Assembly: GCA_034509925.1 (NCBI GenBank)
Contig: CM067536.1
Span: forward strand, 9,423,001 to 9,487,000
Direction: 5' to 3'
Source of the DNA: Hirudinaria manillensis
Lineage: Eukaryota > Annelida > Clitellata > Hirudinida > Hirudinidae
Length of the DNA stretch: 64,000 nucleotides
The notes below the pieces were generated by a model, which saw only the letters and a program-made list of their open reading frames with translations, was not told the DNA's origin and did not search any database. Positions 1-64,000 of the stretch are shown piece by piece. Both the position numbers and the translations under genes were made by a program. Position 1 is the first letter of the stretch. Every line of letters starts with the position of its first letter.

Positions 1-3000
1 CATCACCTCGAAATGTATCCATCCAGTTGTCTTGGAAATAAAAAATAAAAAAAAAACATTAATTTATGCTGGTGGCACCACATGGAGCAGTTACAAATTA
101 CAGTTAAAATGTTAAATCGATCTAAACTTCAGTTAGTTGACGATCGATTTAAATCGTTGATCTGCATTATTGTTTTGATGATTTATGTAAATATTTAAAT
201 ATAATCACATCTAATTAATAAAAGATAAATGGTTGCTTTATCATACTATAAAGTGTTGATAAATAAGAAGCATTTGAAAGCTACGGTCTGAAGTCCAACT
301 TAAGAAGGGCAGTTGTTTTGCATCCCCCAAAAAGTTTGTTCGACTGGTTTTAATCATTTTCGAAATAGGTCTCTGAAGTGCTGACAGATCATTTTGCAAA
401 TCTTTTACAAAAAATTATTTAGAACTTAGAATTAGTTATAAGTGATAATTAATATTAAATTGTAATTAACTGAGTTTCAATCTGGGATTGGCCGAGTTTC
501 CAGTCCTCTCCAACGGAAATTCGTGCGAAAAGCACATCGGTCTAGCAGAAAAGAATTGCAAGGGACACGATGAAACATTAGAGAGATGAAAAGGTTTCAA
601 GAGGGCGAAAACTTTTTGTGACCTATTTACAACTATTTACAACAAGCTGCAATCCAAAGGCAGCGAGTGATCGAGCTAGGCATTTTTAGGAGTGAATTTC
701 TCCTCTAAAAATTTCAAATTTCCCTCCCGGACAAGAACACCCACTTATCCAGGAAGCCAAATTTTGTCGCTTGTGATATTCTTACAAGTTGTTATCTTGG
801 TCAATGGTAGTGTTAATTGTGACGAATGTGGCAGCAAAGTCTCAGATTTCTGAGAATTAGAAAATAAAATATCAAATGTTTCATTGCTTCATTCTGAGCT
901 GATCTCATGCAATAATAGATTTTGTGCAAACAATAGCAAAGGCAGCTACGTGTGAATGAGCACGTATTTCTCTAAAAGTAAACAAAAAAAGTTTGTGCCA
1001 CCTTAAAAAATGTTTGTCTCGCAAATGGGTCTCCACAAATTGGTCTTACGAGAGTGTTTTGTAGTAAATGCAGTCAACGTAGAATTTAGGAGACACGCAA
1101 AAAAAAAAGATTCACTGAGGAATTATGATTAAAAAGTGATTAATTTTTAAAATGTTATAATTGCTTTAAATACTAATTACGTCTAAATCTCCATCTGACA
1201 TTTCGAAATATTGATCACAAAATTTCATATTTATTGAATGTAGAACTATAATTTAATATTAATTTAATTAAAAGCATTTGTAATTGGCTTTAGAAACAAA
1301 TTTGTTTAAGTCTGATAACGAATGGAATGATTCAATTGCAAATCACATGAGCACGTGAACCAGGCACCTACAGACAAGTATTTGTTTACTCTTTAAACTG
1401 CTGCACCACGGCATCCGAATTTGATTGCAAGTCTCATCATCGCTTCCTCGTCGGAAAAATACGGAGTCGTCGAATGGTTTCTCGCTTTTCCTTAATTTGA
1501 TGCTGACAGGAGAAGGTAATGGAAAGCTTGTGATATTCTTACAAGTTGTTATCGCTAATGACAATGGACGAAGACAGCATTAAAACTCAAACAAAGCTCG
1601 ATGAACTCAAATAAAATCTTCAATTATTGACAAGAATTTCAAGCCACCATTTCTAAAACCCTGGCGAATAAAAAATGCAATAAATGCCTCTAACGATCAG
1701 AATTGAAATGTATTTTTTATATATAACTAACCCTGCGACACCTAGTGAGCATATCTTAAAACTCATCTCTGACGATTAAAATTTAAACATTTTTTTCGAA
1801 TTATTTGGAAATATGAAAATATTTAATAATTTTGAGCGTAAAAAACGTAAATGTCACGTAAAAAATGTTGAATTGTTGCTAAATGGATTTGCAGTAATTA
1901 AACATTTATTACAAAATTAACATTTTAAAGCTATAGTCGTGCTTCAAATGAATAAATATTGTTTTCATTTTAAGTTACGAGGAATATAATTATTTGAAAG
2001 ATCCAATTTGGAGTATATTTTCCTGTTTCAGGGGACGATGAAACGAAAGTTTGGTGGAAATCCACAAATGAATTAATTTCGAATATTTCTGATTTGTTTC
2101 TCGGATTCCTGGTAATTGTTAATAACGGCACCTGATTGTAGGTTTATTTATTGGCTGTCAATTCTTTACAATGGTTTTATTAAAACGTCGAACAAAGATC
2201 ACTTCATCCAACTGAACTCGATTTTCTCGGGAAGAATCGAAACCTCGGAAAATCCGAGAAAGATCTAAAGTCTCTGAAGGAAATGATTCCTGCATCGATG
2301 GAAGATGAGGAAGAAGGGGGGGTAAGAACTGAGTGGAAGAGGAGAGATGGTTATAAAATTGGAGAGTGTGGAATTCAACGGGTGCTTTCATGCACCACTG
2401 CACACGGATGGGCGTGTCCGAGCTTGGAGTTTCGTGCTAGGGTTGGGATTATTACAGAAGGCAGTCCTTCGATTACAACATTCTAATATTTCCTTCACGG
2501 GCAGTCGATTAAGAAAAATTAGAATTTATTTCTTATTCTCCTTTTCAGAAATAAAGAAATCAATTGTCAAATGAAGACGATTAAAAACTAATACGCAAGA
2601 AATTGAAGCGCACGATCACTGAAGGAATTAACACGGCATAAGCATGCATAAGGCCAACAACGGAAAGAAGGACGGAACGAAGGAACGGATGAATGAAGAT
2701 CTGTTGGCGGGAGATAAGACTAACGGCCTCAGCAACTGTATGGAAGTTGATGAGGAGAGGCGAAATGCATGGACGCTGATAATCTTTTGACCCTCCTCTT
2801 ATCGGCAGCACAACACGCGTCTCTATCTTTGTCTCTCCCACTGTCTCCGTAGGTCTCTGTCTTTGTTCGTTTGTGTTTTGCTTTGCGTCCGTTAGCTTTA
2901 TTCTGTCTACTCGTGCGTGTTCTTACACCTGTGCAAGTACGTTTTCCTCTCGTTGTCAAACTTAGGTGGTTATCGTTTCACCAGAAGATGATCAATTGAT

Positions 3001-3448
3001 ACAATAACATCAATTGATTAATACCTGTTTCATCCGATGTCACACAAAGTCATCACAAATTCACTTCAGACCATAAAGCGATTTTCTCATCAACCTACGG
3101 ATCCACACCGACCACGTGTCACCATTGATGAGGACGATGACGAAGACGACGACCGCCTGATGAGTGACATCGCATCCCCAACTGCACGCTTCGGTTCTTG
3201 CGTCATCCACGCAAGTGAGCGATAAATGAGATAAGCTCTGCTTTCGGTTCTTTGCTCTGCTTTGTTTGCATGTTTCCTGTCAATAATCTTCTGGCTTTCA
3301 TCAGAATGGGATTCTGAGACTGGACAAATGCAAACAACTCCGTGAAAGTCCAAAACACCTTCAAAATAACGCTTTTTGCTCCTTTTCCACTTCTTCAAAG
3401 ATCTTTCAGTATCTTTCCACTCCAATTCACCTTCACCGTCAATTAGGA

Positions 3449-3858
<410 letters not shown>

Positions 3859-3990
3859 GCTGATCAATCAATTTCAAATGTCAACATCAGTTTATCGAAA
3901 TTTCAATTGTTTGATCAATTTTAATTACGTCAATTATTTTAACAATTCAAGCAATTTTAATTAATTCAATTAAGTTTATGATTAAAAAAT

Positions 3991-4015
3991 GAATGAATGA
4001 ATGAATGAATGAATG

Positions 4016-4082
<67 letters not shown>

Positions 4083-4083
4083 T
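3991..4083. repeat. Compound (AATG)n(AATC)n microsatellite
   Basis: About seven AATG units are followed directly by about sixteen AATC units. The AATC part is the same motif as the larger array about 130 bp upstream. Confidence 0.92.
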
Positions 4084-6179
4084 CAAAAGGTTTTTTATGA
4101 TGACCAGGCGTTGATGTTGGAATAGACTCCTACTTCAATTTGCAACGAAATTTATAAACTTAGCTCGAAAAATAATTCATAAACTTCGTTCCTATCTTTC
4201 AAGTGCATCCCCATGAAACTGCAGTGGAAAAGTTATGAAGCAGTTGGAAAAGAATTTTATGCACTAAAGGGTTTATTAACAATAGGAATAATATCATTAA
4301 TTATTCCCATAATTGTCATCGGAGAGACGGAATATTTTGCTATTGCACTGCTTTAGAAGGTTAGAATGTTTAGAGAACTCCATTAGCAGCCAATCCCAAA
4401 GGTGGCATCGAGTCGATTCTCCAATCAGATTGTCTAATCTCATCTAAAGCACGCCCTCTCGCTCCTCGATTGGACAATTTGAATTCTGATCGACAGCAGA
4501 CCGCCGTCGGAGCCGAAAGAGTGAGCTGGATAAGTCCGCGTGGAAATGAAATGGCCGCCGCGTTGCATACGGAGGTTGAAATGGCCGGAGAGATGGACGC
4601 AGATTGGTGAGAGGAGATGGAAGTGAGGGGATGGAAATGAGAGTTTATCTAGGAATGTTGATAATAAAAAATGGCCAACGATCGTTTTCTTAATCCCCAG
4701 TCGATCGTCGAATCGCTGTTGTAATTGTTCGCCACTGTGACTCTCTAAGCTCTTCTGTCCTCGGGTTTGTTCAGATAAAGGCACTCTGTGGAGAGATAAT
4801 TTTCTTAACGCTTTCGGAACTTTTTTTTTTATTTTATTTTATGAAATTCTTTCTTCATTTCACGACATTTTCTTTCTGGAACTTAAAAGTTGTTGCAAAA
4901 GAGACTCGTTTGACGTCGATTCGTGCGAAAGTGATTTTTTAAAATTTCCAATTTCACCATTTTTTGGCAAGAAATTTTATTGAAAAACCAAAGCAGATTT
5001 GTCAGTCTAAAGTGAGTTTTAATTTTCACATTAAACTAATTAATTATTAAATCTTGTAATAATAATGAATAATAATAATAATGTAAATAATAATGAAATC
5101 AATTTAAATTCATACAATCGAGACTGTTTTTGAACGATTTCCCTTGTCGTAAACAAGGAGAAACACATGAGATTAACCAATCGATTCATTATTTACCTGA
5201 TTCAATATTATTATTATTTAATTAATTCAATATTATTATTTATGTTAATTTGCATATTAATGTATAACACGCGCTAAGAAGTTCAGAAAAGCTCAAATAG
5301 AAGGCGTTCCAAAAAGCCCAGAGAGGTGCCATTGTAAAAGTCAATGCATCATCAATCAGCATTAGAGTCCGTTTTATCCGCTGCCAGCTTTTAATTCTTT
5401 CCACCTTTTCTTTTGCTTCGTCCTGTCACGAACCACAGACCACAGTTTCGAGAAGGTCGATGTAGACTCGGGTCGACAGAGTTCATCGTTTACTTTCAAT
5501 CGTTACTAAGGGGAGTCGTCATCATATCTTATTATAAATTAATTACGTCATAGTATTTCGTTATTGTTACGTAATAGTTATTTTAATTTCGTTATTTTCG
5601 TGTAACTAGTAATTCGTTGTTGTAACAGCATTCGTTACAATTTATTACAAAATTATTCCATTTACGATGAAAAACTGAATCTCTGATGATGATTGAAGCT
5701 CTCATCAGACTCCTCCTTCTAAAGTTCCTGTAATTTATGCTGGCAAAAAAACCTATAAATTAATATTAGTTATATTATTGACGATATTAATATTAAATTA
5801 TAAATTAATATTTAAATCAACGAAGAATTCACTTGTGACACTTGTAAACTGCATCGTAACTTGAAGGTGAATCCGGCCAAATTGAATGACAGGCAAATAA
5901 TATGATTACTCATTAATATTAATAGTTTTAAATCACAATATTAATACCAATAAAAAATAATTAATACAATAATTAATAATAAATAACGGCAATGGCAAAG
6001 GCGCCAATGAGAGCGGTTAACAAAACCTTACGACAACGTGTCAAATTGTTACGTCACTTCCGGTCATCTCAGCAAGAAATAAACAAGAGATGCTGTTACT
6101 GCTGCTGCCGATGATGATGATGATGACATTTGAAGATGCCAACGAAGCGACATTTTGGAGTGTGCAACATCATCTTCTT

Positions 6180-6290
6180 ACTCGTCGTCATCGTCATCAT
6201 CATCATCATCATCATCGTCATCGTCATCGTCATCATCATCATCATCATCTTTTTCTTCTTCTTCTTCTTCTTCTTCTTCTTCTTCTCATT
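6180..6290. repeat. CAT/TTC trinucleotide tract
   Basis: A (CAT)n stretch interrupted by CGT units passes directly into a (CTT)n stretch. Read in different frames it encodes His, Ser or Leu runs. It lies about 360 bp upstream of the first GATA-gene coding exon and is most likely non-coding. Confidence 0.85.
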
Positions 6291-6649
6291 CAGCACGACC
6301 TGACGGCAATGACGTCACAGACGATTTATCTTGTGTCATATTTACGAACTTTGGGCGGTCTGACGTCAGAGAAGAGCGGTTTTTTAGTGTCTTTTATTTT
6401 CGTCCTTCACCTTCTTTGGCTGACGTCGTCGGCCATTTTAATTGGATGGTGGCATCTTATGATTGCTTCTCACGCCCGCACCTCCTCCATTGGCCATCAA
6501 TACACGTGTCGCTACTTGGGAAGGACGGGCGGATGGATGGACGATCATGATTCTGACCATCCATCCATTCATCAATTCATTCACTCAATCATTCTTCCCA
6601 TCATTCATTCATCCATCCATCCGTCTGATGAATTCCGATTATCTCAGGT

Positions 6650-10689
<4,040 letters not shown>

Positions 10690-10948
10690 GAATTTTGGGG
10701 GGCATTCGGATTTAACCGGGGGCGTGCCACGCTCGGAGATGCACCTATTCGTGGGAGGCCACCGAAAAGATTCTCTCATGCCTTATCCGCCGAAATACTT
10801 GTGTTTAAAAATGCACGTTGGACTTTTAATCCTTCGTTCGGAGATAACGTTTGGTTGCTGAAATGTTTAAGAAATTCTATCAAATTAAATCAATGAAATT
10901 TCAGAATATTTTGTTAATTATGTTTTAATTAATTTTTTCGTTTAAATC

Positions 10949-10954
10949 AATAAA
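10949..10954 (+). terminator. AATAAA polyadenylation signal, possibly for the GATA gene
   Basis: A perfect AATAAA lies about 260 bp after the GATA stop codon and before the next gene on the same strand. In such AT-rich DNA the hexamer often arises by chance, so the assignment is only positional. Confidence 0.35.
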
Positions 10955-11586
10955 AAATTAAATATCACCAAACTAAAGCTTTGCAGAGAAAGAGGGTAAA
11001 AGCGTTGATTTATTTTCTTTAATGTTTAATATCTTATTTGACATTTTAATATGTAAATGAACTTTTAATATTAATTTATTATAAGTATCAACAGCATATT
11101 CAACCTTTACATCGGTCACTTCAATCCTCAGACCGCTTTTGAGATTCCTCTTCTCTTGAGTTTTGCTGCAACTCGTTAACAAGAATAAATTTAAATATTA
11201 AATTAACCTTAAATTTATTTCATAAATAGAAATTTGTTTTTTAGTTGAAATAAGGTATCTTCAGGTGTTTTATCAGAGGGATTGTTAATCCCGGTAAATG
11301 TTAAAATGGACTTAATAGCAAAGGTTGGTTATAATGGACAGCGTGAATAATAACAGCACCATTAATAACAGTTTAATAATTAATTAATATTAATAATAAC
11401 TTGTTTTTGTCAAAAATTCGTTAATTATTTAACCCTAATATTTAACTTTTCCCGTAAATAAGAGCAGATTTCGCCTTATTTTTCTGGTTTCGCAGGAGGT
11501 TAAAGTCTAAAACTGAGAAATGAAACTTGGCTGTCGAGTAGATTGTCTTTGACTTTCGATGAGTTTATCGCTTGTGAAACAGCGAG

Positions 11587-13188
11587 ATGAAAGAGTTTGG
11601 AATATTGTTCTTTACGATATACTTTCTCGATTGGGGAACAACCAATGCCGTCACCGGTTACAAGATTCTGATGATGCCGATAAGCATGAGCTCTCATCAG
11701 CTTTACTTCGGAAAACTGGGTCGAGGACTATCGAAACTGGGTCACCAAGTGGAAATGTTAGCGGCCTCTAGCGCTCGAATACCGAAGAATATGGCAGGGA
11801 TCAACTTTACCATCACTGTATATCCAGTTAAGAACTCGGTCTCCATTTTTGACAGTTTAGAAACATCTGAGAAATACATTGAATTCGCATTGTCACCAAA
11901 TCCGGTGTTCGGCAGGTTCAAATTTTACAAATGGTTTGTGACTGAACTCCTCGGCTCGATAGACGAGGAATGCGAGTATTTGTTGGATAACATTCCGCTG
12001 ATGGACAGACTTTTGAATCAAACGGGTTTCGATTTTGTAATCGTAGACGTTATTTCTACTGATTGCTATTACGAAATTGTTAAGACTTTAAAGAAACCGT
12101 ACGCAGTTCTGGGCATACCCTTCGTTACTTGGCACTTCGGAATTCCACGTCTTCCATCGTTTGTACCGAGTCACATGTCAGACCTGAGTGACAGAATGAC
12201 GTTTATGGAGAGATCGAGAACGTTTTTGAACGAGATGCTTTTCATATTGTTTGAGAATTTTGCCTCCAGACCCGACTTCAAACGACCCTACATGGATTAC
12301 GAAGATAGTCTCGGTAAGCAAAGTTTTTTCAACATCATCAAACACGCAGACCTTCACCTGTACTTGGAAGACCTTGCGATTTCTTATCCAAGACCCAGCA
12401 TGCCAAACGTTGTCGCAGTCGGTGACATCATGACCGACGAGTCGGGATCGACCTTGACTCCTGAGTTGGACGAGTTCTTGGGAAAGGACGACGCCATTTT
12501 ATTTTCGTTCGGAAGTTATATTCAAGTCGTCTCAGAAAACATAGCCAGAAAATATTGCAAGGCTTTTGAAACTCTAAACAAAATTAAAATTATTTGGCGA
12601 TTGGATAATTCAAAAATATGCAGTAAATATTTTAGAGGCAGATTTCAAAACTTGCTCGTAATACCTTGGATTCCCCAGAATGATCTTCTTGCTGACGACA
12701 GAATCAAAGTTTTTATCACTCACGGGGGACTTAACAGCGTAATGGAGTCCATCCATCATGCAAAACCAGTCATCGTCTTTCCATTGGCAATTGATCAGAA
12801 TGCACAGGCTGGAAACGCACGAGTTAAAAAGTACGGAATCCAAATGGACTTGAGGAATTGGGAATCCGAAGATCTCGTGAAAAACGTGGAGGAGTTGTTG
12901 ACCAATCCCGTCTACCGAAACAATGCAAAGCTTTATTCGGATATTCTCAAAAGCAAACCGGATACTCCCGCAGAAAGGGTGTCGAATGCCATCGATTTTG
13001 TACTAAAATTTGGCAGCAGACATTTGAAATCTGCTTCTTTAGATTTGTACTGGTTTCAATTGTTTATGTTTGACATTTGCTTGGCCATTCTCCTCGTTTG
13101 CATCGTTGTTTTAGCATCGTGGTGGGTCTGCTTATTTTATTTAGCACGGCGTTTACGCAGAAAAAGAAACAAGTTCAAGAAATCGTGA
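11587..13188 (+). CDS. UDP-glycosyltransferase, intronless (copy 1)
   Basis: GT1-family membrane enzyme that transfers a sugar from a UDP-sugar to small lipophilic acceptors in the ER, typically in detoxification. The 533-residue frame is uninterrupted and matches the usual UGT length. A hydrophobic N-terminus (about residues 4-21) looks like a signal peptide. The expected catalytic His follows in MSSHQLYF (about residue 37). The C-terminal half holds the UDP-binding signature, including PWIPQNDLL, THGGLNSVMES and the closing Asp-Gln pair (AIDQNAQAG). Near the end come a transmembrane helix (about residues 493-516) and a basic tail KFKKS, which fits a KxKxx ER-retrieval signal. It lies about 490 bp upstream of a clear paralogue in the same direction, so the pair arose by tandem duplication. 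The acceptor and sugar donor cannot be told from sequence. Confidence 0.93.
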   Translation: MKEFGILFFTIYFLDWGTTNAVTGYKILMMPISMSSHQLYFGKLGRGLSKLGHQVEMLAASSARIPKNMAGINFTITVYPVKNSVSIFDSLETSEKYIEFALSPNPVFGRFKFYKWFVTELLGSIDEECEYLLDNIPLMDRLLNQTGFDFVIVDVISTDCYYEIVKTLKKPYAVLGIPFVTWHFGIPRLPSFVPSHMSDLSDRMTFMERSRTFLNEMLFILFENFASRPDFKRPYMDYEDSLGKQSFFNIIKHADLHLYLEDLAISYPRPSMPNVVAVGDIMTDESGSTLTPELDEFLGKDDAILFSFGSYIQVVSENIARKYCKAFETLNKIKIIWRLDNSKICSKYFRGRFQNLLVIPWIPQNDLLADDRIKVFITHGGLNSVMESIHHAKPVIVFPLAIDQNAQAGNARVKKYGIQMDLRNWESEDLVKNVEELLTNPVYRNNAKLYSDILKSKPDTPAERVSNAIDFVLKFGSRHLKSASLDLYWFQLFMFDICLAILLVCIVVLASWWVCLFYLARRLRRKRNKFKKS

Positions 13189-13681
13189 TATAAAAACAAC
13201 ACACGTCAAATGTCGCTTCGAATCATTTATTGGGACTTTGTACTGACTCGAGTTAATTTGTTACTTCAACCGTTGTGCACCGCTGTTAAGTACTGTCCTC
13301 AGAAGATCAACGAACCGTTTGGAAGTTAATTATTTTAGAAATTGCACTTAAATTCCAGTTTTTGGCCCATTTTCGTTGTTGTTTTGAATGAAGTTATTGA
13401 ACAACAATTGCTTCCTAGTCCAAAAGTTCAGTCATTTTCTTCGGTTAAAAACAAAAGTTCTGCTGGTGATCAGCAACATCTTCGGGAGATCATCTGTTCG
13501 TTCAAATTTTGTCCTTTGCGACAGTTCGATAAAGTTTTGAATTTGATTTCTTATTTATTTTCTAAAAGTTATAATTTGCTGTAACTCGTCTGGAAATTGA
13601 TTGAAAGTAACATTATCGCTTCTAGAATTGTTTTTAAAATTAAAATCTTTGTCTTTTAATTCTTGAAATTAGAGGTTTAAA

Positions 13682-15289
13682 ATGTTGGAAAATCGAGCAC
13701 TCCTTTGCAGCTTTACGATGATCATCCTGTTCAATTTTTCCTGCTGCTTCAAGATTTTGTTGCTGCCTGTGAATGTGAACTCTCACTTTCAATATTTCGG
13801 AAGACTGGGTCACGCTTTGGGACAAATCGGTCACGTTGTGGAAATGCTCGTACCATCGAACGGAAAAATTCCTTGGGGATTGAAGACGAGTAACTTCAGC
13901 ATGACTTCTTATCCAGTAAATGGTGAAACTTCCGTCTTTGACACCAAAGAAACATCTGATATTTACCTAAAGTACGCTTTGGCAGAAAATAAATTTATAG
14001 AGCATTTCAAGATCGGTAGATGGTGGATCTATGAAAGTACGAGAGCATTTAATGATGACTGTGAACATTTATTGAGGACCCACGCCTTGATGGATAAATT
14101 GCTGAATCAGACAAAGATTGATTTCATCATAACGGATGTTATTATGACGCAATGTCAGTCTTTAGTCATCAACTTGTTTAGAGTTCCTTATGCTATCTTG
14201 TCTATTCCGATAAGCCCATGGAGTATCGGCATACCCAGGCTTCCATCTTTTGCTCCAAACATGGTATTAGCTTATGGTGACAAACTGAATTTTTTCGAAA
14301 GACTTGTTTCTCTCTCAGTTGAATTATTAACGAAAATCATGTTCACCAAACCTCTGATGCCATGCAACATTCCAGAATATCTGCAAAACAAATCGGCGTA
14401 TCATGATTCCTTGATACATTCAATGATGAACGCGAGTCTACATTTGTATTTAGAAGATCTAACGATTGGCTATCCTAATCCCTGGACGCCTGACGTTATA
14501 AGCGTCGGTGACATATCGGCTGGTTCGCCTTTAAAAATTCCTCTTCCACAGCATGTTGATGAATTTCTTCAAGACAAAGAGTCTATTTATATGTCCTTTG
14601 GTAGTTTTTTCAACTTCCCTTCCGAAGAATTAGTCCGAAAATTTTGTCAAACTTTTCGTTTGCTGAGCAATGCAAAAATAATTTGGAAATTGATGATTAA
14701 GCAACCTTGTGGGCCAGAACTTCAAAATGTCCTGGCATTGCCGTGGGTTCCTCAAAACGATCTTCTTGCTGATTCGAGAGTTAAATTGTTCATTACACAC
14801 GGTGGATTCAACAGTTTGATGGAAGCAGTTTACCACGCCAAGCAAGTCATCGTCTTTCCATTGGCCGCAGACCAACCTCTTCAAGCCAAAATGGTTAATG
14901 ATAAAGGTTACGGAAAAGAAATGGATTTGAGATACTGGACACCTGAAGGTTTGGCATCGACCATCAGAGAAATGTTGAAAAATACCAGCTATCAAATGAA
15001 GGCCAAGTATTATTCTGAGATATTGAAGAGCAGACACGACACACCTGCCGAAAGAGTTTCCATTGCTATTTCGAACGTCTTGAAATTTGGAACTGGATAT
15101 TTGAGGTCGTCATCTAAGGAACTTTATTGGTTTCAATTTGTTATGTTTGATGTATGCCTGGCCTTATTGGTTATCGTTTTGATTGTTGGTTTGCTATTGG
15201 TTTACTCGTTTTATCTGATTTGCCGATTGTTCAAATTCTTAATTCGGAAAATTTTATATGCAAGACATGAAAAGTTAAAAATCAATTAA
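13682..15289 (+). CDS. UDP-glycosyltransferase, intronless (copy 2)
   Basis: Second member of the UGT pair, 535 residues in one exon. It has a signal-peptide-like N-terminus, the catalytic-His region VNSHFQYF (His at about residue 35), the UDP-binding block (PWVPQNDLL, THGGFNSLMEA, AADQPLQA), a C-terminal transmembrane helix and a tail KLKIN that again fits KxKxx. The paralogues share motifs throughout, including KSRHDTPAERVS against KSKPDTPAERVS, but differ enough that the duplication is not recent. All expected catalytic and donor-binding elements are present, so it should be active. Downstream lies the telomere-like satellite, and beyond it the remnant of a third copy. Confidence 0.93.
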   Translation: MLENRALLCSFTMIILFNFSCCFKILLLPVNVNSHFQYFGRLGHALGQIGHVVEMLVPSNGKIPWGLKTSNFSMTSYPVNGETSVFDTKETSDIYLKYALAENKFIEHFKIGRWWIYESTRAFNDDCEHLLRTHALMDKLLNQTKIDFIITDVIMTQCQSLVINLFRVPYAILSIPISPWSIGIPRLPSFAPNMVLAYGDKLNFFERLVSLSVELLTKIMFTKPLMPCNIPEYLQNKSAYHDSLIHSMMNASLHLYLEDLTIGYPNPWTPDVISVGDISAGSPLKIPLPQHVDEFLQDKESIYMSFGSFFNFPSEELVRKFCQTFRLLSNAKIIWKLMIKQPCGPELQNVLALPWVPQNDLLADSRVKLFITHGGFNSLMEAVYHAKQVIVFPLAADQPLQAKMVNDKGYGKEMDLRYWTPEGLASTIREMLKNTSYQMKAKYYSEILKSRHDTPAERVSIAISNVLKFGTGYLRSSSKELYWFQFVMFDVCLALLVIVLIVGLLLVYSFYLICRLFKFLIRKILYARHEKLKIN

Positions 15290-15866
15290 ATTTAATAAGA
15301 TTTCCTTGAGATTGTTTTAATCAACGTTGCAATATATTAGTTATGCAATGATTCAAATCATCTGACCTCGATCAACATTTTGAGATTGGCGTTTGTTCAG
15401 TAGTCCAAAAATCTCTTTCTCTCTAAGCTAGTGACCTTAATAATTTCTTTACAACAATACGAAATAACAATAATATAATTAATTTAACCATCGAATTTCT
15501 ATGTGCAATAATATTTATTAATCTTTAGTCTGCGACAATCCGAATTTAGAATTTGTTTCCAAAAGGTGCTGTGGCATTTTCATTTTAGTTTCGTCATTGC
15601 GTTAATTCGTCTGGATATATTTTTGCTAGGAAATTTAAATAATTTACAAACTCTGACCATAGTTAATCCGCTGCTAAGGATACCAATTATTTTAAAGCAT
15701 GATAAACTCTGCCATAATTTCACCAATATAAGTTGGAAGAGGTAAATTATTTCTGTGAAGCGTCAAAGATGTCGTGGACTTTAAAACGTTGGCGAAGTTC
15801 ATTGAAAACAACATCTGCTTAATGTCATCACCTCCAACTATCCTATGAAATTAATGATATATCATG

Positions 15867-18800
15867 ATATTCACCATCACCATATTTTCACCATCTTTCA
15901 CCATCACCATATTTTCACCATTTTCACTAGGTACTTTTCTGTATACATTACTACGAAGGTTGATCCTTGATTTAGGGTTAGGGTTAGGGTTAGGGATAGT
16001 GTTAGGGTTAGGGTCAGTGTCAGGGTTAGGTTTAACGTTAGGGTTAGTGTCAGTGTTAGGGTTAGGGTTAGAGTTAGGGTTAGGATCAGTGTTAGGGTTA
16101 GGGTTAAAGTTAGGGTTAGTGTCAGGGTTACGGTTAGTGTCAGGGTTACGGTTAGTGTTAGGGTTAGGGTTAGGGGTTTTAACCATCACTATATTTTCAC
16201 CATTTTCCACCATTTTTCACCATCACCATATTTTCACCATCTTTCACTAGGTACTTTTCTGTATACATTACTACGAAGGTTGATCCTTGATTTAGGGTTA
16301 GGGTTAGTGTTAGGGTTAGGGTTAGGGTTAAAGTTAGGGTTAGTGTCAGTGTTAGGGTTAGGGTTAGGATCAGTGTTAGGGTTAGGGTTAAAGTTAGGGT
16401 TAGTGTCAGGGTTACGGTTAGTGTTAGGGTTAGGGTTAGGTGTTTTAACCATCACTATATTTTCACCATTTTCCACCATTTTTCACCATCACCATATTTT
16501 CACCATTTTTCACCATCATCATATTTTCACCATTTTCCACCATCTTTCACTAGGTACTTTTCTGTATACATTACTACGAAGGTTGATCCTTGATTTAGGG
16601 TTAGGGTTAGGGATAGTGTTAGGGTTAGGGTCAGTGTCAGGGTTAGGTTTAAAGTTAGGGTTAGGGTTAAAGTTAGGGTTAGTGGGTTAGGGTTAGGGTT
16701 AGGGTTAGGGTTAGGGGTTTTAACCATCACTATATTTTCACCATTTTCCACCATTTTTCACCATCACCATATTTTCACCATTTTCCACCATTTTTCACCA
16801 TCTTTCACCATCACCATATTTTCACTATTTGCCACCATTTTTCACCATCACCATATTTTCACCATTTTCCACCATTTTTCACCATCACCATATTTTCACC
16901 ATCACCATATTTTCACCATTTTTCACCATCACCATATTTTCACTATTTGCCACCATTTTTCACCATCACCATATTTTCACCATTTTCCACCATTTTTCAC
17001 TAGGTACTTTTCTGTTTACATTACTACGAAGGTTGATCCTTGATTTAGGGTTAGGGTTAGGGATAGTGTCAGGGTTAGGTTTAAAGTTAGGGTTAGGATC
17101 AGTGTTAGGGTTAGGGTTAAAGTTAGGGTTAGTGTCAGGGTTACGGTTAGTGTTGGGGTTAGGGTTAGGGGTTTTAACCATCACTATATTTTCACCATTT
17201 TCCACCATTTTTCACCATCACCATATTTTCACCATTTTCCACCATTTTTCACCATCTTTCACCATCACCATATTTTCACCATTTTCCACCATTTTTCACC
17301 ATCACCATATTTTCATCATTTTTCACCATCATCATATTTTCACCATTTTCCACCATCTTTCACTAGGTACTTTTCTGTATACATTACTACGAAGGTTGAT
17401 CCTTGATTTAGGGTTAGGGTTAGGGATAGTGTTAGGTTTAGGGTCAGTGTCAGGGTTAGGTTTAAAGTTAGGGTTAGGGTTAGGGTTAAAGTTAGGGTTA
17501 GTGGGTTAGGGTTAGGGTTAGGGTTAGGGTTAGGGGTTTTAACCATCACTATATTTTCACCATTTTCCACCATTTTTCACCATCTTTCACCATCACCATA
17601 TTTTCACCATTTTCACCATTTTTCACCATCACCATATTTTCACTATTTGCCACCATTTTTCACCATCACCATATTTTCACCATTTTCCACCATTTTTCAC
17701 TAGGTACTTTTCTGTTTACATTACTACGAAGGTTGATCCTTGATTTAGGGTTAGGGTTAGGGATAGTGTCAGGGTTAGGTTTAAAGTTAGGGTTAGTGTC
17801 AGTGTTAGGGTTAGGGTTAAAGTTAGGGTTAGTGTCAGGGTTACGGTTAGTGTTGGGGTTAGGGTTAGGGGTTTTAACCATCACTATATTTTCACCATTT
17901 TCCACCATTTTTCACCATCTTTCACCATCACCATATTTTCACCATTTTCCACCATTTTTCACCATCACCATATTTTCATCATTTTTCACCATCATCATAT
18001 TTTCACCATTTTCCACCATCTTTCACTAGGTACTTTTCTGTATACATTACTACGAAGGTTGATCCTTGATTTAGGGTTAGGGTTAGGGATAGTGTTAGGG
18101 TTAGGGTTAAAGTTAGGGTTAGTGGGTTAGGGTTAGGGTTAGGGTTAGGGTTAGGGTTAGGGGTTTTAACCATCACTATATTTTCACCATTTTCCACCAT
18201 TTTTCACCATCACCATATTTTCACCATTTTCCACCATTTTTCACCATCACCATATTTTCACCATTTTCCACCATTTTTCACCATCTTTCACCATCACCAT
18301 ATTTTCACCATTTTCCACCATTTTTCACCATCACCATATTTTCACCATTTTTCACCATCACCATATTTTCACTATTTGCCACCATTTTTCACCATCACCA
18401 TATTTTCACCATTTTCCACCATTTTTCACTAGGTACTTTTCTGTTTACATTACTACGAAGGTTGATCCTTGATTTAGGGTTAGGGTTAGGGATAGTGTCA
18501 GGGTTAGGTTTAAAGTTAGGGTTAGTGTCAGTGTTAGGGTTAGGGTTAAAGTTAGGGTTAGTGTCAGGGTTACGGTTAGTGTTGGGGTTAGGGTTAGGGG
18601 TTTTAACCATCACTATATTTTCACCATTTTCCACCATTTTTCACCATCACCATATTTTCACCATTTTCCACCATTTTTCACCATCACCATATTTTCACCA
18701 TTTTCCACCATTTTTCACCATCTTTCACCATCACCATATTTTCACCATTTTCCACCATTTTTCACCATCACCATATTTTCACCATTTTTCACCATCACCA

Positions 18801-19095
18801 TATTTTCACCATTTTTCACCATCACCATATTTTCACTATTTGCCACCATTTTCCACCATTTTTCACCATCACCATATTTTCACCATTTTCCACCATTTTT
18901 CACCATCTTTCACCATCACCATATTTTCACCATTTTCCACCATTTTTCACCATCACCATATTTTCACCATTTTTCACCATCACCATATTTTCACCATTTT
19001 TCACCATCACCATATTTTCACCATTTTTCACCATCACCATATTTTCACCATTTTTCACCATCACCATATTTTCACCATCTTTCACCAGGATTAGG
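15867..19095. repeat. Higher-order satellite: TTAGGG-like blocks alternating with a CACCAT-rich minisatellite
   Basis: About 3.2 kb of tandem structure with three parts per unit. (1) A spacer of about 45 bp starting CTAGGTACTTTTCTGT, containing CGAAGGTTGATCC, seen eight times at about 15926, 16246, 16549, 16999, 17362, 17699, 18025 and 18428. (2) A block of roughly 80-210 bp of TTAGGG units with variants such as TTAGTG, GTCAGG, TTAAAG and TTACGG. (3) A short junction GGTTTTAACCATCACTAT, then a variable run of TTTTCACCATCACCATATT and TTTTCCACCA units. Unit length varies from about 300 to 450 bp, mainly through the third part. After the last telomere-like block the minisatellite continues alone to about 19085. 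All TTAGGG units share one orientation. Both strands give long Leu-Gly or Asn-Pro reading frames, which are by-products of the 6-bp period. Confidence 0.95.
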
Positions 19096-19169
19096 GTTTG
19101 TGTTATATCATTAATTTTCTGGACCTTCGGAGGGCATCAGTTGAGTTGACTAAGAAACTAAAAGCTTTT

Positions 19170-19723
19170 TTATCTAGAAATGATGAATCTTACTCTGGTC
19201 GTTAAGTTGCTTGTGCATTCGATTGCATTGCTACAAAATCCTAATGATGCCAGCAAACGTAAATTTTCCTATTTTTCGGACAACGGTTTGTCTAAACTAA
19301 AACACTGGTCATGCCTGTACCTTTAAACGCTAAAATACCCCTGTGGATTTAACAGTTTAATAGAATCCATATATCACGCTACACCAGTTATCGTCTTTCC
19401 TTCAACCAACGCAAGGAAAGATTTCAACAGAGAGAAGTTATGGGAAAGTCATAGATCTGAGATATTGGACGGCTGACACTTTGGCCTCGACCATCAAGGA
19501 AATATTAAGTAATACAAGCTATCAAATGAAAGCCAAGCTTTATTCAGACATATTGAAGAGCAGACACGACACTCCTGCCGAAATATTCTCTGTTGCCATT
19601 TCAAATGTCTTAAGATTCGGCACTGAACATTCGAGGTCGTCGACTAAAGAACTTTACTGGTTCCAATTTATGTTGCTCGATTTATTTCTGGTGTTGCTTT
19701 TAATTCTTTGTGCCACACATTAA
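19170..19723 (+). pseudogene. UDP-glycosyltransferase remnant (third copy, internally deleted)
   Basis: The sequence resembles UGT copy 2 but is broken. Near 19220-19260 there is a match to the N-terminal KILLLPVNVN segment (here KILMMPANVN), and shortly afterwards the sequence jumps to the donor-binding region (GFNSLIESIYHATPVIVFP, about 19345-19400). Most of the middle of the protein is therefore gone. A frame change follows, and from about 19435 the C-terminal part is open again to the stop at 19723 (IDLRYWTADTLAS, KSRHDTPAEIFS, then a transmembrane-like stretch). The final basic tail seen in copies 1 and 2 is missing. It directly follows the satellite array and is a decayed third member of the tandem family. 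No functional enzyme is expected. Confidence 0.85.
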
Positions 19724-19939
19724 CTAGACTTTTGTAGCGCACATACAACTTCCCCAGAAAAATTAAGTACAAAATCGAGTAACATCTAATTAGAGTGATT
19801 TTTAATTCTTGCGAAAATCTAAAATAATCTTTCGCCTACACATTTTATTTTTAAAGTTCTACGTCAGCGAAAACAAAATATATTCGTACATTATCGAAGC
19901 GGTTTCCTTTCGAACTTTCACACCAAACATTAGCCAACA

Positions 19940-20697
19940 ATGCAGAGGGTCAACGTGAAAAGCAATGTCGTTCAAAGCTTTGACGAAGTTATGCACGGCG
20001 ACAAATATTTTCCAAACCAATCCGTCACTTTTGACTACAAGGATACATCCAACTACCGACCTGGAACAGACAGCGAAATCAATTATTCCCCGAAGGTTAA
20101 GAAACCATAGATTCAATTATCGCTAACGCTGCATGCTTTTCATAACCAGAAATTTAAGCGGTATTTGAACAAACACCTATTCAACATAATCTTGAAACTG
20201 TCCGATCAATTTTGAGGCATTGCCGGGGTACTGCACGAGAGATCGCATTTATAAATGAACTTTAATCGCTTTTAAGTTGATAACCATAGCAAACTGAGTG
20301 ACATTCTGATCAGCCTCGAACCACGAGGTTTCAACCTAAGGTAAACCCGAAACAAAATCATTCGCATCATGACCGCCAGGTTCTCATCGGCTCCTGGTAC
20401 GAAGAACGCCAAGACTTGAGATATCTCGGCAGAGGCGAAGTTCTACAGTCACCGTGTAACGGCTACTATCAGACGACTTACGGCATCGATTACAACATCC
20501 AACCGGTCCATAGGATACCGACGGTTCTTTTGGGATTCTCAAACCACCGAAAAAACAGGAAATTTGTGTCCTATCCAGCCCATCAGCCAGAACTTGATCT
20601 GCCCCTAAGGAATTTTGTGCCCTGGGAGACTACCTACGATGCCTACTTCAAGAAGCATCCCATCATCTGTCAAAAATGCCCCTACATTGAAGATTGA
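19940..20697 (+). CDS. Small two-exon protein, possibly a ciliary microtubule inner protein
   Basis: Two exons join cleanly: 19940-20095 (ends SPK|GTTAAG) and 20314-20697 (acceptor GATCAG, phase 0), giving about 179 residues. The product has no signal peptide or membrane segment. It is rich in Tyr, Pro, Asn and His, with short motifs such as VLIGSWYEERQDL, NGYYQTTYGIDY and WETTYDAYF, and ends CQKCPYIED. The G-x-W-x-EER motif followed by Tyr-rich segments recalls small microtubule inner proteins of motile axonemes (CFAP107/C1orf158 type), but I recall that family only loosely. The gene lies between the UGT remnant and APEX1. That this is a real gene is moderately secure from the phase-matched splice sites; the function is a guess. 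Confidence 0.5.
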
Positions 20698-20824
20698 TTT
20701 CCACAAAAAATAATCTACATTTGTGAAAAGTTACACAGCAGCACTGAAATTTTGAATGTTTTAATATCACTTAGTGATAAAGCAAAGCAACAGAAGTCTT
20801 CAACCATGTTTTCATCACAAACAC

Positions 20825-22644
20825 TCATTGTAAGTGCATGAAAAGGGTTATTGGGCAATGGTCACTGCCATACACGTCCTTCCTGATGACACTATCGCAC
20901 AGGCAAGACTCGAGTTTGGGTGAAATTAGGAAATAATCCAATCTCCTGAAATTTCAGCAAGTTAGTAAATAATATGGCAACTTCCAACTCAGAAATAAAC
21001 ATTCCACTGGCATTGAACTTCTATTCAAATGGGTGCATATAAACAATTGAAAGCAATCTAACCATCCCACATTCTTTGCCCTGGCATTACTCATGTAAGT
21101 CCAGTAAGTGTATGCTCCTTTCTCCTTGGGATGGAGTTGCCTAAAGGTGTCAATGAAGGTTTTGCCCAACAGTTTGCTGAAGCTTTCTCTTTCCTCTTTG
21201 GTAAAACCAGCCGTTTTGTGATTGCTTTTTGGATTGGCCAAATCTGTCATGTCGATCACATATTTAAGTGATTAGAATAAAGAGTTTCTAAAGTGCTTGT
21301 TATGAAGCCTAATATAATAATAGCACGTCGCTAACGAAAGAGAGATGATAGAAATGCAATTTTCACGTTACCTATTTCTTGGTGAGCCACATTTAAATCT
21401 CCACACAAAATGACTGGTTTGTCCTTTTCTAGCCCTAGGAGGTAGTCGTGGAAGTCAACGTCCCATTCATTTACCCTGTATTCAAGCCTGGGCAAGCCTC
21501 TCCCAGAGTTGGGCACATCTGAGAAAAGCATAATAAACTTCATGATATAAATTAAAAATAATGTTAATAAATCCTACCATTTATTTAACAGGTTAGTGTT
21601 ACCAAACATAATTATAAATTAGGTGGTGTTGGTGAGAAGCAAAAATAATAGAGGATAATGAATGAAATCCCCAACACAGATTAGATTTTCATTTGGATCA
21701 CTTTAAAATGAATAAAAATTTGACCGGGACCAACACGCCGTGACGAAGTAGAAGTTCTCGTATTCTGCCGTGATCACTCGACCCTCCTTGTCGTGTTTCT
21801 CGTGACCTGAAACAACAACAACGATAGTAGCAACGACATCGTCATCACAAGGAAAAAACTTAAGCATCACCTATCCCAAATGTTACTTCAATTGGCTTGA
21901 CCTTGGAATAGAGTCCAGTCCCAGAATATCCATCCTTATCCCCAGACACCCAATACAGATGATAGCCTTTGATAGAAACCTCATCTGGAACATTGTCCTT
22001 ATCACACTTTGTTTCCTGGAGACAGAAAACGTCTGGATCTTCAGCTGCTATGAATGAATGTCCATTTTTCTGTAATCAAATAATTAATATTTATGGGCAA
22101 CCAATTTTAAGAACATATGAACATTATAATAATTATATAATTATACAATGAACATCAAATATCAATGCATTAAATATAGCTAAAAAAACCAGAGAGTAAA
22201 AAATAAGTAATGACCAAAATAACAAAACAATATCAGCAAGTATCACTAACTTCACACCAGGCTCTTAATCCATTGACATTCCAGGATGAAAACTTCAAAT
22301 TCCATTTTCTCCCATTGGAATCTTTACTTTCTGATGAAAAGTCCAAGTTGTTGACATCTGGTATTGATTCTCTTGTTTTCTGTTGGTCATCAAAGAGTAA
22401 ACACTTCATTAACTAACGATTAACATCTCATAAATAACTGCATATAAGAGCACACATTACCTCTTTTGTCATAAAACAACAAATTAATTTATAACTTGCC
22501 TTCGATTTCTTTGGCTTGCTTAATTCATCAGAACTATCAGGTTGCTGTTGCAAAATGTTATCGAAACATTATTTATCTTATTTCAAGTTGCTGCTTAATA
22601 AAGAATAGTTTGCAACGCTCACTCACTTTCCTTTTAGGAGGCAT
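20825..22644 (-). CDS. APEX1: AP endonuclease (APEX1/exonuclease III family)
   Basis: Base-excision repair enzyme that cuts DNA 5' of abasic sites in the nucleus. The start is ATG at 22644 (MPPKRK, then a GTGAGT donor), followed by small basic or acidic N-terminal exons near 22500-22550. Core exons, with matching phases, are about 22251-22393 ([12 protein letters not shown]), 21871-22069 (CLQETKCD and SGTGLYSK), 21735-21806, 21372-21518 ([14 protein letters not shown] and GDLNVAH), 21063-21243 ([17 protein letters not shown]) and 20825-20945 (RLDYFLIS, then [10 protein letters not shown]). All hallmark residues of the family are present: the metal-binding Glu in QETK, the Asp and Asn of GDLN, and the terminal SDHCP His. 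The N-terminal region is short and KPKKSK-like, suggesting nuclear import. The gene starts about 470 bp from the oppositely transcribed IRAK1BP1-like gene. Confidence 0.93.
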
Positions 22645-23112
22645 AACAATAAAAGACTTGCGGACTGCAATCAACTTTACCAAAGAGCTATTGTAAGCAA
22701 AAACCCGCGCACGGCCAACATTTGCGTACAACATGCACACACCACAAACCAAACAGTCCCTTAACTGAATCATATATTCGAGATATCAAAAGTTAAATTT
22801 AATTATTAATCAACTTATGACAACATCACGTTTTAATTAATATGAAAATGTCATGAACCCATTGGTAATTGAAGGTATTTTTAATTATAAATATAAATAA
22901 ATATAAAGAACTATAAGAACACATTTTTTATCATTTCAAGAATTAAATTTAGATAAATAAAATTATAAATTGTTTAAAAAAAAGTTCTATACTAAAGTTG
23001 AGCAAAACATGTTCTAACACATTCCCTATATTTAAATGGTATTGGTTCACGCTATTCGACATACATATCGTAACCATATGGTAACCGTTATGATTCACGG
23101 ACTCACAAACAA
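22645..23112. promoter_or_regulatory. Probable bidirectional promoter region between APEX1 and the IRAK1BP1-like gene
   Basis: The two start codons face away from each other across 468 bp, so both promoters must lie here unless untranslated exons sit elsewhere. The region is AT-rich, and I could not identify a reliable TATA box or initiator. Confidence 0.4.
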
Positions 23113-24240
23113 ATGCATACGATAACAGTTTCTTCAGTTAGGGAGTTGTCAGCTGCTCCGGACGTCTGCGATCTCAGACTCCTCGTCAGGACTTCCAAGA
23201 CGAGTGCCAATGAAGCCAGGGAGAGTGCCCAAAGGAGAATCGATTACATACTTCAAGTTATAAGAGATCAGAAAATTGGGGTCTGCATATATGTCCATTT
23301 GTTGTATTTTATATTGATTTTCTTGGAGTTGGTTAAAATGGGCTGATGCAAAAAAGAAAAGAAAAACTAAATATCTTCGAATATAGCTGGAAAAATTCAA
23401 TTTTCGGGATTTACAAAAAAAAATTCTTCTACCGCATAATTACTGATTTGCATTTGTTCTTGGGTTTTGCTTGCTTATGCCAATGAAATAACCATAATTT
23501 CCTTGCAGAGAAAGCAAGTACAACTGGGGAGGTCTCTGGAGAAATTGAAGGATGAATATGTTCTGTGCACAGAACTATGTGTAACAATCACTGGGGACAT
23601 CGAGAGATGGCTAAATATTCACAACACAATTGTTGAGAAGTTGGATCATGTTCTTATAGATGAGCCTGTGTTTTATCATAGTGATGGCTGCCTCCAACAG
23701 CTCAGGTGATACATGTTTACATTGAAATTTATATGACTTCCCTAAAACATCTTAAATGGATTTCTTTCTTAAAGCAAACTATCTCTTATCATCAATAAGG
23801 TTTTGTTTAAAGATTAGATTATGATTTGCTGATTAAACCTAAATTAGTGAGGATTTTAATTTTAAAATTATTTTTAAGTTTGAAGTAGTAATATTTAAAT
23901 TTATTGTTTCTGGTGATTATTGTAGATTGAACTGATTGACACATAATTCTAAAAAAAATAATTCTGTTTAATATTCAGGCAAAAAGCCTTTAGGCAAGCT
24001 ATTAAACACTGCAAAGATAAAGCAGATGGCATTGCTGAAACTTTGAATACCAAGATAGAAGGAGTGGTTTCGGTCGAAGAGAAAGAGAGTCGGGAATGGC
24101 ACGGATCCTCCAAGTCTCGAACGACGGACGGAAAAAGCGTCGGAGACGAAGGAAGGTTCTCCATTCGTCTGCCCGTCGAATCTGCCTGTCGGAACGTTTC
24201 GACGAGAGTTGTGGTGACCTTTCGACTCGAGGAAAAGTAG
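23113..24240 (+). CDS. IRAK1BP1: IRAK1BP1/SIMPL-domain protein homologue
   Basis: Three exons, 23113-23280, 23509-23705 and 23979-24240, join in frame (the last junction restores an Arg codon AG|G) to give about 208 residues. The order of motifs follows vertebrate IRAK1BP1, a SIMPL (DUF541) protein: an opening segment SVRELSAAPDVCDLRLLVRT, then ANEARESAQRRIDYIL, TELCVTITGDIERW, IVEKLD, EPVFYHS and SVEEKESREWHG, with a closing VVVTFRLEEK. Vertebrate IRAK1BP1 binds IRAK1 and modulates NF-kB signalling; whether that holds in this animal is unknown, since the domain also occurs widely in bacteria. It is slightly shorter than the human protein. The stop codon is followed immediately by a GTT-rich microsatellite. 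Confidence 0.85.
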
Positions 24241-24360
24241 TTGTGTTGAGTTGTTGTTGATGTCGTGTTGTTGTTGTGTCGAGTTGTTGTTGTTGATGTC
24301 GTGTTGTTGTTGTTGTGTCGGGTTGTTGATGTTGTGTCGTGTTGTTGATGTTGTCTTAAT
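24240..24360. repeat. (GTT)n/GATGTC compound microsatellite
   Basis: Irregular repetition of GTTGTTGTTGATGTCGTG units begins right at the stop codon of the IRAK1BP1-like gene, so it probably sits in the 3' untranslated region. On the other strand it reads as Asn/Gln runs, which explains the open frame there. Confidence 0.85.
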
Positions 24361-24711
24361 TTTTTTCTTCCACATTTCCATCTGAGGCAGCTGTTATGTT
24401 GAGCTGTAACTATTTATTACTATATTAGAATATTACTTTTAGAGATAATCATTAGGAATATTAATGTTATTAGGAATATCAAACTGTAAAAATGTCAAGA
24501 ATTACCACCGTGGTTGTTATTAAAATTATTGTGGTCAATGATTGTCATTTCCATGGTAAACAAGTATTGTTATTCATGTAAACAAAAGTTTAGGCATTTT
24601 AAATGTGTGTGACTCACCATTGTTAGGTTAAATTTATTATATAAAAAAAATTACAAGATTAAATTGTTATAAACATCAGTAAATGCATTGATCGGTGCAA
24701 TATCGTCTGCA

Positions 24712-25916
24712 GATGAATATGTTCTTTTGAATGTCACGCTTCGCTGCTCGCATCGAATCATCACAAGTAAAGGGATGTTCTTCCACTATCGCGTGCTTGC
24801 GTCGTGTTTATCTAATTTTTATTGTTGCAAATCAATTTGCATTATTTTGTCTGAGGATGCATTTGGCCTTGAATTTACAGGATTCGGACAAATTGTGATT
24901 CGTCCGTGGAGTTTGGAAAGTGCATTGGGAGGGAAGCTTCGTCCATGAATGCCATTTAACCATCTGGTTATTCGGGCCTCATTCTTCTTTCAAGCCTCAT
25001 TTCAGTGTGAAGTGTAAAGTGCTGGTGGCAACGACAATAATCAGTTTGAATAAGTACTCAGAGTCCTTAGGATTAAAAGAAACAGCTGAATGCCCGCACA
25101 AAGACCTCAAATGCGGCAGTTTAATGCTCTAGTTCTCGATTGTTGGTTAAATGCTCGGATCTTCATTGCGTTCGTCCACGTCGTTGGATTTCAGAAAGTT
25201 TGTCATTTCACGACTTAAATATTTAAAGGATTAAAATTAACTGAGGACAGTCGACGTTTGTTTGATTCTTCGTTTATATTTGACGAGATGGGATTCGGGT
25301 GCAGGAACAATAAGAGTAGTTACTTGATTATCGGAAGTAGAAAAGATTGTTGAGGCAAGATTTCATGATACGACGACTTGCTGCTAATAGTAACAACTGC
25401 TTAGCACTACGGTTTATCACATTATTCCACAAATTCCTACTCTGTCAACAGAAGGACAATGATGAGAAATATTGGCATGGTCTTCCTGATGGCTTCCATA
25501 TTGTTGATGAAAATACAGGTGAGATTTTTGCTTGAGAATGTAATGCGCCTTATGTACGCGTCAAATGCACTTTATGTTTTATGTTGAGCAGAAAATTAGT
25601 CGCCGGCACATATATTGTTAGTACAGCTTTAGCTGGACTCGGGCACAGTATAAGTTATAATTATTGAGTCTTATTATTGAAGATTTTAAGGTGCACATCA
25701 TGCAGAATAAATAATAAATGGCATAATAGTACATTCTAATGATAATAAAATGTTGAAATACCCAATAGGTCTTTGAATGTGATCAAGATGCAGGAAATGA
25801 TGGTGAAGAAGATGATGATAATGATCACTCATGCAGCCCTCACATGGAGCCTGGAGTAAAGAAGATGCTGAGAAAGTGCACAGATTTTATGTGGAAAAGT
25901 CTAGGAATGGCCCCAG
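24712..25916 (+). other. Orphan exon-like segments, gene unknown
   Basis: Four short open segments bordered by plausible splice signals lie in an otherwise empty 2.7-kb gap: about 24712-24764 (EYVLLNVTLRCSHRIIT, GTAAAG donor), 24882-24948 (FGQIVIRPWSLESALGG, ending in a stop), 25453-25518 (KYWHGLPDGFHIVDENT, GTGAGA donor) and about 25770-25915 (acidic stretch, then PGVKKMLRKCTDFMWKS, GTAAGT donor). The first two join in phase 1. The third can join the fourth only if an acceptor inside the fourth (after GATGCAG) is used. I recognise no family. They could be 5' exons of the astacin-like gene downstream, a separate small gene, or chance. Confidence 0.3.
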
Positions 25917-26163
25917 TAAGTATTAGAATTAATTATAATAATATAATTATAATAATGAGAATTAGTTATAATAATGTTAGTCTTCTGTTTATGTGATGTT
26001 GTGCATATTTATAATTGCTTAACAACTCATTAAGAATAAGTGCAATAAAACTTCACAGAAGGTGGTTCCCGCTTCTCGAATGATTATTTAAGTTTTAAAT
26101 CCCTACAACAAACTGGAAAAGAAAACTGGAAAGAAAACTCATCGTCGTCGTCGCCACGTGGCT

Positions 26164-26210
<47 letters not shown>

Positions 26211-26211
26211 T
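26164..26211. repeat. (CAT)n microsatellite
   Basis: About sixteen tandem ATC/CAT units form an uninterrupted array. The minus-strand Asp-rich open frame across it is a by-product of the repeat. Confidence 0.93.
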
Positions 26212-27027
26212 ATCCTTGTCACCATCGTCGTCGAACGTCATCACCGTCATGTTGTATTGCAATAAAAAGTGCAATAACAAATAATATACTGAAAATGTTT
26301 TCAATTCTGAATGAAAAGTGTAATAATATAATATAATAATATAATAAATATAATAATAACAAGAAATTTTTATGACACGATTCCAAACAAAGTTATGACC
26401 TTGGTAGACAGCAAATCCAAATCTATGGTCATCTCAAGAATTTAAGCCTAAGAGATTAAAGAGCTGAAAAGAATTTCATTCAAATTTTTCAAGATGCCCT
26501 TCTTTTATTTTAAGTGGAAGTCCTATTTTTAAGTAACAGAAAAAATTTCAGAGTTTACTTTCTTATTCAGTTCAATACTCTGTCATATCTTTAAGTTATT
26601 GCTTGACCTTCATACGGTGTGGGTGCAAATGTTTATCTATTTGAGGAGGTATTAAATCTATTGATGGAAGAATGATCTGTTTGCTCTAATTTTGAGAGTG
26701 ATTTTTGATGTTTTCAAGTGGCTTATTATTGTTATGCTTGTCATTATTGTTTAATATTATTATAACTCATACTGTTTTTTCCATAGAACTTATAACAAAA
26801 CCAAACAGAATTCTTTGCAGAAAACCTAAGGTCTAAGATGCAATTTCCGATCGGCCCATTTTGGCAAGAAATATTAAATAATAGAATAATCAATTCAATT
26901 CTTTCATTAGCCATCGTTATCACGATCACACCAACAGATTTCCAGCATCACTTTTGGATGCCTTGGACCTGGGCAGATTATTGACGTTATTACGGCTAGT
27001 ATACTTGCCGACGCTTGTCTCTACGAA

Positions 27028-30000
27028 ATGGGTCACCAACCAAAAACCCCATCAAGCAAGGACTGCCTCAGCAAAGATTTCGTCAGCAGTAGCAGCAGCA
27101 GCAGTAGTAGCAGTAGCAGCAGCAGTAGTGGTAGTAGCGGCGGCAGCTGTGATGGAGACGAGTCCAGCAATCCACCTGATGAAGGCAACATCGACGATGG
27201 CCACAACACCGAGGAATTTGGAGGCAGCATGAGTCACGATGATTCCGGCGCAGTGGATCTTAAACTTCGTTTAAGTACGAAGCAAAGGATTAGGAAGAAG
27301 AGAGGATTGGCCTCATCACTTCCCGCTTATAAATGGTCGATGCCCATTTCCTACTCTTTCAGTTTAGAACAGTCTGGAATAATCGGTTGGATTCGTTTGT
27401 GATGATGATGATGATAATGATGATAACTCGCTCGTGAAAGTCATTGATATTGTGCAGATGTGGAAAGAGTGAAAGCGGAAGTGAGAAGAGCGATGTTCGT
27501 CGTCCAATCGGTCACCTGCGTGACATTCGCGGAAACAAATCAAAATCCTCAACTTATCTTTTATACTTCCTCCAGGTTCATCTTAGAATCATTCACAAAG
27601 AATTGTAACAAAGTTGTAACAACGTTCAGTTCATCCTAATGTTCAACTTCTATGCTTGACCTTTTTTTTTTTTGCAACATACCTTACATTTCGTGTACAT
27701 CGTGTATCTTCAAGTTAATTATGACTTTCACAAATCAACTGACAAGCGAAATCTGGGCCGAATCGACAGCGGCCGTTGCTTGCCTCTAAATACCAATAGG
27801 CAAACATTTACCATAACCTTATATTTAAATAAATAAATATTATTACATAACAGACAACTAAATGATTTATTATTATTATTATTGTTATTATTATTATTAA
27901 TATCAGTTGTTTATTTCTTCGGCAGCTGTGCTTCTTACACAGGAAGAAGAGCCAACAATGCCGTCAACGTCGTTTATCTTGGGCCTGAGTGTCAATATTC
28001 GGTAAGTGGGTTTTGTTCGCATTTGCATCAAAAGCAGTTAGTTTTGGGTTTTTATTTACCTTTACAATTTTTAGTCATTTTTGTCTAAACTTCGTGCAGT
28101 TTTTAACAGCTATGGCCAAGTTGGATCAATAATAATAACCGTTATAATAAGGCTAATACTGGTTGGAAGATTCATATTAAACGAATTGATTGGGCCTTAA
28201 ATTGCTAGTCTATTAAAGAATAATCTCAGCGTTAAGTTGATGGAATGTTGAGATCATTTACTTCAATAGGCAGGTCAGATACTATACCTGCTCGTTCAAA
28301 CGCTTGGCTTCTTCAATGAACACCAAAGATCAGACAGAGATGACTTCGTGACCATCAACCCAAATAACATTTCTCCAACTAGACTCGATGCTTTCATCAC
28401 CATCCCCAAGAGCATCGCCACGACCTTTGACCTAAACTACGACTACCACTCGATCATGCACCAACCTCCAAAGGTTACTCCTTGGATGCGTGTGATTAAA
28501 ATAAATGGATGTAAATAAATCGATTTCATCGATTGGTGAAATGGTTTCTGCAAGAAACAACAGCGATAACCGGAGACGATGTCTTTTGTTCTTAACAGTT
28601 CCTTTCTTCAAATGCTGGGCTGACCCTAGAGACCAAAGATCCGTTGTATCAATACGGCTTGGGCCAAAGGGTGGAATTATCGTTCCTAGATAAAATTTCT
28701 ATCAACACAATGTACTGCAAAGGTTCGAATTCTCAGTTTGGAGACTCCGATTTGTGTTGATATGATTAACGTGTGTTTCAGACGCATGTAACAACGTACT
28801 CGATCCTCCTTGCATCAACGGAGGAGTCAGAGATCCAAATGCGTGCGACAGGTGCTCCTGTCCCGATGGATTCTCTGGGATACATTGCCAGGATGTCCAA
28901 TCGCAAAGCACCAGCGGTCAGTTTGAAGTTCATTGAAAGTTTTAAGCAGCGATGGGAGAACGCCTGGGGATTATTTTTTTTATTTCAATTTAATTTTTAA
29001 AAAATTTTTATTTTGAGTCACCAGAAGCAATAAAAGTGTGCTCGACAATTGTCCAAAATGATTTAACGACAGTTAAATTAGGCGCACTGCGTAGAAGGCT
29101 CGGGGAATAAATAGAAGTGAAAGCACGAATGAAATGCGACCATTTAAGAGACCACATTAGGGAGTAACTCGAGAATAACGCCCAGCTTGGGGCTATTAAT
29201 AGCATCCATAAAGAATAGCTATTGTAACATTGCTATTGCTACCTGGTCATTCCTTAATGTTATTAATGTATTAATTAATTATTCATCGTATTACAATTCA
29301 TGACATTCAAAACAGAATGTTCGACCAACGAGGTGGATCTCGCATCGACACAATCCACGACAATTCAATCACCTGGCTACGATAATCCTCGCTTTTACAG
29401 ATCAGGTGTCTCGTGCACCTGGATTGTTAAGGTGGTTTCGATTTGTCACCTTCCATTGATTATTTATTGAATTGTTCTGCATTTTCATCACTTAAAAGTG
29501 AAAGATATTGTTAGGCGCTTCCGGCCAGCATCATTTCCGCAGCGTTTGTTGGAGAGTTTGGCGTTTTCTGCAAGGATTCATCGTCTTGTCAACATTGGGT
29601 CGAAATCAGAAACAAAAAACCATTTTCGAGCAGTGGACCAAGGTAGGATAGAGACGCGTTGCACAAATAATTCGAAGTAACACTTTATGACCTCGTACAG
29701 ATTCTGCTGCAATTCTCTTCCGTATCGTAGCGTCACGTCGGAGGATAACGAGATGATGATTCTCTTTAGAACTTATGACATCGATGGCATTGCTGGGAGC
29801 AACAGGGGATTTCGCTTGAGTTTATCGAGTAAATGGTCTTTATTACTGAAATAAGTGTTTTGCATGTACTATATAAACATCCACTTGGAGGGATATTTTT
29901 GCAGCAACTACGTTAAATACATTCTTTCTTAAAACTTTGAATAACATTTTAGACGCTCGTAGTGAAACAGCTTTAATCAGGCGTTAATAAACAAAGTGAC

Positions 30001-33000
30001 TAGCTATTTCATAACTTTTCAAACGTTACTTCATTTCCAGCTTCCAGACCTTGCCCTGCCTGGTCAATCCAAGTGGATGTAAATTCCGTTGGTGGACGAC
30101 TCGTCCCTTCTTCTGGAAGCAGTCAAATGAATCTGGATATTTGTAAGAATTATTGTTCTTCTCAAGCAGAATGTCTCGGCTTTGATTTTTCCCTGTCTTC
30201 GACCAATCAAGAAAAATGCTTCGTATATACCGACCAATCGGCATTCTCGGTTAAATATTCAACAAAGGATGTCATTCAGTATCGTCTGGACAGATCAAAT
30301 TGCCCCGGAACATTAACGCAGCCGACAGACAGAAATCCTGGCAGAAATCCCGCGAGCTCCACCACGACCACCACGACGGCCGCTACGACTACGACGACTT
30401 CGACTACAACGTCAACAACGAGCGTACAAACCAGTACCACCGTCACTCCTTCGACGACCACGAAGTTTACCCCGCCGACGACTTCCACTTTTTTCACTTC
30501 GACCTCAACTTCCACTACTACGACCACTTTGGAACCTCGTTCGTACAAGATGAACGATTTCATTGATTTTTGAATTATTAATTTTAAAAATAATAAAGAT
30601 AATAAATTTAAAAAATGGGACAAGAGCTGAATTTAACGCCAAAGTATAAAAATAAAGATTTATATTTCAATTTTGACTTTCTTTTCAGCTTGTTACAGGT
30701 GGATGGAAATGGTGGACACCCAGTCCGTTGGCGGAATTCAAGCCTTTCAAATAAATAACCTGGAATCATGTCGATCCCATTGCTTGTCTCTGATGGACGG
30801 TTGTGTTGCATTCGGTATGGACATCAACCCGTTCACACCGACGTGCTGGATTTTTGGAAGTTCTGTTAATTTGTGGCCCATTCGTAACAACAAGATGTTT
30901 CTCTTTGTCAAGAGAAGATGCGACGATATCCCACGTAAGACAAGCGTTACCTTTAATTCTCAATTAATGCCGATGGTTTAAGCATTGCATCAAATAATGC
31001 GTTCGTTTGTTAAAAATGCGTTCATTTATATTCATCGTTCCAGTGCCATGTCCCGAGCCAAAAATTTCGTTTGATACGAGTTCTATCGGAGGAGTAAAAG
31101 TCACCGACCTCTGGACTTCCACGGCACGAGATTGTTCGTCGAGATGTAACGATTCCACTACCCAGTGCTATGGATTCGATTTTAATTATTCTGAGCTTTC
31201 CTGTTGGCTCCACTTGGATGCTACCAAATTGAGTCAATCCTATCACAATCCAGGCGTACTTCAAGTGATTTTTCAGAAGCCCTGTCCCCTGAGGCAAGAG
31301 CCTACGACGACCACGACGACGGCATTCGTCACGAGAATTTTTGTCGAACCGACACTTCAAGGGGGTGCGATTATAAAATTATGAGACTTTTTTTGTGCTG
31401 CTAACGTCGTTATAAATGAATGTCAACAGCAACGTGTCCCAAGTGGACTTTCGCGACTGACACGAGCTCTCCCGGTGGGAATTTTGTTCCGGGTCTCAGT
31501 AGCATTTTCGATTGCCGTTCCTACTGCCAGAATTACGAGCCCTGCATAGGCATCGATTTTCAAACGAGGACTTCTATTCCGGAATGCTGGATCCACATCA
31601 GTCGGGAAGTGATGAACCATCGCTATTCCAATCCCGGCGTTCAACAGGGAGTATTGGAAAGGTGTCCAGTCTCTACCACCACTACCTCCACTACCACCAC
31701 TTCGCAGCCCTCGACCACCACTGTTGGCATTGTGCCACCAGACAGTGAGTGGGTCGATGACCTCAATTCAAGACTCAATAAATACATGAATAAATGGATT
31801 TTATTAGACCTAAATGGCTTTAATTTCAATATTTGACACTTCTGCAAAGGCAAGCAGTCGAACCTGAGGCTAATTTTAAAGATTCGGTTTTATAGTATAA
31901 ATTTCATATTATTTGTCTAATTATTTTTATTATTTTATTTTCTAAAGTCAATTAATAATAACATTAATAATTCAAAGGAAACAGTTGTCCTTATTGGACG
32001 GTGAATGCAGGCAGGGCTTCAATGGGTGGAGTCTTACAGAATCTAGTCACAACATTTCGATCGTGTCTCGATTTCTGTCTATCCTTGGATTCGTGTGCTG
32101 GATTTGATTACAGGGATTCTCAATGTTGGACTCATACGGATCAGACAATCAAGTATGAAGTTTCCAACCCTTTTGTCACTCAGGTTAAAGTCGTGGATAG
32201 ATGCCAAGGTCCCTCGACTAAGTTTTTTGTCACCACCACGACGGCATCATCTTCCGTTACAGGGCAGGGTAAGCGAAAGACTAAATAAGTCGTATTTATT
32301 AGTAGATATTGTTGCTATTAGTAGTAAAACGTGAAAACACTCTCAATAAAAGCGTTGTTATTTCTATTTCCAGACGTTCCCTGTCGACCGGAATGGTTGA
32401 ATAAAATTGGTCAACACTCCCCAGGAGGCGAGTATGTCGCCGATGTAGGCACCGAAGAAGCGTGTAAAAATAAATGCCTTTCCACCTCCGACTGTTTTGG
32501 TTTGGATTTCAACTGGATGAAGTCTCCTGGAGAATGTTGGATCCATCGCAATAAAAACGACCTGGACACCGTCCTTTCCGATGCATCCGTCAACCAATAT
32601 CTTCTGGTGAAGAGATGTACAGGAACATGTGAGTTGGTTTGTTTACTTCTTCCATTGATTGGATGCTAGTTTATTAAATTTTTTTAGTAACAATTCAAAG
32701 GGTCATTTTAATGAAATTTGTTTAAGAAACTTTTGTGAGTACCCATTGATGCATTCACAACACTTTGTGGAAGATTTATTCAGTTGTTCAGTATTCAATT
32801 ACTACAAAAATGACAATTAAATATTGTTGCGGATGACGTAAAACATTGGCACTCGCTGGTCATTTGTGATTTGTTAAACTTATTAAATGTTACACAAATT
32901 ATTTACCCACGTCTTGAAATCGACAGCTTCATGCGAAAACAAGTGGATCATTAAGTATGGCTCGTACAGTCCAGGCGGATATTCCAATTCATTTGTAAGA

Positions 33001-34708
33001 ACGGTCTTAGATTGCCTCCAGGCGTGCATAGACGATCTCACGTGTGCCGGAGTAGATGTCGATTCCAGTGGTTTGAGCATTACTTGCACGGTTCACTCCA
33101 ATGTCGCAGACTTCCTGCAAGCACGTTCGGATTCCAGGTTCAGCCAGTACAGGGTTTCTGCCAGATGCCCTATCCAATCCTATCCGAGTGAGTCGACGTC
33201 TTTCTTTTTCCGCTCCTATGAGTTTAAGTGAAGGTTGAATAATTTTCATTTCTTGATGGATTACTGAAAAATTACAAATATATGCAAAACTTGCAATTCA
33301 AAATGAAGGAGTTAAATGATTAAATCAACCCAATTATTTACTTTCTTAGATTATTAGATATTGAATACTTTGTACTTTTAGTCTTGTTTCTTGTGTTTTT
33401 TTTAAAAATAAATTATGGTAACGATTGACCACTCGATTTTGCCCTAATTTTTCCGGAGCGAGAATTTACATTTTGGTTGGAGAAATGTATATTTTGCATG
33501 GAATGTTAGGTTCGTGCCAAGATATGTGGGTCATCAGGAAGGGCTTCCAATCGGAAGGAGCCACCAAAGTTCCTCAACCGCTGACCCTCTTGGACTGCCT
33601 GTCGAATTGCTCTTCGGTTTCGTATTGCATCGGAGCGGATTTCAATGCTGCCTCTAGTCCTCCTGAATGCTGGCTTCACCACGATATCTCAAAGTTCAGT
33701 AAAAAATTGAGTAATCCAAACATCGTACAATATGAAATACTCCAAAGATGTTCAAGCTCTTGGGAAAAACTGAACGGTAGATCGAGTATAGTTGGGAAAA
33801 GTTTGCTTTAATTACGATTGTAATGATTACGATTATCATGGTTTCCAGGAGGATGCGGAGGGGTACGAGCCAGCCCGGGACAGGTGAATCCGGCGTGCAT
33901 GACCGTCGACAAGCCCGTGGCCACTTGTAACGTGGCCGTCACCACCTTTGAAAGTTCTGGAAGAGGGTGGACCCTGAGGCAAGTCCAAAATTGTATAAAG
34001 AAAGTATGACTTAAAGAAATACTTACATCGTGCGATACTTCAGGTACACGAACAATGCGCTTCCCTGCACGACGCCGACATGTCTCGGGTCATCGCAAGT
34101 GGTTAACTTCGGATCGACTCCCGTCTGCATAGGTTGGATTTTTGTAATAGTAATAGTTACTATAAATTATAGTTATTAAATATTTTGTCAACAAACCTAT
34201 GAATATATTGATAGATGTGTTTTTTTTTTGTTGGTTTAAATTTGGAAATGCAGGAACATATTTCACCATCTTTGCTCATAAATTATTTTAAAAATATCTT
34301 GTGTTATTAAAGCATAGAAAATGATATTGTAGTTATTGCAAATAAGGGTGTGCTTTAATAAAGAATGGGAAAGTATTCTCATGTAAAGAAAAATCATTGA
34401 AGTGCTGGGTTGGTCACCGTGGCAACAGTGTAGCAGATGGTGCGGCGGAGGGGTTCAGTTCCGTTATTTTTACTCCGTCGGCAATGGATTGTATCAGACG
34501 TAAGTAATGAATATGTTAATTAAAGATGTTTGATTTGGTGTTGTGACTTCTTGATGAGACATCATTGCTGACAGAGACTCTACAGCAAAGAAGTTTTAAA
34601 CATTTTAACAATTTCATTAATATAATAAGTACAACTTAACATAACATCATTTTCTGTTCATCCAGAACAAATGAAGAGCAAAGACCTTGTAACCTGCAGT
34701 CTTGCTGA
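27028..34708 (+). CDS. Secreted pseudo-astacin with EGF, CUB, eight PAN modules and TSP1
   Basis: Multi-exon extracellular protein. Exons 1-9 join with agreeing phases: pro-region to 27385 (Ser run, basic RIRKKR cleavage site, then the mature-start-like YKWSMPISYSF), 27458-27575 (AMFVVQSVTCVTF), 27926-28001 (CASYTGRR), 28270-28473 (GFFNEHQRSDRDDF, SIMHQ), 28599-28722 (GLGQRVELSFLD), 28782-28916 (EGF, CINGGVRDPNACDRC), and 29316-29431, 29515-29642, 29701-29828 (CUB). The fold is clearly astacin M12A, but the zinc motif HExxHxxGxxH reads YLLVQTLGFFN, so all three His and the catalytic Glu are lost. PAN-like modules start at about 30041, 30690, 31044, 31429, 31980, 32373, 32927 and 33513, mostly one per exon and often joined by Thr-rich linkers. 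Then come a Cys-containing segment (33849-34134) and a TSP1 repeat (WSPWQQCSRWCGGG to RPCNLQSC, stop 34708). Astacin-EGF-CUB-TSP1 is the plan of nematode subgroup V NAS proteases. The true start and signal peptide were not found. Confidence 0.85.
27085..27135 (+). repeat. AGC/AGT repeat coding a polyserine run
   Basis: Mixed AGC and AGT codons encode about fifteen consecutive Ser in the pro-region of the astacin-like protein. The codon mixture suggests an older, partly degenerate trinucleotide expansion inside coding sequence. Confidence 0.8.
30358..30535 (+). other. Thr-rich mucin-like linker after the first PAN module
   Basis: This part of the exon encodes nearly sixty residues, mostly Thr with Ser, Pro and Ala, directly after the first PAN module. 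Such sequence is usually densely O-glycosylated and works as a stiff extracellular spacer. Shorter Thr-rich spacers follow the third, fourth and fifth PAN modules. Thr codons are mixed ACG, ACC, ACT and ACA, so it is not a simple repeat. Confidence 0.8.
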
Positions 34709-34963
34709 TATAAACGAGCTTGAACAGATGCATCTCATTGGACTGCCTCAGCTGGAGTGACTCTTTCAGTTTTAGATTCTGATTTAGACAAACATCAATA
34801 GAGTGGAACAAAGTTTTAGCACCTATGAACTTGTCATTATTAGATTTTGTTTTTATAGAAAAATTGATTCGCTAATAACTTGTAAAAGGATGACGTCTTT
34901 GCCGTTCGTGCATTTGTCGACGAGACGTGCCGAGAGCTATTAAACATTTTTGCGTCGGCTACC

Positions 34964-36955
34964 GTTCAATCTATGTTTGAGGCAAGCTTTATATCAGGTA
35001 CCATCTTAGTAACGGGCATTGTGTTCGTGTTTTTGAAGCTTTCTCCAAACATATACGAATGTAGCCAGTCGTGATCCGCGTAGGCCCGTCGAGTGACCTT
35101 GTTGCCAAAGCTTCGGAGGATGAGACCCTTGCACAAGGCTTGACCTCTGGGATTCAGGGATTTCATGGATTTGGGGTGACATTTACTCGAGAGAGTGCCG
35201 CTCTCACTCCTGTCAAAGGTGGGGAAAAAGAACTTTGGTGGCAAAACTAATACTTCTGCTGGCCTTTCAAATTTTTTCTTTTCCTGAAGTTAGAAAATTG
35301 TCATAAGACAATTCTGAAATCTGAAATGACTGTTCAGTGCTCTGTGCTTATTTTGTACTTTAGAAAACTAGCACATATATCTTATAATCAACATATGCAT
35401 TGGAATGTATGAACAGAATTAAATGAATAATTTATTATAAAAATCTGTACTACTTTGAATGTGCCAAAACTTTGCTAACAAGTGAAAAGCAAGTGAAATA
35501 TTTAAAATTATAAATTCCTTATTAGATATTTAAGAAATCAATTTACCTTCTTAGACCAATTTTGGTAAACACCATTAAAAAATATCGGACCTGTCGCTTC
35601 GAGATAGTCTCCAAAATATAAGCCAGCTGCTTTCTGTCAAAATTATCCATTATTAATACCATTTGTTTTAATCAAGATTAGACTTCTAAAAACGATAAAA
35701 ACATGGTTAGTTAAATATTAACTAATGATATTGCATTCAGCTAAAGCCAATCTGAGTGTCTTAAGTGCCACAATGAAATGTGGAAGGTCAACTCTAGCCC
35801 TTATTTTGCAATAATTTATAATCAAATGACATAGAGATAATTACTTCTAAGGATTCCAAAGCCAATTGTAAGAAAGGATGTTCCTGTGTGCATGCAATGA
35901 ACCCATTAAGTACATTGGAATCATTTTGTTCCCTGATGACAAAAGAATGCTCATAAGGTTCTTCACTGACTATACAGTCATAAGTCTGGGTCCAATTGTC
36001 GAGGGGCTGTAAACAACTCATGTCTAGGTCGACATAAATGCCTCCGTAGTAGTGAATAATGAAATATCTAGCAGCATCTGTTGAAAATGAGACTTAATCA
36101 TTAATTCTTAGCTGTTTAAAATTATTATAAAATTATCTACCTTCTAGTTTTGTTGAGAAATTAATGATAAGCATGTATAATCCATTTTTATGTTTTTATA
36201 TCTGACCTGCTCTGAAAATGGAAGACAGGTATGACTCATAGAGAACCAAATAATTTGGGTAATGGGTTTCAATCAGCTTCTTAGCATCATCCAAGGTCCA
36301 AAACCAATGCTCCCAATGAGGATTCACAGATTTCCATGTCTTTATCCAGGTCAAAAACCTTTCTGGAACTTCATAAGTATCCCATATCTTTTAAACATTG
36401 TAAATAAGGGAACTTTTAGATATATTAAATATAAAATATATATTTATAAAATATATTATAAAAAAATTGAATGAAGAATTGGCTGAGTATTGCCTCTGAG
36501 GCATTCATTGGCAGGTTAATTATGCCTAACTGTAGGAGTTTGTCTACTTCTCTTTGATTTTAGCCTTTGAAAGCCAATATTGTTTCACAATTTATTAGTT
36601 GCCAATACCTGGTGTATGATCTTTGGTATTCTATCAGAGTAAGCATCATCTTTTTTAAAACCTGGCTTCAGGAAAACAGGCTCAAAGTTGATATTAGAAA
36701 AGAGCCGTTCGTCATCAGAAGGATCAATCGATGTATTTATATCTGGAGATGATCAACAATCTTATTGATTTAATTATGCTAAAATAGCTTTTAAGTTGTA
36801 TTTCAAATGCACGATAAGTTACCTTCTTGAAACTTGACAAAGGGATCTTCTTCGTGTCTCAATGAAAATTTTAAAACCACGCCTACAAAGAAGAGCACAA
36901 GAAACGCCTTGCAACATCTACTTAGAGGGCACCTTTGACAGATCTTCGGTTGCAT
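34964..36955 (-). CDS. Type II membrane glycosyltransferase with DXD motif (Gly_transf_sug / OCH1-MIPC-like)
   Basis: Golgi-type enzyme of the DXD sugar-transfer family (Pfam Gly_transf_sug). Six exons are readable on the minus strand: about 36955-36823 (short cytoplasmic tail, then the membrane anchor AFLVLFFVGVVLKF), 36747-36612 (RIPKIIHQ, the usual domain start), 36394-36212 (WKSVNPHWEHWFWTLDD), 36077-35845 (DAARYFIIHYYGGIYVDLD, the catalytic DXD region), 35635-35550, and 35280-34966 (AYADHDWLHSYM). The order IPKIIHQ, then W-x-x-NP, then RY-x-x-x-x-x-YGG-x-Y-x-D-x-D is typical. The sequence looks closer to fungal-type OCH1 and inositol-phosphoceramide mannosyltransferases than to vertebrate A4GNT/A4GALT, but donor and acceptor cannot be assigned. 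All key residues are present, so activity is likely. Confidence 0.85.
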
Positions 36956-37746
36956 ATCTCAATCTACCCCGTTTTTATTTCGCTTCTACCTGCCTAGGAA
37001 GCTCAGGTGAGCGGATGTTTTGATTCGAATTAATAGAAATTTATCAGCAAAGTAAGTAGGGACTAGCACCACCTTTGTAAGCTATAGGTCGCTTTTCTTC
37101 TCTCGGTAAGAAAACAAAATGTAATAAATAAGTTTGTATTGCTTTAAAGACATAGGTCAGGCATAGGGGATCAAGGAATGTGAAACAATATACATATCTG
37201 AGCCTTAACATGCTAATCTAAATTACGCACTAAAGGTTGTATAAGCTAAAAGAATAGATGTAGTCGGTGGAAGCGAAGATGACGATGACGATGTGATGTT
37301 TGTAGGGTCACTTTGTTATGGTTACTACGGCTAACAAAATGCACTCCTACGGACAGCAATAGCTACAATATCACTAGTAAAATAGGCTCCCTAGTACAGT
37401 GCGATATGAATGATAATATGAATGATAATAATGATAACAATTGCGATAATATAAAATTCGTACAAAAATATTATTCGTAGCAAAATACTCGTACACGCAG
37501 GCAGGCGGGAAAGACATGGAAAGACAAAAAAGACTTTTTAAACGGACACTCCGGATGATAGAAAGACAAACAAGCACGCGATCATGGGCCCTGGAAATAT
37601 ATCGAAAAATAATCTGAATTTGGTACCAATAACTAGCGATTAATAGATTTGGTAAAGTTCAAAAGTTCAATGAAATATTCAGAATTGGAAACTTAATTTT
37701 AAGAATTAGCCATTAAAAAAAGAAAAAAACTTCAATATGTTTTGCT
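36956..37746. other. Gap between glycosyltransferase start and sodium channel stop
   Basis: This stretch must contain the promoter of the glycosyltransferase and the 3' untranslated region of the sodium channel, both on the minus strand. I see no further gene. A small open frame at 37374-37577 has no support. Confidence 0.6.
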
Positions 37747-40700
37747 TTAGCTTGTGTCACTTCCGTCATCTTCGGATGATCTGCAGACAATGTCTTTGGA
37801 GTTTTTGTAGTTTCTCCAAAATCGTTGTATGGCAGTTGCACAAAATTCCTGTCTTCTTCTTTTCATGGTGCTACTGACAGGATGATATTCCTTTCTTTCA
37901 GGACCGTTCTTGATGTCTACCTGGAGATCGCTCTGATAGCAATTCCATGCTAGGTAGTTTTTGGCGAGAGCATCCAACACGTCGACGCAATGGACTCGCT
38001 CTCCCTCGCAAATTGGAATGTCAAGATATGTGAGTCTCACCAAGTTTGGCTTGGGAATTCTGAGGGGTTTCTCGAGAGCATCCACGAAGGTTGACAACTC
38101 GGAAAGAGGAATGTATTGGGTGGCCTTTTCATCGAATTTTTCCCAGGTTTCGTAATACATGTCAAAATCATCTTGAGTTAATCCTTGTTGAACATCTTCT
38201 GTGGCTTGCGAGAAGTTTTCCAATATGACGGCTATGTACATATTAACAACGACGAGAAAACTGATGACCAGGTAAGTAACTAAGTACATCACGCCCATCA
38301 TCCTGTTTCCGCAGTCCCCGGTCGGTCTATCCTCTGAGAAGGAGGCGTTGCAATAAGGTGGTTCGATGGTCAGGCCCGCCAGGACCATATCCCACCCTGC
38401 GCTAGTGGAAATCTGGAAAAGAAGCGTCATACTTCTGCCAAAGGTCTCGAAGTTGAAGAGTTCTTCGATGCCGGCGTTGTATCGAACATGCATAAAAAAA
38501 GACATTCCGAAAATGGCGTATATAAACATAATTAGGAAGAGCAGAAGGCCGATATTAAACAGGGCTGGGAGGGAGACGGCCAAGGAAAACAGCAAGGTTC
38601 GGATTCCTTTGGCCGATTTGACTAATCTCAGGATGCGTCCAACCCTGAAGACTCTGACGACTCTGAGCAAGGTCGGAGAAACAAAGTACTGCTCAATTAT
38701 CTCTTTCATTGCAAGACCTGATGGATAAATGTTGATTAGAATTTTATAGTTTTAAAGATGTTTTAGTTGCATTTGTACGATTTTAAACGGCAACCGATCA
38801 TTGGAAATTCGGTGGTTTCATTATAAAAAAAAATATTAAAAGAAAATAACTTTCACAATTTAATGAAATTAAAAATTAATTAAAGGCTATTAAATAAACG
38901 AAATTCGAAAATAAACTCACAATAAAATGGTTAAGTGGTCAAAATTGTTAGGGTATTTGATATCTATATGTTTAAAAACTGATTGGTCAAACCCAGTATG
39001 GACAAGACTACGACGCAAAAGTCAAAGATGTTCCAAGGTTGCTTGAAATAGTGTATCCTGAGTGCAATCAACTTCATGAAGCATTCGATTGTGAAGATGC
39101 AGATGAAAATGGAATTGACGATGCCCAAGGCCGTCGTGAAATGCTCGGGTTGATTGTAATGCTCCATCGTCATGGTAACCATATTGAGCAAGATGATGGT
39201 CATGATTGCCACGTCGAACTTCTGATTGGTCGTCAGTCGAAACAAGAACATGGAGCACTTTAACTGGTAAATTTGGTAAATTTGCAAATAAATGCATAAA
39301 TGTTGTATTACTTCATGTTATTACAGTTATTATTGCAACATTCCAGATGCGAAAGATTGCATGGAAGATAGAAAAGGATGAGAAAAATGGTGTTCAACCA
39401 ATGATGTAACTTTGTTTTCCATTTGAATATTTGCACGATTTTAAAACTTAAATGTCACTTTAGGTTTAGGGATCGGCTTTTGTGGTTGTTTTGATCCCAG
39501 CTTCTTCATGGCGTTGTAATATTTCTTTTGATCTTCAGTCATGAATAGTTGAATGGAACCGCCCGCCTGACGAGATAATATTTTACTTTCATTGCAATCG
39601 ATTACTGATACGAACTCGTAACGATTGAAAAGTGGATTACAGTTCGACTTTTAAAATAAAAAAAATTTACATTTTTGTCAAAGTTGATCTTTGATATTAA
39701 AAGTTATTCTCGGCAAAATACTCGCAGGCAATTATTATTATTATTATTTATTATTATTATTAATGGCTTACTTTCCTCTTTTGCATGTTGAAATTATCAA
39801 TGATGACACCGATAAAGAGATTGAGCGTGAAGAAAGAACCAAAGACGATGAAGAAGACAAAGTACAAATACATGTAGACCCTGGATTCTCTCTCCGGCTG
39901 TTGACCTGCCTGTTTGTAAATATTTATATTTTTCCGACGAGTATTTAATTATTAATGAAGATTTTATGTTTGTTACCTCTTTGCTGTCAACAGCACGATT
40001 CATAATGTCCGCCCAGCCTTTGAACGTAGCCTAATATCAAAGAAATGATTTTATTAGTGAGTATAAAATGAATGATGAGCGATAAAGTATCGATGGTCGA
40101 CATTCAACGTTTACCAACCACTTGGAAAAGAGCCAAATAAGCAACTGGCACGTGGTCGAAATTGACGTTAGGATTGGTCCAGGAATAATTGAGATATTTC
40201 ATTTCCATGCATTGAGTCTCATTGGCCACCACGGTCGAGTTGACCGTCGCTCCAAACGAATCCACGCACACTCCGTACCGACCTCCAAAAAGATTAACTC
40301 CCATGATGCTGAAGATGAGCCAAAACACCAGGCAGACCAAAAGCACGTTGCAGATTGCCGGTATGGCCTGAATCAGAGCGTTTACCACCACCTGCGGTTA
40401 AATTTATAGGATAAACTGCCAAATTATCGATGAATTATCGACGTTGGATACTTAATAGAAACAGATATTCTACGACGAATACTTATTTTCAAAACATTCA
40501 TTCGTCGACCTTCATTCCTTCCCATCTCGATACGGCCCGCAGAGGTCTCAAGGCTCTAAGTGTTCTGAGGGCCCTAAAAGCTCCCATGTTCCCCATTCCA
40601 GCCCCTTCTGCTCCAAGACTGACGATGGATATCTAATTTAATGAATATCATTCGATTATAATGCAAACAAATCTTGATTTTTCTGGAAATTTAATAAAGA

Positions 40701-43700
40701 ATACAATTTATCAACTTATTGGAAATAATTGTCAATGAAATCAAAACTTACTAGTCACAACGTGCGATTCTTACCAATACAATAATGAAGTCCAACCAGC
40801 ACCAAGCATCGGTAAAATATTTGTGGAAACCATAAGCCAACTGCTTCAGAGCCATTTCTATGACGAATATGATGGAAAATATTTTATCCATGAGTTTCAA
40901 AGTGTTTTTTATGGATTTCCTTTCTTCTATGTTTTTATCTTCGACGGCCTGTTGATCAATTGCATGATTTGGATATTACAGTTTCGATGATATAATATAT
41001 ATTATTTATATCAAGACTTGGATATTATATAACTATATATTTTAGGAATTATATGTAGATATACATAGATCATACCAATGTGATACTGCTCGACAGTATG
41101 ATGATGATGATGAATGTCTCAAAATATCTGTGCTCGACCAGTGAATAAGCCATGCACCTCAACTTCCACAAAGATTTTCCAATAGCGGAAGTTTCCAATT
41201 TTTGGCAACAATTCGCATCCCCTTCTTTACTTGTTCTCCAGCAACAGAACAGGTGACCATCCAAGATGCATCTGAAACGAATGCCAAATTAATGGAGAGT
41301 CAAACGACTCGACAACAAACAACCATCGACTACTTTGTGATCGATCAATTAGGAATCAATTAGGAATCAATTAATCATTGATGTCGTCAAATAGGACTCA
41401 CTTAGGACAGCATTCGTCCGGATATTTGATGAAGACGACATTCACTTCGTTAACTTCCGGTCCATCGTGAAAAATGTCACGTGATTCGATGTTGTTGCTC
41501 AATTCGTCTTCGTCGTCATCGCAACTGAATGACAGTTTCATGCTGGCCACTGATGTCGTCCTTACGAATAAAATTGTAATCATCACTTATGGCGTCCATC
41601 TTATCAAAAATATAAAGCCGATATCACAGCAAATTTCCCTCAGACTTGGACGAGTGAGGTGAATAGAAGTTGCTCTCTTCGAAGGAAGACGACGATGATG
41701 ATGACGATCCTAAATCGGAATTTATGGATCGAGTGAATGTGATCGATGGCGGTTGAAATGTCTTGGAATTGTCTTCAGACGAGACTTTGTCTCCGTCGGC
41801 ATGGAAACGATTTTGGCCCGGAACGAGACTTCCGTTCATTACTGCATTCGTTCGACCTACGATGTGCTGTTTTGATATAACTAAAGGTTAATATCAAGTA
41901 GGTATTTATAAAAAGAAATGTTTTATTTTATAAATTATTATTTACTGACTCGTTTAGCTTTATAATTGTTTCTGTTTTCAGAATCTAATGTTAATTATAT
42001 TAAAGATTAATTATGTTAACAAGTAATTATGTCCAAGTAATTGATAAACGTTTACTTGATTGAATGATATTTGGATTTTTTGTTCAGGAAACACGACTCA
42101 CCTGCGTGGCTGAGCTTTGCAAGTAAGAACACCTTCTTCTATCCAATGCGTCTGTACAACAATAATAACCCAATGAAACACTCGATCTAGTCCTATTAAT
42201 CGTTCTATCAATAAAAACATAGAAGGCAACAACTATTTGTCACCCCTGTGTATCAACAGAACGACGATATTACCGAATAATATTGAAGGTATATGCGATT
42301 ATTTAATGTAAGTGATTCCTTTATAATAATTTAATAAGTTTCCTTTTAGCAGAAGCAGTTTTTCGGTGCTGAGTCACATTTGATGACAATTAGAATGCAA
42401 GCACTCACTCTGAAGACCGTTGAGATTGGTCCTATCAACGACTACGGGCCTGAAATGGGGTTTGACCAAACTCCAGGCCTTTCCCCCTCCGCCGCTTCGT
42501 TCCAGCATCCCTGGTTCCCTGGAGGAAACGGAAGACAAATCTTTGTCTTTTTTGAATATAACCGTCTTGCAACAGAATACGATCTTTGAGCGTATGAATA
42601 CAACGAAGCGGGTAATTCGGTCGACGGCTTCCTGGAGTTTGTTTGCTTCGGCGGCTTGCTCTCCTTGAGAGGTCTGCAGGCTTTCAGCTCCAAAGGAACT
42701 TAGTAAAAGAGCCAGAAATAGATTGAGGACCTGCATTTCGAACGACATTAAAGCGCCTTTGTTATAAAAGAAAATAATATTTCATAATATAGAAATAATG
42801 TTTACATCACGATATGAACAAAGTCACGATTTGAGCAAAATATTGGATCAGAATCATAATTCAACTCACAACTAAGTTGCCAATGATCATGGTGAGCAGG
42901 AAGAAAGGAATGCAAATAACTCCAGAACAGTGGATGCAATTCCACATGGATTCGACCCACTCTCCACACAAGACCCTGAAGACGATCATGAACGAGTGTA
43001 GGAAATCCTTGAAATTCCACCTCGGAATTTCCTGAAATTTCTCGAGAGTATACTTCTCTCCAAAGAGCTGCATGCCCATTACGGCAAAAATGAAGATGAT
43101 GATGGCCAATACGAAGCACAGATTGCCGAGAGCGCCCATCGTTCTGCCGATTATGCCGATTAGAAGGTTGAGCGTCGGCCAAGATTTCGCCAGTTTGAAA
43201 ACACGAAGCTATGAGAATATATAAATATTAATACGTCCAATATTTTACGATGATCGTGTTCATCAAACTTTTATTTATAATGAAAGTAGTAAAATTTAAT
43301 ATATTGTGTATATATATATATATTTAATATATTCGTCGATTCATGTTCCGGATGCAGAAATAAGGCATGGACTAACCAATCTGAACGATCTTAAGATGGA
43401 AAGCCCTTTCACGGTGCTCAAACCCAGTTCGATGAGACTGAGAAGAACGATGATGATGTCGAAGCAATTCCATTTGTCCCTGACATATCTGTACAGGCCG
43501 ATTGCCAAAATTTTAAGGACTGCTTCAGCCGTGAAGATGGTGGTGAACACCTGGAGTATATAATAAGAATATAAAAAATTAATAATAAGAATAAAAAATT
43601 AATAATAAGAAGTTCGTTAAGAGGTGACTTGATTAGTGAAAATAGGTGTTTACCAGTCTAATCAATCGATTGATTGAGTAATCGAGAACGTCCCTCACTC

Positions 43701-46700
43701 GATTTCTAAATCAATTCTTAACGAAAATAAATTTGATTAAAACGAACACAAATTTGATTAATTAAAAATATTTAATTCACTGCCGCGGCACTCCATCGGT
43801 TTCGACGCCGGAAACTAACGTAGTTTCCAATGACGAGGGTCCTGTAAAATTCGTCCTTCATGCCGGCATGATCCATGGCCATAAAAACGGTGTTGAGAAC
43901 GATGCAGATGGTGATGAACAGATCGACAAAAGGGTCGAGGATAAACAACTCCAGACAGGAAGCGACTCGGCGCCAACACGGAGAACATTCCAAGTTCAAC
44001 GTGGTCGATTTCAACCGCTCCCAGACACCTTCCAGACGGGACTTTGGCTTCGTGGGAGAAGGAGACAAGGAAGATGACACTGACGGAAATTAAAATTTAC
44101 AGAATTATTAGATCGTTTGATTTCATTTTAAGACTTACACCATTAGCGAAGCCACCGGGTTAAAATTAAGCCGCAAATAATCTTTCACTTTTAAAATCCT
44201 GGCTGAGCAATCGAATAAAATGATGAGAAGATGAAATAAACATAGCTGCTTTAATTGTTCACCAATAACCCAATCGTGGCTTATTTCGCTTTTAAACGAC
44301 CACTCTTAAAGGTAAATCATAAATTTTGCAAAATAATTTTCATTTTCAAAATACATTACGCCATCTATGGAGTTCATTTAAAAATTCAAACCTTTTTTAG
44401 GTGAAGCGACGTTGACCAGTAGACTTTTGAGCACTTCGACATCTTGAATAATTTTGGAAAATAATGAACTCTGTTATTTTCAATTTATTAAATCAAAATA
44501 CAAATGAGTACCACGAATACGAAGATGTTGATAAAACCATTACTTAATATTTTTCTGATATTCGTTGGTATAAATTTTTCAAAGCGGGACCTATTAATAT
44601 CTGATTAATTTGCTTTTGTATTTAAAACCATTTTTGAAAAATAATCCTAACCCTCATTCTTTTGTGTGTCACGAATATGTTAATATTATTGTAACTTATT
44701 AATTAAAAGATCAATTAACATTAAACCTGCGAATGAAAGACAATCATAAGATAATTTATAACCTTTGCACTTCAGTACATTATTCCGTGGACTGACCATT
44801 GCAGAAAATCGTCTTGAGTCTTTCGGTCCCGAGTCCAATCCATCTGAAGACTATAAATCATTAAACGGCTCTTAGAACTAAGCAAAAACATCTAGTAGGC
44901 ACTCTAATTCTTGGAAAAATCAAAATGCTTTTATAACTCGACTGGCTCAATTGCATAGGAGGATAGAGTATATTGGAAATATTTACGAAAATGATGCGAA
45001 GACGGGCAGCTTTATGAATGATACCTGATTGAGACAGCTCCTCTGACTGGTCGAGCTGGAAACTGGAAAAGTACTTTTCCTTCGACCATAACTATCGAGA
45101 ATTGTGACCCATCTGAAGTGAGTGGGTTCCTCGCACTTTGCATTTTTCGGACTTCCGTTGGCCGGTGGAGAGGAGGTTCTCTCCGATTCCTTCGTTCTGT
45201 TGCTGTAGAAACGCTGGATGAGATACGGTGTGGCCAGAGAATGGCGAGGGATGCCTCCGAAGGATCCAGGGCTGATAGAAGCATCGGTCGGATAAACCTT
45301 TTCCAGCTGCTTGAAACAAGCTCTCTTCTTATTGGACACCAAGCGATCGATGGAGTGGAAACTCCCGTTGCCGATCTTGAGCAGATTTTCTGGAGACGTG
45401 ACTTGAAGAGAAGAACTCCGAACGTGATGGTGGCGGAAGGGGTGGAGTAAAGAATCCTCCGAGACGTGCACGGAGTCGTCATTGGTCGATTGTTTTACGC
45501 AACTTTCGCACGAAAGATTCCGCTCCACTTCGGCAGGCGTCGTAACCCGGGAATCGTCAACGAAGGGAAAATCGATGCCGATGAAAGCTTTCAAGTTATC
45601 ATTGTACGATTGAATGCTGATGACAGGTCTGGTGATGGGCGCCACCGATTGATTGGTCGCCGAGGAAATGCTATCCTGTCTATTCTTGGCCATCTAAAGG
45701 AAAATATTTATTACAAAATGCAGTTAAACATTTCCGACGATGATGCAATGAGTGACCTCGCTAAGTTTTCCTTGGTAAACTTTGGTAAATATAATCGATT
45801 GTTTCTTGACCTGGCAAATGACAGACGGTGAATTTCGTCTGCTCGTTACAGAAGGGTTGCATTCGTGTTCACTTTTGCGCCGAATTTCCTCGTTCTGCTT
45901 CAAATGATAAAAGCCACAGGTCTATGTAGACGTCATTAAATAATCTGACATCCGTTTAGATTTGCTTAACTACTTGCAATTGAATTTGCTTAATAAAATT
46001 TTATTATGACCAGTTTTTACAAAAACAAAAGAATCGAAACATTGAATTTTTCTTGCATAAGTGCGGAATTTGATTGAAAATAAATAATTAAGTGAATAAT
46101 AACGACTCCGGCATTAACCCGTAGCCTCTAACCTCTGACCTTTGACACAGTACGTACTCTAAGCAAAAGCTCATCAATCAAAAGTCTATTGATACCAATA
46201 TGGCTTCCGCTTCCTCTTCCTCTCTGTCCATCTTCTGGCAGTCATCGTAGGACATGGCCACTATGGCAAGTATCAGATTGACGAGGTAGAAAGATCCAAG
46301 AAAAATGACTATGATGAAAAAGATTATGTGAGAGGGTCCGTTGGCTGTCAAAACCTGCGCGTAAAATATTACATTAGTTAACAAATTAATATTTGATCGA
46401 TCATCGAAAGCAAGGACATTGCTGCTCACCATCTGGTACAGATTCTCCCAACAATCTTGAGTCATGAGTCTAAAAGCACACAGCATGGCGTATCCGTAGT
46501 TATCGAAATTGGTGTAGCCAAAGTTTGGGTTTGGACCGACGGATAGACACGTGTAATTGGCAGGGCATTTGCTAACATTGAAAGCGTTTGAAGCGATTAC
46601 GTTTTAACCTATTTTTATCCATTTTACCAGAATATGTCACTAATTATCTGATAAATGTAATTTTCGAATTAAACAATGACCTAATATAAATTCATATAAA

Positions 46701-49700
46701 TTTCATGAATTGCACCTTATAGTTCCTCGCACTAAGATTATTACATTATTTACGTTATTAATTGACATTAAATATATATTTAATCTTAATGTTTAATTCT
46801 TTCAGTTACTTCTTCAGTAGAATATTAAGACGTCGAACATTGATTTTGTGCTCAATTTGGAAAAATGGAAAGACAAATGAAAAAGGACGCATGCAGAGAC
46901 AAGTGTGCCACTCAGAGATGACAACTAATCAAGCCTTAAGAAGGACAAGGCAATTAGACCCCTCAACATACAGCTCTTCTCACAACTTGATTGGAAGAAA
47001 GGAACAGTGGGTGGTTGGAAAATCTTGGATTCGCTCGAGAAGGCGCATGGATGGATGGATGGATGTGTGACCGTCTCCTTGAACGGACTCGATGTGTAAA
47101 TAGATGTACGACTGACTGAATGTACGCATGAATGAATGAATGTACGAGTAATTTCTTAAGGAGATCTGGCATGGATGTCTAATATGTTTATAATAAGGCT
47201 TCGTTGCCATTCCTATAGCTTTTTTCATAGATGGGGGTGTTGTTCCACATCATGTTTCTAGTCTTAATTGCAAACAATTGAATTCCTATTCGTTATTATA
47301 AGTTTTTTTTAAAAGTTTATTACAACTAATTATGTAGTTAATTATTTAGATGATTAATTATTTACGTTTACATAACAATTACGTCAAAAACTAACCCAGA
47401 TTCCGAACCATTTCCACAAATTTTTGGAACGCTGGCAGAACTAAAAAACCAGTTACCTGGAGGAGGATGACATCAAACGATAAACCAAATGACGACCAAT
47501 AAAGCATTCACTTGCAAGTAATTTATTTCTACGCTAAAAAATATGCCTTTTATAGTAATATCCAATTTTATGACGATTAAAGATTCCCACTTTTGTCTTC
47601 TGTGTAGGCTGTCCAGGAGGAATGATTGACTATCCTGTCCTTTGGAAGATCAAGGACGCATTTATTCTTGAGGGTGCCCTGGTAAATTTGGAGACCGACC
47701 AAGGCGAATATGGATAGCACGAAGACGGTGAGAATCATGACGTCCCTGAGTCTCCTTACAGCTTCCATCAGAGCCCCTACGATGGTTTTCAGTCCTGCAT
47801 TGACAACAACGATTAGGTTGCCCGCTTAGATTTTCAGCTTCTAATTCATTGATAAGAAAGACGTGGACATTTAATATGCAAACACTCAAATTGTCGCTCG
47901 TAATAATAACAATGGCCATGCCCGTGACATTGATGACGATGATGACATTGATGAGAACAGATAATCTCATGAAAGTCATATGGGGATTAAAGTGCCATGC
48001 AATAATTGACATGCAAGATGGAAATTACGTGCTCACTCATCACCGCTAAACACATCATTCAACTCATGGAGATATTTTTAGAAAATCCTTTCCAAATTAG
48101 TCGGTCGTCTGTCATTACATCGACGCACGACTCAATGTGTCTGTATATCCTGAGAGTAATTAAAAATGCCATTGTCGTTATCGTACGCATCGTCATCATC
48201 ATCATCACCGACACCATCATCGGCATCAACTCCTCTGCGTGCATGGAGAAGAATGGTTCTGTTTGCTTAAGGCTCAGGTCATTTGTTTAGCGCAGCACAC
48301 AGCTCTTCAGATTGTACAGGATTCAATCGAACGCTTCGAATCCAGCCTAGAACTGCGTTGTTATCACTTTTTAATATCATTTTTCACCTTTTAAATGATA
48401 AAAGAAACCGTAACAACATTTAGAGAAATATTAGATAAATATTTATAATAAAATCGACTCTTGCCTGGGACAACGGCCACGGTCTTCAAGGCCCTTAATA
48501 CCCTGAAGGTCCTCAAAACTGCCAGATTGCCAACCGGAAATGCTATGGTTATGTACCTATAATGGAGAACGATGAAAATGACAAGGCCCGATGAAGTGAA
48601 GATGGTATAATATAATAATATTTAGGTTATGATATATGATATTTAGGTTAATTTGCTAAAGTCGATATGGGTAGGATTCATTTAAGTGATACTCCAAATC
48701 TGTAAAAATGAAATGAACACGTGTTTCAATTAATAAATTGATTGAATTAATAAGTAATAAATAATATTTAATTATTAATTTTAATTAATTAATAATTTGC
48801 AATTGCGAGCTGGCGATGACTCACGCCAATGACACGACGATGAAGTCGAGCCAGTTCCAAACATCTTTGAGGTAAGTGAAGTCCCCAATGATGAGACCCC
48901 TGGCCAAGATTTTAATGCTGCTCTCTATTGTGTAGATGCTGGTGAAAGCTGCCCTGGATGTCATGACATCGATAACGATGACATCGATGATGATGATGGT
49001 TATTTAACTCTTGTTAAATTATGAGGTGAAGATTGAACCACAAACCGATTGCATAAAGAAGAGGTTCATGAAATGTTTGAATTTTAAAAATAATAAATTT
49101 CTGTAATTTAAAACAAAAAGCTAAAAAATTGAATTGCGAAAATGATTATTTGGGAAATATAGAAAGGACTCAATTTCTGCTGAAATTTATGCCTGCGTGA
49201 GCTTTGTGCTCTGTTAGACCGCAAAGATGGATAAAGAAGCGAAAGAGAACCACTAAGAGCATTTACCTCGGATCTTTATCATTTACAAATGACTCTTATA
49301 TTGTCACCATTCCTTTTAAAAGATGTTTTAAACCTTCGATTCATCTAACTCTAACGCATTATTATCGTCCAAAAAAACAACCCTAACCCTAGCCCTAACT
49401 TTATTTAACTATTTAACCCAAAGTCCTTAACCCTAATTCCTTAATCCTAACCATAAACGTAACATATTTCTACTCCTCAGGTCCACAACTACTTATCATC
49501 TTTGTAGACTCTGGATTTACTCGTAAAGTAGACTCAACCGTTTAACGATCACTTTGTGGTTGTATTGGTAACATTATCGATGTTTTGTCATGCAAAATCA
49601 TGGCATAAGCCTTATAACGTCATCTTTATGTGCTGCATAAACCCAACTCGTGCGTAACTTAAAATAAAAAATCTATCGAGGCACAGATTTTCCGGACAGC

Positions 49701-52700
49701 AGCGGCCATTTTGCCAATTATGAAGGCAGAATTAGCGAGAACGATGCTGGTCTGTTTAAGCTTTTTTGTAATCACAACAAAAAAGAAATCAAGTTTTTAG
49801 GAAAACAACAAACTTGGTCATGAAAAATGATTGCAACTGACATCGTCAAATTACCATCGAAATTATCGCAGAAAGAAGGGACCGATACAAGATAAACTCG
49901 CAGCTGATATTGCAATGAAGATGATATGCTGACATACTGATATACTGAGTATAGAAGAATAAAAAGGGAGATAGTGCCTTCGGGTGAGGTCCCTAATTAC
50001 TACCCACATCTTGTGCAAGCAGTCGTACGAGGATCGGTCGTACGCCCGCAATGCGATGGACGCGCTTGCTGTTATTTTGGGATCACAGAATGTATTTCAC
50101 GTGCACGTATTGAATGAATTTTTACTTTGTGATGGCTAAAAATTTTGCTAATAATTATGATTAATTTTTTTGAAATTTCGCTACTAATATAATTTATTTT
50201 ATTAATTCGCAACGTTTATTCGGAAGGTCGTTCGGTGATTGGCATCCGTGCCATCAGCGATCAAAGATCAACTTCACTGAAATGAAGAAGGTTTCAAATT
50301 TCTAAGAATATTTTTCAGTTTCCCTTTTTCCTCGATTTTCCTGCCATTTTGGTGGAATAACGATTTCCCTGGAGTTGGAGAAGGGATCTCGAATGCTTCC
50401 GTTGAGTTTAACGAAGCCTACGATGAACTGATGGATGTGCGGATGGGAGGGTAAGATAACGATTTAGTAGCTGCCTTGGCAAGTGAAAATAGAATTATTA
50501 TATTTTAACTTCCGTTATTTTATGGACGCAGCGTGATGATTTAAAAGTAAATTCACATCATAAAAGCATCACTTACTCTGAATCTGGTATCTCTTGATTC
50601 GCCGCCATATAGATGCAGTTGACGAGTATGACCGTCATGACCAGAAGACTGAAGCACGTGGTCGTGTTCAGGAAATGTATTACGGCGTGGATGCATAATG
50701 TTAATAACATGTGACGGTGGTGACAGCAGTCCCTACGCGTTCGCAACTCATTCTGAACCGCGGGGAGAGCCCTTGGACAGGAGAGCAACAGAAATTACAA
50801 ATCTATCAATAATTGCTTTCACATCCCATTGGGCTATATAAGATGTTCTAAAGAACAAATATAAACATTTTGATACAAATAAATAATTTAAAAATCGTAA
50901 TAAAATTGGTATTTTACAATTTTCTATACTCCTCTGAAAATAGACGAACAGGATCTCAGTGATCCAAGTCAATTGTTTAATAATGACATATTAATTATGC
51001 TTAATAATTACTTGTTATTTGTTTATACCGGCAGATCGCGTAATAAAAGCAGTTAATTTATTGGTTTTATGATTTTTTTCCATTTAATGCATAAATGCAA
51101 ATTATCCGTTTTTAAAGGATATGGATGGGTCAGGATGTAAATAGCGATTCTTCTCAATGGACTGAAGGGACTGAAGAAGAATAAACCATCGGTTGCACTA
51201 AATCTGAAGATGGTTTTGTCCCTGGCCACAACCATGAAAGTCTGTATTAGAAATAAAATTACAATATAATGTATACAATCATTGACATCGAGAAAAAAAA
51301 TGTTTCTTAAAAAGTTATACCAAGGTTTAATCCATTATAACTTTACGGAGAACTCTCCTGCCCTTCTTTGGTACTTCTTGGGTCATAAAATTTTCTTCGG
51401 CTCAACATTTACAGGTGTAGGAAAGGAAAATTCGAGTCTCGCATTGGCATCTTAAATGCGATTTACGAAATGCAAACGAAATTTGGCAAATCCAACTCGT
51501 TTCTTGATTGATATTAATAATGGTTTGATTAATTAAATTGATTAAAATTTTATTTAATTTCATTAATAACAATTTGATTAATTAAATTGATTAACGAGCT
51601 TCGTATTGATTTCTTCATCACCTAGGTATAACGCTTTTCTGGGACGTGTGCCCATTTTCTCACGGGAGATTGGTGCTTAAAGACTCTAAAGTGATGTTCA
51701 TTGCCATTTATTAGCCTTCAACGCCCAGGAAAGCATTACTTTTAGTGGTGCGTCCCCACCAGAGTTTACTAATTGGAAAATAAAATTTATTAAAATAAAT
51801 AGAAAATAATTAAATACATTTAGAAACAATTCATCACGAATTAAACTTTTGCACTTACATTCGTCGGTTAGAGAAACAAAAGACAATTCCGTGACGAATT
51901 AAACTACTTTTGCAGCTTTAAATAATTTTTACTTGCATTTAATAAAAGTTAATTCAAATTCATTTCTAATGAATAACTTGGATTAACACCAAATCTGTGA
52001 ATCGATTCAAATTGAGTTTACAGTTCATATAAACGTTTTACTGATTTATAATTATGAATTATAATTATTTAATTAATTAAAATAAAATAAAACCAGTACA
52101 AGGAATTATTTTTTAAGCTTTTCATCTGCAACGATATCAACATGGCGGAGTGCGATCGTCCGACGGGGTTGCTTTGAAATTTGTTTGCGTTTTGGTCGAA
52201 AAGGACGCAAAATATGGAATGATTAATTGCCAGAAGCACTTCGAAAGGTTGCAGAAAAAGGAGGAGAGAATAAATTAATAAATAATTGGAAATTAATAAC
52301 TTTCGGAATGAATATTCAGTATGGACATTCGTCGTAATGAATAATATCATTTGTTTCATGACATCGAATGTTATCGAAATGAATGATGACTAATAATAAA
52401 CATTATTGCTTACCATTGCTTTTCGTTCGCGAAATGATTTTTATTGCAATTATTGGTGCAATAAGCGGTTCTTGTGCTCAAGAAAGTTGATTTCACTGCC
52501 CTTAATTTGCTTGGAGAGAACGTGACAATAATGTGATTATTAAAATATTCACTAGAATTAATTCAAAGACGAATTCTTGTAATGAATTCGTAACTCGTGC
52601 GACTAATGGCAAGTAAGAAGACGTCGAGTTACCGGTTTGTCGTTATAGAACTCGTCCAAGTCTTCGATGGGCTTGCCGTAAAGCTCGGGAGGGAAGTCCC

Positions 52701-53034
52701 CCATTCTCGTGGGAAGGTGTTTGCCGGCCTCCAAGGAAGGGTTCGGACCGAACTCCACGTCGACGCTACTCGTGCTGTCGTCGGGACTCGAGCTTTGCAA
52801 GAACGTTTTGTTGACGAAAGAAAAAATAAATCGAGGAAAGCACTTCGACTCGTCCGTTTGTTCTCCATCTTTGCCGTCGTTGGTCGCGTTGGGCGAGAGT
52901 AGCATCTGCGTCTTCGTGGATGATTTTAATTCTTCGGCCTTCTTCTTTATCTTTGTAATTGATTCTTTTGTGAAAAGTCTAAAGGGGGGATAAGGTGGAT
53001 AATTGAATTGAAACTCTAATTCCGATTGTCCCAT
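37747..53034 (-). CDS. Voltage-gated sodium channel alpha subunit (Nav1/para type)
   Basis: Four-domain pore protein of excitable membranes. About two dozen exons run from ATG at 53034 (FRLFTKESI; other in-frame Met codons lie upstream) to the stop at 37747. Domain I: 51123-51241, 50577-50657 (S1), 48825-48953 (S2-S3), 48465-48556 (S4, LRTLRVLRALK), 47591-47794 (S5), about 47402-47453, 46430-46571 (pore) and an S6 exon near 46190-46355. The I-II linker includes 45693-45020. Domain II: 44080-42395 (S4 LRSFRL, pore [10 protein letters not shown]6 [11 protein letters not shown]). The II-III linker is Ser-rich. Domain III: 41272-39772 (S4 [19 protein letters not shown]). III-IV linker 39459-39566. 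Domain IV: 39264-37747 (S4 [18 protein letters not shown]). Pore residues are Asp, Glu, Lys and Ala (TQDCWEN, CGEWVES, TFKGWAD, TSAGWDM), so it is sodium-selective DEKA, not the DEEA Nav2 type. An IQ motif ([12 protein letters not shown]) ends the tail. A few loop or linker exons are unresolved. Confidence 0.93.
47795..48464 (-). other. GC-AG intron in the sodium channel gene (domain I S4-S5)
   Basis: The S4 exon ends GTCCCAG|GCAAGAG and the next begins ATGCAG|GACTGAAAACC. Joining G|GA gives the conserved [11 protein letters not shown] across the S4-S5 linker. No GT donor fits the frame, so this is a GC-AG intron of the standard U2 class. Confidence 0.75.
49371..49460. repeat. Degenerate telomere-like CCCTAA tract inside a sodium channel intron
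   Basis: The plus strand shows CCCTAACCCTAGCCCTAAC followed by imperfect copies (TTTAACCC, CCTTAACCCTAA, CCTTAATCCTAACC). This is the reverse complement of the TTAGGG-like motif at 15.9-18.6 kb. The tract is short and decayed, without the spacer or CACCAT parts. A still smaller fragment (TTTAACCCTAACCC) lies at about 54176-54189. Confidence 0.75.
50658..51122 (-). other. AT-AC (U12-type) intron in the sodium channel gene
   Basis: Between the exon ending in ILTHP and the exon starting CFSLLVM no GT donor exists. Instead the minus strand reads CCATCC|ATATCCTTT, an exact U12 5' splice site of the AT-AC class. At the other end the intron closes with ...CCAC before GTGCTTCAG, preceded by TTCCTGAAC, a near match to the U12 branch site, about ten bases upstream. 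The join is phase 2 (CC|G, Pro) and yields [16 protein letters not shown], matching the insect and vertebrate S1 region. Vertebrate sodium channel genes are known to carry an AT-AC intron at this region. Confidence 0.85.
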
Positions 53035-54015
53035 TCCTCTCGGGTGTCGACGACGGAAGTTTTGGTCGTCTTTATGTCGCCTCGATGTGACTGAAAAGGT
53101 GGAAAAAATGGCGAATTCGATGCTCAATCGGTCGGTCGTCGGTGAATTACAACTCGCAACCAACTTCTTGCATCTTACATTTACAATTTTTTTTTCTAAA
53201 TTTACAACTCAAATAAGGAATGAAAAAATGTTAGTGTCAATAAAACAGCTTCCACGATCATCATCAAGTTTAGAGTACTCCCTTGAAGTATAAAATTAAA
53301 AGCAATTAAAAACACCTGGAGTTGGAATTTGTTGATGGCTCCCTTAATTGTTCTTTGCTTCTCTGAATTATCTTTTCGTCGTCATCATCACCACTAATAC
53401 GACCGTCGTGATTCTAGTAACGAGGCTTCTGCAAAATAAATCACGTCGTGCTATTGGTTCGTTGATATTTGCTAAAAAATTGCATGGAAAACGTAGGAGA
53501 AGCGGATGTTCGGAGAATGGAAATTAGGTTGCCCGTCAGGGAACGCTTTGCTTAAATGTGCTGCTTCGTTGGAAAGACGATCGAATGGAAAAGTGAAACG
53601 AGTGTTCACCATCAACTCTCTTCGAAGTGAACCTGTGAAAATATCATCTATACGAAGGCGACTTGTTATCTGAGAAGCGCAGCTGGTTATGGTTGGTCAG
53701 TGTAATGGATGGTCCAAGGGTGATGACGACGACGATGATGAGGACCGCTAATATGACGACTACGTGGCTTCAAAAAAAAAAGAAATTCTGGAAAAAATTC
53801 TTTCGGTGAATGATCATAGCACCATTTCAAGTCATCTTAAAGCACGCATTTCTGGCAATTAGTGAAAAATCTCCAAAATTTTAAATGGAAAATCAACCTT
53901 CTTTGAAATGATAACAATTACTGGCATCCATTCATGAATGACAAATGATCGTCATTGTGATGATTCCTAATAATATTACACTCGTTGCCACCGCAAAATT
54001 ATTATTAAAGTTGTT

Positions 54016-54061
<46 letters not shown>

Positions 54062-54093
54062 GTGTTATTATTATTATAATTATTATTATTATT

Positions 54094-54124
<31 letters not shown>

Positions 54125-54189
54125 TCATTATTATTATTATTATTATCATTATTATTATTATAAATTCAGAAAACCTTTAACCCTAACCC

Positions 54190-54266
<77 letters not shown>

Positions 54267-57010
54267 TATTATTGCCGAATAATTCCAGCCTCATGGACTT
54301 GAAGCACACCTCGGCTTCACATGCGATGCTGGATAATCGGCTTACAAGAGGAACTTTCCTCCGTCAAACAGCCACGTGATGTCAGTGCTGAAGTACTGAT
54401 GATGATCACTTTTGATGACCAATGAAAATGATGAGGGTGATGATAATGATGACATTGACTTTAGTGCTGGCGAATAAGCACAATCCACATTCGGAGTTGG
54501 TGTTTCTTACATCGGAAGTTCAAGTTTTTGAAATCCTTGAAATATTGTTTCTGTGTCTTTTACTAATACTGCACAATAATAACGTGCAGTATTATATCAT
54601 TAAAACATTAAATGGAAATAAATTTTTACTATTATTAAATATTGAAAGAGTAATAAATAAAATAATATATAATTACATATATTTTTTATAATAATAATAA
54701 TAATAATCGTTAATAATATCATTATCGTATGCTGCAACGCATAATAAGAAAATGCTAGTTCGACAGAGCATCGATGACCTCTAACCTTGATGCTTTTTGA
54801 AGTTCATTTGAAGAACAGGTGGGAGATGAATTCATTTTCACCTTTCAAAAAATCCTCAGTCTTCGTTGTTCTTCGTTGAATCAGAATCTATTGCGAAGAT
54901 AACCAAGCACTGATTCGTAATTAAGTCAGTATTTTTCTGATTTTTTATTAACAACAAAAAAAGAGAGAGAATTTATAGTAATGTCGGATTTAATATTAAT
55001 TCTCTTCCAAGTAAGCATGCGTCATCCGTGTTTGACATCCTCTCGTCAAAGACATCGCTTCGTGGTCCTTATAAGCAGAATAATTGAGATGTCCCTCGTC
55101 GTTGTCTTCGTCAGCAAGTTGTTGCTCAATGCGGTTTTTGCTTTTAATTAAAATTTAAAATAAGCCATTTTTTATTCAATGCGAATTTATGCTAAAAAAA
55201 GTTTATTTAGAAAATTAATCAAAAATGACGAAAATTGGATATCACTTGTGATGGAGATTCTATTTTTTCTACGCTTAATGGAGGTTCGTCATCATTATGA
55301 AGATACCATGATCATTACAAGCTCCTCATCATCATCATCATCATCATAATCGCCTAAGATCAATCAATATCATTGTGACACTCACTTTATTAGCCACGTC
55401 TTTGCTTCTTTCCATCCTTTTGCAATTTTGACTTGAGTTTTAAATTATAAGAGGTTAAGATCTTAATTTCAGACCTCAATTACTTATCAATTACAAAGTA
55501 TATTTCTCATTTAATCTACCATTTGTCAGATATTTCAAGTATGTCTCAAAGAGCCAATGATCAAATAAAATGGTTGTAATGGAAGCCAGAACATATGAAC
55601 CTCGATTCGGCTAATTACAGGAATAAATATTTTTTCTCAATGGAATCTAAAAAAGAAAAATATGTCAGGGAAATTTATAAAAACCAGTCTTGACAAAGAC
55701 GGTTTAATTAAATATTGAAAACAATTTCGACGGAATGAAATAAAATTTGCATTAATGCTCGATTTTACGGTCGGGTGAATTAAGGGCAGAATTTCTGAAT
55801 GAATGGATTCGTAGCCCAATGAATCCACGAATGAATGAATTTTTGACCGATGAAGTTACGAGGCGATTGGACGCCAAGTCTTTGAAAAGCCCTGTCGCGT
55901 GGAGATAGCGTGACGTTTAACATCAGCTTCATCGGTGCCAGGTGATCACGGAGTTCGACCATCGTCATCTTCGCCACCATCGTCATCTTCGCCACCATCG
56001 CCGTCATCATCGTAAATGATGACAATTAGCTTTGGTCGCAGTCTACGAAATGTCTCTTTTGTATCGACATGCATCAGCCATTTCCATTTTAACGACACCC
56101 ATCATTATCATCACCACTAATCTGAAGGCAATGGAGATTAATTATATTTCTACGCGTGGGAGGCCTCGGACGTGACTTGGAAACAACCCACGATGTCCAA
56201 TTAGCTACAATTAATGAAGACCACCCAACTCTGCCATCATCATCATCATCATTATCATCATCATCATCATAGGCACAAACAGCCACCCCCGTAATGGATC
56301 AAATAACAATACCTTGCTGTCGTTGTTTTATGTCCACTACGCACAAGACGACTATCATCACCAACAACTTCCCACAGCGAATACACAAGACTTTATAAAT
56401 ATAAAAACGATTTCGAAATATTCTACAGAAACGGGGCACTTTCTTGCACGGAACATTTAAGCTGCTGGAATTACGAATTAGGAAGATTTTTATTTTAAAA
56501 ACAATTAAATGAACTGATAATGAACAATGACAATGAACTGTCCTTAAACAAGGCTAGAAACAAGAACAGATTTAATCCATCAAGTAATAATGTGATAAAT
56601 AAAAGCAGTAATAGCGTTAATAATCGGCAATCACATACGATCTAAAACAATCTACGTATTAAACGCAGAGGTGTACTCTGGAATGGTTGGCTGACCTGAT
56701 GACCTAATGTAAGTTAAACGACCAATCGGAGGGCAAGTTATAATTAGCAGCAGTTCGTAATGTCACTGAGTATTATTAGTTTCGCAATCAAATTAATCTA
56801 CCACTTAAGAACCGGATGAACTCCTGAAGACTAGCGAATGATAAATAAATAAATAGAAATATATTTCTATTTCAATCCCCTCAAAACCAAGCACGACATC
56901 CACCTAACGAACGCATCGAAATCATCTATTTACAAGCAATGCAATTCTCCTAATAAGCATCCGACTAAGAATAATAAATAAACGAATAACGATAGTCTGT
57001 AAATTGAGTC
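53035..57010. other. Gene-free stretch with microsatellites
   Basis: I see no exon with family resemblance. The region holds a long ATT array (54019-54264), smaller CAT tracts (about 55327-55347 and 56237-56271) and AT-rich sequence. The promoter of the sodium channel (minus strand) should lie at its left end and the 3' untranslated region of the DUF7042-type gene at its right end. Confidence 0.6.
54008..54264. repeat. (ATT)n microsatellite array
   Basis: Long runs of ATT/TTA units, broken by GTG, ATC and AAT variants and by a short unique segment (about 54160-54190) that itself contains a telomere-like TTTAACCCTAACCC. Confidence 0.93.
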
Positions 57011-60000
57011 TTAAAAGATGCAAACTCGGACGATGGCAAAGAGCAGGATCGACGCGACGACGTCGAAACGATTCGATCGCAAGTCCGAAGGCGACGAGGA
57101 AGTTTTGCCGTCGAGAACGAAAATTTCCAAGACTGGTCGCCAGGGGTTCTCTCCGGTGTCGTATCTTTGCGAGCATTCGTCGACTGTTGAAAAGTTGTTA
57201 CAATCAATCTTCGAGGCATTTAAAGGATTACTTAAAAAATCCATGCAAGATGACGATCAATTAATTTAGATGTAACCACGATTGCACGGCTCCAAAACTA
57301 AGGCGCTTTTTAAACTCGTCCTTAACGCCGCTTTCTCCTTTCGAAATGGCTTCGTTAAGGCTTCCGGAAGCGTCTTTGCGTTTTAATATTCGTCGTCGTC
57401 GGTAACGCGCCGAACTTACAAAGTCTTTCGTTTTCTTTGAGGACCAATCTGAGGCTGCTACCTTCGTCGGGAGTGTTGCTGGTGGCCGTCTGTTTGACGT
57501 CGCAATGGGCAGAAGACGACCTCGACATGTGGATCTCTCTCCAACCCACCCTCTCGTAAACCTGGAAAACGACGTTTGGATTCGATATTTCTCGACCTCC
57601 GTTCACACGTTTTAGAATTATTAGAGTCGATTAATTCGATCGATCAATTACGTCGCATCGCTGCAAAGTTCAACTTATCCACAAGCGTGCCTAAAGGATT
57701 GCTCTGCACTATTGGCAGGTCAAAGATGTTGACGTTGCAAGAACGTTCAGAACCTTTCCACTCGAATCACGTTCGCGGATCAAATTCGAGGCGAAAGGAA
57801 ACGCGTTCAAAAGTTCGTCGAGAATGCGGGAGTTCGCGTAAACTTTAAACTTCTTACGATCGCTCCCGACTCGTGGAATTATAAATAAATAAAAAAATTA
57901 AAAAGCAAATATTGCACGGTAAATTTTTATTAGTTAGTTAGATTTAATGCTAAGCAAAATGCAAAGAAAATGAACAGAAGTCACGTAAAAGTCGAGCTTT
58001 CGCAAAGAAGGTCGTTCGAACGAGATTAAGGTGTCACAAAAGCAAACAAGATCTCGAGTGGTTTAGTTTTTTGAATTAATTTTAAAAAGCATCCGCCGCC
58101 CTTCGGTCTCCCGTCTCGAAGTAACTCTCGACTCGATCTCCGACGTGCAAACTTCCAATCAAAACTCGACCCTTTTCCCTGCCCGCACGTCGGCGGGCGA
58201 TTTTCAGACGTCTCTAAAAACCAAAAGAAAAACGAAGCCGCGGCCGGTCGCAGGATTTATTTGTAAACAAAGACGAGCACTCGAAAGATCGAGAGATCTC
58301 TCGAGGAGACTTCGGAGAATTCGAAAATCGAGATTTTAACGACGGCCGCAAAAGTTCGCGACGGTGCGGAGGACGCGTCCGATTGCGTTTTTATCGATTT
58401 TCGTTCCCGACCGATTGCGGGACGTAAAACTTTATGACGCACGCTTTGTCGCACAGATAAGAAGAAAGTTTTCGACCAATTAGATTGCATAATAAATTTA
58501 AACGTTAATAAAAGTAATTTGTCATTTTAAGATAAATCGTCCTTCTGGTAATCCTTTAAACGATGCAATTAAATTTTCGACCTTTTACGAGACAAATTTT
58601 TAAAAGCCTCTGAAAGTGGGTCCTCGCAGCATAGTTGCCCTAATTCCATTTTATTAATTACAAAATACAATTGATTCCAGTAGAACATTCTAACTAATTA
58701 ATCACAACTTATCAACAATCTATTAATATTTATTATAATCCTAATTTATTAATATTTATTATAATCCTAATTTATTAATATTTATTATAATCCCAATCTA
58801 TTAATATTCATCCTAAACTACTCGTGCCGCAAGTTCGTAAAGCATCGACGCCGATCCCGGTCGATTAATTATTAATTTAGGAAAATTCATAAATTTTGAT
58901 GACGAACCCAACACCTGAAGTTCGACACGGGGTCGAGAAGGTCGTAAGTCAACACGTAGGACTTCATGTTTTCCATCCAATATCCGACGCAAATCAGTTC
59001 CCTGTCCGGAACGTCTGCAAAATTTGAAAGTCGAGTAATTTCTTAAATGGCGACGAATTAATTAACGATCTCCGAACTACGTCGAGTACCGGACTCGTAT
59101 CAAACGATGACGCGCATAACGACGCTCCGGTTATTTCGAAAAGTGTTCGTAAAATAGAAGTAAATGCATCCTATTTAAGCCTTAAATTCATTTCAATGAC
59201 ACAAACAAAGCAGAAAAATTATAATGACTTTGTACCAAAAACTTTTGACAGTTGATTTTTAAAAATTTAACAATCAAACGAAAACATTAATTTAATTTTT
59301 GCTTTTCGCCCTCTCGGACGATTTGTTTTCTTTTAAATCGCAACGTAACGTTACGACGAACGCCCGAACCGACCGTACTCCCCGACGGGTCTTCCCGTGT
59401 GGTCCAACGAAGCGCAGTAGGAAACGTCCAAAGTCAGTTTCGAAGGCAGAGCGTCGCAAGACTTCAACTCCGACCGATCCTCCTTGCAGTCGACGGTGTG
59501 CCTCGGTCTTTCCGTCATCCCTCCGACCTCCGTCTTGTAAAGCTCCTCTTCGCTGCCCTCCTGAACGAAGGTGTACCGACCTCCTATCGGACAAGGAACG
59601 GGCGAAGGAGGATTCACTGCCGGCAGTGGAATTTTTTTTAATTTTGCAAGAAATAAGCAACTTTAATGGGAACCAATAAGGAAATGTTGATTAATGAGTA
59701 GAAATGTTCTTTTAATAACGATTAATATACTTATAATAACTTTTAATGTACAATTAATATACTTATAATAACTTTTAATGAACTTCAATCTCATGGTATT
59801 GTGAAATAAAGATACTACTCTTGTTGCTATTTAAGTCAGTTAATTGTATCATTAGATGTATAAGTATTAGCTGCCTTTAGTATTGTATATGTGCAATTAA
59901 TCATTGATACCTCATTGTTACTATTAATAACCATAAACAAAGTTATTGGATTTTTACTCACTCATGAAGTAGAAGTAGATCCACTCTTGTGGTTCATCTG

Positions 60001-63000
60001 ACCTTTCGTATGTGAAGGTCGACCAAGTGCAAGTCTCCCTGAAAATCCTCATCAAGTATTCCCGATCCTGGAGCATGGACAAACGAGCGGGCACGGGTTT
60101 GCCTGGAGGAAGCGATCGAAAACGGATTTAAAATCCGAGACGTGCCGTGCTTTCCCGAACGGACGTCTGGTTCCGATTCTGGCGCTCGAAACGTTTTAAG
60201 CGACGGAGTTCAAAACAAGAATAAAATTGTACTCACGTTGACTTACCCATTCGAAATCTGATGATGCTGTGATGTCTTTCGAGGAAATCATAACATACGA
60301 AGTGAGTCTCGCTGAAAGCAAAAGACGTGGTAACGCCTAAAACTCATTTCGACGTCTTTGCCGATCGTATCGAGGCGTCGACGCGGATCGAGAAGCACGC
60401 CAACGTCGCGCAAGCCGACCACGTCGACGTCTTAATGCATAATCGAAGGATACGAGATTTGTTTCCGAGATCGGAAACGTCTCCGTCAAAGTCAATTACG
60501 ACTTAATATTATATATCGCATCGTCATTTGTATTAATACGTAATTATATATCGCATCGTCAAAGGATGAATTATAATTTAATCTCCGTCATCACTGGGAC
60601 GAGGAATGACACTCACCATCTCCCTTCGTCGACGGTGAACGTCAGGTACCTGCTGTCGACGTGGGCCATGCATACAAAATACGAATTGAACACCTCGTAT
60701 TGGTTCAAAGTCGTCACCTGCGCGACACGATAGACGGTTTTGAAGTCGACGAAAGCACTCGAAACGATAATTAAAGAAAATTCCACCGACTCGATTAACT
60801 TCTAATAAGATGACTTTTATTATCTATTTATTTTATACTATTTAACTAATTTATTTTATACTATTTTAACCAGTGCACGATTCCCTAATGTGATGCTAAA
60901 TTTCGTTAAACGATCGACGCAAAAAGTAAAGAACCTTGGAGATGTGAGTGGTGTTGATGGTGACGGAATTGTCGTATTCTCCGCCCATGTAATAAACTCC
61001 CGTGAAGTTCCGAGGGAATCTGCACCCGGGTTCGACCGAAGGGATTTCGGCAAAGACGGCTGCGGTTCGAAGGTCGAGAAGATGAAATGCCGCGAATCGA
61101 ATCGCACGCGTTGCAACGACGTGTTGCAGATCGTTGAAATTATTCAAAGCTTAAGTACAAGAACTTAAGATGACATTGCAGAGAATGTGATGTTGAAGTG
61201 GGACAAAAGTTTGTTGATAATCAGGTTCTTCATAATTATCATTATCATTATAGCATTATACTACTGTAATGCATCGCTCGTTATAGCTCAACGTTGAGTT
61301 ACAAAAAATGCTCTTCATCATAACATTAATAATAATAATTAATAATAATAACAGCATATATTGTACAATATAACCATATTATTTCATAATATAATATTAT
61401 TTATAAAATCGATAGCGTTATTACAATTGACGCCATAATATCGATTGCACCAACTCGGTCTGATTATCAGCCTTATGTCGCCCTCGTATGGGGTTTGCAA
61501 CACCGCGCACGAGGCCCATCGGGACATGCTGAACCTTCTCTCGTTGTTTTCCATTTCCTGATCGTACCGAGTCAACTGGGTTATAAAATGTGTTATTATA
61601 ATTAATATAATTATTATATTTAATTCATTAATACAAATTATCGTATAATTTTTGGACAGAAAAGTTAAACTAAAAATAAAAAAGTTTATGTAATAATAAA
61701 ATAATAATTTAAAGTCAGTTTCTTATGTTTGTGTTGCATCACATTATATTATTATACGCTATATAATTATTATATTTAATTCATTAATACAAATTATCGT
61801 ATAATTTTTGGACAGAAAAGTTAAACTAAAAATAAAAAAGTTTATGTAATAATAAAATAATAATTTAAAGTCAGTTTCTTATGTTTGTGTTGCATCACAT
61901 TATATTATGTAATACTATATTATATTAAATTATATTTTATTATATTATAAATCCATACTTGCTTAGACAGCTTTTAGAATCAATGCAGGATTTTATTATT
62001 TTTATATGACGTATCGAAACTTATTTTAGAAAAAACACTGGTTGAGAATTATAAATGCAATTATTTTCAATCCAAATAATGGTTAATAATATTCAATAAC
62101 GATTTACTTAACCAGGCATCTGAACCTATTCCTGGGATGGACTTGTCCTAAGTCCGCAACTGCCGAAAAAACATTTCCGTTCGCTTCCTGCCAAGTTCCC
62201 AAACATTTGAATCGGATTTCTGAGAACATCGAAGACATTCTAAGTGATGATTTTAAGGACGTCACGAAATCAATAAATATAGTAAAATGCCGAGTAAATG
62301 AAGCATAATTATTAACTGAAACGTTATCGAAACATATATTGCATAAACGACGGTGACGACGACGACGTTTGTAAACGACAAGTGAAAAAAATAATTACAC
62401 GACGTTTTACGGCGTAAGGAGCTACCGCGTTAAGGTATAAGAGCGGGATATTAGGCACGCTCGAGAATCTTATGCACTAGGGACTTGCATGTTGAAAATA
62501 GATTGCAGGAAACCTCGATGAAATAATAATCTGCACGTTTTTAATTTATTCGAAACGATTGTTATCGAAGCGATGAAAAAAAACCGACTCGCCCTGAGGG
62601 AGCCGGCGACCTCGGAGCACTCTCCGAAACTCATGTCGAAGACCTGGTTGTCCACGTAGACGGACCCCGGCAGTTGGCAGGCGGTGATGACGTTGTGCGG
62701 GGAATTGCAGATGCTGCCTCCTCCGTAATCGACTTCGTAGCTGAAAGCGTAACAACCTTCGATGGTGGCCTTGCAATTAACCGTCTGAATATCGATCCCT
62801 GGGGAATGTTTTAGACTGTCATCAATTTATAAATATTACTATATTACTATATTACTATAAATTATTACTTATGACTAACATCATTGCTTTTGGGATTTAC
62901 ATTCAAAATAACTAAACGTCTAATGGACCTTATTCGACAACATTACTCTCGTCACTATAAATTAGCCACCGGTCATTGAATTTTTATTTATTTTTCAATC

Positions 63001-63352
63001 TTCTCACGTTTATTTACATTCACCACACAGATTATTATTTCATCAAGGTTTCCTGCAATCTATTTTCTACTATATCAAACATTCTCTAATTATCATTCAT
63101 CACAAACTACTGAGACCAATTTAGTCTTTATTAACTGTTTACAGAATCTTCTAATCTACACCGCAATGATGACATTGTAATTTTAAAATCACCAATGAAA
63201 GGACGGGCAGATTCAATAATTAATAATATTTAAATGATCACTCACTGAACATAGTCATGAAGTCCATGTTGACCTGTATATGACTGCAAACATCGTCAAA
63301 CAGCGAATCTTCATCAACATCCGAAGAAGACAAACATGAAGCTGGAGATGAT
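57011..63352 (-). CDS. Cysteine-rich surface protein of the DUF7042/7043 type with GPI-like C-terminus (5' incomplete)
   Basis: About twelve minus-strand exons are readable: 63352-63246 (LFDDVCSHIQVNM), 62801-62592 (CNSPHNVITACQLPGSVYV), 62222-62118 (IRFKCLGTWQEANGNVF), 61576 to about 61405 (SMSRWASCAVLQ), about 61140-60984 (EPGCRFPRNFTGVYYM), 60719-60619 (YFVCMAHVDSRYLTF), 60313-60246 (THFVCYDFLERHHSIIRFR), 60101-59965 (RETCTWSTFTYERSDEPQ), about 59618-59354 (CPIGGRYTFVQ), 59016-58908 (RELICVGYWMENMKSYVL), 57563 to about 57403 (VYERVGWREIHMSRS) and 57190-57011. Paired cysteines and the FKCLG-x-W, GCR-P-NFTG and CYDFxxRHHxIIRFR motifs resemble uncharacterised, mostly arthropod proteins with DUF7042 and DUF7043 domains. 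The C-terminus ends in a short hydrophobic helix and stop (VVASILLFAIVRVCIF), fitting a GPI signal. The function is unknown. The first visible exon starts at a splice acceptor, so the signal peptide lies further right, probably beyond the window. Confidence 0.7.
58721..58805. repeat. 26-bp tandem repeat
   Basis: Three close copies and a degenerate fourth of a 26-bp AT-rich unit (CTATTAATATTTATTATAAT plus CCTAAT) sit in the intron between two exons of the DUF7042-type gene. No coding role is apparent. Confidence 0.85.
61604..61915. repeat. 156-bp direct tandem duplication
   Basis: Two copies of a 156-bp AT-rich block lie head to tail (for example GGACAGAAAAGTTAAAC at about 61654 and again at about 61810, and CAGTTTCTTATGTTTGTG twice). 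They are almost identical over their length, so the duplication is recent. It lies in an intron of the DUF7042-type gene. Confidence 0.92.
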
Positions 63353-64000
63353 TAAAAGTAAAAACATTAGTTAGTAAAAAAATAAATAAAATCTCGGAAC
63401 GCCAGCAGAGATACAAGAAGAGAAGCAACTGTAAACATTCGCCTCAAGTGGGACAATGTAAATATGCTTAACAAGAGCCGTTAAACGCACGTGGAACTTA
63501 CAAAATCTGTGTTGTATGACGTTTGGAGTTCTAAAATGCAGATCTTGACACTGGTAACAACTTGATTTTCTGAATCGATTTTATTCAGAATTTAAAAAAA
63601 TATTATTGCGACATTATTGATTCCACTTTTCATTATTAATCTTTGTATTGTTGGCTAAAATATTACTGAGCGAACTCTTATTCAAGAACATTAAATGCGA
63701 ACGCCCTGTATTTTTATATTTTTCTGTTCAAGATCAATCGCAGGAATATAGCAGCCAAGGGCATCATCGACCATACTTGCCACTTGGGACTTCAAATGTG
63801 GAATTTAACAAAAATAACATTTTTATATTTATTTAATTTTGGTAACAATATTCGTCATTTTACAAATCAAAATTATAATACGTTATACCATTAAATTAGA
63901 AATTGTTAAATAATGGTTATCATATTTATGCTAGTATTTGTTACTAATCGCAGTATAAATGTTCGGATAAGTATTGTAATGTTTAAGTATTATGGTTAGT
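63353..64000. other. Right edge, no coding exon recognised
   Basis: This is probably intron of the DUF7042-type gene, because its first visible exon begins with an acceptor. I could not identify a signal-peptide exon. The open frame at 63648-63836 has no support. Confidence 0.5.

Follow-up and report, generated by a model that had tools for sequence, protein, structure and literature searches.

A 22-exon gene of Hirudinaria manillensis probably encodes a secreted pseudo-peptidase, in which the product of a duplicated astacin-EGF-CUB gene that lost zinc and catalysis serves to bind and not to catalyze. As far as gene anatomy goes, its reading as an intact pseudo-astacin is well supported. In the predicted gene, the catalytic residues are lost while the gene itself is intact, which is the property that marks a pseudoenzyme.

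Gene model and the replaced active site

The gene model was read from the DNA sequence of the window, i.e., the whole stretch of 64,000 nucleotides that was analysed. It occupies positions 25459-34291 of the forward strand and comprises 1,456 open codons, with a stop codon ending at 34291. The exons are a reading of the sequence and the transcript is putative; exons 1-3 and 20-22 were assigned mostly from the open frame and splice signals and are the least certain. The splice sites flanking the domain had been described as open in the original prediction, and the model agreed, with 20 of the 21 introns being GT-AG and one, after exon 20, being GC-AG. The GC donor of that intron (GCAAGT, window 33979) is required for the open frame to continue into the C-terminal exons. 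The predicted product consists, in order, of a signal peptide, a prodomain with an RKKR site, an astacin domain, an EGF-like module, a CUB domain, and eight PAN-like repeats. The features are as follows (window coordinates).

Exon 1, 25459..25518, + strand: ATG and a signal-peptide-like hydrophobic stretch; open frame, donor GTGAGA; the weakest part of the model
Exon 2, 25769..25915, + strand: prodomain, acidic, with Cys; in-phase AG/GT borders
Exon 3, 26938..27361, + strand: Ser-rich prodomain, RKKR furin-type site, and start of the mature astacin domain (W..PISYSF)
Exon 4, 27458..27575, + strand: astacin domain, TCVTF
Exon 5, 27926..28001, + strand: astacin domain, CASYTGRR to ECQYS; border phases match the counterpart in the paralogue on contig C7
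Exon 6, 28270..28473, + strand: pseudo-active-site helix and Met-turn; length (204 nt) and phase equal to those of the C7 exon coding HELGHAIGFWH
Helix YLLVQTLGFFN, 28285..28317, + strand: replaces HExxHxxGxxH
Met-turn SIMHQ, 28450..28464, + strand: Met kept, Gln for Tyr
Exon 7, 28599..28722, + strand: end of the astacin domain, GLGQRVELSFLD...MYC
Exon 8, 28782..28916, + strand: EGF-like module; EGF_2 E = 6.6e-4, 20.4 bits, under the curated cut-off of 22.1
Exons 9-11, 29316-29431, 29515-29642, and 29701-29828, + strand: CUB domain, E = 8.4e-9 (piecewise profile search)
Exons 12-19, 30041..33776, + strand: eight PAN-like repeats
Exons 20-22, 33849-33978, 34044-34132, and 34254-34291, + strand: Cys-containing C-terminal tail and stop codon

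The assignment of the domain is based on a search of the spliced product with Pfam Astacin (PF01400), which matched over profile positions 2-189 of 189 with E = 1.7e-37; as the match is full-length at this E-value, it is not a chance match. The exons named as astacin-coding in the original prediction were found in phase with one another, namely those carrying CVTF (exon 4), CASYTGRR (exon 5), EHQRSDRDDFVTIN (exon 6), and GLGQRVELSFLD (exon 7). Four domain cysteines are the pattern of the astacin family, and all four are present (in TCV, SCA, ECQ, and YCK). The same four-cysteine pattern is given in the available text of a spider study (PMC5553785).

Exon 6 is preceded by AG and followed by GT, runs from phase 0 to phase 0, and reads AGQILYLLVQTLGFFNEHQRSDRDDFVTINPNNISPTRLDAFITIPKSIATTFDLNYDYHSIMHQPPK. 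The codons at 28285-28317 are TAC CTG CTC GTT CAA ACG CTT GGC TTC TTC AAT, encoding YLLVQTLGFFN; the helix and the SIMHQ turn are thus exactly as first reported, in both codons and coordinates. At the positions of HExxHxxGxxH, none of the four catalytic residues is kept (0/4) and the Gly is kept. Together with the Met-turn Tyr, the three zinc His and the catalytic Glu are all replaced in frame, and two further helix positions are altered (G to V and W to F). A compensated frameshift was ruled out as the origin of this helix: the other two frames of 28285-28320 read TCSFKRLASSM and PARSNAWLLQ followed by a stop, and the C7 exon aligns without gaps. By fold and homology the domain belongs to M12A; the zinc site of an M12A peptidase and a Met-turn SxMHY with its Tyr switch are absent.

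A metzincin that lacks the three His, the Glu, and the Tyr should neither bind zinc nor hydrolyze. As every zinc-holding and cutting residue is replaced, the domain is most likely a binding protein and no enzyme, and we infer that a function has been retained. The Met-turn Met, the helix Gly, and the Glu behind the third His position are retained in the domain. In astacins, the mature N-terminus is anchored at the Glu that follows the third His. Since these three residues and the four cysteines remain, fold and maturation have probably been kept.

The furin-type RKKR comprises residues 188-191; the conserved Trp follows it at the eleventh position. FxGD is the aspartate-switch motif of the astacin prodomain. 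No motif of the F-x-G-D type was present in the 1,456 amino acids, also when other hydrophobic first residues were allowed (the prodomain exons are uncertain), and two tolloid-type paralogues have FLGD/YLGD-IALTEEDL upstream.

In a profile search of the whole product, Astacin, PAN_1, CUB, and PAN_3 exceeded their cut-offs. The PAN-like repeats are encoded one per exon with every border in phase 1, and Thr-rich linkers follow some of them; repeats and linkers together take up residues 554 to 1371 of 1,456, more than half of the product. In the piecewise profile search, six of the eight repeats had a PAN match at E <= 0.05, with one repeat above the curated cut-off. The repeat pattern is the sole basis for calling repeats 4 and 7 PAN-like. 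Several PAN-like-repeat matches also occur on contig C12 of the genome (G000), in two groups at about 5.14-5.15 Mb and 7.51-7.79 Mb, perhaps representing separate PAN-array genes.

Paralogues, homologues, and alternative exons

The genome (148,429,096 bases in 23 contigs) yielded at least nine matching pieces with Pfam Astacin, which we grouped into five genes: the gene studied here, two tolloid-type genes (C3:6.207 Mb and C10:203 kb), a divergent gene (C10:8.058 Mb), and the gene at C7:2.968 Mb. Each of the remaining four genes codes HELGHxIGF(W/Y)HE, so that HExxHxxGxxH is kept in 4/4. When the astacin-EGF-CUB part was used as a query, 16 places in the genome matched, seven of them outside the studied gene (best candidates scored). 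Among the candidates scored, the best place outside the gene was C7 (residues 66-157, 38% identity, E = 6.3e-7); next came another C7 piece, which aligned with the EGF part (37%, E = 1.9e-6).

The active-site exon of C7 is 204 nt long, runs from phase 0 to phase 0, and aligns gap-free with exon 6, with 27 of 68 residues identical; in all, the two genes have 54 of 132 aligned residues in common. The C7 exon upstream stops at the matching position, in phase 0, and the start of the downstream exon matches as well. The C7 gene (L028/L029) thus resembles the studied gene in where the introns next to the active-site exon lie, in their phases, and in having an EGF-like piece and a CUB domain, whereas it differs in keeping HELGHAIGFWH and MHY. 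Its CUB pieces, joined by eye, matched Pfam CUB with E = 1.9e-14, and its EGF-like piece was under every EGF cut-off; the region compared is partly masked, including where PAN repeats could follow. Because the active-site exons are gap-free and equal in length, the phases match, and EGF-like and CUB parts occur in both, the two genes look as if they arose by duplication of a single astacin-EGF-CUB gene. A reverse-transcriptase-like frame of 1,205 codons (L029:3870-7487, - strand), probably a mobile element, lies upstream of the C7 astacin exons and on the same strand as these.

Protein searches returned no match among 1,969 candidates at E <= 0.001 for the whole protein (residues 196-560 scored), and none among 40 candidates for the astacin domain alone. 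A five-row alignment query retrieved 739 astacins at E <= 1e-8, and HExxHxxGxxH was present in 120/120 of those listed. Since four active paralogues were part of the query and most of the named entries are of tolloid type, this count is no measure of how rare pseudo-astacins are. No leech orthologue was recognised among the best 120 of the 739 matches, these 120 showing at most 37% identity.

An alternative exon restoring HExxHxxGxxH had been named as a finding that would overturn the original prediction. None was found: between 24000 and 35000 of the window, neither strand contains a contiguous HExxH-coding stretch, and no further copy of exon 6 turned up when the genome was searched with the domain (best candidates scored). 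In the full 64 kb, HExxH-coding stretches occur once per strand, at 20234 and 10739.

Conservation, decay, and rival explanations

Conservation was assessed against a reference alignment of C7, the three other paralogues, TLL1, and BMP1, using columns with residues in at least five of the six sequences, of which 35 were invariant. The studied domain kept 25 of the 30 non-catalytic invariant columns and 0 of the 5 catalytic ones (Fisher p = 7.8e-4 against six references that are related to one another, some with joins made by eye). The losses are not independent, because four of the five lost residues share one helix with further changes. Against the 120 listed homologues (of 739), 28 of the 50 columns with at least 95% identity were kept, and the five catalytic columns were all among the 22 lost; this contrast is weaker (p about 0.012, calculated by hand), and the named homologues are mostly tolloid-type.

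Of the 15 bases in the five catalytic codons, 8 are not those of C7. In a neutral simulation of the whole coding sequence, which used substitutions alone and no indels, stop-free copies numbered 59/300 at 1%, 6/300 at 2%, and 0/300 at 5% divergence. As no copy remained stop-free at 5% and more than half of the catalytic bases differ from C7, a long neutral decay is unlikely. The dN/dS against C7, calculated for exon 6 only, was 0.40 (0.62/1.56); dS is near saturation, and the ratio was therefore not taken as proof of selection. The original prediction had favored an intact pseudo-protease over a decaying gene, and this part holds at the level of sequence, as the frame is intact, the catalytic residues have gone as a set, and the domain retains most structural positions of the family; the binding or scaffolding role that it added is putative.

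The main rival holds that the protein acts through CUB and PAN, and that the astacin domain has merely stayed open and foldable without a selected binding role. We regard this as unlikely on balance. The PAN array with its linkers does dominate the product, and some pseudo-ADAMs discard their pseudo-peptidase domains, as described in the available text of PMC11266112, but the large majority of the family-invariant non-catalytic positions, the furin-type site, and the four domain cysteines have been retained. A gene that died recently, with its active site decaying and its frame as yet unbroken, would be compatible with a dN/dS that comes from one exon with dS near saturation; it is nevertheless very unlikely, as the extent of change in the catalytic codons stands against 1,456 codons without a stop, and no simulated copy was stop-free at 5% neutral divergence. 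An error of assembly or a contaminating sequence, in favor of which no evidence was found, is highly improbable, given that the substitutions are in frame, the gene is well formed and lies on a contig of 9.59 Mb, and its exon borders are common to a paralogue in the same genome. Alternative splicing that brings back a catalytic exon and yields an active isoform has a negligible probability: no evidence in its favor was found, the surrounding 24000-35000 interval has no contiguous HExxH-coding stretch, and the nearest place outside the gene, C7, lies on another contig (best candidates scored).

Under the preferred reading of a non-catalytic binding module, the duplicated astacin-EGF-CUB gene would have lost zinc and catalysis through substitution. 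The domain would still fold, and maturation at RKKR would allow the new N-terminus to reach the Glu that is still present after the third ligand position. The cleft or the surface could then bind an astacin substrate or partner without catalysis, with the CUB domain and the PAN array tethering the protein or adding contacts to matrix or glycoproteins. Within the animal, the protein may be a competitor of the active astacins or may bring them into position. A more specific proposal, which we consider doubtful, is that a leech-lineage pseudo-astacin was combined with a PAN array and, once secreted, acts on matrix or haemostatic proteins as a multivalent decoy or trap, or else regulates the astacins of the leech itself without catalysis; if true, M12A would have an equivalent of the pseudo-ADAMs.

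Known systems and secreted leech proteins

Tolloids contain CUB and EGF modules, with several CUB domains in a different order and no PAN array. The studied gene departs from the BMP1/tolloid layout in having an EGF-like module and one CUB domain followed by eight PAN-like repeats. BMP1/tolloid proteins (BMP1 and TLL1; PDB 3edh and 3edi) are the best solved relatives of the domain; their zinc site is of the active type, whereas that of the studied domain is replaced.

The pseudo-ADAMs (ADAM2, 11, 22, 23, and 32) are similar to the studied domain in that they retain the helix Gly and the Met-turn Met but have other residues in place of zinc ligands and/or the Glu; the site of ADAM23, for example, is QSLAQNLGIQWE (PMC11266112, Table 2). 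ADAMs differ in their disintegrin and transmembrane parts (as given in the available text of PMC11266112), and their kinship to the studied domain lies only within the metzincins. In the available text of this 2024 review of inactive metallopeptidases, the M12 members are all ADAM-type, C. elegans unc-71 being named beside the ADAMs, and their losses are similar in kind to those described here (PMC11266112). A fully site-stripped astacin with a well-kept domain would extend pseudo-peptidases from ADAMs, where they are well described, to M12A and provide a natural test of the astacin fold without zinc, in an animal whose secretions are pharmacologically important.

Among astacins of spider digestive fluid, the motif and/or the cysteines were found in only nine of the 12 sequences of one species, according to the available text of PMC5553785; motif-poor astacin sequences have thus already been seen. 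In a salmon louse study, the full motif is reported for 8/8 astacins. Neither a pseudo-astacin nor an M12A protein with a PAN array appeared among the literature matches listed, which is weak evidence, as subscription journals are thinly covered.

Secretions of the salivary cells of medicinal leeches are reported to contain M12 proteases (M12B being discussed) and PAN-domain proteins, including the leech antiplatelet protein LAPP, a PAN protein with affinity for collagens (available sections of PMC7191736). LAPP and the salivary PAN-domain proteins share with the studied gene a PAN module in a secreted leech protein, secretion being predicted for the product of the studied gene. A closer link to LAPP was not obtained from structures, as no solved structure matched a stretch of four of the eight repeats in sequence at E <= 1. 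The word "astacin" has 0 occurrences in the leech salivary study (PMC7191736), which counts against a salivary role, and 0 occurrences in a leech comparative genomics paper (PMC10087013).

With regard to other leech protein families, at least 63 antistasin-domain matches were obtained in the genome (150 of 162 candidates scored), most of them on G000:C2, with many sites within 0.08-14.04 Mb. One match to the hirudin family, with 33.9 bits over profile positions 17-42 of 64, exceeded the cut-off. The hirudin-family and antistasin-domain profiles had no match in 14 control genomes, and their matches here indicate a leech genome. On the reverse strand of the window, putative AP-endonuclease frames lie at 21331-22785, and a frame at 35794-36093 with YYGGIYVDLDMSCLQPLDNW resembles the DxD region of a putative sugar transferase.
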